A stretch of DNA of 64,000 nt from Lepisosteus oculatus. Its lineage: Eukaryota; Chordata; Actinopteri; Semionotiformes; Lepisosteidae. Location of the stretch: the NCBI RefSeq assembly GCF_040954835.1, contig NC_090706.1, positions 29,459,148-29,523,147 on the forward strand, read 5' to 3'. The translations under genes were made by a program, and so were the position numbers. The first letter of the stretch is position 1, and the number at the start of each line of letters is the position of its first letter. Below, piece after piece: positions 1 to 64,000 of the stretch. The notes beneath the pieces are model-generated. The model was given only the letters and a program-made list of their open reading frames with translations. It ran no database searches and had not been told where the DNA came from.

Positions 1-236
1 GAGAGACACTCGAGAGCAGAGGGATGAGGCAGAGAGTAGAGAGAGACACTCGAGAGCAGAGGGAAGAGGCAGAGAGTAGAGAGAGACACTAGAGAGCAGA
101 GGGAAGAGGCAGAGAGTAGAGAGAGACACTCGAGAGCAGAGGGAAGAGGCAGAGAGCAGAGACACTCGAGAGCAGAGGGAAGAGGCAGAGAGCAGAGACA
201 CTCGAGAGCAGAGGGAAGAGGCAGAGAGCAGAGAGA
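1..236. repeat. GA-rich minisatellite, about 40-bp unit
   Basis: Five to six near-identical purine-rich units (core GACACTCGAGAGCAGAGGGA) run from the window edge. The unit shortens to about 34 bp in the last copies. Open frames across it are products of the repeat. Confidence 0.9.
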
Positions 237-239
237 GAG

Positions 240-860
240 TGAATTTGCAGATCTGTGAGACGTCCGCTAGGAGGCTCTGCACTTTGTCTGGAGGAGGTCC
301 TGGATCGCTGGTGCCACCACTGGGATCTCCGATAACTGCAGACATGACCCGCTGCTGGACGCCGGCACACCCGCGCAGAGCTGGGTCGCTGTGCGGGAGC
401 CCCGGGGCCCAGGGAGAGCAAGAAACAGGCCAGGGGGATCTCCAAGCTGCTCCAGTGGAACAACCGCGCTCGTCCGGATCGACCGGGGCACCTCGTTACT
501 CCAGCCAGAGCTCATCAGGATAACTAGGTCCTTAAAAACATCATTTTTAAAGGTGCCTCTTGCGGCGACCCCTCCCTCTCAAACCCCCCGAGTCTGTGTT
601 TTGGAGAACACTGTTTGACGTGAAGCCGTCGTGCCTCTTCCCTGCAGTTATCGAGCGGGGGATAGGACAGAGCAGTCCCACAGGCCCCTGCTCTGCCTCC
701 GTCGGGAGGCGAGAGAGGTGGATACCAGGGAGAGGGAGTGGATTAAGGGGAGTCCCAAGACTGCTCCAGTAGAACACCTGGCTGTGAAAATGGCTGCAGA
801 ACCGTTCCCCTGCACAGAGCATTTCAGCCAAATGAACAAAAGAGGCCCCGAGATGCACCA
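240..860. other. Unassigned single-copy sequence
   Basis: Moderately GC-rich sequence between the edge minisatellite and the CpG-rich block. No convincing exon, repeat or RNA gene was seen. Short open frames on both strands lack recognisable domains. Confidence 0.4.
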
Positions 861-3150
861 ATGTTGAGCTTTCTGCCCCTTGCACACGGGCGCCCTCCCC
901 GGCGGGCACGCGATCAGGGGGCTTGCAGGAAGCGATCGCGAGCTCACGTGCAGCGGCGGGCAGGCCCAGAGCTCCCGAGGCGCGAGGGGGGCGCCTGGCC
1001 GCGGCCCGACGCCGTGGCGGAGGCAGGAGGCAGGCGATCCGACACTCACCGCTCGGGGGAATTCGCTCTGTCTCTCTCTCGCGCGCGCTCTCTCTCTCTC
1101 TCGCTGTGGGGTGTCCGCGGTTAGTCCATCCCGCCGCCGACGGTCAAGGTACCTGCTGGAGAAGCAGAGAGAGAGGGAGAGAGGCGGGCCGTCAGGGGAG
1201 CACCGCGGAAGAGAGCTGTGCTGGGGCACGCCTGGCGTCGGGGGCTGCTCGCCCGCTGGTCACCAACGGGCTCTCCCGCTGTGCCGCGAAGGAGGCGGGG
1301 AACACTGCGACCCGAGACGCCGTCTCGGCTCGGAAGCGCAGACGGCTTATCATGGGAAACCATCTGAAGGAAACACCTGCAGCGATCTTGCCCAAAACAC
1401 GCTGGCAGGCGCGCGCACACACACACACACATCCACACAGAAACTGTGATCTCCTGGGGGGCGGGGCGGGGGGTTTCGAGCTGACACACTGTCTGACGCG
1501 CAGCGAGGACAAGCTGGGGAAGGTCAAAAACGTCACTGCCATCCGAACTGAGCGGGGCTCGCTCGGGTCAATTAAGCAATTAACCCTCAACGCTGCGATG
1601 AGGCTGTCCGCTGGGAGAGAGACCGCCATCCCCCCCCCCGCAGTGAAAGCCTTCCAGATGAGGGCCACTCCATTCAGCCCAGTGTCTTGCTTCGGGGTGC
1701 CCTGTCCCTTCTGCTCCTAGAACACCCTGTTCCCCTAAAACAAGCTCTGCCTGCGCCCCGATAGTCCCACTCCCCCCCAAAAAATAAATCACCCTCATTT
1801 CCCAGTCCCACACAGGTTGGGATTTTCCTTCAGGAAGATAAGCGCCGCTGTGCACTTCGCGGTTTGAACCAACAGACACGTTACACTCAAGACCGAGACC
1901 CCAGAAGTGTTCACGCCAGCCGGCGCTCTGAACCCCCACACAAGGCTCTCGGCTCACCAAGAACGAGCGCCTGATCGGCAGGGACTCCCACTCGGCCGAG
2001 CGCAAACCGCTTCGTGCGTGGAGTGGGGGAACAAGCACCGCGCCATCCGGGGACCCGCGTCGCGAACTTGAACCCCCGTGAGGAAACTCTCGCCGTGTCG
2101 TGCCCGCACTCCCACGCCGTCCACGACCTGCCGTCACGTGGCCGCCATTCCTGCCGAGGGCGAGAGGCGCGCAGCCCGGAGCCCCGGCCGGACACCGGGA
2201 GGGCGGGTGTCGCCGGGATGTCGGCTGCTCCGGTTACACTGGGCTGGAAACAAGCTAGCGCCTGCAAACCCCGTTTCCGCGCCCCGCAGGGCGAGAAGTG
2301 ACAGTTGCCGCCGACCCCCGCACGTCACCGCCGCCACGGGGGGAGAAGACGGACCCGACTGCGCCTCAGCCTGGGCAGCCGACCCGAGCCCGTCCGTCCG
2401 CCCGCCTCCCGCGCTTCGGAAACCGGCCCGGAACTTTCCAGCCGCCCCGCTCCGCCCCGCTCCACCCCCCGCGGTGTCCCAAAACATTTCCTTCTTTTTT
2501 TTAAACAAGAAAAAAAAAGTGACCCGCCGCCTCGGCCGCCACCGCCGTCACCAACCCCTCGCCCCCCCCGTCCTTCTGCCCCCCCAAATGTTCCCGAATA
2601 TTCACCGCAGGGCACGAGCTGCGGGAACGAGCCTCCCCAGAAAAGTCCCGAACTCCGCGGGCCAGGAAAGTAGCGACACATCCACGCGTGTGTGCGAGAC
2701 AGTTACTGGGGAAGGCGGCCCGTTTCGCTTTCGTAGTGGCGCACACAAAGTCTCTCTCCCTCCCCTCCTCTCTTTTCCTAAAATTTACAGCCCGAATGGC
2801 GGAGCTCTGGAGTCCCGGTGCGCCCTCTCCAGCAGCCCTGCTCCCGGCCCGGGCGCCCCGTGCCCCCGCGGGCGGATCCCGGCGAGCTCGGCGCCGCGCT
2901 TACCCGCTGAAGGCCGCCGTGGGCTGGGATGGTGTCTCAGGGAGTCGGTGCGGACGGGACAGTGTGAATGCAATCGCCAGTCCTCTTCTCCCCGGACCGC
3001 CATGAAGAAATAAAAAAGAAGAGGAAACCGCCGGTTCACGGAGGTCAGGCCGCTGCAGACGAGCGAACTTCTGGGAAAGAGAGGAGCCCAGCGGGTCACG
3101 ACGGGCCGCGCTGCAGCTGCAGAGGCGCCTACAGGCCGCTGAGCGGTACT
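860..3150 (-). promoter_or_regulatory. CpG-rich block, candidate promoter of the gene downstream of fam53c
   Basis: About 2.3 kb of very GC- and CpG-rich sequence with poly-pyrimidine runs, unlike the AT-richer flanks. This is typical of a vertebrate promoter island. On the minus strand an ATG at 3003 opens 33 codons and runs into a consensus-looking donor (AGCGG then GTAAGCG, near 2902), so it could be a first exon; its peptide (starting MAVRGEEDW) matches nothing I know. In human, FAM53C is followed in the same orientation by KDM3B. The kdm3b 5' end would therefore be expected here on the minus strand. No KDM3B coding sequence was recognised, so the assignment rests only on position. Confidence 0.35.
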
Positions 3151-3264
3151 ACACCCCGGGTGACAGGAGCGATTGGCGGCCGTCTCCCCGAAACCAGACT
3201 GAGTCAAGAGCGGTACGTGTGCGTGTGGGGCTCTCCTCTGTGGCTCTCTGTGCTCCTGTCCTGC

Positions 3265-3905
3265 CCTTGCTTTCATCCCAAAGAGCTTCACACACAGAAG
3301 GGGACCCACTTCATCCCCACTGAAGTGCAGAACCACCTGGGTGACACTGTTCTGCACCTGCAGCCCCACGACACACAGATCAGGGGAGGAGAGAGAAACT
3401 GTACAAGACCAGAGTGGGGTTCAGTCCTCCTACAGCTCCACGACACACAGATCAGGGGAGGAGAGAGAAACTGTACAAGACCAGAGTGGGGTTCAGTCCT
3501 CCTGCAGCCCCACGACACACAGATCAGGGGAGGAGAGAGAAACTGTACAAGACCAGAGTGGGGTTCAGTCCTCCTGCAGCTCCACGACACACAGATCAGG
3601 GGAGGAGAGAGGAACTGCTTCAGAAGCTGAATTAAGGGAGACTTTAGGAAGGTTGGATTGTACAAACTGTTAGTGGCGTTTAGCCAGATCTTTGAAGACT
3701 GAGGACTTCGGTTTAACATCTCATCTGAATAACATCTCCCCCTACAGATCAGTGTCCCAGGCCAACATACAGAGCCAATGGACTGGAAAGTGTGCTCCAG
3801 AGGAAAGTGCGCCACTTACTGGTCCACCAGCACCACTTCCAATGATCACCTGCTGTCTCTTGCAGGTCTCCCTACCTTGCCGGTACTGACCAGGCTCAGT
3901 CCAGC
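3265..3905 (+). mobile_element. SINE-like element with internal 72-bp tandem expansion
   Basis: The flanks match a family seen twice more in the window (35855-36360 and 48690-49060). They share a start near an AAAGAGCTTCACACACAG motif and an end near GTACTGACCAGGCTCAG. Here an internal segment (CACGACACACAGATCAGGGG and following) is repeated about 3.7 times at a 72-bp period from 3361 to 3625, while the copy at 48.8 kb has it once. The reading frames through it are repeat artefacts. Confidence 0.6.
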
Positions 3906-4715
3906 CTCGTGTCCAAGATCTGACAGGGTGGAACTGTCAAATATTACCAGAACTACTGCTGTCAATAGTACCCCTCAACTACAGTACAGTAGTCGTATTG
4001 CCCTCCTATCCCAATATTAGATCACAACTCCTAGTGCTGCCATTTGGCCAGTACATCTGCATCACTAAATCACTGGCTCTGCTGAGCCTATAGTCCAGTC
4101 TAGGGCTGTCGGTCTGTTACAGAGGACTACCAACACTAAGAATATTAAAATAAATATTTACTGTTATCTATATGAAATTCTGTAGAAGGAAATGGTGCTA
4201 TGAGTAGCTCCAGAGCTGTAATTTGCAGTAATCTGTAGACCTGTCCACCATGCTGTGGGTGTAGGTGTTGTTTGCATGTATAAAACGGCTTTCTGTTAAG
4301 TGTGTCCGTCTGTTTGATAGCTGGTGCTAAACGGTTCTATAAGTTTTAATTTCCAACCACATGGAGCTTCTGAAAAGGCTTTGGTTCTTAACTGTGGACT
4401 GAGACACACCTGGCTGAGCTAACAAATAAGAGTCCTGCCTCTCACACTAGATCCACAGAGACAGGCGATAGGGGAGAGAGGGGAGAGTGTAGAGGCAGAG
4501 AGAGGGGTTAGAGGCAGAGGGAGAGGTTAGGGACGAAAAGACTTGCAAGTAGTGAAATGTCCACTGGGGGGCGCTGCACTCTTGTTCAGTCACAAACACT
4601 CTGAGATTTAAGTACCGGATACTGGTGATCGCTGTCTGACTGCAAGGGACCGCAGAGCTCTACAGCACTGTCTCTGTGAACTGCACTGCACAGAACCCAT
4701 CTTCTTCTGGAGCTG
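3906..4715. other. No gene recognised
   Basis: Mostly single-copy sequence with a short GA-rich patch at 4470-4530. Nothing here supports an exon or RNA gene. Confidence 0.4.
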
Positions 4716-4720
4716 CTAGC

Positions 4721-5395
4721 ACTGTACCACTGGACTGCTCAGAGCTAGTCTACCACCTTTATACTAGAGAATAATACTGTACCACTGGACTGCTCAGAGT
4801 TAGTCTACCACCTTTATACTAGAGAATAATACTGTACCACTGGACTGCTCAGAGTTAGTCTACCACCTTTATACTAGAGAATAATACTGTACCACTTGAC
4901 TGCTCAGAGCAAGTCTACCACCTTTATACTAGAGAATAATACTGTACCACTGGACTGCTCAGAGCTGGTCTACCACCTTTATACTAGAGAATAATACTGT
5001 ACCACTGGACTGCTCAGAGCTGGTCTACCACCTTTATACTAGAGAATAATACTGTACCACTGGACTGCTCAGAGCTGGTCTACCACCTTTATAAGAGAGA
5101 ATAATACTGTACCACTGGACTGCTCAGAGTTAGTCTACCACATTTATACTAGAGAATAATACTGTACCACTGGACTGCTCAGAGCTGGTCTACCACCTTT
5201 ATACTAGAGAATAATACTGTACCACTGGACTGCTCAGAGCTGGTCTACCACCTTTATAAGAGAGAATAATACTGTACCACTGGACTGCTCAGAGTTAGTC
5301 TACCACCTTTATACTAGAGAATAATACTGTACCACTGGACTGCTCAGAGCTGGTCTACCACCTTTATAAGAGAGAATAGTGCTGTACCACTGTAC
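4721..5395. repeat. 55-bp minisatellite, about 12 copies
   Basis: The unit begins ACTGTACCACTGGACTGCTC and recurs every 55 bp with few substitutions (for example a TTATACTAG versus TTATAAGAG variant). It ends in a small ACTGTACC-like triplication. It lies downstream of the fam53c polyadenylation signal. Confidence 0.9.
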
Positions 5396-5794
5396 CACTG
5401 TACTGATCAGTGGTGGTTACCACCTTTATACCGGGCGCACTGAGGTGAAATGACCCGTTTCGGGCGGGATGACGACGCCATGACCACGCCAGGCCGCCAG
5501 CACACCCGCCTCTCAGAACCCCACTCCGTCCCCCAACCCTCTCAGTCTCCTGCAAAGAGCCAGACCAGTGTCCAGTGTTGGCAAACACGTCTGTCACGCC
5601 AAGCTGTCTCGTGGGTGGGAATTGCAATGGTGGAAAATGGAAAACGAGCGGGGATTTTCTTCTCGGGATAGCGACTGGCTAAGAAATAATTCCTATTTTA
5701 AGAGCACGGACAGTGCCGGATCTCTCCCCAGATCCCCCGCGTTTTCCCTGTCCCCAAAAAAGCCATTCACCACGGACTGCCTTTTTTTTTTCTT

Positions 5795-6680
5795 GGAAAA
5801 GTAATCTCTAATAAACTTTTATTTGTACACAAACTGTGTTAAAGAGCAGAAATTTGCCATCTTGGTAACGTACAATTAAAAAACAACAATAACATTTTCC
5901 AAAAGACAGACCGACGTTCTCTCTCCGAAGAGTCCCAACCGGATTCTCGCAAAGAAAAGAAAAACTTTTGTCTCTTTAACAAACGGTCACTGTACAGAAC
6001 AATACAGGCTGCGCCCATCGGACCCACTGCGACGTCTTCGCAATGTCGTTCGGAATTCAAAACAGTGCATAAATCATTCCTTTAGTTCCTTCTTTCACTG
6101 AAGCGAAGTTAAAAAGAATCCTAATGTACACATTAGAAAGTTGTGTTTTTAAAAAGCTTAAAACGAAATGAAATTGAACTGAAGAAGAAGAAAGCAGCTA
6201 GACACGCATCTGGTTGTGTTTAGAAAGAGGAGGGAGGCTGTTGTTTTGTTAAGGCTGGAGCCGATCCAGGCGAGTCTCGCCGGAGAGCAGAAACGGTTCG
6301 CTGTTTGGCAGACAGGGGGCGATGGTGAGCTTCCCAATTATTCCTGCGTGTTACAAGAACTGAGAAAAACAACCACCATCTCAGATCACTGCTCTCAAAA
6401 CAAGGACGCGGAGAGAAAAGGAGGCGGACAGAGAAGCAGAGAGCGGAGCAGAGACACAGCACAGAGACAAGAGCAAGGTCCTGGAATGTATTCAGCCAGA
6501 AGGACAGTGTCCAAGGCTACCTGCATCATAATTATTTTATTATTGTTAACGTTAAGAGTAGTATTCTGGTTGTTATAGAAACCCCTGTCCACGGGGAGGG
6601 TGGCTGTGTTCCTGAGAGCTCTCCCGGGGGTGAGGGGTCAGGGGTCAGAGGTCGCGGAGGCCATGGCGGGTTGATTTCCA
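5795..6680 (-). other. fam53c: fam53c 3' untranslated region and poly(A) signal
   Basis: Immediately after the fam53c stop codon, about 880 nt of single-copy, AT-richer sequence runs to a minus-strand AATAAA at 5818-5823. The absence of repeats contrasts with all surrounding intronic and intergenic sequence, which fits a transcribed 3' UTR. The cleavage position is inferred to lie 10-25 nt beyond the signal. Confidence 0.6.
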
Positions 6681-9600
6681 CTAGTTCTCCTCGATGAGCG
6701 TCAAGTCCAGCTCTGTGCAGTCTCTCTCAAACACCCCCTGCTGTTCCTCGCTGTCACTCTTCGAGTCGTCGTCATCCTCCTCCTCCTCCTCCTCGCTCTC
6801 ACTCAGGGGCCCGATGCTGACTCCAAGCCCTTCAGGAGGGCTGTGTGACCCCAAGAGACACCCCAGACCAGGCTCCTGGCCCAAACACATACCCCCTCCT
6901 CTGCAGGCTCCTGAGCCCCAGTCACCACAGCATAGAGGGTCACTGCTGCGCGTCTGAGGAGAGAGGAAGGGCAGGGTCAGTTCACACACGCTGACTTACT
7001 GACCGCCTGTACCCTCACACTGCACTGAGACACTGATCCTGACCGCCTGTACACTCACACCGCACCGAGACACCGATCCTGACCGCCTGTACACTCACAC
7101 CGCACCGAGACACCGATCCTGACCGCCTGTACACTCACACCGCACCGAGACACCGATCCTGACCGCCTGTACACTCACACCGGACCGAGACACCGATCCT
7201 GACCGCCTGTACCCTCACACCGCACCGAGACACCGATCCTGACCGCCTGTACACTCACATAGTTGCTAATCCTCATTTTCCTAAATCACTTTTCTTTCAA
7301 ATAAACAAAACAAAATGGGAAAACCTGGACTGGAAGTCAGATTGACAGCACTGTAAAGCCTGGAGTGGATCAGACTGCTGTGCACTGGGAGTGTGACTGA
7401 AAGCACTGTAAAGCCTGGAGTGGATCAGACTGCTGTGCACTGGGAGTGTGACTGACAGCACTGTAAAGCCTGGAGTGGATCAGACTGCTGTGCGCTGGGC
7501 CCGATTGGCTGAATCAGTACTGTTTCATGGGATCTGCGTGAAGGACTACGGGGGTTGGCTTGTCTTACTCAGCTGCTAGCTCCGAACAGTCCCCATGTGC
7601 GTGAAGACATCAATGCGAGCAACGGACCACAGGAAGAAGATCCTTCCCTCTTCTCCGTCCCCAAAAAACCGGCCCCTCCCCGCAGCCGGTGACTAAGGCC
7701 ACCGTCGATCTCGCTGCCGGGCCGAACAAAAGCAGCTTTCAGCACGAGGTTCCAGAGCAGAAACCCCACACGCGGGCAGGCAGGAAGACGGCCTGGGGCC
7801 GGGAGTCTGGCAGAGGGGGCTCTGGGCAGGCAGCTGTATGCAAAGCGTATGCAAATAGGCACCGTGCCTTCTCCCGGAGCCGGGTCTGCAGCCAGGACTC
7901 CGAGGGGGTGGAGGAGTGTGTGGGGGCCTTCACCTCTCCGGGCAGCCCCCTGCCAGAACGCTCTGGAGCCTCCTCACAGGCAGATCGCTGCGGCGGCTGT
8001 TGGGTTTCGTTTGATTTTTAAGAATAAGAAGCCGATACAAATATTTACCCTCTATGAGCAAACTGCATCAACTCTTCTGCCAAGGCCCCGCTTATCCCAA
8101 GAGCATGCACGCACGCGCACGCACACCCACCCCCGCACACGCGCGCCCACGTGCGTCAGTGCAGAAAGGATGGCGCGCCTTGGCCACTAACAGAGTTACT
8201 GCAGGGCACCCAGCACTTGCCCAGACTTCCCTGCAAGAGGAATGTCAGTCCTCCCTGGGAGCATCTGCGTCAGGCCCTGCCCCCGTCGGCGCTGGGCTCC
8301 TGGCAGGGCGGTGCGCCGTGGGCGAACGCCAAACAGCGATTTACACTTCAATCCGGCAGGCTGGCTGCCTCTGCGCTGTGAAAGGCCGCCTGACGTGACA
8401 GCACGGCGGGAGGTGGGGAGGGTTGTGTCAGTCATTTTCCACAGGGCTGGGAAGGCCAAGACCTTTACACAGCGTCAACCCCCACCCCCCAAACCCAGCC
8501 TCGGGGTCTCGTGTGTGGACGATAACACTAGCGTCCGCTGAAGCAACTAGCCATACAGCAGAGAAACCTGAGCCAGAGGACACCACTGGGAGTGAGACTG
8601 ACAGCACTGTAAAGCCTGGAGTGGATCAGACTGCTGTGCACTGGGAGTGTGACTGACAGCACTGTAAAGCCTGGAGTGGATCAGACTGCTGTGCACTGGG
8701 AGTGTGACTGACAGCACTGTAAAGCCTGGAGTGGATCAGACTGCTGTGCACTGGGAGTCAGACTGACAGCACTATAAAGCCTGGAGTGGATCAGACTGCT
8801 GTGCACTGGGAGTGCGACTGACAGCACTGTAAAGCCTGGAGTGGATCAGACTGCTGTGCACTGGGAGTCAGACTGACAGCACTGTAAAGCCTGGAGTGGA
8901 TCAGACTGCTGTGCACTGGGAGTGTGACTGACAGCACTGTAAAGCCTGGAGTGGATCAGACTGCTGTGCACTGGGAGTCAGAGTGACAGCACTGTAAAGT
9001 CCGGAGTCCAGGGTAGTGCTGGTCTGTACTGTAGATACTGTCCAGGGGTCAGAGGCCTTGGTCAATTGGAAAATGGAGAATAGAGCTACTGTTAGCAACA
9101 CAGACAACTGATTTTCTGTTTACCAGATTTCTGAGCGAGATGCTTCAATCCAGCTAAATGCAGCGCAATGTACTGTCGCCCCCAACACCACTAAAGCGCC
9201 GAGCGGCTGGGTGTGCAAACACTGCGCAACAGGAAAACATCCACTGCAGCCGAAGAGGCAGCCGAGAGGGAGGGCGGAGAAGGGTTAAGGAAACGAGAGC
9301 CAGGCTCAGTCTGGAAAGGGAAAGCGCGTTAGTCCTTGTGGACCAGGCTCATCCGTCCCCAGAGCCGACAAGACGGAGGAGGACAGCGCAGGGGTCTTGG
9401 CAGGGGGGGGGGTCACACAACTGAAAGAGGCCAGCAGCCGGGTTCAGGATCCAGCAGGAGCTGCTGGAGGACGATCACGCAGCGGGGGAGCTGCCCTGCG
9501 GGAGGAGGAGGAGGAGGAGGGAGCTGCTAGCTGTGTACCACAGGGAGGACCAGGAGGGCGGACTTCACAACGCAGGGAGCAACACGAGGACTGACAAGCT

Positions 9601-12600
9601 GCAGCCTTTCTCAAACTTCAACAACACTAATGCACTGAGCTAATAAGGGGTCAAGGGTGTTGGCTTGTAACGCGTGTCGGGGCAAGTCACACCCAGCGGA
9701 CTGTAGACCCAGCTGCGATCAGAAGACCCGATTTGCCCCTCGAGACGGCCGCAGGGGATGTTTTGCGGGGAAGGGAGGGGGGGCACTCACTGGGAATTGC
9801 CCCCCCCTCCCCAGGGCCTGCCATGACGGAGAGAGATGAGCTTTAACCCGAGGTGCTGCCTCATCACCCGTCAATGCGCCAGCTGCCAGAACGATCCCCT
9901 TTCCTCCTCTGCGGGACGCACACCAGGACGCAGGAGTCCGGATCGCTCGCGCTCTGTGGATCTCTGGGATCCCGGGAGGTGAGCCCTTCTTCCCACAATC
10001 CCAGCACAATGGCTCGTGCTCTTTTCCCTGCCCCTGCGACAGCGAGGGCACGCTCGTCCTTCGCCCGGCTCGGCCCGGCTCGGTTCAGCCCAGCTCGCTC
10101 TCTGGGCCGCGGACAATGCAAGGCAGCCTGCTTGTCAACAGTTTCTCTGTCGGCAACAACGGGCCCAGTGTTGACATCACAGCATCCCCTGCGGGCAGAC
10201 AGGGGTGCGAACACAAACACGGAAACTGGGTGCCCCCCCCAGAGGAAACGGGGGGGGTAAAGGACTTCCAGAGGAGCCCGTGTCACTTCCTGCAAGGCCG
10301 GGGGTCCTTCCCCAGACAGTGCAGGAAGTGACACGGGCGGCACCTGCAGAGCAGCAGTGTCTGCAGGCCGACAGTGAAACGGTTAATGCTGTACTGTTGC
10401 CGAAGTACAAAGAGCACAGAACGCCTTTCCCACATAAATCTATTCCGCTCCCCTACGCCTCCAACAGAGGAGAGTATATTTAGACAGTAATAACAGGAAA
10501 CACAGCCTGGCAGATCGCAAAGCTCACTTCCCCCCTCTCTCTGTCTGCCTTAAAAAGAGCTGAGGATAATACCCCATTTCAGACACGCACACGATCCCCA
10601 CACACACACACCGTCAAACCCGCGATCCCCACACACACACGCACCGTCACACCGTCACACTCGCGATCCCCACACACACACGCACCGTCACACCCGCGAT
10701 CCCCACACACACACGCACCGTCACACCGTCACACCCGCGATCCCCACACACACACGCACCGTCACACCGTCACACTCGCGATCCCCACACACACACGCAC
10801 CGTCACACTCGCGATCCCCACACACACACGCACCGTCACACTCGCGATCCCCACACACACACGCACCGTCACACTCGCGATCCCCACACACACACACACC
10901 GTCACACTCGCGATCCCCACACACACACACACCGTCACACTCGCGATCCCCACACACACACGCACCGTCACACCGTCACACTCGCGATCCCCACACACAC
11001 AGGCACCGTCACACCAGCGATCCCCACACACACACACAGTCACACCGTCACACTCGCGATCCCCACACACACGCACCGTCACACTCGCGATCCCCACACA
11101 CACGCACACCGTCACACTCGCGATCCCCACACACACGCACACCGTCACACTCGCGATCCCCACACACACACGCACCGTCACACTCGCGATCCCCACACGC
11201 ACCGTCACACTCGCGATCCCAGGCACACACGCACCGTCACACTCGCGATCCCCACACACACGCACACCGTCACACTCGCGATCCCCACACACACGCACCG
11301 TCACACTCGCGATCCCCACACGCACCGTCACACTCGCGATCCCACGCACACACGCACCGTCACACTCGCGTTCCCCACACAGACCGTCACACTCGCGATC
11401 CCCACGCACACACACACCGTCACACTCGCGATCCCCACGCACACACACACCGTCACACTCGCGATCCCCACACACACACACCGTCACACTCGCGATCCCC
11501 ACACACACACACCGTCACACTCGCGATCCCCACACACGCGCGCACCGTCACACTCGCGATCCCCACACACGCGCGCACCGTCACACTCGCGATCCCCACA
11601 CACGCGCGCACCGTCACACTCGCGATCCCCACACACGCGCGCACCGTCACACTCGCGATCCCCACACACACGCGCACCGTCACACTCGCGATCCCCACAC
11701 ACACGCGCACCGTCACACTCGCGATCCCCACACACACGCGCACCGTCACACTCGCGATCCCCACACACACACACTGTCACACCCGCGATCCCCACACACA
11801 CACACTGTCACACCCGCGATCCCCACACACACACACTGCCTAATTTAATAATACTGCACACAGAGAGATCTCACAGCATGACCTGTGAAAAACAAGGACA
11901 CTCTTCAGTGCATTAGTAAACAATTTTAAAACATACTTATGTGTAAGTGGAGTGTGTTATGTAAGAATTTTTCATCTACTTTTAATTTGTCAAAAAATCT
12001 CTGATCTGCTTCTTAACACCTGTGAGATTTAAAAAAAAAGATGTAAAAAGTCCCTAGGATTTCAGATAAGCATTTCATCAGCAGCCACAAAGAACAACTG
12101 GCTTCCTCTCCCCTGTAGACACATGCCCTCCTGTTGTCCCCTGGAGGGACCCAAAAAGACACAAGGAGAGACACTAACCACACAAACAACACTATGCCTC
12201 CACTGTACCACCCAGACTCCACTGTACCACTCCGACACCTCATACTGACACTGTACCACCCTAACACCACTGTACTCACACTGTACCACCCCAACACCTC
12301 ATACTGACACTGTACCACCACAACACCACTGTACTCACACTGTACCACCCCAACACCTCATACTGACACTGTACCACCCCAACACCACTGTACTCACACT
12401 GTACCACCCCAAAACCTCATACTCACACTGTACCACCCCAGCACCACTGTACTCCCACTGTACCACCCCAATACCTCATACTCACACTGTACCACCCCAA
12501 CCCCACTGTACTCACCCCAACACATCATATTAACACTGTACCCCAACACCACTGTACTCACACTGTACCACCAACATTCATGACAAACAGGAGAAAGGCT

Positions 12601-15600
12601 TTCAAAATGCTATGTCAACATCGTCACACCACAGGAATCGTGAAATATGCTTTACAATATTTACAATATTCACACATCAGCACCAGCCTTATGCACGAGC
12701 ATCTGCACCAGGCTTCCGAGGCCGACAAGGCCCAGACCACAGTGCCTTGTTGTGGTGTGCTCCCTTTTGTGGTTAGTGTTGTGTCCTCTGTTCTCTCTCC
12801 AGGTTTTCAGCGGAAATGTGGATGGCGCTCTGGACGGGGTGACCAGAGCAGCTGGAAAGGCTCCCAAAGCCAGTACCGCTCACTACAACACACGCGCACG
12901 CACGCACGCACGCACCACAAACCGAACCCATGAGCCTCCCCGCCACGCGCTCTCGCCCACCCCTCACCTGCGCCATCTTGCCGAAGTCCAGCCCCGGGCG
13001 CGCGCAGTGCGGCCCCTCGGGGTCGCGGCGCCGCTTGATGCCCGGCTTGCGCAGGTGGAGGTCGCAGGGCTGCGACTGGCTGCGGGGCAGCGCGCCGGCC
13101 GGGGGCGGGGCGCGCCGCGAGCAGGAGGGGGTGCTGCAGGCCGAGGAGGGCGAGGGGGGCCCGGGGGGCGGCGGCAGGAAGCGGGCGGCGGCCTCCTGGA
13201 TGTGCACGGGCGAGAGGGAGAAGCGGCGCTGGGAGAGGGGCGGCGGGGGGGCGCAGAAGAGGGGCGAGGAGGAGGAGGACGGCGGGGAGGGGAAGAAGCA
13301 GCCCCCCCCGCCTGCCTCTGCCCCCGCCTCCCAGGGGAAGCTCCAGTGCAGGGGGGAGTCCGGGGACAGGGCCAGGCTGAAGAAGGTGGGGCTGCTGGGG
13401 GAGGGCAGGGAGGAGCTGGGGGCTCTCTGGGGCCTCTGTGGCCCCTGCAGCGGGCAGGACCCTCCGGCCCCCCCGCCGCTGTGGCACCGCCGCTTGACGG
13501 GGGTCCAGATCTTGGAGCCGCTGGGGCGCCAGGGGGCGCGGCAGCGGGACAGGTCCTCAGGCACGGACAGCGAGCGACAGTGGCGCTTGGGGGGCGGCGG
13601 GGGGGCAGGGGGCGCGCCGGGACAGGACAGGTCCGTCACCGAGGTGCTGGGGACCAGGAGCTGCTGCGTCGCCTCGCCCCCGCCTACGGGAGGCGCACCG
13701 TGGGCCGCGCCAGCCAGGGCCGAGCTGTCCTGCAGACCGGGCCCGGGGGAGCACAGCCTCCAGCAGCTGGTCTCTGCAGAGAGAGAGAGACGACATTGGA
13801 ACGAGGCAAGAGGAAGAAAAAGGAAGTTGAAGTGATGATAACTGCACTCTAGAGCCCAGCTGCTGTTGTGTAGGAAAAGCAGAGACAGAGCAGACGTGTG
13901 GAGAGAAGTGATACAGAAAGGAAAAGAACCTCAAAATATCCTCCCAGTGTCCCCCAGTCCTCACTCCTCTGCACAGACAGCCAGATCACCAGTGTCTCCC
14001 CAGTCCTCACTCCTCTGCACAGACAGCCAGATCACCAGTGTCTCCCCAGTCCTCACTCCTCTGCACAGACAGCCAGATAACCAGTGTCCACCCAGTCCTC
14101 ACTCCTCTGCACAGACAGCCAGATAACCAGTGTCCACCCAGTCCTCACTCCTCTGCACAGACTGATCGCCAGTGTCCCCCAGTCCTCAGAGATGCTGTCC
14201 TCCTGTTCTCAGTGTTAAATGCTCTTCCCTGTAGTTCCCACTGGAATCCTCCTAGATTATGTTTAGCTGTTCGTTCTGAACAAGTCCTCCAGGTACGAGC
14301 GTGTCGGTGTCTTAGGAGAATGTGAGCTCTTGTATCAGGGTCCCCTCAGTCATCTCTCTTCAAGACCAAAGAGATTCACTTCCTTCTGCCTGTCAATGTG
14401 GCACACTCCCGTATTCCCCAGAATAGATCTGGTCACTCTGCTCTGGCCTGATTCCAACCCAACACTAATTTTCTTGTATTGTGGTGTTTGAAACGGAGCA
14501 TCATTTTCTAGATGAGCGCATTGAAAAAAACAACAACATCCCTGGCTTTGAATCCTACATGTTTAAGTATATACCCTAACATTCTGTGTTTTGTTGCTTC
14601 CTCGGTGTCCATGAAAAGGATTTGTCAGTTCAGACATGCATGAACACGTGTGGCATTTTCCATCTTGTCCTGGCCCAGGCAGAGGGCAACAAAGGGTTAA
14701 GTCCTTCGCTCTAGAAACGCAGGAGTTCCTTATGCACATGCCTTTCTGGCCAGACAGACGTTACCAACTAAAAAGAATATAAAAGTGGTCTTCCAGGACT
14801 CCCTGATGAGCCTGTTTTACCCGTACTGTAAAAGGACGAGTAGCTTACATCCCGAATACGAGCTGGGCCACACCCCAGAGCAAGGGGAGGACAGAGCTGT
14901 CTGAATGGAACACCAGAAAGCAAGAGCGCCACTGATCACCGATAGTCCCCCAGGACACAGCTGGCCAGCCATCACTAGCCACAGGAGAGAGCCTGACAGT
15001 CACACAGCGGGAGCCCAGGGCCTGGTGCAGGAGAGAGTCTCACAACCACACAGCAGGAGCCCAGGGCCTGGTGCAGGAGAGAGTCTCACAGTCACACAGC
15101 AGGAGCCCAGGGCCTGGTGCAGGAGAGAGTCTCACAGTCACACAGCAGGAGCCCAGGGCCTGGTGCAGGAGAGAGTCTCACAGTCACACAGCAGGAGCCC
15201 AGGGCCTGGTGCAGGAGAGAGTCTCACAGTCACACAGCAGGAGCCCAGGGCCTGGTGCAGGAGAGAGTCTCACAGTCACACAGCAGGAGCCCAGGGCCTG
15301 GTGCAGGAGAGAGTCTCACAGTCACACAGCAGGAGCCCAGGGCCTGGTGCACGAGAGTCTCACAGTCACACAGCAGGAGCCCAGGGCCTGGTGCAGGAGA
15401 GAGTCTCACAGTCACACAGCAGGAGCCCAGGGCCTGGTGCAGGAGAGAGTCTCACAGTCACACAGCAGGAGCCCAGGGCCTGGTGCAGGAGAGAGTCTCA
15501 CAGTCACACAGCAGGAGCCCAGGGCCTGGTGCAGGAGAGAGTCTCACAGTCACACAGCAGGAGCCCAGGGCCTGGTGCAGGAGAGAGTCTCACAGTCACA

Positions 15601-18398
15601 CAGCAGGAGCCCAGGGCCTGGTGCAGGAGAGAGCCTGACAGTCACACAGCAGGAGCCCAGGGCCTGGTGCAGGAGAGTCTCACAGTCACACAGCAGGAGC
15701 CCAGGGCCTGGTGCAGGAGAGAGTCTCACAGTCACACAGGAGTTTGAGTAAACTAATTTTTTCAAAGTATGCCAGTAGCTACATTGGTAATTAACTTTTT
15801 AAGCTCCCCCCCAAGTTCTTGACAGTTTTGAAAAATAACCACCTTCGCTGTTGGGGTATGGGACTTGGCTTGGGAGAAGTGAATTTCCCCATCACTGCAG
15901 GAGCGCCAGGGCACAGACACTCATGGCGTCTTTATTTAACTGGAGCACCTTGGCTCTCGCAGAGTTTGCACTTCTTACGGTAAAGACACAAAACAAAAAC
16001 ACGCCAGGGGCGTGGGCGTCCCGACTCGGCCCCGCGCGGGGCTCTGCTCTTTCGGTTTCGCTCACCGCGGCCTCGGCTCCCTGCACCCCAGGCCTCGCTG
16101 AGCTCGGCGCCCGGGAGGCAGCCCAGAGGTGACATTTACACCTCTGAAAGGTGATCGGCAGCGCGGGCCGGGGCGCAGACACTGCTGACGTCCTCTCGCC
16201 ATCCGGCGAGCTCGCCTGCCCACAGCTCCCGCGGTGCAAGAAGAAAACGGGTCAGATATAAACCCCAGAGGGCTGGCGGCGAACACGAGCGCTAGCCTTC
16301 TCACCACCCGAAACACAAGAACTGCTGACTCCGAGACTCGGGTATCGCGCCATCACGCTCTTCCTTCCCAGGGCCGCAAGATAAAAAAAAAACGACTTCA
16401 GAAACGACCACGGCAAAACGGTGCTGTCAGCAAGCACTCTCCTGTGCAACGCCACGCTCACGCCCGCCGAGAGCACCGAGCTGGGTCGCACGTCTGCCCA
16501 GGGCAGAGACACGCAAAAGTTCAATGTAAAGGTCACGGATGAGTACAGGAGGCTGTTTGGTAGCTAATTGATCGCAGGATCTCGGCCAGCTGTTTCTTGA
16601 AAAGAAGCCAGAGTACCGGTTTCAACAACAATAGCTGGGCAGCTTGCTCCACACTCCCACCACCCTTTGTGTGGAGAGAGCCTCTTGTCCCGACAGTAGG
16701 AACTCTGCCAGCTGTTTCTTGAACAGAAGCCAGGGTATGGGTTCCAACAACAATCTTCCTCTGGCTCCCAAGTCCGAGCTCTTCATTCTGAAGAAGAGGC
16801 TGCTGTGCAGTTCAGCACGCTGCAGGACCAGGACTCCCCACCTGAGGTGAAGAGGAGGAGCTCTTTCCAAGCTGCCTGCTGCCATACAGCACTGCCTGTC
16901 GCTTCCCAGCACAGTGTGGCCGGTGTTGTTCAGATACTTCAGCTCTCTCTGGCTCACAATGCTGAGGAGGGAGGTACCGCTGCAGCAGAGCCAGGGTGTC
17001 TGCAGCAGGGGTCCCCAGTCCTGGAGGGTCAGGGTGTCTGCAGCAGGGGTCCCCAGTCCTGGAGGGTCGGGGTGTCTGCAGGAGGGGGTCCCCAGTCCTG
17101 GAGGGTCGGGGTGTCTGCAGGAGGGGGTCCCCAGTCCTGGTCCTGGAGCATCAGTGTGTCTGCAGGAGGGGTCCCCCAGTCCTGGTCCTGGAGCATCAGT
17201 GTGTCTGCAGCAGGGGTCCCCAGTCCTGGAGGGTCAGGGTGTGCAGCAGGGGTCCCCAGTCCTGGTCCTGTAGGGTCAGGGTGTCTGCAGGAGGGGTCCC
17301 CCAGTCCTGGTCCTGGAGGATCAGTGTGTCTACAGCAGGGGTCCCCAGTCCTAGAGGGTCAGGGTGTGCAGCAGGGGTTCCCAGTCCTGGTCCTGTAGGG
17401 TCAGGGTGTCTGCAGGAGGGGTCCCCCAGTCCTGGTCCTGGAGCGTCAGTGTGCCTGCAGCAGGGGTCCCCCAGTCCTGGTGGGTCAGGGTGTGCAGCAG
17501 GGGTCCCCAGTCCTGGTCCTGTAGGGTCAGGGTGTCTGCAGGAGGGGTCCCCCAGTCCTGGTCCTGGAGCGTCAGTGTGCCTGCAGGAGGGGTCCCCCAG
17601 TCCTGGTGGGTCAGGGTGTCTGCAGCAGGGGTCCCCCAGTCCTGGAGGGTCAGTGTGTTTGCAGCAGGGGTCCCCAGTCCTGGTCCCAGTCCCCACCCTG
17701 GCTGCCTCTGAGGACACCAGATACCAAGGACACAATTACGATGTCTGGACCCTGCACCCTGAAAGCCCTAGGGATCCTTCAAAAGCCCACATCCTTCAAA
17801 AGCCAACGGCGAAAATAAGGAGCTCCTCCAATATCAGCTGGAAATCCAGAAACGTCGGAATGGATTTTTTCAAAGGGGGAGGAGAAAAAAGGAGCTGAGT
17901 GTCGTCCTGTCTAACCGTCAGCACCCAGAGTCGAACCCGAATGTGTGGTAGGGGGCTATTACACTGTCAAACCCAGGACAAAGAGGGATGCGGTTACCAA
18001 GGTGACCCCTACCTGGCGTCAATCCATAGGTGGTCCAGCAGCCTGCGTGGCCAGGGGGCTCAGGCACTGACTGAAACACACAGACACAGGCAGTCAGCCC
18101 ACAGATCACAGCTCAGGACCCGAGTGCTCCCCAGCACGGCCGTACAGCTGAAACAGAGATACAGGTCTCCACGGGATCAGACCACACATATCTGAGCGAC
18201 ATCAGGGCCATCGGGCCGCACTTTCACACAGGGGGACAGCGGAACAGAAGAGGTCCGGAGACCCGGACCCACACATGACGGAACGGACACAGACGGGACA
18301 GCAGTGGGCTCCCTCACCAGGTTGAGGGTGAAGGCTCTGTGGTAGGTGTGGTCGTCCAGACTCTGTTTCTGCAGCTGTTTGGTGATGAGGGTCACCAT
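6681..18398 (-). CDS. fam53c: FAM53C-like nuclear protein, 405 aa, four coding exons
   Basis: Coding exons: 18398-18318, 18070-18013, 13773-12968 and 6953-6681. All have GT-AG borders and the phases agree. The N-terminus MVTLITKQLQKQSLDD is the FAM53 signature start. Residues 109-118 (KRHCRSLSVP) and 128-143 (WRPSGSKIWTPVKRRC) are the conserved family core, a probable 14-3-3 and nuclear-localisation region. FFSLALSPDS, RRFSLSP and RSQSQPCDL follow, then LDFGKM near residue 310. The tail has an LSES-E6-D4 acidic run and ends LDLTLIEEN, like human FAM53C (392 aa). FAM53 proteins are nuclear; FAM53B/Simplet aids beta-catenin nuclear entry, and the FAM53C role is less settled. The small second exon (58 nt) is weakly conserved and was chosen because its phases fit exactly (0 in, 1 out). 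The antisense of the big exon is also open but is a GC artefact. Confidence 0.9.
7003..7258. repeat. 40-bp minisatellite, about 6 copies
   Basis: The unit GACCGCCTGTACACTCACAC plus 20 bp repeats exactly every 40 bp. It lies in fam53c intron 3, just upstream (in gene direction) of the last coding exon. Confidence 0.9.
7327..7497 (+). repeat. 55-bp family, locus 1 (about 3 copies)
   Basis: Copies of a 55-bp unit with core CTGTAAAGCCTGGAGTGGAT. The same unit occurs at 8585-9005, 20565-20960, 22450-22555 and 61195-61285. Confidence 0.85.
7498..8584. other. fam53c intron 3, unassigned
   Basis: GC-rich single-copy sequence with a short CA/CG-alternating patch near 8105-8150. No exon with a matching phase or known domain was found. 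Confidence 0.4.
8585..9005 (+). repeat. 55-bp family, locus 2 (about 7.5 copies)
   Basis: Same 55-bp unit and orientation as at 7327-7497, in the same intron. The copies vary mainly in the last bases (GTGTG, GTCAG or GTGCG). Confidence 0.9.
9006..10589. other. fam53c intron 3, GC-rich single-copy stretch
   Basis: CpG-rich in parts (9.7-10.3 kb) with several G-runs. Overlapping open frames on both strands have no recognisable domain. An internal or alternative promoter is possible but unsupported. Confidence 0.35.
10590..11850. repeat. CA/CG-rich minisatellite, about 33-bp unit, some 38 copies
   Basis: Units of CGATCCCCACACACACACGC plus CACCGTCACACT repeat with variable CA and CG run length. 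Alternating purine-pyrimidine blocks (CACACACGCGCGC) are frequent, especially at 11525-11735. It lies inside fam53c intron 3, and long reading frames across it are artefacts. Confidence 0.9.
12195..12575. repeat. Minisatellite with CACTGTACCACCCCAACACC core
   Basis: Alternating subunits (CACTGTACCACC, CCTCATACTCA, CCACTGTACTCA) give a compound unit of roughly 58 bp, about 6-7 copies, in fam53c intron 3. Confidence 0.85.
13955..14190. repeat. 46-bp minisatellite, about 5 copies
   Basis: The unit CAGTCCTCACTCCTCTGCAC plus 26 bp recurs at 46 bp just upstream (in gene direction) of the large fam53c exon, in intron 2. Confidence 0.9.
14985..15742. repeat. 46-bp minisatellite, about 16 copies
   Basis: The unit contains GTCACACAGCAGGAGCCCAG. 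It is highly homogeneous with occasional 2-bp deletions (for example near 15350 and 15675), suggesting recent amplification. It lies in fam53c intron 2. Confidence 0.92.
16560..16750 (-). mobile_element. Dispersed repeat carrying the GGTGGTGGGAGTGTGGA motif
   Basis: In minus orientation this stretch matches segments at 30770-30860, 38940-39260 and 58150-58290, which share a block with 'acacagagggtggtgggagt'. A CAGCTGTTTCTTGAA block occurs twice here (about 16588 and 16708), so it is internally duplicated. The class of element is not determined. Confidence 0.55.
16985..17700. repeat. Variable minisatellite (GGTCCCCAGTCCTGGAGGGT)
   Basis: About 16 units of 37-52 bp with two subtypes, differing by an extra 'tcctggtcctg' insertion. 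It lies in fam53c intron 2 about 300 bp from the small second coding exon. Confidence 0.88.
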
Positions 18399-18516
18399 GG
18401 CGACGGGCGGCGGGGTGGGGGGGAGGCGGGGGAAGCGTTGGGCGGTCCGTGCGTGCGTGCGTTGGCGAGCGTGGCGCTGGCTCCGCCCCTCTGGGCCGGG
18501 CTGCCCAGCCCGCGAC

Positions 18517-18561
18517 TCACTGAGACTCCATGATTGACACCAGGAGCGCCATCTCTACAGC
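18517..18561 (-). promoter_or_regulatory. fam53c: fam53c leader with an 11-codon upstream ORF
   Basis: A good acceptor (TCTCTCTCAG) ends at 18562. Downstream on the minus strand an ATG at 18552 opens MALLVSIMESQ and stops at 18517, before the main ATG at 18398. If the leader exon runs from 18561 through the main start, this is a translated-upstream-ORF candidate. The TGA overlaps a GTGAGT donor-like motif, so the exon might instead end there. Confidence 0.4.
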
Positions 18562-18649
18562 CTGAGAGAGACAGAGAGACAGGGTCAGGGGTCACCCCCA
18601 TCACTGACACCGAGAGCACCGTCAGGCACTGAGCTTTCTCCTTCAGATT

Positions 18650-19735
18650 AGAATGAGGCTCTCTGATATCAATGCTGCCACAAACATCTGGCTGAGGACA
18701 TATGAAAGTTTAATACAACCTATATAGCGGCTACATCTACTCAAGGGTCCACTCACAGGCCAGGATTACACTAAATGGGACAAAGACCCCCCCTAAAAGA
18801 TCCCATGGAAGACCTGCACACAGAGTTCTGTAAAAACATTCTCCATGTACAGAGAAAAACACCTAACTATGTGTGCACGGCTTTATTAGGCCAATATCCA
18901 TTACTAATCAGCATACAGAATAGAGCTATAAAATAAAATACTTATTACACTTGAAACACACTGACCAGAGCTCCTACCACCACAGGGTCCTGCTGAGCCA
19001 AGAGCTGAGCCCAGAGAAGAGCCCCCTCAGACAGCTGGTCCTGAAGCTCACTGACACCAACCAACCTCAGGACAGCACAGCTAGAACATCATGGATCAAA
19101 ATAAACCAAACAACACTACCTCATCCACTGGGACACACACACAAACACAACATAAACTGGGCCCTAAGAAGGCAATACACTCTAGCTGAGTATCTGACCA
19201 GGATAAGAAACAGCAAAGAGATACAGACCCTGTGAAGTGCTGGCTCAGTGACCATAGCCTGGACATAAAAACTGGACACAGACAGACCTGAGTGTCCAAA
19301 GAGGACAGGCTCAGTGACCATAGCCTGGGCATAGAAACTGTGTGACACAGACAGACCTGACTGTCCAGAGAGGACAGGCTGTGTTCTCACTGCCAGCAGG
19401 GAGCAGCAGGGACAGAGATACACTTTCTGCTGCACTGTGAGAAATACTCTGGGATTAGACAGTTATTCTCCCTTAAAATAACAATTCTAATACCACAATT
19501 CCCACACCTGTTAGAATCAGCTTCCGATCCCACTGGGAGAGGAAACTCAATAGAGATCCAGCCCAGTGTGTGTGATCTCCTGTCACAGCCTGAGGACAGA
19601 CAGTGAGCCCGTCTCTCAATAACGTTGTATGTGATGTCTGAAAACGTCGTATAATATGTTTGCACTATAAATATTGTATTATTTGTATCATCTTCGACAA
19701 TTAATCAGTCCTGGCAATAAAGCTCTTTGAATTTG
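18650..19735 (+). mobile_element. 3' end of a non-LTR (LINE) retrotransposon
   Basis: Broken plus-strand reading segments resemble the C-terminal part of a LINE ORF2, such as LLGQYPLLISIQNRAIKYL near 18870-18940. A cysteine/histidine-rich stretch with CEKYSGIRQ at about 19435-19460 follows, and the element ends in an AATAAAGCTCTTTGAATTTG tail at 19716-19735. Stops and frame changes show it is dead. It lies upstream of the fam53c start codon, probably in its first intron. A 66-bp segment inside it (19235-19385) is duplicated and also found at 41.7, 46.8 and 49.7 kb. Confidence 0.65.
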
Positions 19736-20560
19736 AATCTGAGAGGGTCAGGGCAAAGCACCTGACAAAGCGCTGAGGGGACAGCGAGTCTGTGGCACGT
19801 GCACATGTCTGCCCTCCATAGCACAGACCTTAAATTCAAGGTGGTTTGATCACCTTAATAACTCTTGCGAAATGTACACACTTGTATAATCCAGAAAAAT
19901 GCATATGGACTTCGAGTGAAATTAAAGATACAAAAATGTTATCTTACAGTAAAGTAAGAGGTTTAAAGACCCATCCTTGCAGCAGGTAAAACTTGTAAAA
20001 CTTGTAGTGAATCCGACTGCTAAGACACAGGGAACCAGAAGGACTGCCCAGGAGCCTGGTTCAAGCATGAGGCTGATGATTATCTATAGCAACACCGGGC
20101 TCAGCTTCCTTCTCTCTTGAAAACAGGTTCATGATTGACAGCTGGATCCCCAAGGAAGACAAGCACAGCAGCTCTCGTTATCTGGGCACCTCCAGCTCCA
20201 TGGGAGCACAGACACGAGCACGGAGACCGACTCCCGAGCCCGTACCGACAGTCTGCTCGCCAGGCTGCGTGCACACGTTTACGCAAAACACACACCCAGC
20301 AAGACAGCCAGCTGCCTGGAGATAAGGCAACTGCCACCACTTCCACCCTCAGGGGTAAGGAAGGTGAAACGCAGAGGTCAGAGGGCGATGAGGGCTAGGA
20401 GGGGCTGGGGTTCTGGAGATCTCGGTTTAGCAGCAAGATGGAAGGAGGAAGAATTCCACTCATCGACATGTAATTAAACTGCAGCTCCACTCACGCCCCC
20501 ATACTCTAGCCCTGAGCTAGATTTTTGTGGGTGTATTTACTTCATAGAAACCACAGAATC
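19736..20560. other. Probable fam53c 5' intron, unassigned
   Basis: Single-copy sequence with no recognised exon, RNA gene or repeat. Confidence 0.35.
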
Positions 20561-20564
20561 TCAG

Positions 20565-20960
20565 TGCACAGCCGTTTGATCCACTACAGTGCGACTCCCA
20601 GTGCACAGCAGTCTGGTCCACTCCTGGCTTTACAGTGCTGTCAGTCACACTCCCAGTGCACAGCAGTGTGGTCCACTCCAGGCTTTACAGTGCTGTCAGT
20701 CACACTCCCAGTGCACAGCAGTCTGGTCCACTCCAGGCTTTACAGTGCTGTCAGTCACACTCCCAGTGCACAGCAGTCTGGTCCACTCCTGGCTTTACAG
20801 TGCTGTCAGTCACACTCCCAGTGCACAGCGGCCTGATCCACTCCAGGCTTTACAGTGCTGTCAGTCACAGTCCCAGTGCACAGCAGTCTGATCCACTCCA
20901 GGCTTTACAGTGCTGTCAGTCCACTCCCAGTGCACAGCAATCTGATCCACTCCAGGCTTT
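20565..20960 (-). repeat. 55-bp family, locus 3 (about 7 copies, inverted)
   Basis: Reverse complement of the unit at 7.3 and 8.6 kb: ATCCACTCCAGGCTTTACAG core at 55-bp spacing with minor variants. Confidence 0.9.
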
Positions 20961-23900
20961 ATCAGCTACACAGTTCTGGTACAGAAGCAACACCAGCTGC
21001 TGGAGATATCAAGCTCTGAAACTTCTGTAACTCCATCATTGATATTCACAGAAGTCCTGCAGCTGCTGAAACTGGAGTGGATCAGGCTGCTGTACACCGG
21101 GGGCCTAATCACTTTCTTCATAACTAAAAACAAGCCCCAGCAGCCTCCTCCCACCTCTCTCATTGCCCCTCCCTTCCTGCTTCTAAGATATTTCAGGTTA
21201 TTTCCCCGCGATTAAAATAGAACACAGAATAAGTCTTATTTCTCAATTCAACCACCACATTACGCCTCTTATCCAACCACACATAATTCAGAAAATGACT
21301 TCACGGGCCTGCGCCGCACGTTCCTTCAGAAACACTGGTCCTCTGCTTTCACCCCTCCCCCCTCCTCTCTCCTCTCGTCCTCCTCTCTCCTCTCTTCTCC
21401 TCCGTTTCCTCTCACCCCTCTCTCCTCCTTGAGCCCAGGAGTGGAAGTGTGCCGATTATTCACTTCCCTCCCCCTTCCTTCCCCACACTCCCTCCCTCCC
21501 TCTCCCTCGATCCCCGATCCCCGCTCCCAGCCCGCGGTCCGTGTTGAAGAGAGAGCCGTGTGAAACCCCCCCGGCCGCGAGACACCGCGGGAACCAAACG
21601 CAGCTCCGCTGGGGACTTCAGCGCGGGGAAACGCAGACGGAAAACCTAGGCGATCCCTAGGAATCGGCCATCCCTGGACAAGCCCAGACATCCTGGCAGC
21701 TGACTTCACCACATCCCAGAGGGAGAGAGAGAGGAGCTTCCTGCCCTGTCTAGTCAACCCACTGATCGGAATCTTAACGAGTTCGCGGGGGGCAGGGAAA
21801 TCGCCAGCCTCGCGCACGAACTCAGGAGCATCTGCCCTCTGCCATCAACTCACCCTGCCCCGGAAGCAGAAGGCCAAATTAAATCAGCCGAGCCACACTT
21901 GGCGTCTCTGTCCATCTCCCGCGTCCACAGAGGGGGACGGCGGCCCCTGCCCAGGCTCCCTAGCCAGGCTGACGGATGAGAGAGGGACTGGACTCGGACC
22001 CCCCCGGCGTGAACATGGTATCGGCCTGCGGCCATGCCAGCGGATACTCTGGCAACAGCAGCCAAAACAGGGCAAGAGAGATGACAGAGGGAGGCCTGGT
22101 GCTCCCCAGTGCTCCAGCAGCACCAGTGTGGTCCTGTAGAGAGGCTCCACAGAGGCAGGTCTGGGGGTCCGCAGCCACCCCTTGTCACACACCCGCGTAG
22201 CTCCAGAACCACAAACCCCCCTCGTCAGGCACCAGCACAGCCATGGAGGACGACCCTCCTACAATAGAGCTAGCCCCTTCCTCTGTCCCAGTGCGGGTTC
22301 GCTGCAGGCACAGCAGAACAAAGCATGAACTTGGCAATGAGCGCCTATAAACCTGCTCACCGACAGCATATCACCTGCATCTGACCCTTCAAAACCAGAC
22401 CATATTCAAAAAATCAAAAAAATCAAAACATCTGTGGTCACATGAAATGTTCATCAGTCTCATTCCCAGTGCACAGCAGTCTGATCCACTCCAGGCTTTA
22501 CAGTGCTGTCAGTCACACTCCCAGTGCACAGCAGTCCCATCCCCTCCAGGCTTTAGCAGTTGTATATACTTTGTTGCAGTTTAATTTCGGATCAGAATTT
22601 TCTGATCTAATCAGCTAAAAACCAGCTTGGCTCTTCCAAGTCAATGGTGACATGCTTCTGCACACATGGAATCACAATGTAATACAGGACCCTTGGATAA
22701 AGCCCACGTTGGGCGCTGGACAAGATAAAAAGAAGTGAACACAGAGCTGTCCCGGAAGAGCCCGAGTTTCCAGAGGACTTGATTTATGACACTTATGTAA
22801 ATCTTCACATGGCCGGTTTGGCATCTTGGGGGATTAAAAGAAAAGCAGCAGCAGGGACAGAAATCCAACTATCTGGCAACTTTGGCGGCTCGCTATTATT
22901 TTTCGGCTCGGTTTCACAGAGTCCACAGATGAGATCGGGGGGGGAACCACGCGTGTCAAGAGCTGACCACTCGGGCTCTGGGGGGGGGGTCATTTTAACT
23001 CAGGAGAAGAGTGGAGCCGCCACGCCAGGCACACACACAGACACGCACCCGAGTGGGGACCGCCCGGCAGAAACGGCTCCGGCCCGTTGCCTTAGTAACG
23101 AGCCAGGGAGCGGAGGACCGGGGTGAGCCAGCCCGCCCGCACACAGAGCTGGCGACGAGTCCGTTTGTGCCTTAATGTCATTAAACGTCATGACCCATCC
23201 GCTCGACCAGCCCCACGCGAATAAACACGCGACAGACACGCACGGCAAAACCTCCCCGGCAGCCACCACGACAAGAGACAAATCGCTACAGCGGCTGATC
23301 AATAACTTACTATTTATAGGCGAGCGCCGTCTCCTGCTTGTTTTCCATTTTTACTCCTACGGTGTTAGAAACCAGTGATGTGGCTGGCGAACACACAGAG
23401 GAGGGAAAGAGCCTTCGCTCGCTATAGGTGGGTCAATTTAAATACAACATTTTAAAAAAACAAACTGCGATAACGTGCCTGACTCGTACAGAAACGGCAA
23501 TCATCACGCCTCCATACTGCGCGATAAAACGAGAAGTAACGTGAAACGCCTATCCCCATTTTTTTTAGAAAAAACACCCCTGGAATGAAAAACAGGATTT
23601 ATGATGCATCTGTAATTGATCTCCAGCAACTCTACCAGGTACGCGTGCCGAAGGGAAACACACACATCGGGAATTGAGAAACGAGCAATATTATTCAGCG
23701 TTTTCAGGAACGGGTTTTCGTCACGACCCGTGGTATCTATCGCAGAGAAACCCCCTCAGCCTGTGGCAGCCCATCGCGACTGAGCGCTCGCCGGAGATAA
23801 TGTCCGCATTACCTGCCCGAAGGATCTCCTTAGCAACCGAGAGCAGCACGGAGCAACCAGAGGCCTCGCGCTGGGAATAAATACCGCGGGAGGTACCACC

Positions 23901-24870
23901 GTGGAGAACGAGGGGGGGGGGGGGAGGCGGTTCTTTCTCAACGTGCCGAGAAACGAAATCGGGGCTCCACACGGACAACCGAACCCGTACATGGGCCTCC
24001 ACGTCAACAGGATGGCGTTACCATTTTTGTATTGAGTATTTTTATACCCGCTTTTGCCCAGAATTGTAGTATACTGTTCCCCTTGAACTAAAAATTGCTT
24101 TCGCCCAGGAGCAACGAAAGGAAAGAAGAGGGGAGTGCAAATGAACAACACGAGTAGAATAAAAAAAAAACCTTAACATCTGTCTCTCACATGGGTTTAA
24201 AATTCATTTTAATTCTGGAGCCAAAACAATTTATTAAATACAGGGCAGTTGAGGGGGAAAGGTTGTGTTAAGAGCGCATTACTTCTCAGGAAAACACCCC
24301 CTTGCGCTTGGGATTTCAGGGGGGGGGGGGGGGGGTACGAACGCGAGAACGCTGGAACTGTGGGTAATGTAGTTCTGCCGAAGGTGCTGCCCGAATGCCC
24401 ATCACCTGTGTCGGCGACTTCGGGTGCTTGCAGAAAACCTTTCTTTTACCATGCGACAACACCGTGCACAAAACTGTTAGAGAGGGGTTAAAGACTTGGA
24501 AACAAGACGGGTTCGAGCCCGGTGGGAGAAAATTATTTAACACTATAAAAACCATAAGTAAATATAGGACGGGAGACAAACGGCAGAAAACCAGTCCCAT
24601 AGCCTGTTTTGGCTTCAGGGGGCGGGGGAAGCCACCAGAGAGCGTGCCTCTAATTACAGAGGAGCCCTCCCGCCGGGGAATGAGAAAATGAGCTGTTGAT
24701 AAACCCAGCTCTGCGTGGGGCACAGACACGGGGCAGGCAGGCCGCTCGCTGGCATTGGCGAATTAGCGTTTCGGAGCCCTTCCGTGGGTAAGGGTCATGA
24801 GCGTTTTCTCACTCTAGTTTGGCCCACAGCTCCGAGGGAGCTTCAGAAAAGTCTTCACCCAGACGACAGC
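20961..24870. other. Probable fam53c 5' region, unassigned
   Basis: Mixed sequence with CpG-rich patches at 21480-21640 and 22900-23260 and G-runs at 23908 and 24318. A single 55-bp-family remnant (minus) lies at 22450-22555. A minus-strand AATAAA at 24230-24235 could serve slbp2, which would imply a 3' UTR of about 1.6 kb. No coding exon was recognised. Confidence 0.35.
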
Positions 24871-24879
24871 CCTCTAAAC

Positions 24880-25420
24880 TAACATTCTAGAGTCCTACTA
24901 AAAACCCGGGAAAGCTCATTTTTGGCGACGCGCAGCCCGGTTCCCACGGGTCGCGCCTCAGCTCCGGGCGCCCCCTGGTGGAAGCGAGCGGTACTGCAGC
25001 CGCCCGAAAGCTCGGCGCCGCGAGGCGCGAAACGCGAGACTGGGGGGGGGCTCCGCGGGCAGCCCTGGCCCAGACCGAGCTCGTGCCCAGAGCCCTGCTG
25101 CACGTGTCCTCCAAACCACCCCGCTTCCCCCCCCCGACCACGCGCTCGCCCCCGGGATTCCCCGCCGAGACCCGGAGAGGCTTCTCAGCGCTCTCGTGAC
25201 TTTTAAAAGCAAAGTGGGCCGGACCCCCGCCGCGCCCCCCCCCCGCTCCGGAGGGACCAGCAGGGAGGGGGCCGGGGGTCGTGAAGACCCACGCAGGAGC
25301 GGCTGTGGGGTTGAACTCGTGTCAGGAAGGGGTCGGCGAGGGAGAAGGGTGGGAACAGGGAGGAAGGAGCTTCAGACGCACACTGGCGGCTCCCCAGCGC
25401 CTCTCACTGGGCGACGGCTC
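24880..25420 (-). promoter_or_regulatory. CpG-rich block, candidate fam53c promoter
   Basis: Dense CpG and GC boxes between slbp2 and the LINE remnant, on the 5' side of fam53c. The position suits a fam53c first exon, but no first-exon donor could be fixed. The block at 22.9-23.3 kb is an alternative. Confidence 0.3.
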
Positions 25421-25425
25421 AGACG

Positions 25426-25513
25426 GACAGTGGACAGTGGACAGTGGACAGTGGACAGTGGACAGTGGACAGTGGACAGTGGACAGTGGACAGTGGACAG
25501 TGGACAGTGGACG
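25426..25513. repeat. 7-bp tandem repeat (CAGTGGA), about 12 copies
   Basis: Perfect CAGTGGA heptamers, with a short echo at 25639-25652. They lie in the 3' flank of slbp2. Confidence 0.95.
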
Positions 25514-25762
25514 TCAACCCCCGAGCCGGAGGAGGTGGGGGTGGGGGTCTGTGCGCGTGTGCAGGTGCTCTGTGTGTGTGTGTGGGTGTGTGTGTGGGTG
25601 TGTTCCTAAACAAACGGTGTTCTATGGGGGGGCCCGAGGACAGTGGACAGTGGCTCAGCGCGCGCGCGGTGAGAGGGTGACGACAGCAGCGGGGTGCGCG
25701 AGGACGGTGCTCTCGGGGGGAGCTCGAGACTCCTGGGACTGGGGGGGGGGTCCGTGGGGCGA

Positions 25763-25763
<1 letters not shown>

Positions 25764-25817
<54 letters not shown>

Positions 25818-25818
25818 T
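25764..25818. repeat. 7-bp tandem repeat overlapping the slbp2 stop codon
   Basis: On the minus strand this is TGACCGC repeated 7-8 times, starting with the slbp2 TGA stop at 25816-25814. Every unit carries a TGA. Confidence 0.95.
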
Positions 25819-28800
25819 GCGGCGGCGGCTGGCAGCGCTCCGTCTCCATGAGCCAGTGCAGCCAGTCCAGCAGCTCGTGGTCGGCGGACAGCGGGGCGCA
25901 GGGGGGGCCGCCCGGGCCGGGCTCCAGGACCTGGGGACAGGGGCACGCCTCAGGAGGGGGCCGCGGGCAGGAGGGGGGGCGGCCGGGGGCGGGGGGCGGG
26001 GGGCGGGCGTACCTGAGGAGACCAGCTGTGGCAAGCGGGCAGGGGGGGCGGCGGCGGCCCCCCGGAGTCTCCCCTGGGCGGCGGCCCCGGCCATCCCGGT
26101 CTGGAACGCAGAGCCCAGTCAGCACAGCCAGCCCGGACTCGAACCTGCAGGACACGGGCCCCTCCCAGGGATCTCGGGGTGCGCTGCGTACCCCACACAC
26201 TCCCAGGGACAGGTGGACAGCAGTGATTCCTGTGTGTCTCACCCCTTCCCCTCCCTCAGGGCGTCCCCCCCCATCTCTCTCTGTCCCTCCAGTGCTCACT
26301 GCAGATCCTCGGGGTCCCCCTCCCTGTCCCCCAGTGCTCACGGCTCATCCTTGGGGTCCCCCCTCCCTGTCCCCCAGTGCTCATGGCTCATCCTTGGGGT
26401 CCCCCTCCCTGTCCCTCACTCCTCACTGCAGATCCTCGGGGTCCCCCTCCCTGTCCCCCAGTGCTCACGGCTCTTCCTTGGGGTCCCCCCTCCCTGTCCC
26501 CCCAGTGCTCACGGCTCATCCTCGGGGTCCCCCTCCCTGTCCCCCAGTGCTCACTGCTGATCCTTGGGGTCCCCCTCCCTGTCCCCCAGTGCTCACGGCT
26601 CATCCTTGGGGTCCCCCCTCCCTGTCCCCCCAGTGCTCACGGCTCATCCTCGGGGTCCCCCTCCCTGTCCCCCAGTGCTCATGGCTCATCCTCGGGGTCC
26701 CCCTCCCTGTCCCCCAGTGCTCACTGCAGATCCTCGGGGTCCCCCTCCCTGTCCCTCAGTCTTCACTGCAGATCCTTGGGGTCCCCCTCCCTGTCCCCAA
26801 GTGCTCACGGCTCATCCTTGGGGTCCCCCCTCCCTGTCCCCCCAGTACTCATGGCTCATCCTTGGGGTCCCCCTCCCTGTCCCCCAGTGCTCACGGCTCA
26901 TCCTCGGGGTCCCCCTCCCTGTCCCTAAGTCCTCACTGCAGATCCTCGGGGTCCCCCTCCCTGTCCCTAAGTCCTCACTGCAGATCCTCGGGGTCCCCCT
27001 CCCTGTCCCCCAGTCCTCACTGCTGATCCTCGGGGTCCCCCTCCCTGCCCCCCAGTACTCACGGCTCATCCTCGGGGTCCCCCTCTCGCTCCTGGGGCTC
27101 CGGGGTGTCTGCAGGGGGGTCCCAGGCGTGCAGCGCTCGCCTCCACAGCCTCACCTGCATGTCCCAGGAGCGCCGGCTGTACTTCCTGAACTTGTTGGGG
27201 GTACGGGGGTGCAGCCCCGGGATCCGCTGCCTCCTGGGAGAGTACAGGGAGGCTCGCTGCTGTCGGGGTACTGAGGTGTGGGGGTGGCAGGAGGAATGGT
27301 GCAGAGGGGTTTCGGGGCACTCTTACTTGGGCACCTCCCGCAGGTAGTTCTGGGTGTGGGGGTGTCAGGGTGTGGGGGTGCTCTTACTTGGAGCAGGTAG
27401 TTCTGGGTGTGGGGGTGTCAGGGTGTGGGGGTGCTCTTACTTGGAGCGGGTAGTTCTGGGTGTGGGGGTGTCAGGGTGTGGGGGTGCTCTTACTTGGAGC
27501 AGGTAGTTCTGGGTGTGGGGGTGCTCTTACTTGGAGCAGGTAGTTCTGGGTGTGGGGGTGTCAGGGTGTGGGGGTGCTCTTACTTGGAGCAGGTAGTTCT
27601 GGGTGTGGGGGTGTCAGGGTGTGGGGGTGCTCTTACTTGGAGCGGGTAGTTCTGGGTGTGGGGGTGTCAGGGTGTGGGGGTGCTCTTACTTGGAGCAGGT
27701 AGTTCTGGGTGTGGGGGTGCTCTTACTTGGAGCGGGTAGTTCTGGGTGTGGGGGTGTCAGGGTGTGGGGGTGCTCTTACTTGGAGCGGGTAGTTCTGGGT
27801 GTGGGGGTGTCAGGGTGTGGGGGTGCTCTTACTTGGAGCAGGTAGTTCTGGGTGTGGGGGTGCTCTTACTTGGAGCAGGTAGTTCTGGGTGTCAGGGTGC
27901 TCTTACTTGGAGCAGGTAGTTCTGGGTGTGGGGGTGTCAGGGTGTGGGGGTGCTCTTACTTGGAGCAGGTAGTTCTGGGTGTGGGGGTGTCAGGGTGTGG
28001 GGGTGCTCTTACTTGGAGCAGGTAGTTCTGGGTGTGGGGGTGCTCTTACTTGGAGCGGGTAGTTCTGGGTGTGGGGGTGTCGGGGTGTGGGGGTGCTCTT
28101 ACTTGGGGACCTCCTGCAGGTAGTTCTGGGTGTGGGGGTGTCTGGATGTGGGGGTGCTCTTACTTGGAGCAGGTAGTTCTGGGTGTGGGGGTGTCTGGAT
28201 GTGGGGGTGCTCTTACTTGGAGCAGGTAGTTCTGGGTGTGGGGGTGTCAGGGTGTGGGGGTGCTCTTACTTGGAGCGGGTAGTTCTGGGTGTGGGGGTGT
28301 CAGGGTGTGGGGGCGCTCTTACTTGGAGCAGGTAGTTCTGGGTGTGGGGGTGTCAGGGTGTGGGGGCGCTCTTACTTGGAGCAGGTAGTTCTGGGTGTGG
28401 GGGTGTCAGGGTGTGGGGGTGCTCTTACTTGGAGCGGGTAGTTCTGGGTGGGGGGGTGTCAGGGTGTGGGGGTGCTCTTACTTGGAGCGGGTAGTTCTGG
28501 GTGTGGGGGTGTCGGGGTGTGGGGGTGCTCTTACTTGGAGCGGGTAGTTCTGGGTGTGGGGGTGTCGGGGTGTGGGGGTGCTCTTACTTGGAGCGGGTAG
28601 TTCTGGGTGTGGGGGTGTCAGGGTGTGGGGGCGCTCTTACTTGGAGCAGGTAGTTCTGGGTGTGGGGGTGTCAGGGTGTGGGGGTGCTCTTACTTGGAGC
28701 AGGTAGTTCTGGGTGTGGGGGTGCTCTTACTTGGAGCAGGTAGTCCTGGGTGTGGGGGTGTCGGGGTGTGGGGGTGCTCTTACTTGGAGCGGGTAGTTCT

Positions 28801-29753
28801 GGGTGTGGGGGTGTCGGGGTGTGGGGGTGCTCTTACTTGGAGCGGGTAGTTCTGGGTGTGGGGGTGTCAGGGTGTGGGGGCGCTCTTACTTGGAGCAGGT
28901 AGTTCTGGGTGTGGGGGTGCTCTTACTTGGAGCAGGTAGTTCTGGGTGTGGGGGTGTCAGGGTGTGGGGGTGCTCTTACTTGGAGCAGGTAGTTCTGGGT
29001 GTGGGGGTGTCAGGGTGTGGGGGTGCTCTTACTTGGAGCAGGTAGTTCTGGGTGTGGGGGTGTCAGGGTGTGGGGGTGCTCTTACTTGGAGCAGGTAGTT
29101 CTGGGTGTGGGGGTGTCAGGGTGTGGGGGTGCTCTTACTTGGAGCAGGTAGTTCTGGGTGTGGGGGTGCTCTTACTTGGAGCAGGTAGTCCTGGGTGTGG
29201 GGGTGTCAGGGTGTGGGGGTGCTCTTACTTGGAGCGGGTAGTTCTGGGTGTGGGGGTGTCGGGGTGTGGGGGTGCTCTTACTTGGAGCAGGTAGTCCTGG
29301 GTGTGGGGGTGTCGGGGTGTGGGGGTGCTCTTACTTGGGGACCTCCCGCAGGTAGTTCTGGTAGCCGCTGGTGTTCTTGCCGTACTGGATCTGCTTCTGC
29401 CGGCGCTTCAGAACCGCCTCGTTGGTCTCACAGCGGGACGGGTCCAGGGCCCGGGAGCAGGGGGCGCCGTCGGGCTGGGGGCTGCGGAGAGGACGGGGAG
29501 GCCGAGGGGGGGGGCCCCCGCACGGTGTCAGGGCAGACGAGAGGGGAGCAGGAGAGCCAGCTGGACGTGCAGAGCGGACCCCTCCTCCTCCTCACCTCCC
29601 AGCCCGGTCCAGGTCCTCAGTCCCCACGGCGACGCTGGCAGTGGACAGCCTCAGGATACAGCGCTCCAGAATGGACGCTCTGCGGGGACGGAGACAGCAG
29701 GTTGTGACCCGGGCGGGACATCCCGCTGGGGGGCTCTGCTCAGCTCCTGGCCT

Positions 29754-29785
<32 letters not shown>

Positions 29786-31411
29786 ACACACACCAGGGCA
29801 CCCCAACAGCTGCGCTGCTCTCAGACTGAGAAGACCCCACTGCTCAGGTGCTAACAGGTCACTTCAACTCCAGGGACTCCAGGGGGCGCTGTGTTCAGCT
29901 GGGAGCGCCCCCTCTCTGCAGGGCGCCTCGTTTCCCCCGCCTCGCACCCCGCACGAACCTACACATCCTCCGCCCCGATCGCACCCCCGACTGCCAACGC
30001 CACGCCTCAGGACAGGGGTAGCCCCAAGTCCAGACCGGCACGGGCGCCCCCTGCTGGCGAGACGGCATACCTGTGAGGTTTGTGGGGGACGCCCCCCTGG
30101 TCAGACTCTCCGGTCATCCTGCACTGGGGCTGCGCCGCCTCCGAGGAGCTGCTACAGGGAGCAACAGAGAATGAGGGACCTCAGTAGTGCCCCACGCCCC
30201 CCCTTTTCTCACACAGCAGGCAGAGGGCTAGGCAGAGCCACACAGACACTCGAGGACACCCCAAGCGCCTGTCCGCAGCTGCCTCGGAGAAAAACACTCC
30301 GAGCTGGGAGAGGCTGCTTGTGAGACCGGGAGAGATGTAGGGTTGACACATCGTGGTCACTGGGGTCATCTGCCGGACACTGAGGAAGCGAGGAAACAGG
30401 CCAGCAGAGAGAGGACGCAGGGTCAACAGCGCAGGATCTAAACCAAGTCGAACCCTGTCGAAACTGCGTCACACTCCAGCAAGACCTCAATGAGAGCTGA
30501 GGACGGTTCTGGTCACCAGGTTATTTCAGCGCCACACTCTCGAAGACAAGATGCTCCGGAGACGAGTAACGACTTCCTTTCACAGGCTCGGAGGCCTGTC
30601 CTGCAGCGACTGGGTCCAGCGACAGATTCCGTAGTCTTAAACAGAAGACCGCAGACCTGAATCAAGCACCCCCAAATCCTGAAAGACTCCGACAGTCAAC
30701 CAGGGGGACTTCAGAACCAGAGAAGCAAACCAGAGAACACCAGTGGAAGCTACAGGGAAGAGCATGTAGCACTGAGAAGTGGAGGCACTTTACACAGAGG
30801 GTGGTGGGAGTGTGGAACAAGCTGATACCCTGGATTCTTACAAGCTTATTTAGCTTTTGGCCTCTAATAAGCTTTTGGAGTTAGATCTTCCTCCTGAGCC
30901 CGAGTCTGTGCAGAGAAGTGCCCAGGAGTGGGTCAGCGCCCCTCACCTCACCAGCCTGTTGTACACGGAGCTGCAGCCCGGGAGCAGCCAGGGCTCTGGC
31001 ATGCAGGTCTGGGGCAGCGGGTCCCAACAGGCCAGGTCCAGGTCTAGGGCACCGGGCCAGGCCGGTACCGGCCACAGCCTGCAGGAGGAAGCGCAGGGGA
31101 GACAGTTAGACGGCAGTGCCTTGCCGACACAGGGACCGGCGGAACGGGCGGAGACAACGCCACCTCTCCCCCGGGCACTTCCGGGGGGAGGGCTCGCGGG
31201 CCGTGACGCAGACGGAGCGGGCGCGCGCTGTCCCGAGAACACGCCCCGGGACAGACCGCAGCTCGTCCGCGCGCCGGCCCGCCCGCCCGCGCCTCCAGAA
31301 ACCGGATCGGGAATCAACTCGTCACTCGGCGCAAGAAACGCGTGCACACGCAAGCGCTCCAGACCTGTGGTCCGGCGGGCTTGGCGAAGCGGGGTGAAAG
31401 CTGCTGGTCAT
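25814..31411 (-). CDS. slbp2: SLBP2, oocyte-type histone stem-loop-binding protein, 288 aa
   Basis: Coding exons: 31411-31365, 31078-30947, 30151-30071, 29679-29596, 29481-29335, 27233-27063, 26100-26013 and 25930-25814. All phases agree. The RNA-binding domain (about residues 133-204) shows [19 protein letters not shown], then [19 protein letters not shown] and [16 protein letters not shown] Thr175 is the conserved phospho-threonine position, and YGKNTSGY is typical of SLBP2 rather than SLBP1 (YGKNTIAY). The family binds the 3' stem-loop of replication histone mRNAs; Xenopus SLBP2 stores and represses them in oocytes. The SLBP1 degron (SFTTPE-like) and translation-activation motif are absent, which fits SLBP2. 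The first donor (GTCTGG) is weak, so the 16-residue first exon is the least certain part. A proline-rich tail ends in [15 protein letters not shown]. Confidence 0.9.
26293..27063 (-). repeat. 42/43-bp array built from the slbp2 exon 6 donor junction
   Basis: About 18 units fill most of slbp2 intron 6. On the minus strand many units contain GAGGATGAGCCGTGAG, identical to the end of exon 6 plus its 5' splice site (exon ends at 27063). Others carry a diverged GGATCTGCAGTGAG variant. Confidence 0.93.
27327..29335 (-). repeat. 53/37-bp array built from the slbp2 exon 5 donor junction
   Basis: About 40 copies fill essentially all of slbp2 intron 5. The minus-strand unit contains CCAGAACTACCTGC, then TCCAAGTAAGAGC. 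This matches the end of exon 5 and its GTAAGAG donor (exon ends 29335), with 8 nt missing between. Copies at about 27327 and 28101 retain the missing exon bases almost perfectly. Confidence 0.94.
29755..29783. repeat. CA microsatellite
   Basis: About 14 perfect CA dinucleotides in slbp2 intron 3. Confidence 0.95.
30540..30860 (+). mobile_element. Dispersed repeat (GGTGGTGGGAGTGTGGAACA family)
   Basis: Plus-strand copy within slbp2 intron 2. It shares the CACAGAGGGTGGTGGGAGTG block with 58190-58210 and a related form at 39110-39140. Boundaries are approximate. Confidence 0.5.
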
Positions 31412-31429
31412 GCTGTTCGGGGCTATAGT

Positions 31430-31490
31430 AACAGCCAAACTGATCTGCCGCCGCCTGGGGGCTTAAATACCCGCCAGGTGACCGGGGGCG
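31430..31490 (-). promoter_or_regulatory. slbp2: slbp2 core promoter: TATA-like box and E-box
   Basis: On the minus strand TATTTAAG lies at 31469-31462, about 50 bp upstream of the ATG. A CACCTG E-box lies at 31480-31475. This places transcription start near 31435, giving a very short leader. E-boxes bound by FIGLA are typical of oocyte genes; use of this one is inference. Confidence 0.45.
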
Positions 31491-31559
31491 GGGCTCCGCG
31501 CGGGTGGACACAGGAAGCAGGGCTGGACTTCCGCTTTGGCGACACTCAGTCCAACCAAT

Positions 31560-33480
31560 AAAAACTGAGAGTCTGAGCTCGAATTTGTGCGGGTTGTTTT
31601 ATTAACAAGAGCCGCTAGGAAAATGAAGAGTTTCTTTAATAGTGTTTTATAATTAGCATATTTATACGAAGCAAGAGGAGATATGTCACTGAACTGTATC
31701 AGAAATTAAATAAGATGTAAGGAATGTTTCATTTAGCCGGGTGAGTTTAGTAAACGTGTTGACAAAGTCCGGTTTTTGGCTTTCACGGAAGCACAGTTGG
31801 TTTATATCGGGGTTTATAAGTATATCAACATATCTTCTATTAGTTAACCTTCTCCGGGGCAGTTTAAATCAAATTTAATCTGGCTTTGTGGTTAAGAGCT
31901 CGGCTCATAGAGCAGACTCACGCAAAAAAAAAATGCCGTCACTTTTCATCAGGCTCCAGCTGACGTTAGAGTTTTCGGAGAGAATTAAAGTTTTGAGATC
32001 GCCATTTACAGATTGCTGATCATTTTTATTTGAAAGATGTCTTATCTGCAGACAGAGTATACTCTACACTGACTACCTTAAGCCCATGCACTGTTTGTAC
32101 TGCTCGTACATATAGCATGTCAATATTGAGCACTGGCCATGTAGCTTCTGTTCCCTGTAGCTATGTACTCTGATCAAAGCTTTTTTTTCCAGTGGGATTT
32201 CCTGATGTAGTAGGTGCTCTGGACTATCCTCATTACACCCCCCCCACAGGGCCAAACAAGGCTGCTTTTATTAGAAGAAAAACAATTCACAGTGTTGATG
32301 TACAAGTAAAAAAAATAAAATTCCAGACTCAGAAATATAAATATATTGATCACAAAAAGACAATCCTGTCAGTCAGTTCCATTGAAAGACATCTCTAAAC
32401 GTGTGACTGCAGTGGGTGTTAGCTAGTCTTAGGAGCTCATCATGCAGTTTCCTGAGTATCAGGTGATCTGTGATGCATGATGTACATGACTCTCACATTT
32501 TCAGACGGTCCACGCTGTAGCTATAAATCTGAGCAAAGGTATTGAACACACACAACCATTGATCTTAAGTACAGTTTGTTGTGAAGCAATTTGTTTCATT
32601 AATCTACATTTCAGCACCACCTTACTGACCCAAATCGACCCTGATCCGGGTCCGAGAGACCAGGCCCACTTCAATGAGGCTGTTGCAAGGCCAGTAGCCC
32701 AGGCTGAGGTGCCCCTGGAGCTCCTGCAGTCAGAGCTCATGGTGTTGCTGGGGTGGGGGATCCCCAGACGGGGCGTGTGACATCACTGCTGCAGGTGCTG
32801 TGCTGCTCAACACTGCCCCCCAGGGGAGGGAGACAGTCCCTCCCCTACCCCCCCGTACCCCGATGGTCAACAGGGCGGCAGAGCTGGGAGACACATCACA
32901 GCTCAACAACATTCTAGTGAAAACAAAGGTTTTTAAGATATATTTTTTTCTCATTCCATTTAGGTTGTTTTTTCCCCACCCCCAATTATAATTGGGTCGC
33001 ATTTTTATCTTAAGACTTTCTGCAACTTGGGGGGGAAACAGACTCAACTGTAAGCCCCCCCCCGAAGATGTTGGAAAAGACAGTGTCGCAGAAAAGGAAT
33101 CCATTCTTTGTTGTGCTGATGACGGTTCCTCCTCGTCCAGTCCTACTCTGCACACACCTCCTCTCTTGGCTAAAATCACGCAACAGGTTCACTGCAGTTC
33201 ACGCTGCAGTTTTCAGGACCGCTGTGGGTGATACCCTTGCATTTTGTCCTGACCTGCTGTTAAAAGTTTGAACCCACTTATCGAGTTAATTCAATAAAAA
33301 TCACCCTTTGGTTGGAAACCACCCGTGGATCTGTCTCTGATTCATTGTTATTCCTACAGATAACAACGCGTGGGAGTCTGCAAAACACGAATTACATTTA
33401 GGCAGCATTTTTCTTGAAGGAGCTCTCTTTAAACTGACTCTTTATGTCGTTAAACGTACAGATATTCCGCGTGTTTTAAC
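31560..33480. other. slbp2-cdc25c intergenic region, unassigned
   Basis: AT-richer single-copy sequence with a small GC-rich patch at 32640-32880. No exon with both splice sites and a known domain was found. Confidence 0.4.
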
Positions 33481-33549
33481 TACATAACACAAAAACCACG
33501 AACAAACATCACGGGCCGTATGATACTTCTCCAGCGTGGTTGAGCTTTC

Positions 33550-33745
33550 CGGCCAATAGCCTTCAGCGCCGTAGCTCTCCAGCCCCTCCTTCCTCGGGGC
33601 ACGCTTTGATGGACAGCAGAATGGACCAGTAGACCTGCAGCGTCCGGAAACGCTGTCGTGAGCGTGCTTTGACTCACGTTTCGCGGACGTCGTGCTGCGG
33701 AGCGTGATCCGTGATTGGCGGATCGCAGCGCGTGAAATTTAAAAT
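33550..33745 (+). promoter_or_regulatory. cdc25c: Candidate cdc25c promoter elements
   Basis: A CCAAT box at 33553-33557, an E2F-like TTTCGCGG at 33679-33686, an inverted CCAAT (ATTGG) at 33714-33718, GGCGG at 33717-33721 and TTTAAA at 33738-33743 cluster upstream of the cdc25c leader. Mammalian CDC25C is controlled by NF-Y sites plus a CDE/CHR pair. Here the GGCGG to TTTAAA spacing is larger than the usual CDE/CHR distance, so only the general resemblance is claimed. Confidence 0.4.
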
Positions 33746-34258
33746 CCTGTGTTGGGGAGTTTGGGGGAATGTAATGGAGGGTTTTACAGGAAAGGAGGGA
33801 TTGTTACGGAATCGCAAGCTTAAGATTAGTAGATAAGAAAATATAAATTTTCCATCAAGTATTAAGATGCATTTAAACATAATTTCGTTCATTTGTTAGC
33901 ACGATGTCTGAAATGCACCGGGTTTTTTTTGCTATCAAGAGGAAAGGGGCAGCACTGAAGACCTATGTGTTGTAACTACAGCACCACTTTCTGCTCTGTA
34001 TTAGCGTTCGCCTGGAGTTTTATTCCAACCGAGAGACGCAATCCGAGCGCAGGGCGCCGTGTGTCCTTATTCTTTCGCAGTCGGCGTGAGAGGGAGCGGG
34101 CGAGGGTCGCAGGCAGGCGCGAGACGCCCGGTTCCGGCTGCCGACGGTTCGAGAATCGCCTGCGCCGCGAGCAACGCAGCAGGAAAGCGGTCTCGGGGAA
34201 ACACGCGCAGGAGAGGGACCCGAGCCCCGGCCGCAGCGCAGGGCGCCGCCGAGTCAGG

Positions 34259-37200
34259 ATGAGCGAGGGCCTGTCCTTCCGCGCCGGCTGCCGGATGCTG
34301 CTCAGCCTGGCGAGAGAGGGGGAGGCCGGCTCCCCGGAGCGCCTGCTGTCCCCGGTATCCGAGCTCACGCACAGCCTCGGCAGCCTGAACGCCTTCCAGA
34401 GCGGGTGAGTGCAGGTCCGGCCTCCCCCGTCCCCCGTGCCCCGCGCCCCGGGCAATAACCTCCTCGCCCGTGTCTTTCAGAGACACCCCCCGGCGGTGTC
34501 TGGACCTGTCGGGCCTCAGCGACGGCGACGCCCCGATCCCGGCGCACAGCGGTCAGTCCGTCCTGTCCACCCGAGCCGAGCCGGCTGTCTCCCCGGCGCC
34601 TCCTGTCTCCGTCCTCATGTCTGTCTGCGTTTGTGTCTCCCCAGACCAGCTGCTTTCCCCCCGCGGTCCCCCAGACTCTCCGGCCCCGAGGTAACTCCTT
34701 CCAGTGTCTGCTGACCGCCGCCGAGTCTCTCTCTGGCCCCGCTGTCCACATCTGGCTCTCTCTCTCTGGCCCCGCTGTCCACATCTGGGTCTCTCTCTCT
34801 CTGGCCCCGCTGTCCACATCTGGGTCTCTCTCTCTCTGGCCCCGCTGTCCACATCTGGGTCTCTCTCTCTCTGGCCCCGCTGTCCACATCTGGGTCTCTC
34901 TCTCTCTGGCCCCGCTGTCCACATCTGGGTCTCTCTCTCTCTGGCCCCGCTGTCCACATCTGGGTCTCTCTCTCTCTGGCCCCGCTGTCCACATCTGGGT
35001 CTCTCTCTCTCTGGCCCCGCTGTCCACATCTGGGTCTCTCTCTCTCTGGCCCCGCTGTCCACATCTGGGTCTCTCTCTCTCTGGCCCCGCTGTCCACAGC
35101 CGGGTCTATCTGTACGTGATTGTAACTTTTTAATCCAGTTTTGCTTTCTTCTGTCTTCCCAGTTTCCCCCAGAAAGTGACCCCCGACTCGGAGAAAAACA
35201 AGTGAGTGTGTGGGGGCAGAGGGGAGGGGGCGGCAGTGGGGAGGAGGGGGTGAGATGGGATGGGCGGACATTACAGATCAAGTAAAAGCTGAAATGACAG
35301 GTTCGACAGAGAGAGCACTGATGGTCAGTAACATGCCGCATGGCCCACACTGGGCCCTAGACAGTATGGCTGATGTCCTTCTCCTGTTCCTTAAGTAGTG
35401 TCCGTGACTGTAGTAAACTGTGAAGCCGGGAGTGGATCAGGAGTCTCACTGACAGCCCTGCTGAGGCTCTGGAAGGCAGCGCCCGAGTCTCGCTCCGTCA
35501 CGAGTATCCTTCTCAGCCCGGCCTCTGCCGGCGACTCTTCGCTCCGAACGGGGTCGTTAACGAGGCGTTCGGTTCCCTGCCGGGCCGTCGCTGTGGTTGC
35601 CCGGCTGGCCGCGTGCTTGGCCCGACGGGTCGGGTGGCCAAGCGGGTCTGTGGATGACCGGTCGTCTGCTCGGCCTCATGCCTGCTGTTCTCTCTCTCTT
35701 CCAGGAAGGGCCATATGAAGCGCTTGAAGTCCATGCTGGTAAGAGATCAGCCCCCTCTCTAGGCCAGGGGTTCGGGTTCCTGCAGTCGGCTCCCTGAGTC
35801 ACCTTGTCCCCGAGATCTGGGTCCTGGGCTGTGCTATTTCACTAAGAATTATAATGCTTAATAATTCCATACACTTATATAGCGCTTTCCTGGATACTGC
35901 ACTCAGAGTGCTCTACAGGTAAGGGGGATCCCCTGCACCACCACCAGTGTGCAGCCCCACCTGGATGATGCTCCAGTGTGCTCACCACACACCAGCTCTC
36001 AGTGGGGAGGAGAACAGAGTGATGAAGCCAGCTCAGAGATGGGGATTATCAGGAGGCCATCATGGGTAAAGGCCAGGGGGGAATTTGGCCAGGATGCCGG
36101 GGTAACACCCCTACTCTTTTTCAGAAACGACTTGGGGTTTTTAATGACCACAGAGAGTCAAGACCTTGGTTTTACCTCTCGTCTGAAGGACAGTGCATTT
36201 TTTGCAGTATGTCCCTGTCACTATACTGGGGTGTTAGGACCCACATAGTCCAGTGGGTGAGTGCCCCCTGCTGGCCCCTCTCACACCTTTCCAGCAGCAA
36301 CCTTAGCTTTCCCAGGAGGTCTCCCCTCCACACCTGCTGGGCTTCAGCGGGCTGCTAGTGTGAGCTGCGGGGTGATAAGTCTGCTGGCTATCTAACTGTC
36401 ATCTGCTAATCGTGCCACCTGGATGAACGTGTGTCACTCCTGTTCACTGCTCTCTGTGTTTCTGTTTCTCAGCCCAGGTTGCTGTGCAGCAGCCCTAAGG
36501 TCGGCTCAGGCGGTCTCAGCCCCGGCGCGCGGGGCCCCAGCAGTCCCTGTTTCAACAACAAGGAGAATGTGAGTGCGGCCTTGTGTTTCTCTGGTTGTCC
36601 AGGAGAGTGTTCTGAGGTTCTCAATCTTGGGGAAAATGCAAATTGAAGCGCAGACTACACAGCACAACTGCATTGTTTCATCAGACCTAGGTAACTTAAG
36701 ACGAACGTAAACACAAAAGTATAATTTTCTCATTATAATTATAGAATTCTAATGTTAGGTGTAAAGAACTGGTCTTCTTCAGCGATTCTGAGCAGGGTTG
36801 CGAGACCAGATTTTGAGAACCAAAGGGTGCAGCTGCAGTACTGGTTAGGACCCAGTGTCTCTGGGAGAAGCCTGTGCCTTGCTGTAGTTCTCCATGTGGG
36901 CACCAGAGGGTAGTGTTGGCTGTGCTATAGGCCACAGTCTCATCCAGAGCCACAGGCCTCCCTGAGATGAGGTTTTGTGCAGGTTCTATCCCGAACACTG
37001 CAGGGCACACTGGTAAAGGGCATTGTTGACCTATAGCAGTGTTTACTGATGGAGCTCCCAGAAATTTGAAATCAACCTTTTCTCTGCCCCGGACCCGTGG
37101 TTCTGACCCGTGGTTCTGACCCGTGGTTGCGTGTACTCCAGGTCCAGGAGACCAGGCCGGACTGCGAGGTGGCCGGGCTGGGCAGTCCCATCTCCTGCGG

Positions 37201-40200
37201 TCCCCCTTCCTCCCCAGTCCTGATGCAGTCTGACGAGCAGGATGGGTTTACAATGGTCTTGGATGAGGTAACACACTGGAGTGCAGGCTGGGGGCAGACC
37301 CTTGGCACCTGTGAAGGGGGGGGATCTCTGTATGGCAGTGGAGGGCGGGGCTGTGCCAGCAGAGGCGGGGCTCTGTATGGCAGTGGAGGGCGGGGCTGTG
37401 CCAGCAGAGGCGGGGCTCTGGATGGCTGTGGAGGGCGGGGCTCTGGATGGCTGTGGAGGGCGGGGCTCTGGATGGCTGTGGAGGGCGGGGCTCTGGATGG
37501 CTGTGGAGGGCGGGGCTCTGTAGGGCAGTGGAGGGCGGGGCTGTGCCAGCAGAGGCGGGGTTTTCAACAACGAGCGTCGTGGCTCTTCTTTACTTATTTA
37601 GGTTGTGTAGAAGACAACAAAGGCTCTTTCTGCAGTAAAGTCCTGCATTCTTCATGAAAATAGAGCATTTCTTGCTCTTGTTTCTACTATGTCCTCTTCA
37701 CTGTGTTGATGTCTTATCTGCTGCCTACACTGCTCAGCGAACTGTTTTGACCTCTCCCCCTCTCAGAGCTGTGGCAACCCCCACATGACCTCCAGCATGG
37801 CCCGGCTGCTCTCTGACCCCCTGATGAGCCAGGAAGTGGAGGTGTCCTGGGTAAGCGCCACTGCAGCGGGAGTGTACCTCTCAGAAAGAGCCACAGCCCC
37901 CCGCTAATCTCCCTCCTGCCCCCCCCCCCCAGCTCCAGCCCCAGCCCCCCCGCGGAGGCAGTCGCAGGCTGGTCCGGTCGCCCTCCATGCCGGAGCGTTT
38001 GGACCGGCCCGTCCTGAAGAGAGCGCCGGCCCCCCCCGACCCCGGGCCTGACCCCTGTCCCCTGGCCAAGCGCTGGCGCAGCACGGCCCCCATCCACGAG
38101 GAAGAGGAGGAGGAGGGAGACGGCAGGAAGAGAGGGGTACGAGGAGGGGCGGGGGGCGCGGGTGTCATGGCGGACAGGTGGGAGGGAGGGGATGGAGGAT
38201 GGGTGGGGGGGGGGCGGGGATAGAGGAGGAGGGACAGAAGCAGAGGCGTGGGAGTCAGAGTGGTCTTCCTCTCCACAGCGGCTCCTGAAGAAGACCCTGT
38301 CTCTGTCCGACGTGGAGACGAGAGGGGAGCCCGGAGACTTGGGGCTCATTGGGGACTTCAGCAAGGTCAGACAGTCCCGCTGTACTCCCGACTCTCAGCC
38401 TGCCACACTCGGGGTGTGTGCGCGCGCATCTTCCTGCGCGTGTGTGTGTGTGAGCGCGTTTTCCTGTGGATACGTGTGTGTGGCACCTACAAGCGCACAT
38501 CTCGGCAGCAGTGTGCAGCAGGGCTCAGGGTTCATGTCTCTGGGAGGCTGAGGGTTCGAACCCCAGGTGAGACCCTGATGCTATGCCCTCCAGTGAGGCA
38601 ACTGGTCCAACTAAACACCCGGCTGTGTCGGTGCTTCTGTATAAAGATACCAGTCCAAGAAATTAGTCCTGTTAGTCCTGCTCGCAGCTCCTGAGAGCTG
38701 GCAGGAGTTTGTGTCCGGCTGGCCCCCTCACAGCTGTAGAGGGTGGTGCTCTGGGACCTGGGAGCGAATTCGCGGTCTGTCATTCCTGACCGAACCAGCC
38801 TGGAGCCACTCGGCGACAGTGCTGTCATCTGTGTGAGCGCTGAGCCGCTGACCAGCCCTCTGCGTGGGATGGAGAAGGAAAAGGGCAAATGAAATGCCTG
38901 GATAGGTGCTGAGAGGTGGGGCACTGATTTGGTGTCAGAATTGTATAAGGCGCTAGTAAGACCACATTTAGAATAACTTCTTTCATAAAGAAATTTAAGA
39001 GATTACTTCACTAAGAGAAACAACCAGATACATTCTAGGACTTGTTCAGAATCTTACAGTGGAGGCGCTATTGGAAACTACAGGGTGCAGCATTTACAAC
39101 TGAGAACTGGAGGCACCCCTTTACACAAAGGGTGGTGGGAGTGTGCTACAAGCTGACCAACTGTGTTGAAACGGGTACCCTGCTAAAAAGCTGGATGAGA
39201 TGCTGTGATGGATCACTGGCATTCGAATAAGACGAATGGGCTCCTCTGTTCTGTGACCTTGCTGTGGTTATTAATCCGTTTGCACACCCCTCTCAGCGCA
39301 GCCATGGTCTTAAAAGCAGCACTTCCTTTTCTGACCACTAGAGGTCGCCGTTGCTCTAAAGACCTTCAACTTGAAAAAAAATCCTTGTAATCTTTGTAAC
39401 GAGGATGTGAGAGGCCATGAATCGCAGTCTCTGGGCTTTACCCTCTAATACCAGCTAGATGCTGTTCGTAGAAGGTCAAGACGGGGGAACCGAAATAGTG
39501 ATCCTACGAACTCGTCATGCAATGCGCTACATTTTGCTTGAGACCCAAAATAAGCTTTAGTTTACTGCATGTATGCCAAAAGCCATTCCTCATCAATATC
39601 ACTAGTGACAGAGCTGAGATTTTATTTTTAAGATTATAATTTAACTTGTGTTCCCCTGATCTGCGTGTCGTGGGGCTGCAGGAGGACTGAACCCCACTCT
39701 GGTCTTACACAGATCAGGGGAGGAGAGGGAAACTGTACAAGACCAGAGTGGGGTTCAGTCCTCCTGCAGCCCCACGACGTACAGTTTCTCTCTCCTCCCC
39801 TGGGGGGTCCGGGGGATCAGGGCAGAATGACGCCTCCCGTGCCTGTTTTTGGCAGCCTGTGAGCCCGGTGGGCCAGTCGGTGCCGGTCGGGCTGGGTTCG
39901 GCAGCCCCGGGCTCGGGCGCGTGTTGACCAGGTGGTTTGTGTGCCGCAGGTGTACGCCCTGCCCACGGTGACCGGGAGACACCAGGACCTGAAGTACATC
40001 ACGCCGGAGACGGTGAGCGGGGAGCCGGGGCGACGGCGGGGTGCAGCTCGCCCTCCTCCTCGACACCGGGGCTCACGGCCGCCCTCTCTCTCTCTCTCTC
40101 TCTCCCCCCCAGATGGGCGCTCTGCTGCGGGGCGAGTTCAGCAGCCTGGTGGAGAGGTGCCTGGTGGTGGACTGCCGCTACCCCTACGAGTTCCAGGGTG

Positions 40201-43200
40201 GACACATCAGGGTGAGGGGGAGCTCCTGGCGGCGCACCATCGCCGCTCGGCCGGGCTACTGGAACAGTCTCCACGGGGGGCTCCCTTCCTGCCCCCTAAA
40301 GATACTTCACACGCTCCAGATCTCAGCTGTGTGACTTCCAACGTCTGCGGGGCCCCGTGACCACGTCGCCCCCCAATCCTGACACGTCCTCACTGGCTCC
40401 CCCTTCCCCAGCACACTCGGCTCCAGCCCCGCAGCCCCGCAGCCCCCCAGTTCCCCTCTGATCGCCCCATGTGTGCCCGGCTGAGGCACATCTTGTAGCG
40501 CCCCCTGGCAGGTGGGGGCGTCTCGGGGCGCAAGCTTTCAGAGCCCCGCTGCACAGCGAGGGGGCTCAGTCCCTGGGGGCTCTCTTACAGCGCTCAGACC
40601 TAGACTGCGGGCCGATCCGTTTAGTCGGGCTCTTCATTAACATTTATCTTTTCTTTTTTGCCGAAGTTCCAATCTCTCTTTCCTGTTCCTTTCGTTCTGT
40701 GGAGTGTTATTTTGATTTTTACCCTGTAAGGTGCCTCGGACGCTGCTGGTACGCTCGGGTGTCGCGGTAAATCTTTGTAACGAGAATGTGAGAGGGCTTG
40801 AATCGCGGTCTCTGGGCTTTACCCTCTAATGCCGGTTCACAGGAGTTGTCTGATGTCTTAAAGGGGGGCGTTGTGCCTCCGAGCTGTGGGGAACCATCTC
40901 CGAGCTGCCTGCCTGTCTGTCTCTCTCCACTAGGGGGCGCTGAACCTCCACGACCCGGACGCGGCAGTGCAGCGCCTCCTACGGCAGCCCGTCGCGGTGC
41001 GCAGTCCGGACCGCAGGGTGATCGTCGTCCTGCACTGCGAGTTCTCCTCCGAGAGGGCGCCCAGGATGTAAGCTCCGCTCCGAGCTGCGGCCGGCGCAAC
41101 CCAGAACCCTCCACGTAGCCCCCTCGTTCGGGCCGAGCCCTCGCTTCGTTAAGACTTACTGACGGAGTCCCAGCAGGAACGCCCCCTGTGGGGGAATGGT
41201 CCGGTCCATTTTCCTGTGGTGTGCAGAGCAGGACTCCTCCACTTTCAGCCCCCCCGGGGGGGGGGGGGGGTAGATCGGCGCTGGCCATTAAGAGCGCTAG
41301 TCTTCAAACGCATTGCTCCGTCCGCCGCTGAACACAGCCTTGCTCCTGCTGCGTTTTGCTGCGGTTTAGGGGCTTTGTACTTCCACTAATTGCACAGGCA
41401 GCCGGTCCAGGTCTGCATGTGCAGTAAATCAGTAAATTAGCACTCCTCCGCCACGTCTGTTACAAAGAGCTGGAAAGAAGAAAGCAGCAGCCCTTGTCAG
41501 AGTGGGATCGTTATAAATTCTAGCTGAACGAGCTGGGGAGCAGAACGATGATGAGAATTGGGGGATGGGGGGGTGGAGGAAAAGCCTTTGAAAACAGTTT
41601 TGTAATGAGATCTTCCCTCTCCCCTTGTCCTGTGGCTCTTCTCCTTTTTACTTTCTCTCTTCCCCCTGTCCACTCCATTCAATTCCACAAGCCTTATTGG
41701 CATGACTGATCTGTCTCTGTATCTGTCTCTGCTTTGCCCTCCTGGGAGTACAGCCTGTCCTCTCTGGACAGTCAGGTCTGTCTGTGTCCAGTTTCTATGG
41801 CCAGGCTGTGGTTACTGAGCCTGTCCTCTCTGGACAGTCAGGTCTGTCTGTGTCCAGTTTCTATGTCCAGGCTGTGGACACTGAGCCTGTCCTCTCTGGA
41901 CAGTCAGGTCTGCCTGTGTCCAGTTTCTATGGCCAGGCTGTGGTCACTGAGCCTGTGCTTCGTCAGGGTCTGTGTCTCTTTGCTTTTTCTTACCCTGTTG
42001 AGGTATTCAGCCAGTGTGTAGTGTCTGTTGAGGGTCCAGTAGAGGGAGTTTGATCTGTGGTGTGATGTGGTTGAAGGTGTGTGCGGTCCGCTCTGTCTCC
42101 CCCAGGTGCAGGTTACTGCGCAGAGAGGACCGCAGTGTGAACGATTACCCCGTCCTGCACTACCCCGAGCTCTACATCCTCAAGGGGGGGTACCGGGACT
42201 TCTTCCCGCTGAACAAGGTGAGCGGCCATTGACTTTTAACCCCTGTCCACCCCCCCCACCCCCACCTCATACTCTGTGTCTCCAGTCGTGGACCCCGAGG
42301 TAGCTACAGGCAGGGCCAGTCCCTGTCCGTCCTGCCTCGGAGGTTCACCTGGAGAGACGGGAAGGGCAGGAGACTTCAGGAGCCGTGATGCCGGTGATCC
42401 CTGAGCCCCTGTACGGAGCAGGGCTCTGGTGCTGTGTCCGGCCTGTTGTGGCAGGTTGCTATGTATTCAGCTGTCTCCTTGTGTTCCTCTAACACTATTT
42501 TTAACTTGGCCTCTGCTGAACTGTGGAAACCCTGTTCTCCAGGAGCTGTGCATATCTCACTCGGGCTCTTTGTCTCTTCCCAGCTGTTGTAATTTACAAT
42601 CGCGGACTGTCTGTCTTGATACTTCCACAGCTCTGAGCTATGGCGGTACATCTCTGTCTGTATTCTCGTTACACCCGGAGCTGTGCGGTATGGCGGTACA
42701 CCTCTCTATCACTCTCTCTCGTTACACCCAGAGCTGTGCGGTATGGCGGTACATCTCTCTATCACTCTCTCTCGTTACTCCCGGAGCTGTGCGGTATGGC
42801 GGTACACCTCTCTCTATCTCTCTCTCTCGTTACTCCCGGAGCTGTGCGGTATGGCGGTACACCTCTCTCTATCTCTCTCTCTCGTTACTCCTGGAGCTGT
42901 GCGGTATGGCGGTACACCTCTCTCTATCTCTCTCTCTCGTTACTCCCGGAGCTGTGCGGTATGGCGGTACACCTCTCTCTATCTCTCTCTCTCGTTACTC
43001 CCGGAGCTGTGCGGTATGGCGGTACATCTCTCTCTATCACTCTCTCTCGTTACTCCCGGAGCTGTGTGGTATGGCGGTACATCTCTCTCTCGTTACTCCC
43101 GGAGCTGTGCGGTATGGCGGTACATCTCTCTCTCGTTACTCCCGGAGCTGTGCGGTATGGCGGTACACCTCTCTCTCGTTACTCCCGGAGCTGTGTGGTA

Positions 43201-43642
43201 TGGCGGTACATCTCTCTCTCGTTACCCCCGGAGTTGTGCGGTATGGCGGTACACCTCTCTCTCTCTCTCTCTCTCTCTCGTTACCCCCGGAGCTGTGCGG
43301 TATGGCGGTACACCTCTCTCTCTCTCTCTCTCTCTCTCGTTACCCCCGGAGCTGTGCGGTATGGCGGTACACCTCTCTCTCTCTCTCTCGTTACCCCCGG
43401 AGCTGTGCGGTATGGCGGTACACCTCTCTCTCTCTCTCTCGTTACCCCCGGAGCTGTGCGGTATGGCGGTACACCTCTCTCTCTCTCTCTCGTTGCCCCA
43501 GGAGCTGTGCGAGCCTCAGGCGTACTGTCCCATGAACAGTGAGGATCACCGCGAGGAGCTGCTCCGCTTCCGCACGCACTCTCGCTCCTGGGCCGGGGAG
43601 AGGCGGCGCCGGGAGCAGATCTCGCGCCTCATGAAGATTTGA
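34259..43642 (+). CDS. cdc25c: CDC25C-type M-phase inducer phosphatase, 493 aa, 15 exons
   Basis: Exons: 34259-34404, 34481-34551, 34645-34690, 35163-35201, 35705-35738, 36473-36568, 37142-37267, 37767-37850, 37933-38136, 38279-38365, 39950-40012, 40113-40211, 40934-41067, 42106-42217, 43502-43642; all phases agree. The product is a dual-specificity phosphatase that removes inhibitory phosphates from Cdk1. The catalytic HCEFSSER is at 399-406 (Cys400, Arg406). Regulatory sites match CDC25[10 protein letters not shown] at 51-59 (human Thr48), LLCSSP at 115-120 (Thr130 Polo-docking site, here Ser), LGSPI at 157-161 (Ser168) and RSPSMP at 229-234 (Ser216, the Chk1/14-3-3 site). A KEN box lies at 142-144. 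GDFSK and [11 protein letters not shown] precede the rhodanese-type domain. The C-terminus [15 protein letters not shown] resembles CDC25A/B, but the N-terminal sites and the fam53c neighbour favour CDC25C. Confidence 0.93.
34725..35100. repeat. 35-bp minisatellite in cdc25c intron 3, about 10.5 copies
   Basis: The unit CTGGCCCCGCTGTCCACATC plus GGGT and a CT run repeats at 35 bp. It is highly homogeneous. Both strands stay open through it, which explains several long spurious frames. Confidence 0.93.
35855..36365 (+). mobile_element. SINE-like element in cdc25c intron 5
   Basis: It begins near TATATAGCGCTTTCCTGGAT and continues through CACCACCACCAGTGTGCAGC to a CCCAGGAGGTCTCCC block near its end. 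It is related to the elements at 3265-3905 and 48690-49060. No coding potential was seen. Confidence 0.6.
37315..37565. repeat. GC-rich minisatellite in cdc25c intron 7
   Basis: About seven to eight units of roughly 30-39 bp with core GTGGAGGGCGGGGCTCTG. GC-box-like GGGCGGGG occurs in each unit. Confidence 0.85.
38430..38925 (+). mobile_element. tRNA-derived SINE-like sequence in cdc25c intron 10
   Basis: A B-box-like GAGGGTTCGAACCCCAGG at about 38551-38568 follows a plausible A-box region, as in tRNA-derived SINEs. No intact tRNA cloverleaf can be formed from what I can read. Boundaries are approximate. Confidence 0.45.
38940..39260 (+). mobile_element. Dispersed repeat (GGTGGTGGGAGTGTG family)
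   Basis: Copy in cdc25c intron 10. It includes ACAAAGGGTGGTGGGAGTGT and a later AAAAGCTGGATGAGATGCTG block. It is related to 30540-30860 and 58150-58290. Confidence 0.5.
39655..39805. repeat. Inverted repeat made from the 72-bp SINE segment
   Basis: The left arm (about 39655-39707) and right arm (about 39743-39778) are near-perfect reverse complements, for example GTGGGGCTGCAGGAGGACTG against CAGTCCTCCTGCAGCCCCAC. About 35 bp separates them. The arms are the unit that is tandemly repeated at 3361-3625. It lies in cdc25c intron 10. Confidence 0.8.
41735..42050 (-). repeat. 66-bp LINE-derived tandem units, locus A
   Basis: About 3.5 units containing TTTCTATGGCCAGGCTGTGG, the reverse complement of the duplicated segment in the LINE at 19235-19385. 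They lie in cdc25c intron 13. Confidence 0.75.
42530..43501 (+). repeat. Array built from the cdc25c exon 15 acceptor junction
   Basis: About 17 units of 39-60 bp fill the 3' part of cdc25c intron 14. Each contains a CT-rich tract, CGTTACTCCCGGAGCTGTGC, then GGTATGGCGGTACA. The real junction is CTCGTTGCCCCAG then GAGCTGTGCG at 43502, so units are copies of the polypyrimidine tract, acceptor and first exon codons. Most copies have lost the AG. Confidence 0.9.
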
Positions 43643-44562
43643 GCTGCGCCGTCCTGCAGCCTCGGTCTCCTCCACCTCTGAGCCGATCACAGTAACCCTC
43701 AATCATGTACGATTTCTGCACCGGGAGAGACGCGGGTCCGATATGATGAGGACATTCATGCTGATGTTCTGCGCCGGAAACCAGACGATTCTGTAACGCT
43801 TAAAATGTCTGAGCACATCTCCGGTGCCGACGCCCATCTTCTGACATCATGGAAGGAGGATGATGTCGTTGTCTGATACAGCATCTGGCATCACAATTGC
43901 TGAGGACATCGCCTGCCATTTACCCACCTGCTCCTGCTGTCTCGTCTTCAGCGGCCCTCCTTCAAGACCTGACTGGATGGCGGGCAGTGTCCATTGTCTA
44001 GTGACCCCGGCCTCTGGGAGGGCCACCGCCCAGCTTCCCCGGTGACATCATCAAGAAGGAGGCTCTGAGGGGTGTGGCCTCGGCTCTGTTGCCGTGCTGG
44101 TTGGCTGAGGAGAAGGGGAGGGGCCGGGAGAAGCTTCAGCCGTCAGTGTCCTTGGAAGCTGCATCAGTAACTTTACACTCCAATGAAGGAACAATCCTTC
44201 TATCACTGCCCGTCTTTGTTTGAGGTCCGGTTGTTCTTTGTTATGTGAGGATGTCTTAAAGGTGGAGAAGCAGTAGCTGTTGTTGTGAGCAGTGGCCCAG
44301 CCCCAGGAATGAACGATGCATGTTGTTGTGGAGCAGAGGGGTCTGTCAGTGAGAATCCAGAGGGAGCTGGGGTGGAGGTGTTCTCTGCACTCGAGCATGC
44401 CCCCTAGTGGATGGGAGGGCAGATAGCTCCTGTCTGGATTGTTTTTAATGATGGGGGGGGGGGGAGATAAAGTAATTTACTCCAGGGGGGTTATGTGTCC
44501 ATGTATCCAGGAAGTGTGTGATGCTCTTCCTGTTTTAATAAAAGCTCTCCTCCATGCTGGTG
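43643..44562 (+). other. cdc25c: cdc25c 3' untranslated region and poly(A) signal
   Basis: Single-copy sequence from the stop codon to AATAAA at 44537-44542, with the end inferred 10-25 nt later. A poly-G run lies at 44452-44465. Confidence 0.6.
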
Positions 44563-45440
44563 TGGTACTTGCCAGGGCTGGGCGGGGCTGTGGTATGATG
44601 GTTTTGCTGTGTGTTAATCGCTGCGGCGGATCTGGGCAAGACCGGAGACCAGAGCAGGGAGGGAGAGAGGCGTGATGCTTGATCATGAGCTTTATTACTG
44701 CAATTACACACATTGTCTTCATTAGTCCAGATTAGCTTGACCTCTGACCTCTGTCTGAAGCGACCTGTCAGCCCCAGCAGGATGGCTGGGGGGTTTCCAT
44801 GGCAACAGCTCCACCCTGAGACCTCTGCCCCCCCCCCCCTCCTCCCAGCGCCTCCTCTCGCACCCGGCACCTGCGAGGGGTGGCTGGGTTCACCTGCCGC
44901 AGGCTCGAGCGCGGTAAGTGCTCGCGGCCGCTGCAGAGCACAGGGGCAGGGGGACTCGTACCCGGGCTGGCGGGAGGGTGGAGAGCAGTGAGGGGGTCAG
45001 GCTTTCGGCCCCTGATACCCAAGAGCTGCACACAGCTGGCGTGAGAATCTCTCCCTCTCCCTGACTCTCTCCCTGTCTGTCTCCCTCTCCCTGACTCTCC
45101 CTGTCTGTCTCCCTCTCCCTATCTCTCTCCCTGAATGTCTCCCCTCTCCCAGGGTTTTGCTTAGTTTCTGCCTCCCACCTTCTCCCTCTTATGAAATCTG
45201 GATTCCGGTGGGAATTTCCTCTTCTCCTCCAGGGAGAACACGGAACACATCTCTGCCTTTTGAAATCCAGAATCCTTAGGGACTTTCCTCATTACTCCCC
45301 AGCGAGAGCCTGGACACAGCTGAGCCTCTGAATACCAAAAACGCTGCCTTGGCTTTTCCACTATTTCAAGGATTTGTTTTTGGAGTCTTGATGAAAATAT
45401 TTACGTTTCGTTCTTTACTCCAATTGACTGTTAATTTTAA
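44563..45440. other. Intergenic, unassigned
   Basis: Contains a minus-strand AATAAA at 44691-44696, convergent with the cdc25c end, and a GC-rich patch at 44820-45010. No minus-strand exon with a known domain leads into that signal. A CTCCCTGTCT-rich low-complexity patch lies at 45045-45150. Confidence 0.35.
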
Positions 45441-45445
45441 TTTAC

Positions 45446-45960
45446 AGTTCCATGCAAAAGTTTTGGTTACCCCTGGTCAAATTACATGTTCACACGTTAA
45501 ATGGGGGGGAAAAAGTTAATTTCTGCAATGTACAAATTTAAACATGACATTTTAATGCACAATTACTATTTATTTGCTAAATTTAACAGATTGAAAAAAA
45601 ATTCAAAGTGAATGTGTCATGTGCAAATGTTTGGCTGTGATACTTCGTAACACCACCTTTGGCCAAAATCACAGCTACCAAATGTTTCTTGTAGTCAGCG
45701 AAGAGTCTTTCTATTCTTGTTTCAGGAATTGTTTCCCACTCTCCCTTGCCGAACTCTTGTAGCTCAGAAATATTCTTAGGTCGTCTTCCAAGCACTGCGT
45801 GTTTAAGATCTACCCGCAGACTGTCAAAAATCTTCAAGTCTGGGGACTGTGAGGGCCGTTCCAAAACCATCTTTCATTCATGCAAGTGTTTCATGTTTGA
45901 TTTTGAGGTAGGTTTTGGATCGTTGTCTTGCTGAAATATCCAACCTCTTTGCAGAGACTA
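45446..45960 (-). pseudogene. Tc1/mariner-like transposase fragment
   Basis: A minus-strand frame at 45870-45583 encodes the C-terminal part of a Tc1-type transposase: VLERPSQSPDLKIFDSLRVD, then a KNISELQEFGKGEW stretch and ADYKKHLVAVILAKGG. These match the DDE-domain end of the family as I know it. The flank at 45446-45480 (CATGCAAAAGTTTTGGTTAC) resembles the transposon end. The N-terminal DNA-binding half is absent, so the copy is truncated and inactive. The 57-bp array at 46000 begins beside it. Confidence 0.75.
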
Positions 45961-45984
45961 GAAGAGTCTTGAGCCCTGTGACTG

Positions 45985-46365
45985 GGCCGTGTCAGTGTAC
46001 TGGACTCCACAGGGACTGGAAGAGTCTAGAGCCTGTGACTGGGCCGTGTCAGTGTACTGGACTCCACAAGGAGTGGAAGAGTCTAGAGCCCTGTGACTGG
46101 GCCGTGCCAGTGTACTGGACTCCACAGGGACTGGAAGAGTCTAGAGCCTGTGACTGGGCTGTGTCAGTGTACTGGACTCCACAGGGACTGGAAGAGTCTA
46201 GAGCCTGTGACTGGGCTGTGTCAGTGTACTGGACTCCACAGGGACTAGAAGAGTCTAGAGCCCTGTGACTGGGCTGTGTCAGTGTACTGGACTCCACAGG
46301 GACTGGGAGAGTCTAGAGCCCTGTGACTGGGCTGTGTCAGTGTACTGGACTCCACAGGGACAAGA
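45985..46365. repeat. 57-bp minisatellite, about 6.5 copies
   Basis: The unit contains GTGTACTGGACTCCACAGGG and GAAGAGTCTAGAGCC. It adjoins the Tc1-like fragment. Confidence 0.88.
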
Positions 46366-46749
46366 AGAATTAGATAAATTAAGGTGTTAAAGTTCTATGT
46401 TGCTGCATGAAAAACTTTGTGTAATGCAGAACAGACAAAGTTGGTGTATTGAGTGTCCAAAAGGAACAAGCCAAACAGTTATCACAAAATTAAAAATGCA
46501 AAAAATAGAATTAATTGGCCTAGACAATACCCTTAAAGTGGGCTATTATGTGTGTGCTGACAGAATGGGACATTACCGTCTGTCATCACAGGCCAGAGTA
46601 GCTACAGGTGCCAACAGCCCCCCAGGGAAAACAGGGAGGGGGATGTGAATGGAGGAGAGGGGGACGGAGAGGAGAGGGAGGGAGAGGGGAACTGGAACGT
46701 CACTGGCTATGCATCTGACCAAGAAACAGTAACTAATTAAATCCAGGCT

Positions 46750-46845
46750 CAGAGTTCACAGCCTGGCCATAGAAACTGGACACAGACAGACCTGACTGTC
46801 CAGAGAGGACAGGCTCAGTGACCCCAGCCTGGCCATATACAAATG
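46750..46845 (+). repeat. 66-bp LINE-derived unit, locus B
   Basis: One and a half copies of the unit with GGCCATAGAAACTGGACACA, in the same orientation as in the LINE at 19.2 kb. Confidence 0.7.
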
Positions 46846-47230
46846 TATATGTGTATATGTAATTCAATGTTTATTGTTCTCCCTGTAGCTCCTGTAGCCT
46901 CACCTGACGAGAGAGAGAGAGAGCTGTGAACAGTTGGGTAAACCACATCAGCCAGTAGCTGTGCTGTTTTGGCAGGAGCAGATGCACATCGGTCACTTTA
47001 AACACACACTGAGTACACACGCTCTCCGGGCTGTGTGCCCGCGTTGGCTCTGCCGCGCCAGCCGTGCCGCACCCAGGGGCTCTGCACAGCTGCGCGCCCG
47101 CACCCCCTCGCCCCCGGCCCGGGCAGAGCGTCGCCCCGGTGCCCGGCTCGGCCCCCAGGCGGCCACAGTGCACAGCAGCAATCTGTTCGCTGTCAGAGCC
47201 CATCTCTTCACACACACCATGTGGGCTCTT

Positions 47231-47546
47231 TCATCTCTTCTGAAAACTTTCAGCTGCATCCGCTTTAATTTGGCCTTCTTCTGTCCCATCCTCATCCTCT
47301 TCTTCTTCATCGGGAGCTTCATCCTCATCTTCACCAGCAGCTGCAGCCTCATCATGATCATCATCTTCATCGCCGTGTTCTTCATCAAGCGCTTCATCAT
47401 TGTCACCTTCATCAGCGGCTTCATTCTCATCATTATCAGTAGCTTTCTCATCATCATCATCATCTCCATCACATTGGCGTTCTGCATCTCCATCATTGTC
47501 ATCACCTCCATCACTGTTGCTGGTCAGGCGCATGCTCTCCCTGACC
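47231..47546 (-). CDS. Possible terminal exon encoding an acidic tail
   Basis: On the minus strand a good acceptor (TTGTATTTCAG, ending at 47547) is followed by about 104 open codons to a TGA at 47233-47231. After MRLTSNSDGG the peptide is dominated by Asp and Glu and ends GQIKADAAESFQKR. Acidic codons alternate between GAT/GAC and GAA/GAG, with Ala, Gly and Asn substitutions that keep the charge. That looks more like a constrained acidic tail than a pure trinucleotide repeat. I do not recognise the gene, and no upstream exons were found on this strand. The opposite strand reads as an implausible Ile/Phe-rich hydrophobic chain. A degenerate (GAT)n repeat remains possible. Confidence 0.3.
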
Positions 47547-48059
47547 CTGAAATACAACCAATGAGCTTGTCCCAATAAGTCTTGGAATTGATTGACCAGC
47601 AGCAAGTAAGCAGAGTCTGACCCTGAGAAGGTACAAAGCCTTGGGGGTATTCTGCCCGCTGCTGTTCCTCAGTGCAGTGATCTCTGTGCTGGTGCTGATG
47701 GTGCACACTGTCTGGCTCCTCCCCTTCACTGCCCTGTGGGCGGTACTGGAGATCACATGACCCCTCTCTGGCCCCACCCCTTGATGGAAGTCACACAGGT
47801 GATAAAATGTGCTTTTAGAGCTTTGTCTGGGTGTTATTAGTGTGGCTAATTTGCATAGGGCTGTGTTAATCCAAGCGTGCTGGTAAATATTAGCACTGGT
47901 TATCTGTGACAAAGAGGATTTGTTTGCACAGCCTTTCTCAGCACCCCTCCTCCTCCACTTGCACACCCCTGTGTTAGTGCTCTGAATTAACCCCCCTGCC
48001 TGGGGTGGGGCAGGTATCAGCACCTTCCAACCTCTAATTACAACACAGTCGCACACACT

Positions 48060-48316
48060 CACTCACACACCCACACTCCCTGTTTGATACGCACCACATG
48101 TACACTCTGTAGGTGACACACACTCATCCACACTCTCTTACACTCACTAATACACACTACCTGACTCACACACACTGACACACACACTCCCTGACTCACA
48201 CGCACTGACACACACACACACTGCCACACACACATCCCCTGACTCACACACTGACACTCACACACTCCTTGACTCACACGCACTGACACACACACACATT
48301 CCCTAACTCACACACT

Positions 48317-48379
<63 letters not shown>

Positions 48380-48535
48380 CCTGGCTCGTAGACACTGGCA
48401 CACACACACACGCACACACTACCTGGCTCGTAGACACTGGCACACACACACACACTCGCACACACTACCTGGCTCATAGACACTGGCACACACACACTCC
48501 CTGACTCACACGCTCTGACACACACACTCCCTGTG
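48060..48535. repeat. CA-rich low-complexity region with a pure CA run
   Basis: Pure CA dinucleotides at about 48317-48377 lie within imperfect repeats of ACACACTGACTCACACACTG type. Confidence 0.9.
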
Positions 48536-48689
48536 AGATCTGCAAGCTGTTGCCAAAGCTCTGCTGTCTCGAACCCTGTGCAGAACTCACTCCCAGTGCC
48601 TGTCACGAGGATGAAATCCCAGAATAAAGCAGAAGACATTAAGGCCATCTAATCTAGCTAATTTACCTAGAATAATTAAGAATAATTAA

Positions 48690-49060
48690 TTTAATACGAT
48701 GCCTTTCATCTGCAAGAACTCCAAAGAGCTTCACACACAGTAGGGGACCCACTTCATCCTCACTGAACTGCAGAACCACCTGGGTGACACTGTTCTGCAC
48801 CTGCAGCCCCACGACACACAGATCAGGGGAGGAGAGAGAAACTGTACAAGACCAGAGTGGGGTTCAGACAGGATACTGGGGTGACAACCCCACTCTTACT
48901 ACCAGCCCTGGGATCTGACCAAGCAGTCAGGACCTCAGTTTAATGTCTCATATGAAGGACAGCACCTCCTACAGCTCAGTGTCCTCTGTCCCCTTACTGG
49001 GGCTTTGGACTGGAAGTTCTGCTCCAAGAAGGAAAAGTGCCACCTACTGGTCCATCAATC
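48690..49060 (+). mobile_element. SINE-like element, single 72-bp segment
   Basis: Same family as 3265-3905, including CAAAGAGCTTCACACACAG and one copy of the CACGACACACAGATCAGGGG segment. It serves as the unexpanded reference for the array at 3.4 kb. Confidence 0.6.
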
Positions 49061-49660
49061 TTTCTCTCTAGTCTGTATCTTAATGGATCTACAGTCAGGC
49101 GTCTCTAAACTTTCTTAGTGCAATTATTTTAGGAGTTTTGTAGTTGGTTGTTCATTTTTGTGAAAAAATATGTTCTGAAAAATCTGTATTGTAAAACTGA
49201 ACACTATATATTTTTTTCCACCTGAAAAAATAAGTCACTTTAAAGCCTAACAACTCCTATCTTTCTGTCTGTCTCCACTTAAAGGCAGCAGGTGAATTTG
49301 CAGTCATATACCAGCTTCACTTGCATTTCCTGCCTCCTCCTGAAACAAACAAAGTAATTAGAGCAATTAGAGCAATTAACAGCACTGTGCAAAAAGCAGC
49401 TCGTTATTCCCGAGCCAGGGCCGTGACACAGCGAGCGCAGAGCTGGAGCACCAGTGTGAAGAGCTGCTGATAGAGAAACACCAGGACAATCTCACTGATT
49501 ACAGAGAGAGGCGGAGGGGGAGAGAGGGAGGGGGAGGTTGATGGGAGAGGGTTGGGGAGGTGGAGGGGAAGAGAGAAGAAGAGAGAGAACGAGGGAGGGA
49601 GCAAGAGGGACAGAAGGAGGGAGTTGGAGAGAGAGAGACACAGGAGTGAAGGACACAAAG
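49061..49660. other. Intergenic, GA-rich patch
   Basis: Nothing gene-like was seen. A GGGAGAGAGG-rich purine tract lies at 49505-49640. Confidence 0.4.
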
Positions 49661-49664
49661 ACTG

Positions 49665-49960
49665 GTGACTGAACAGTCAGGTCTGTCTGTGTCCAGTTTC
49701 TATGGCCAGGCTGTGGTCACTGAGCCTGTCCTCTCTGGACAGTCAGGTCTGCGTCCAGTTTCTATGGCCAGGCTGTGGTCACTGAGCCTGTCCTCTCTGG
49801 ACAGTCAGGTCTGTCTGTGTCCAGTTTCTATGGCCAGGCTGCGATCACTGAGCCTGTCCTCTCTGGACAGTCAGGTCTGTCTGTGTCCAGTTTCTATGGC
49901 CAGGCTGCGATCACTGAGCCTGTCCTCTTTGTATACTCAGGTCTATCTGTGTAGTCTGTG
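49665..49960 (-). repeat. 66-bp LINE-derived tandem units, locus C
   Basis: About 4.5 units containing CAGTTTCTATGGCCAGGCTG, the same orientation as locus A. Confidence 0.75.
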
Positions 49961-50509
49961 CTTGTTCAGGATCCAGTCTGCTGTGTTGTGTTGTGGTGTG
50001 TGTGTCCCAGGAGCCCCTGGTCGACTGGGGGAGTCCTAAAGCTGGCTGGTGCTGGTGTACCTCTCAGTCTCCTCATCTCTTTCTCCCAACTCTTTCTCTC
50101 TGTGTCTCTCTTTCAAAATTCCTCTGTTCCCCAACTCTCTTCCTACCTGGTAGTAATGAAAAAGCCATAGAAACAGTTAGTAATTTATCAGCCTGGTTCT
50201 GACAGTAAAACTTTTTAAACAGCCTCATAAAAGCTCAATGTCAAACATCGTTTCCTATTTTAAGAGCATCACAGCCTCTGAGCATCAGCCCCCGCCCAGC
50301 CAGAACAGGCCACTTTACAGTCCACTAAAACAAACAACTTCATGGCCTCTCTGTACTGTCAGTGCTGTCAGCAGCAACCGAATGTGTCAGATAGCATCTA
50401 TCTCTTCCGCCCACTCCACCACGACTACAATTAATACTGCAGCTACTACTTCTGCTGCTGCTGTACCTGGCTCCTTAACGTTACTGCCATTTCTGATAGG
50501 ATTACTGTG

Positions 50510-53500
50510 GATGGTGTTACTCCTGATACTGTCTCCTTACTCTTACTACTGCTGTCACTGTTACTCCTGATACTCTCTTTACTCTTCCTGCTGCTGTCAC
50601 TGTTACTCCTGATACTGTCTCCTTACTCTTACTACTGCTGTCACTGTTACTCCTGATACTCTCTTTACTCTTCCTGCTGCTGTTACTGTTACTCCTGATA
50701 CTGTCTCCTTACTCTTACTACTGCTGTCACTGTTACTCCTGATACTCTCTTTGCTCTTACTGCTGCTGTTACTGTTACTCCTGATACTGTCCCCTTACTC
50801 TTACTGCTGCTGTTACTGTTACTACTGATACTGTCTCCTTACTTTTACTACTGCTGTCACTGTTACTCCTGATACTCTCTTTACTCTTCCTGCTGCTGTT
50901 ACTGTTACTCCTGATACTGTCTCCTTACTCTTACTACTGCTGTCACTGTTACTCCTGATACTCTCTTTGCTCTTACTGCTGCTGTTACTGTTACTCCTGA
51001 TACTGTCCCCTTACTCTTACTGCTGCTGTTACTGTTACTCCTGATACTGTCTCCTTACTCTTACTACTGCTGTCACTGTTACTCCTGATACTCTCTTTAC
51101 TCTTCCTGCTGCTGTTACTGTTACTCCTGATACTGTCTCCTTACTCTTACTACTGCTGTCACTGTTACTCCTGATACTCTCTTTACTCTTACTGCTGCTG
51201 TCACTGTTACTCCTGATACCGTCTCCTTACTCTTATTGCTGCTGTCACTGTTACTCCTGATACCGTCTCTTTACTCTTACTGCTGCTGTTACTGTTACTC
51301 CTGATACTGTCTCCTTACTCTTACTGCTGCTGTTACTGTTACTACTGATACTGCCTCCTTACTCTTACTGCTGCTGTTACTGTTACTCCTGATACTGTCT
51401 CCTTACTCTTACTGCTGCTGTCACTGTTACTCCTGATACTCTCTTTACTCGTACTGCTGCTGTTACTGTTACTCCTGATACTGTCTCCTTACTCTTACTG
51501 CTGCTGTTACTGTTACTACTGATACTGTCTCCTTACTTTTACTGCTGCTGTCACTGTTACTCCTGATACTGTCTCCTTACTCTTACTGCTGCTGTCACTG
51601 TTACTACTGATACTGCCTCCTTACTCTTACTGCTGCTGTTACTGTTACTCCTGATACTGCCTCCTTACTCTTACTGCTGCTGTCACTGTTACTCCTGTTA
51701 CTGCCTCCTTACTCTTACTGCTGCTGTCACTGTTACTCCTGATACTGCCTCCTTAGTCTTACTGCTGTCACTGTTACTGTTACTCCTGATACTGCCTCCT
51801 TACTCTTATTGCTGCTGTCACTGTTACTCCTGATAATGCCTCCTTACTCTTACTGCTGCTGTCACTGTTACTCCTGATACTGTCTCCTTACTCTTACTGC
51901 TGCTGTCACTGTTACTCCTGATACTGTCTCCTTTTCTTATTGCTGCTGTCACTGTTACTCCTGATGCTGCCTCCTTACTCTTACTGCTGCTGTTATTGTT
52001 ACTCCTGATACTGTCTCCTTACTCTTACTGCTGCTGTTACTGTTACTCCTGATACCGTCTCCTTACTCTTACTGCTGCTGTTACTGTTACTCCTGATACT
52101 GCCTCCTTACTTTTATTGCTGCTGTCACTGTTACTTCTGATACTGTCCCCTTACTCTTACTGCTGCTGTCACTGTTACTCCTGATACTGCCTCCTTACTC
52201 TTACTGCTGCTGTTACTGTTACTCCTGATACTGTCCCCTTACTCTTACTGCTGCTGTCACTGTTACTCCTGATACTGCCTCCTTACTCTTACTGCTGCTG
52301 TCACTGTTACTCCTGTTACTGTCTCCTTACTCTTACTGCTGCTGTCACTGTTACTCCTGATACTCTCTTTACTCTTATTGCTGCTGTCACTGTTACTCCT
52401 GATACTGTCTCCTTACTCTTACTGCTGCTGTCACTGTTACTCCTGTTACTGCCTCCTTACTCTTACTGCTGCTGTCACTGTTACTCCTGATACTGCCTCC
52501 TTAGTCTTACTGCTGTCACTGTTACTGTTACTCCTGATACTGCCTCCTTACTCTTACTGCTGCTGTTACTGTTACTCCTGTTACTGCCTCCTTACTCTTA
52601 CTGTTACTCCTGATACGCTCTTTACTCTTACTGCTGCTGCTACTCCTGATACTGTCTCCTTACTCTTACTGCTGCTGTCACTGTTACTCCTGATACTGTC
52701 TCCTTACCCTTACTGCTGCTGTTACTGTTACTACTGATACCGTCTCCTTACTCTTACTGCTGCTGTCACTGTTACTACTGATACTGCCTCCTTACTCTTA
52801 CTGCTGCTGTCACTGTTACTCCTGATACTGCCTCCTTACTCTTACTGTTACTCCTGATACGCTCTTTACTCTTACTGCTGCTGCTACTCCTGATACCGTC
52901 TCCTTACTCGTACTGCTGCTGTCACTGTTACTCCTGATACCGTCTCCTTACTCGTACTGCTGCTGTCACTGTTACTCCTGATACTGCCTCCTTACTCTTA
53001 CTGTTACTCCTGATACGCTCTTTACTCTTACTGCTGCTGCTACTCCTGATACTGTCTCCTTACTCTTACTGCTGCTGTCACTGTTACTCCTGATACTGTC
53101 TCCTTACCCTTACTGCTGCTGTTACTGTTACTACTGATACTGCCTCCTTACTCTTATTGCTGCTGTCACTGTTACTCCTGATACTGCCTCCTTACTCTTA
53201 CTGTTACTGTTACTCCTGATACTGTCTCCTTACTCTTACTGCTGTCACTGTTACTCCTGATACTGTCTCCTTACCCTTACTGCTGCTGTTACTGTTACTA
53301 CTGATACTGCCTCCTTACTCTTACTGCTGCTGTTACTGTTACTCCTGATACTGTCTCCTTACTCTTACTGCTGCTGTCACTGTTACTCCTGATACTCTCT
53401 TTATTCGTACTGCTGCTGTTACTGTTACTCCTGATACTGTCTCCTTACTTTTACTGCTGCTGTCACTGTTACTCCTGATACTCTCTTTACTCGTACTGCT

Positions 53501-55013
53501 GCTGTTACTGTTACTCCTGATACTGTCTCCTTACTCTTATTGCTGCTGTCACTGTTACTCCTGATAATGCCTCCTTACTCTTACTGCTGCTGTCACTGTT
53601 ACTCCTGTTACTGCCTCCTTACTCTTACTGCTGCTGTCACTGTTACTCCTGATACTGCCTCCTTAGTCTTACTGCTGTCACTGTTACTGTTACTCCTGAT
53701 ACTGCCTCCTTACTCTTATTGCTGCTGTCACTGTTACTCCTGATAATGCCTCCTTACTCTTACTGCTGCTGTCACTGTTACTCCTGATACTGTCTCCTTT
53801 TCTTATTGCTGCTGTCACTGTTACTCCTGATACTGTCTCCTTACTCTTACTGCTGCTGTCACTGTTACTCCTGATGCTGCCTCCTTACTCTTACTGCTGC
53901 TGTTATTGTTACTCCTGATACTGTCTCCTTACTCTTACTGCTGCTGTTACTGTTACTCCTGATACCGTCTCCTTACTCTTACTGCTGCTGTTACTGTTAC
54001 TCCTGATACTGCCTCCTTACTTTTATTGCTGCTGTCACTGTTACTTCTGATACTGTCCCCTTACTCTTACTGCTGCTGTCACTGTTACTCCTGATACTGC
54101 CTCCTTACTCTTACTGCTGCTGTCACTGTTACTCCTGATACTGTCTCCTTACTCGTACTGCTGCTGTCACTGTTACTCCTGATACTGTCTCCTTACTCTT
54201 ACTGCTGCTGTCACTGTTACTCCTGATACTGCCTCCTTACTTTTATTGCTGCTGTCACTGTTACTTCTGATACTGTCCCCTTACTCTTACTGCTGCTGTC
54301 ACTGTTACTCCTGATACTGCCTCCTTACTCTTACTGCTGCTGTCACTGTTACTCCTGATACTGTCTCCTTACTCGTACTGCTGCTGTCACTGTTACTCCT
54401 GATACTGCCTCCTTACTCTTACTGCTGCTGTCACTGTTACTCCTGATACTGTCCCCTTACTCTTACTGCTGCTGTCACTGTTACTCCTGATACTGTCTCC
54501 TTACTCTTACTGCTGCTGTTACTGTTACTCCTGATACCGTCTCCTTACTCTTACTGCTGCTGTTACTGTTACTCCTGATACTGCCTCCTTACTTTTATTG
54601 CTGCTGTCACTGTTACTTCTGATACTGTCCCCTTACTCTTACTGCTGCTGTCACTGTTACTCCTGATACTGTCTCCTTACTCTTACTGCTGCTGTCACTG
54701 CTACTCCTGATACTCTCTTTACTCTTACTGCTGCTGTCACTGTTACTCCTGATACTGTCTCCTTACTCTTACTGCTGCTGTCACTGTTACTCCTGATACT
54801 GTCTCCTTACTCTTACTGCTGCTGTCACTGTTACTCCTGATACTGCCTCCTTACTCTTACTGCTGCTGTCACTGTTACTCCTGATACTGTCTCCTTACTC
54901 TTACTGCTGCTGTTACTGTTACTCCTGATACTGTCTCCTTACTCTTACTGCTGCTGTCACTGTTACTCCTGATACTGTCTCCTTACTCTTACTGCTGCTG
55001 TCACTGTTACTCC
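50510..55013. repeat. 44-bp minisatellite, about 100 copies
   Basis: The unit TACTGCTGCTGTTACTGTTA plus CTCCTGATACTGTCTCCTTACTCT repeats for about 4.5 kb. Variants (TCACTG/TTACTG, CTCTCTTTACTC, GCCTCC) are arranged in higher-order blocks: the stretch near 51.6-52.2 kb recurs near 53.6-54.1 kb. A seed-like sequence precedes it at 50440-50510. It ends abruptly at the CpG-rich block. Confidence 0.95.
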
Positions 55014-57900
55014 TCGCCGCTGCGGTGGCGGAAGTGCGCCGTGGTCGGCAGGGGTTTACGGTGCGGGCAGCGCCGCGCTCCGCAGTCCGCAGACACGAGC
55101 CGGAGCGAGTGCCCAGGTGAGGGCGCGTCATAATCGATCACGTGTTCAGAAAAGCTTCAGTGCCGAGCCGTCGGGCAAGAGTCTGAACGCGCACACTTGA
55201 ATCCGAACAGCTCGATGCGTCCTGCGGGGGATCGGGGGAAATTACTTAGTAGTTCATACTGAACCGCACTCTAAAAGCCGCGTGAGGACTGTGGCTCCCT
55301 GAGGTTCACTCTGCGAAAAGTACCTTGCAGGTGATCGCGGTAATGAGTCGGGAGCGCCGTGGTGTGGCGAATTTATTTGAGGTGGAGGGATCCGAGCTCG
55401 CTAAGCGGCGCGGTCTCCAGAAGTCTGCCGGCGGGCCCGGGAGATCCTGTTTAACCGTGACGGTGAAATAAGCCCTCCTCGGCGGTTCGGAGAGGCTGCT
55501 GTCCCCTCGCAGACCCCAGCCAGGGCGAGCAGCGACCGCGGCGCTCGCTTCCCGCGCCGTTTCGAACAAACCGTGATTAATTACAGTTTAATTACAGAGC
55601 GCGGGTTTGATTGTTTGGAGCAATATTCTGCGCCCGCCACCCTCCTCTTCCTCTCTCACCCGTCTGTCGCCTCTCCCCCCGTTTTCTGTAACTTTGAAGA
55701 TGTCGTGTATTCAGATGAAAACGGCGCCGCTTTGTGTGCTCTCTCTCCTGAGCCCGGCTGCTCATTCGCTGTTTTCGCGAATTGCCGTTTCGCCGGCGCG
55801 GTACATCTGTCACAGCTCAGCCCCCGAGTGTGCGCGTTATGATAAGACTTCATCCCAGAGACAGACTCGCACACGGCCAAAAATCAAAGGACCTTTCGCG
55901 CACACACACACACACCCCAGAGCGACACAGCGAAGGAGGGAGAGATTCTGCACAAAAATGAACAGGTCAACCCCCCCCACTCACAGACACGCAAATAAAA
56001 TAGCCTGTTCTCGAGGGAGCAGGAAGGAGGGTGACTGTCTCTCCCTTACCCTCAAAACACAACACACACAGAATACAACTCGCTCCTGAGCAGAATAAAC
56101 TCTTCTCTCGGGTGTCTTGGAGTATCCAGACAGTCGCTCTCCTCTCTCTCTCTCTCTCTCGCTCTCTCTCCGCCGGCCGGGCCAATCACGGCGAGCCACC
56201 GCGTGTCAAATGCGCGTGCACGGGCTCCTCGCGCAGCCAGTGCGCTCGGCAAGGCAGTGGCGGCGCGAGGCGCTCGGGCGACTCTGCAGGGCTACCGGGG
56301 CGAGATCACGAGCCCGCTGGGCGCGCACGGACTGTCCGCGAGCTGGAGAGCGACTGGGGGACCCGTGCCTTTCGGGACACACACGGTGTTTCCCTCTGTG
56401 TGTGTTTGTCACTGTGTGTGTTGATGAAGAGAGACTCCCGCAGTCTGGCTTTGCCCTGGAAAAGAGAAGTTGGACTTTGAAGTGATGATCCGCGTCTTGT
56501 GAGGATTCTCGGGCTTCGCGAGCCGCTCTGGCCGAGTGACCCCAGGAGGCTGCCACCCCGTCCCAGCGGCGCTCCCCGCAGCGCAGGGCTCCCCCCCGGA
56601 TCTTCCTGACGCCCCCCGGCTGCATGCGCTCGCGGGGGTGGGCGCGCGAGGGGAGCCGGAGAGCGGGTCCGCTCGCGCCGCTGGCCCGGCCCTCGCCCCC
56701 CCGGAAGATGCTGCTCCTGGGGGTCCTGGGGGCTCTCGTGAGCGTCTGCGTGCGCGGTAAGTGGCTGGGTGCCCCAGCGTCTCCGCCGGTACCTGCGCGC
56801 CGCCGGGGGACTCGTGTCTCCCGCTCGGGTTCAACAGACCCCCGTCCCGCCGCGAGTGGGCTCTCTGAGCCACGGGCACGGGTTCGTTTTCCCGTGTGGA
56901 TGTCGCGCTTCAGCCCGGGGGGGGAGAGACGCGTAATTTATCTCAGTCTCGTCCCCTGACCGTGTGGACCGACAGCCTCACACAGCTCGGACCCGGGTCC
57001 GAGGGCTCCCCGGGGGAACACAGGGGCTCTGCGGGAGAAGAGGGGCTGGGACGGAGCGGGGTCCTGGGGCTGCGAGTGTCCCCCAAATCGTCTGTTTCTA
57101 ACAGTTTCTAACGGGGGGGGGGCAGGGCAGGTGGGCAGGTGGGGAGCAGGGTGGGAGGGCAGGTGGGGAGCAGGGTGGGAGGGCAGGAGGGGAGCAGGGC
57201 AGGTGGGCTGCAGGGCAGGAAGGCAGGAGGGCAGGAGGGCAGGGTGTTCTGTCCGTGACCCTGCCCGGCCCTTCCGCCGCGCCTGTGCGACAGTGAAGGT
57301 TTTATGACACCCCGCGAGCTGAGCTCAGCGCGGGTCAGCAGCTCGAGCCAGCCTGCGACGGTGCGGTCCAAGTCCGCGCGTGACAGCCTGATATACGACC
57401 GTGCGCGAGGAGTGAGATGACGATGCCTGTCGATGACATCATCCCCAAGGTCTTCAAAACAATTATCTCCGTCCGCTCGAGAGAAGGGGGGGACGGGAGG
57501 ACAAAACTTTGGCTCATCGTGGGCTTTGCTCCAGTCTCTCGCACGCGCGCCTTTATCCGTTGTTCCCCCTTCCGAGCTGCAACTTCTTCAGGCAGGAAAT
57601 CGCACACTTCCCGGGAGTCAGTGGGAAAGTTTGGAAAAGAAGAGAAGCGGCTGCCGCCCGCGGGCTGTCACAGGGCAGTTGGGCTCTCGCGGGGCGACGT
57701 CTTTCACGCCGGGGGGCGGCTCTGGCGGTGCCGTCATCTAGCGGGCGCGCTGACGGCCGCTGATGTTTGTGTCGTCTTACCTCACCGCGCGGCGTTCCCG
57801 GCACCCCTGACGTCATTGTGTTCCGGGCGACCGACCCCCCCCCCCCGGTGAGAGGGCTCCGCTCCTCCCTGTTCCCGACACCCACCACTCTTGGCGAACA
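55014..57900 (+). promoter_or_regulatory. CpG-rich promoter block upstream of the putative gfra3 exon 1
   Basis: Strong CpG and GC enrichment starts directly at the array edge. An ETS-type GCGGAAGTGCG lies at 55027-55037, and a good donor (GCCCAG then GTGAGG) follows at about 55117, suggesting a possible untranslated exon. A CCAAT box lies at 56183-56187 upstream of the signal-peptide exon. A GGGCAGGTGGG-type G-rich array occupies 57110-57240. Confidence 0.5.
56708..56756 (+). CDS. gfra3: Signal-peptide first exon, candidate gfra3 exon 1
   Basis: ATG opens MLLLGVLGALVSVCVR, a short hydrophobic signal-sequence-like segment. It runs into a strong donor (GCGCG then GTAAGTGG) in phase 1. An in-frame ATG at 56624 would add a 28-residue basic, proline-rich extension. 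Human GFRA3, a GPI-anchored artemin co-receptor, lies next to CDC25C in the same orientation, and this exon has the right place and direction. The cysteine-rich GFRA exons were not found before the window ends, which would mean a first intron longer than 7 kb. The call rests on synteny and exon form, not on domain evidence. Confidence 0.4.
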
Positions 57901-58149
57901 GGGTTCGGCTCCGGGCCGGCGGCACCTCCGACAGGAACCCGCAATAACCGCCCCCCGCTCTCCCTTGTCTGCGCACAGACAGAGGAAGAGCCGGGATCCC
58001 TCGTCTAACTGAAACGGCTTCAGGCGCGCTGAAACATGACGTCAGTCTGGGTCAGCGCCTCCTGGAGAAGGTTCTGTTGCTCAGGAACCAGTCCAGGGAA
58101 GAGAACCTGATCCGCTGAGAGCAGTAAGGGGTGTCCCACACTGGACCTG

Positions 58150-58290
58150 TACAGGCTGTCAAACTGCAGGGAACAGGAGACACGTCTTTACACAGAGGGT
58201 GGTGGGAGTGTGGAACAAGCTGCCCGGCCATGTAAATGCCGATACCCTGGAGTCTTTCCAGAAACAGTTGGCGGAGGCCCTAACAATACG
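58150..58290 (+). mobile_element. Dispersed repeat (GGTGGTGGGAGTGTGGAACA family)
   Basis: Contains ACACAGAGGGTGGTGGGAGT and AGTCTTTCCAGAAACAGTTG. It is the fullest plus-strand copy of the family also seen at 30.8 and 39.1 kb. Confidence 0.55.
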
Positions 58291-58339
58291 AACGACCAGA
58301 CCAGCGTTTGACACTGTTCTTGTGCTTTTCTGTCAGCTC

Positions 58340-58710
58340 TTGAGAGTGTGTGAGTGTGCCATTGTATGATTGTGTGGTGTTGCTTGTGTATGCATGGGTG
58401 TGTGTGTATGGTGGTCTCTGTGCATATGTATATGTGTATATAAATGTGTGTGTGATTGTGACTCAGAGTGTGGCCCATGTTTGGGGGAGTGTGTGCATGT
58501 GTGTGAGTATATGATTGTGTATGACTGTGTGTGTGAATGTATGTGTGTGTGTATGAGTGTTTGTTAGTGTATTACTGAGTTTGTGTGAGTCTATATGCAT
58601 ATGTGGGTGGGTGGGTGTATGTTTTTGACTGTGTGTGTGAGTGTATATGTGTACGTGTGTGTATGACTGTGTGTGTGAGTGTATCATTGTGAGCATGTGT
58701 GTGGTGTCCA
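58340..58710. repeat. TG-rich low-complexity region
   Basis: Irregular TGTG, TGAGTGTG and TATGTGTG runs, with no regular unit. Confidence 0.9.
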
Positions 58711-60610
58711 GCCCTGGTCCTGCAGGTCTGAGGGGTCACCCTTAACTCTGCAGTTTCTGCCCCCTGGAGCACTAATCTCCCTCTGACCCCTGGAGCACAG
58801 AGCTCAGAGATCGGCTGACCTGCAGACCCTGCACCACCACAGCTGACCGCTCCGGTTTAATTCAACCAATTAACAGTCGGGTGACATTAAACAGCCAACG
58901 AGCAGAGGCTGAAGCAAGCTCGGGGGAGACCAGACCTGCCCCGCGACCCGCCACAGAGAGCGCGCGCTCTCCGGGCTCGGGCGAAGCGTGTCCCGCGAGC
59001 CGGCGTTTCCTCGCGCCGCCACGAGGAGGAGCGCTGCCTCGCCGCCGTCAGCGCGCGGCGGTCGCTGTTGCCAGGCCCGCGGATTAGACACCGATCCGGG
59101 CTCCTGCTGTGGATTTCCTCTGAAGTCGTGGGCTGCGGCTTTTCTTTTTTTTTTTTTTTGGCCGGGGGAGGTTTAGATGTGTTGAAAATCTTGGATTCGC
59201 GTGCTTTGTGTGATTAAACAGCGGGTCGTGTGGAGCGGCGCGAGGGACCACTCCCCCCGTGAGCACACAATGAGGAAAAGCACCCCCCCCGCCGCCTCCG
59301 GGTGTCGCCTGGTGTCGCCTTGTGTTTGCAGTTTAATTCGCTCGCCTGGCTGCAGGTGTGCTGGGGGAAAGGCGCTCTGCTCCCTCCCGGAGAACAAAAT
59401 ATTGACATTCACCCCTCCCCCCGCAGCGAGCAGGTGGGCCGGGGCAGGTAAACAACAGAGGCCGCCTGCACGCGAGCTGGCTGCGCTCGCGACAAGCGCT
59501 GGCGCTGCTGTTCCTGCGCGAGGCTGGCACGCGCTGGGGTTCCCGTCATGCCCGCGGGAAGACGAGCGGCACCTCGCGCTTGACAGCTCGCGCTGGCCGG
59601 CGCTGTGCCCCCTGGTTCGCGGTCCCCTTGCCGGGCCCGTGTGCGAGAGACGCGCCTCTTCGATCGCTTTTTGTTCCTTGCATGTTAAATGTGGGCTTAA
59701 TTCTGGGGCTTTTACTGAAGCAGCCTCAGCCAAGCTCTTTCTTTCGGGGGTGACACACCAGTGTCTCGCCTGGGATTTGAACCTGCAACTCCCCAAATCC
59801 CTCTCCTGATTCCTGCCCGCTGTGCTCCACTGCTGCCTTTCCCAGCGTGCTGTGCTCCAGCCGTCCTGGCCAGTGCCGGCCTGCGAGGCCACTATCTTAC
59901 ACTCGTCCCTGCGGGCGACTGTGTGAGTGTGAACGTGCACTAGTGCTGCAAGGGGGAGCTGCGCACTGGTGCGAGACGCAGGTACTCGAAGGTCACCCCT
60001 CCCCCCTTTCCTTTCCTTTGAAGCGCCTGAGCTCTTTGGGAAAACCTTCCTGACACCGGCCCTGGGCCTCGGCCTGCTGTCGCTGAAAGAGGCCCCGCTC
60101 CCTGGGATCTGTCGTCGGCTCTGGCGCCCGGCGGGGCCGCCTGGAGCCAGCTGGCCCTGGGAGAGCTGTCCTGCCCCTCCCCCTGCGGCCCCTGCTCCAG
60201 CAGCCCCCCTCCTCGCCCGGCTCTGTGACCGGCAAACCACCTTGCACCAAAGGGAGCATGCTCCAACACTCCGACGCCTGGGAGAGCTCAGGCCTGTGCG
60301 CCCCGTGCAGGGCCTGATGCAGAGGCTGGTGATGTTTACGTGGGGGGCTCGGGGGGGGAGTGGAGTGTGAAAGTGATCGGCACTCTGCCCTTGTCTGCAG
60401 CGAGCGGTCTGGGCAGGTGGGCCAGCTCCGTGCGTCTCGCCGCTGTCACCCGAGTCCAGAGGGCGGCCTTGAGCGATTCGTCGCGGCCTTGACTGCGCAG
60501 CTCACGGCCCCGCGGCTGCCTGGGGCGCCAGCTGGGCTCAACTTTTAACTCACACTCTGGTGTGGGAACTGCTGGGAAAATCCATTAGGAACCTCCAGTC
60601 CGAGTGCTAC
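58711..60610. other. GC-rich region, no gene recognised
   Basis: CpG-rich at 58.9-59.7 kb with overlapping open frames on both strands, including a 355-codon minus-strand frame without any recognised domain. A poly-T tract lies at 59143-59159. At 59740-59860 a minus-strand GGTTCAAATCCC B-box-like motif suggests a tRNA-derived SINE remnant. This may be intron 1 of the candidate gfra3 gene, or a separate promoter. Confidence 0.35.
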
Positions 60611-60624
60611 ACAATCTTAACATT

Positions 60625-60815
60625 GAGGCTACAGTCCCAGTGCAGTAGAACAGTCCTGTTACAACAGGAGCTACAGTCCCAGTACAGTAGAACAGTCCTG
60701 TTACAACAGGAGCTACAGTCCCAGTGCAGTAGAACAGTCCTGTTACAATAGGAGCTACAGTCCCAGTACAGTAGAACAGTCCTGTTACAACAGGAGCTAC
60801 AGTCCCAGTACAGTA
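60625..60815. repeat. 43-bp minisatellite, about 4.5 copies
   Basis: The unit GCTACAGTCCCAGTGCAGTA plus GAACAGTCCTGTTACAACAGGA. The inner CCTGTTACAACAGG is nearly palindromic. Confidence 0.88.
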
Positions 60816-61194
60816 AAACAGTCTGATCCAGTGTCTGGCGGGGAGTGTGGAGAGAGCAGTCTTGCTGCTGTGATTAGTCTCTGGGTCTGCGACCTTAACC
60901 TCTGCAGGATTTTTAAACCATAAAACCATCAGGTTTGCCTCACGGCTTTCTATAAATCCCAGGCGATTAAGAAATCAATACTACGCATTAAGATTCGCTA
61001 TTATAGGTATAAATTTCTTCAAAGTCATTTACCCTCTGTCTGTCTGCCTCTCTTCTCAATGTTTCTTTCGTTCACTCCCTCCTTCTCTCATTCCTCTTTA
61101 CAGAAAATCATGTCCTCTCTGTATTCTGTAGCACTACGACATCAGCTAGCTAAATATTACACTGTATCCATTGCTTTTATTGCATTAGCATAAG

Positions 61195-61285
61195 TCCCAG
61201 TGCACAGCAGTCTGATCCACTCCAGGCTTTACAGTGCTGTCAGTCACACTCCCAGTGCACAGCAGTGTGATCCAGTCCGGGATGT
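61195..61285 (-). repeat. 55-bp family, locus 5 (about 1.6 copies)
   Basis: Contains CTGATCCACTCCAGGCTTTA in the same inverted orientation as at 20.6 kb. Confidence 0.8.
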
Positions 61286-61524
61286 ACTAGCTGCTAGGCT
61301 CTAGCACAGAAACAATGCCAGGTGCAGGAGATTTCAGTCCTGGCTTATGGCTTTAAGTAACTTGGTCTTGACAGATGTGTGGAATTATCACTGCTTGTTT
61401 GTTAGTGCAGAGTGCTCTTTGTTTGCCTTCAGTATTTCATCAGCGCAGCTCTGTAGAAGAGCCACACCTCTGGTGAAGCCCAGATGGCAATGGGGTGGGA
61501 ACCAGGCATCAGGTCTGCCCGTGG

Positions 61525-62500
61525 ACTGGAGTTCAGGACTGGAGTTCAGGAGGACTGGTGCTCCCAGACACCAGCTCTGCCTGTAGACTAGAGTTCAGGA
61601 GGACTGGTGCTCCCAGGCAGTAGAGAGACACCAGCTCTGCCTGTAGACTGGAGTTCAGGAGGACTGGGGCTCCCAGGCAGTAGAGAGACACCAGCTCTGC
61701 CTGTAGACTGGAGTTCAGGAGGACTGGGGCTCCCAGGCAGTAGAGAGACACCAGCTCTGCCTGTAGACTGGAGTTCAGGAGGACTGGTGCTCCTCAACAG
61801 TAGAGAGACCCCAGCTCTGCCTGTAGACTGGAGTTCAGGAGGACTGGGGCTCCCAGGCAGTAGAGAGACACCAGCTCTGCCTGTAGACTGGAGTTCAGGA
61901 GGACTGGTGCTCCTCCACAGTAGAGAGACCCCAGCTCTGCCTGTAGACTGGAGTTCAGGAGGACTGGGGCTCCCAGGCAGTAGAGAGACACCAGCTCTGC
62001 CTGTAGACTGGAGTTCAGGAGGACTGGTGCTCCTCCACAGTAGAGAGACACCAGCTCTGCCTGTAGACTGGAGTTCAGGAGGTCTGGTTCTGGTCTGGAG
62101 TTCAGGAGGACTGGGGCTCCCAGGCAGTAGAGAGACACCAGCTCTGCCTGTAGACTGGAGTTCAGGAGGACTGGTGCTCCTCCATAGTAGAGAGACAGCA
62201 GCTCTGCCTGTAGACTGGAGTTCAGGAGGACTGGTGCTCCTCCACAGTAGAGAGACAGTAGCTCTGCCTGTAGACTGGAGTTCAGGAGGACTGGTGCTCC
62301 TCCACAGTAGAGAGACACCAGCTCTGCCTGTAGACTGGAGTTCAGGAGGACTGGGGCTCCCGGGCAGTAGAGAGACACCAGCTCTGCCTGTAGACTGGAG
62401 TTCAGGAGGACTGGGGCTCCCAGGCAGCAGAGAGACACCAGCTCTGCCTGTAGACTGGAGTTCAGGAGGACTGGGGTTCCCAGGCAGTAGAGAGGCATCA
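61525..62500. repeat. 60-bp minisatellite, about 16 copies
   Basis: The unit has CTCTGCCTGTAGACTGGAGT and a variable CTCCCAGGCAGTAG or CTCCTCCACAGTAG half. The two subtypes alternate in the middle of the array. The 60-bp period is a multiple of three, so long open frames on both strands are expected and meaningless. Confidence 0.93.
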
Positions 62501-63060
62501 TTCCAGGCGGTGGGGTGTGTGTGGAGGGTGTGTAGAGGGGGGTGTGGAGGTGGTGTGGAGGGTGTGTAGAGGGGTGTGTGGAGGGTGTATAGGGATGTGT
62601 GTGTGTTTATAGATTGGTGTGTGCGGAAGGGCAGTATGCCTGTTTTCTTTAAATCATAGAAGAAATGATGGTTCAATTTTGTAAAAAAATAATTTAAGGC
62701 AAATGCATAATTGATTTTTTTACATAAATCCAAATCAAAGAGGTGTGGAGGAAGGTTAATTTAGCTAAGTGCTGTATAAACATGCAATATATACTTCATA
62801 TGTTTATTTATTTCCAGAAACATATTTATGAGATCGTTCGCGCTGACATCCTGTTTTTCCTTCTCGGAGTACATAATCAACCTTGTTTACAATAAAACTT
62901 GGCTAAAATGGCTCATTAAAAAAATCAAAATTCTTCAAACTCCCCTTCCTGGAGCAGGGTGAGCAGTTGGATCTTGCTTGTCCTTCACATCAGACGGGCA
63001 CTGTTGGGTCTCCTGCCCTCATAGTCCTAGTGTCCTAGTGTCCTGATGTCCTCTTGTCAG
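62501..63060. other. Unassigned AT-rich sequence
   Basis: A short GTGTGGAGGG low-complexity patch is followed by AT-rich single-copy sequence. No exon was seen. Confidence 0.4.
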
Positions 63061-63480
63061 AATGTCTGTGTCCTCATGCAGGAATGTGTGAATGTCCCAG
63101 TGTCCTTGTGTAACAAAGTGTGAATGTCCCAATGTCCTTGTGACACAATGTGTGAATGTCCCAGTGTCCTTGTGTCAGAACATGTGAATGTCCCAGTGTC
63201 CTTGTGACACAATGTGTGAATGTCCCAGTGTCCTTGTGTAACAATGTGGGAATGTCCCAGTGTCCTTGTGACACAATGTGTGAATGTCCCAGTGTCCTTG
63301 TGTCAGAACATGTGAATGTCCCAGTGTCCTTGTGACACAATGTGTGAATGTCCCAGTGTCCTTGTGTCAGAACATGTGAATGTCCCAGTGTCCTTGTGTC
63401 ACAATGTGTGAATGTCCCAGTGTCCTTGTGTCAGAACATGTGAATGTCCCAGTGTCCTTGTGTCACAATGTGTTAATGTC
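63061..63480. repeat. About 31-bp minisatellite, some 13 copies
   Basis: The unit GTGAATGTCCCAGTGTCCTT plus GTGTCAGAACAT or GTGACACAATGT. The two subtypes alternate, giving a higher-order unit of about 62 bp. Confidence 0.9.
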
Positions 63481-63699
63481 ATACTGTTTCTGTGACACGT
63501 CTGTGTGAACGTCCTCATATTTTTACATCGCAATATTCTAGTGTCCTGATGTAGGTTCTTAGACTGTATCCTCTATCCTACAGGCATAGCTGGTCAGTGC
63601 TGCTATCTTCCAATTCTTGGGTCCTAAATCTTGGGGACCTGTCTGTGTGGAGTTTGCATGTTTCCCCCCTGTTCGTTTAGGGTTTCTCTGTGGCTCTGG

Positions 63700-64000
63700 T
63701 TTCCTCCCGCTTCCCAGAGACATGCGGCTGGGTGTGACTGTCCACTCTTAACTGACCCTCCCAGAGACGTGCAGCTGGGTGTGACTGTCCACTCTCAACT
63801 GACCCTCCCAGAGACGTGCAGCTGGGTTTGACTGTCCACTCTCAACTGACCCTCCCAGAGACCTGCGGCTGGGTGTGACTGTCCACTCTCAACTGACCCT
63901 CCCAGAGACGTGCAGCTGGGTGTGACTGTCCACTCTCAACTGACCCTCCCAGAGACCTGCGGCTGGTGTGACTGTCCACTCTCAACTGACCCTCCCAGAG
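63700..64000. repeat. About 47-bp minisatellite running off the window
   Basis: The unit has CTGGGTGTGACTGTCCACTC and AACTGACCCTCCCAGAGAC. About six copies are visible before the end. Confidence 0.9.

Follow-up and report, generated by a model that had tools for sequence, protein, structure and literature searches.

An slbp2-like gene in the 64,000-nucleotide stretch of DNA analysed here (the window) carries, directly behind one of its exons, a minisatellite that repeats the exon's own 5' splice site 40 times. We consider it probable (roughly 0.8) that this array is a vertebrate 'mirage' minisatellite, born by tandem duplication over the exon-intron junction and tolerated through use of the first donor. 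An initial annotation of this DNA had described a 5' splice site multiplied about 40-fold, with the real junction exactly at the array edge, and both points are borne out: the region examined holds 41 copies of the 9-mer CAAGTAAGA, one at the exon and the other 40 within the array, and the last exon base (29335) is followed at once by the first base of intron and array (29334), the final array GT lying at 27326. The features of the locus are collected in Table 1.

Table 1. Features of the slbp2-like locus (positions in the window).
Feature	Position	Strand	Basis or remark
Predicted exon 4	29679-29596	-	open frame
slbp2-like exon 5, first half of RNA-binding domain	29335..29481	-	acceptor CCGCAG, donor AA/GTAAGA
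Authentic 5' splice site 9-mer CAAGTAAGA	29329..29337	-	same 9-mer in 40/40 array units
Donor-bearing minisatellite, 40 tandem units	27320..29334	-	exon tail, donor and intron start in each unit
Inner 61-bp unit, full-length exon tail	28096..28156	-	26/27 tail bases identical
Far-edge 61-bp unit, full-length exon tail	27320..27380	-	26/27 tail bases identical
Remainder of intron, with acceptor TACTCTCCCAG	27234..27319	-	sequence read
slbp2-like exon 6, second half of RNA-binding domain	27063..27233	-	donor GCC/GTGAGT
Second boundary array, exon-6 tail and donor in units	26277..27062	-	18 units of 42-44 bp after exon's own copy
Predicted exon 7	26013..26100	-	frame and splice signals only
Predicted last coding exon (exon 8), ends at stop codon	25814..25930	-	frame and splice signals only

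The gene, whose presence hints at a ray-finned fish, lies on the minus strand of contig C11 in a genome of 1.2 Gb. The exons delineated here are 4 to 8 only, their frame staying open up to the stop, and the label 'intron 5' follows the numbering of the initial annotation. The joint peptide of exons 5 and 6 is an SLBP RNA-binding domain and aligns end to end (72 of 72 residues) with the histone RNA hairpin-binding protein of PDB 4l8r chain C (E 1.6e-32). A second SLBP locus, on contig C1, appears nearer to that PDB sequence than the window gene in a by-eye comparison. The two exons of this second locus share 68 and 69% identity with the query. We take the C1 locus to be slbp1, and the window gene is presumed to be slbp2 by elimination. 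The donor of exon 6 has the same phase as its counterpart in slbp1.

Exons 5 and 6 are separated by 2101 bp, 2015 bp of which (29334-27320) are array. Its 40 units have three lengths (30 of 53 bp, eight of 37 bp and two of 61 bp) and comprise 13 distinct sequences. As had been claimed, two copies keep the full exon end and the others share an 8-nt loss: the full 27-nt exon tail is present in 2/40 units and the tail is 8 nt shorter in 38/40. The slbp1 paralogue has its donor (CCCAA/GTAAGT) at the same position and in the same codon phase as slbp2 exon 5, and the intron at the matching position is 181 bp long, with no tandem repeat detected in it by TRF. Since slbp1 has the matching intron without an array, the intron must be old, its lengthening having taken place in slbp2. 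The full tails at the far edge and inside the array, the exact contact with the exon and the array-free slbp1 junction all support the earlier proposal that duplication of the exon-intron junction seeded the array. From this anatomy we infer an order of events in which a tandem duplication across the 3' end of exon 5 would have taken in the donor together with about 27 nt of exon on one side and the first part of the intron on the other; a copy would then have lost 8 nt of its exon tail, and slippage or unequal exchange would have multiplied this variant, while full-length copies survived at the far edge and at a single position inside the array. A false expansion of a single duplicated junction during assembly is very unlikely, given the diversity of the units in sequence and length, the diverged full-length copy inside the array, and the presence in the same assembly of other such arrays, each with its own sequence.

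A genome search with the junction, which scored a single candidate stretch and passed over very common words as well as simple repeats, placed 34 of 34 matches at window positions 27306-29380, that is, at the array and its own junction, and none at an unrelated locus. This supports, but does not prove, that the unit is rare in the genome. The plus strand of the array holds 30 G-quadruplex motifs, whereas 20 base-shuffled copies average 7.15. G-quadruplexes are drivers of instability in other minisatellites, and it is possible that they drive the instability of this array. They are not a general driver, since neither strand of the second array, located in the following slbp2 intron, contains a G-quadruplex motif. 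This second array, like the occurrence of similar anatomy in other genes and the published precedent of amphioxus 'mirages', runs counter to the uniqueness that the initial annotation had implied. It comprises 19 units when the exon's own copy is counted, of which 11 keep the exon-6 end (GAGCC type) and three have lost the GT (CCATGAG); in an ungapped span the units share as many as 27 of 30 bases with the exon.

Among the 30 long (53-bp) units of the first array, six of 53 columns vary, and none of these falls within the 12-base donor core. Given this number of variable columns, a clean stretch of 12 columns has a p of 0.20; selection on the donor core is thus unsupported, and homogenisation suffices to explain it. 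This result bears on whether the donors could act as regulatory decoys for U1 snRNP, delaying removal of the intron or causing its retention and so lowering slbp2 output or guarding against premature polyadenylation. Such a role would fit the presence of 41 identical donors within a single intron of 2.1 kb, each with a U1 match equal to that of the real donor, and the stop that follows the use of any downstream donor. However, the invariant core gives no evidence for selection, the GT is lost in three of 19 units of the next intron's array, and similar arrays in unrelated genes suggest a by-product, making a decoy function improbable.

Each of the 40 array donors, if used, would lead to a stop at the same codon, directly behind the last codon of exon 5, where AAG runs into an in-frame TAA. 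Because this TAA is immediate for every array donor, the array can be harmless only as long as the spliceosome keeps to the first donor. The earlier expectation that the spliceosome would meet about 40 nearly identical donors in one intron holds for the sequence (40 copies and the real donor), and donor strength cannot decide between them because all 41 share one 9-mer. For a tolerated mirage, we assume use of the first donor, with the downstream copies intronic and inert. The first donor would be chosen through its attachment to the proper exon, as in exon definition, and not by strength, and errors in donor choice would be expected to yield nonsense transcripts. The 41 donors with the same 9-mer thus form a natural test of spliceosome choice, in which position or exon context must decide; if splicing is accurate, this would argue for exon definition.

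A different fate is conceivable for the shortened units, which could serve as optional 15-nt micro-exons, each unit offering a branch-point-like CTGAC, a C-rich tract, CAG, the exon and GTAAGAG. Each unit included would lengthen the RNA-binding domain by five residues (TTCSK or TTRSK) while keeping the frame. The arithmetic is compatible with this, as 38 of 40 units yield a frame-neutral 15-nt cassette (the two full-length units would give 23 nt and a frame shift), and 22 of 40 units have CTGAC and the C-rich tract ahead of the CAG. On the other hand, 15 nt is very short for an exon, the tract is nearly devoid of T, the spread of the 8-nt loss may be due to chance, and adjacent cassettes are about 38 nt apart, a spacing too small for a normal vertebrate intron. 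Use of the 38 short units as micro-exons is therefore decidedly unlikely. The more far-reaching combination of a large vertebrate mirage class in this genome with an slbp2 8-nt loss that made 38 spliceable 15-nt cassettes is, in our estimate, a very long shot; if true, the RNA-binding domain would be of variable length and encoded by a minisatellite.

Arrays elsewhere in the genome were collected by motif searches, which choose donor-like arrays by design and so show that a class exists, not how frequent it is. Three CAGGTRAG in a row gave 3444 matches, and those listed fall into 12 distinct places, located on C1 and at the beginning of C2; one of these (L013) was discarded as not being a tandem array. 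Five of the remaining 11 arrays have a predicted exon donor at their start (L021, L037, L043, L046 and L049), one (L047) lies near such a donor, and by-eye reading found no exon donor at the start of the other five (L014, L044, L045, L048 and L050). A search with CAGGTAAG yielded 13 places among the matches listed, 11 of them new; here a predicted exon donor marks the start of five arrays (L082, L084, L085, L089 and L091), and no exon donor was seen by eye at the start of six (L081, L083, L086, L087, L088 and L090). In total, 22 donor-bearing arrays were inspected by eye, and 10 of them start where an exon is predicted to end, the exon calls being made by eye and not blind from open frame, acceptor, donor and likely protein, and the upstream reading of non-junction arrays being limited to a few hundred bases. 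Pfam matches to the adjoining exons were above cut-off for L043, L046 and L084 and below it for L091 (E 8.3e-23), L082 and L089; the exons of L021, L037 and L049 had no Pfam match, those of L037 and L085 no NCBIfam match, and that of L021 no PDB match. The genes that bear arrays presumably include letmd1, gba2, fam219 and tm7sf2.

The length of the copied exon tail differs strongly between these junctions. It reaches 36 nt at L037 (35 identical), 37 nt at L085 (37) and 17 nt at L084 (17), and a 39-nt span with 32 identical bases at L021 exceeds the 37-38-bp unit of that array, so the likeness there is partly due to chance. In the other six of the 10 junction arrays the copied tail is short, with a best well-matched stretch of 2-11 nt, and these arrays may merely stop at an exon. 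Donor strength was compared across 12 junctions. In 11 of them the U1 match of the exon's own donor is equalled or bettered by one or more downstream copies, and the commonest downstream copy is the exon's own 9-mer in 10 of 12 (tied in L046), results that are favoured by the choice of arrays by donor motif. At L089, 12 of 21 downstream copies match U1 better than the exon's own donor. The second slbp2 array is the exception, as none of its 15 downstream copies reaches the U1 match of the exon's own donor.

For the control motif GAGGTRAC, nine arrays were examined of 11 among the matches listed, and by eye none starts at an exon donor. One of them (L092) ends at an exon acceptor, with six acceptor-side copies; its weak Pfam match, to DUF6825, is below cut-off and was given no weight. 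Acceptor-side copies also occur in L021 (1-1060), where an array upstream of the exon repeats CAG and the exon start, with at least 21 copies of the tested 18-mer, in a gene that also bears the donor-side array. No exon was seen in the 850 bases that follow the acceptor-like array of L097. Counts of triples, which overlap and in which a few long arrays weigh heavily, were 3444 for CAGGTRAG vs. 759 for the reversed motif and 56 for CAGGTAAG vs. 71 reversed, and control patterns vary widely (300 for GAGGTRAC vs. 1162 for its reverse). With an excess for CAGGTRAG, none for CAGGTAAG and variable controls, donor-specific seeding as a genome-wide rule is unsupported as stated. Among 30 kinase-exon loci, sampled out of 143 matches listed, 22 have no array with a unit of at least 10 bp and eight have one or more, a sample that yields no useful base rate. 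The array of the one locus read among these eight (L078) lies near an acceptor, with the acceptor outside the unit. Two separate observations from the kinase search are arrays within an open frame at L063 and a tandem cluster of at least 10 similar kinase exons at G000:C4:33089541-33165782.

The slbp2 unit spans the exon-intron boundary, the array adjoins the authentic boundary and the copies retain splice signals, as is characteristic of mirages. In amphioxus, according to excerpts of PMC3087553 and PMC3902484, mirages span exon-intron boundaries in Adh3, the globins BflGb6 and BflGb9, troponin C and PGBD5, and the authors think that splicing is undisturbed. The same excerpts describe AG/GT signals kept in many copies, either boundary being copied, cluster edges that escape homogenisation, six and three units in two BflGb6 haplotypes, and units of 10-72 bp in Adh3 and 150-160 bp in the globins. 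The slbp2 case differs in its vertebrate host, its 40 copies, the single donor 9-mer throughout and the presence of two arrays in one gene. We therefore regard it as a vertebrate mirage that is notable for host and copy number, of a kind already known from amphioxus. The Rogers model of intron gain by AG/GT tandem duplication, as excerpted from PMC3087553 and PMC4974935, likewise involves duplicated splice signals within a gene, but in slbp2 there is no new intron: the position is old and common to slbp1, and an existing intron has become longer. Human internal tandem repeats at exon-intron boundaries can alter exon-intron structure; in the parts of PMC2812944 available to us these are paralogues from recent segmental duplications with changed exons or introns, whereas the slbp2 mRNA is predicted to be unchanged. 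Fish growth hormone genes, mentioned in PMC3045353, have polymorphic minisatellites in introns 1 and 3; the available text leaves the exon or donor content of the units unstated, and these arrays could be a further precedent. A literature search of partial coverage found no report of a boundary-copying minisatellite in a vertebrate, and a literature search on competing donors likewise found nothing. Arrays that adjoin predicted exon ends in more than one gene of a single vertebrate genome would widen the known range of the amphioxus phenomenon, and they illustrate how exon sequence can serve as a source of intron growth.

Tandem repeats make up 30% of the window as a whole. The longest array, at 50515-55014, consists of about 102 copies of a 44-bp unit, and what appears by eye to be a single 55-bp minisatellite unit is found at four places (7329-7499, 8584-9007, 20594-20961 and 22454-22560). 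An open frame at 45589-45873 resembles the end of a Tc1/mariner transposase. Finally, a 7-bp array (GCTGACC on the minus strand) at 25763-25817 begins at the predicted slbp2 stop codon.
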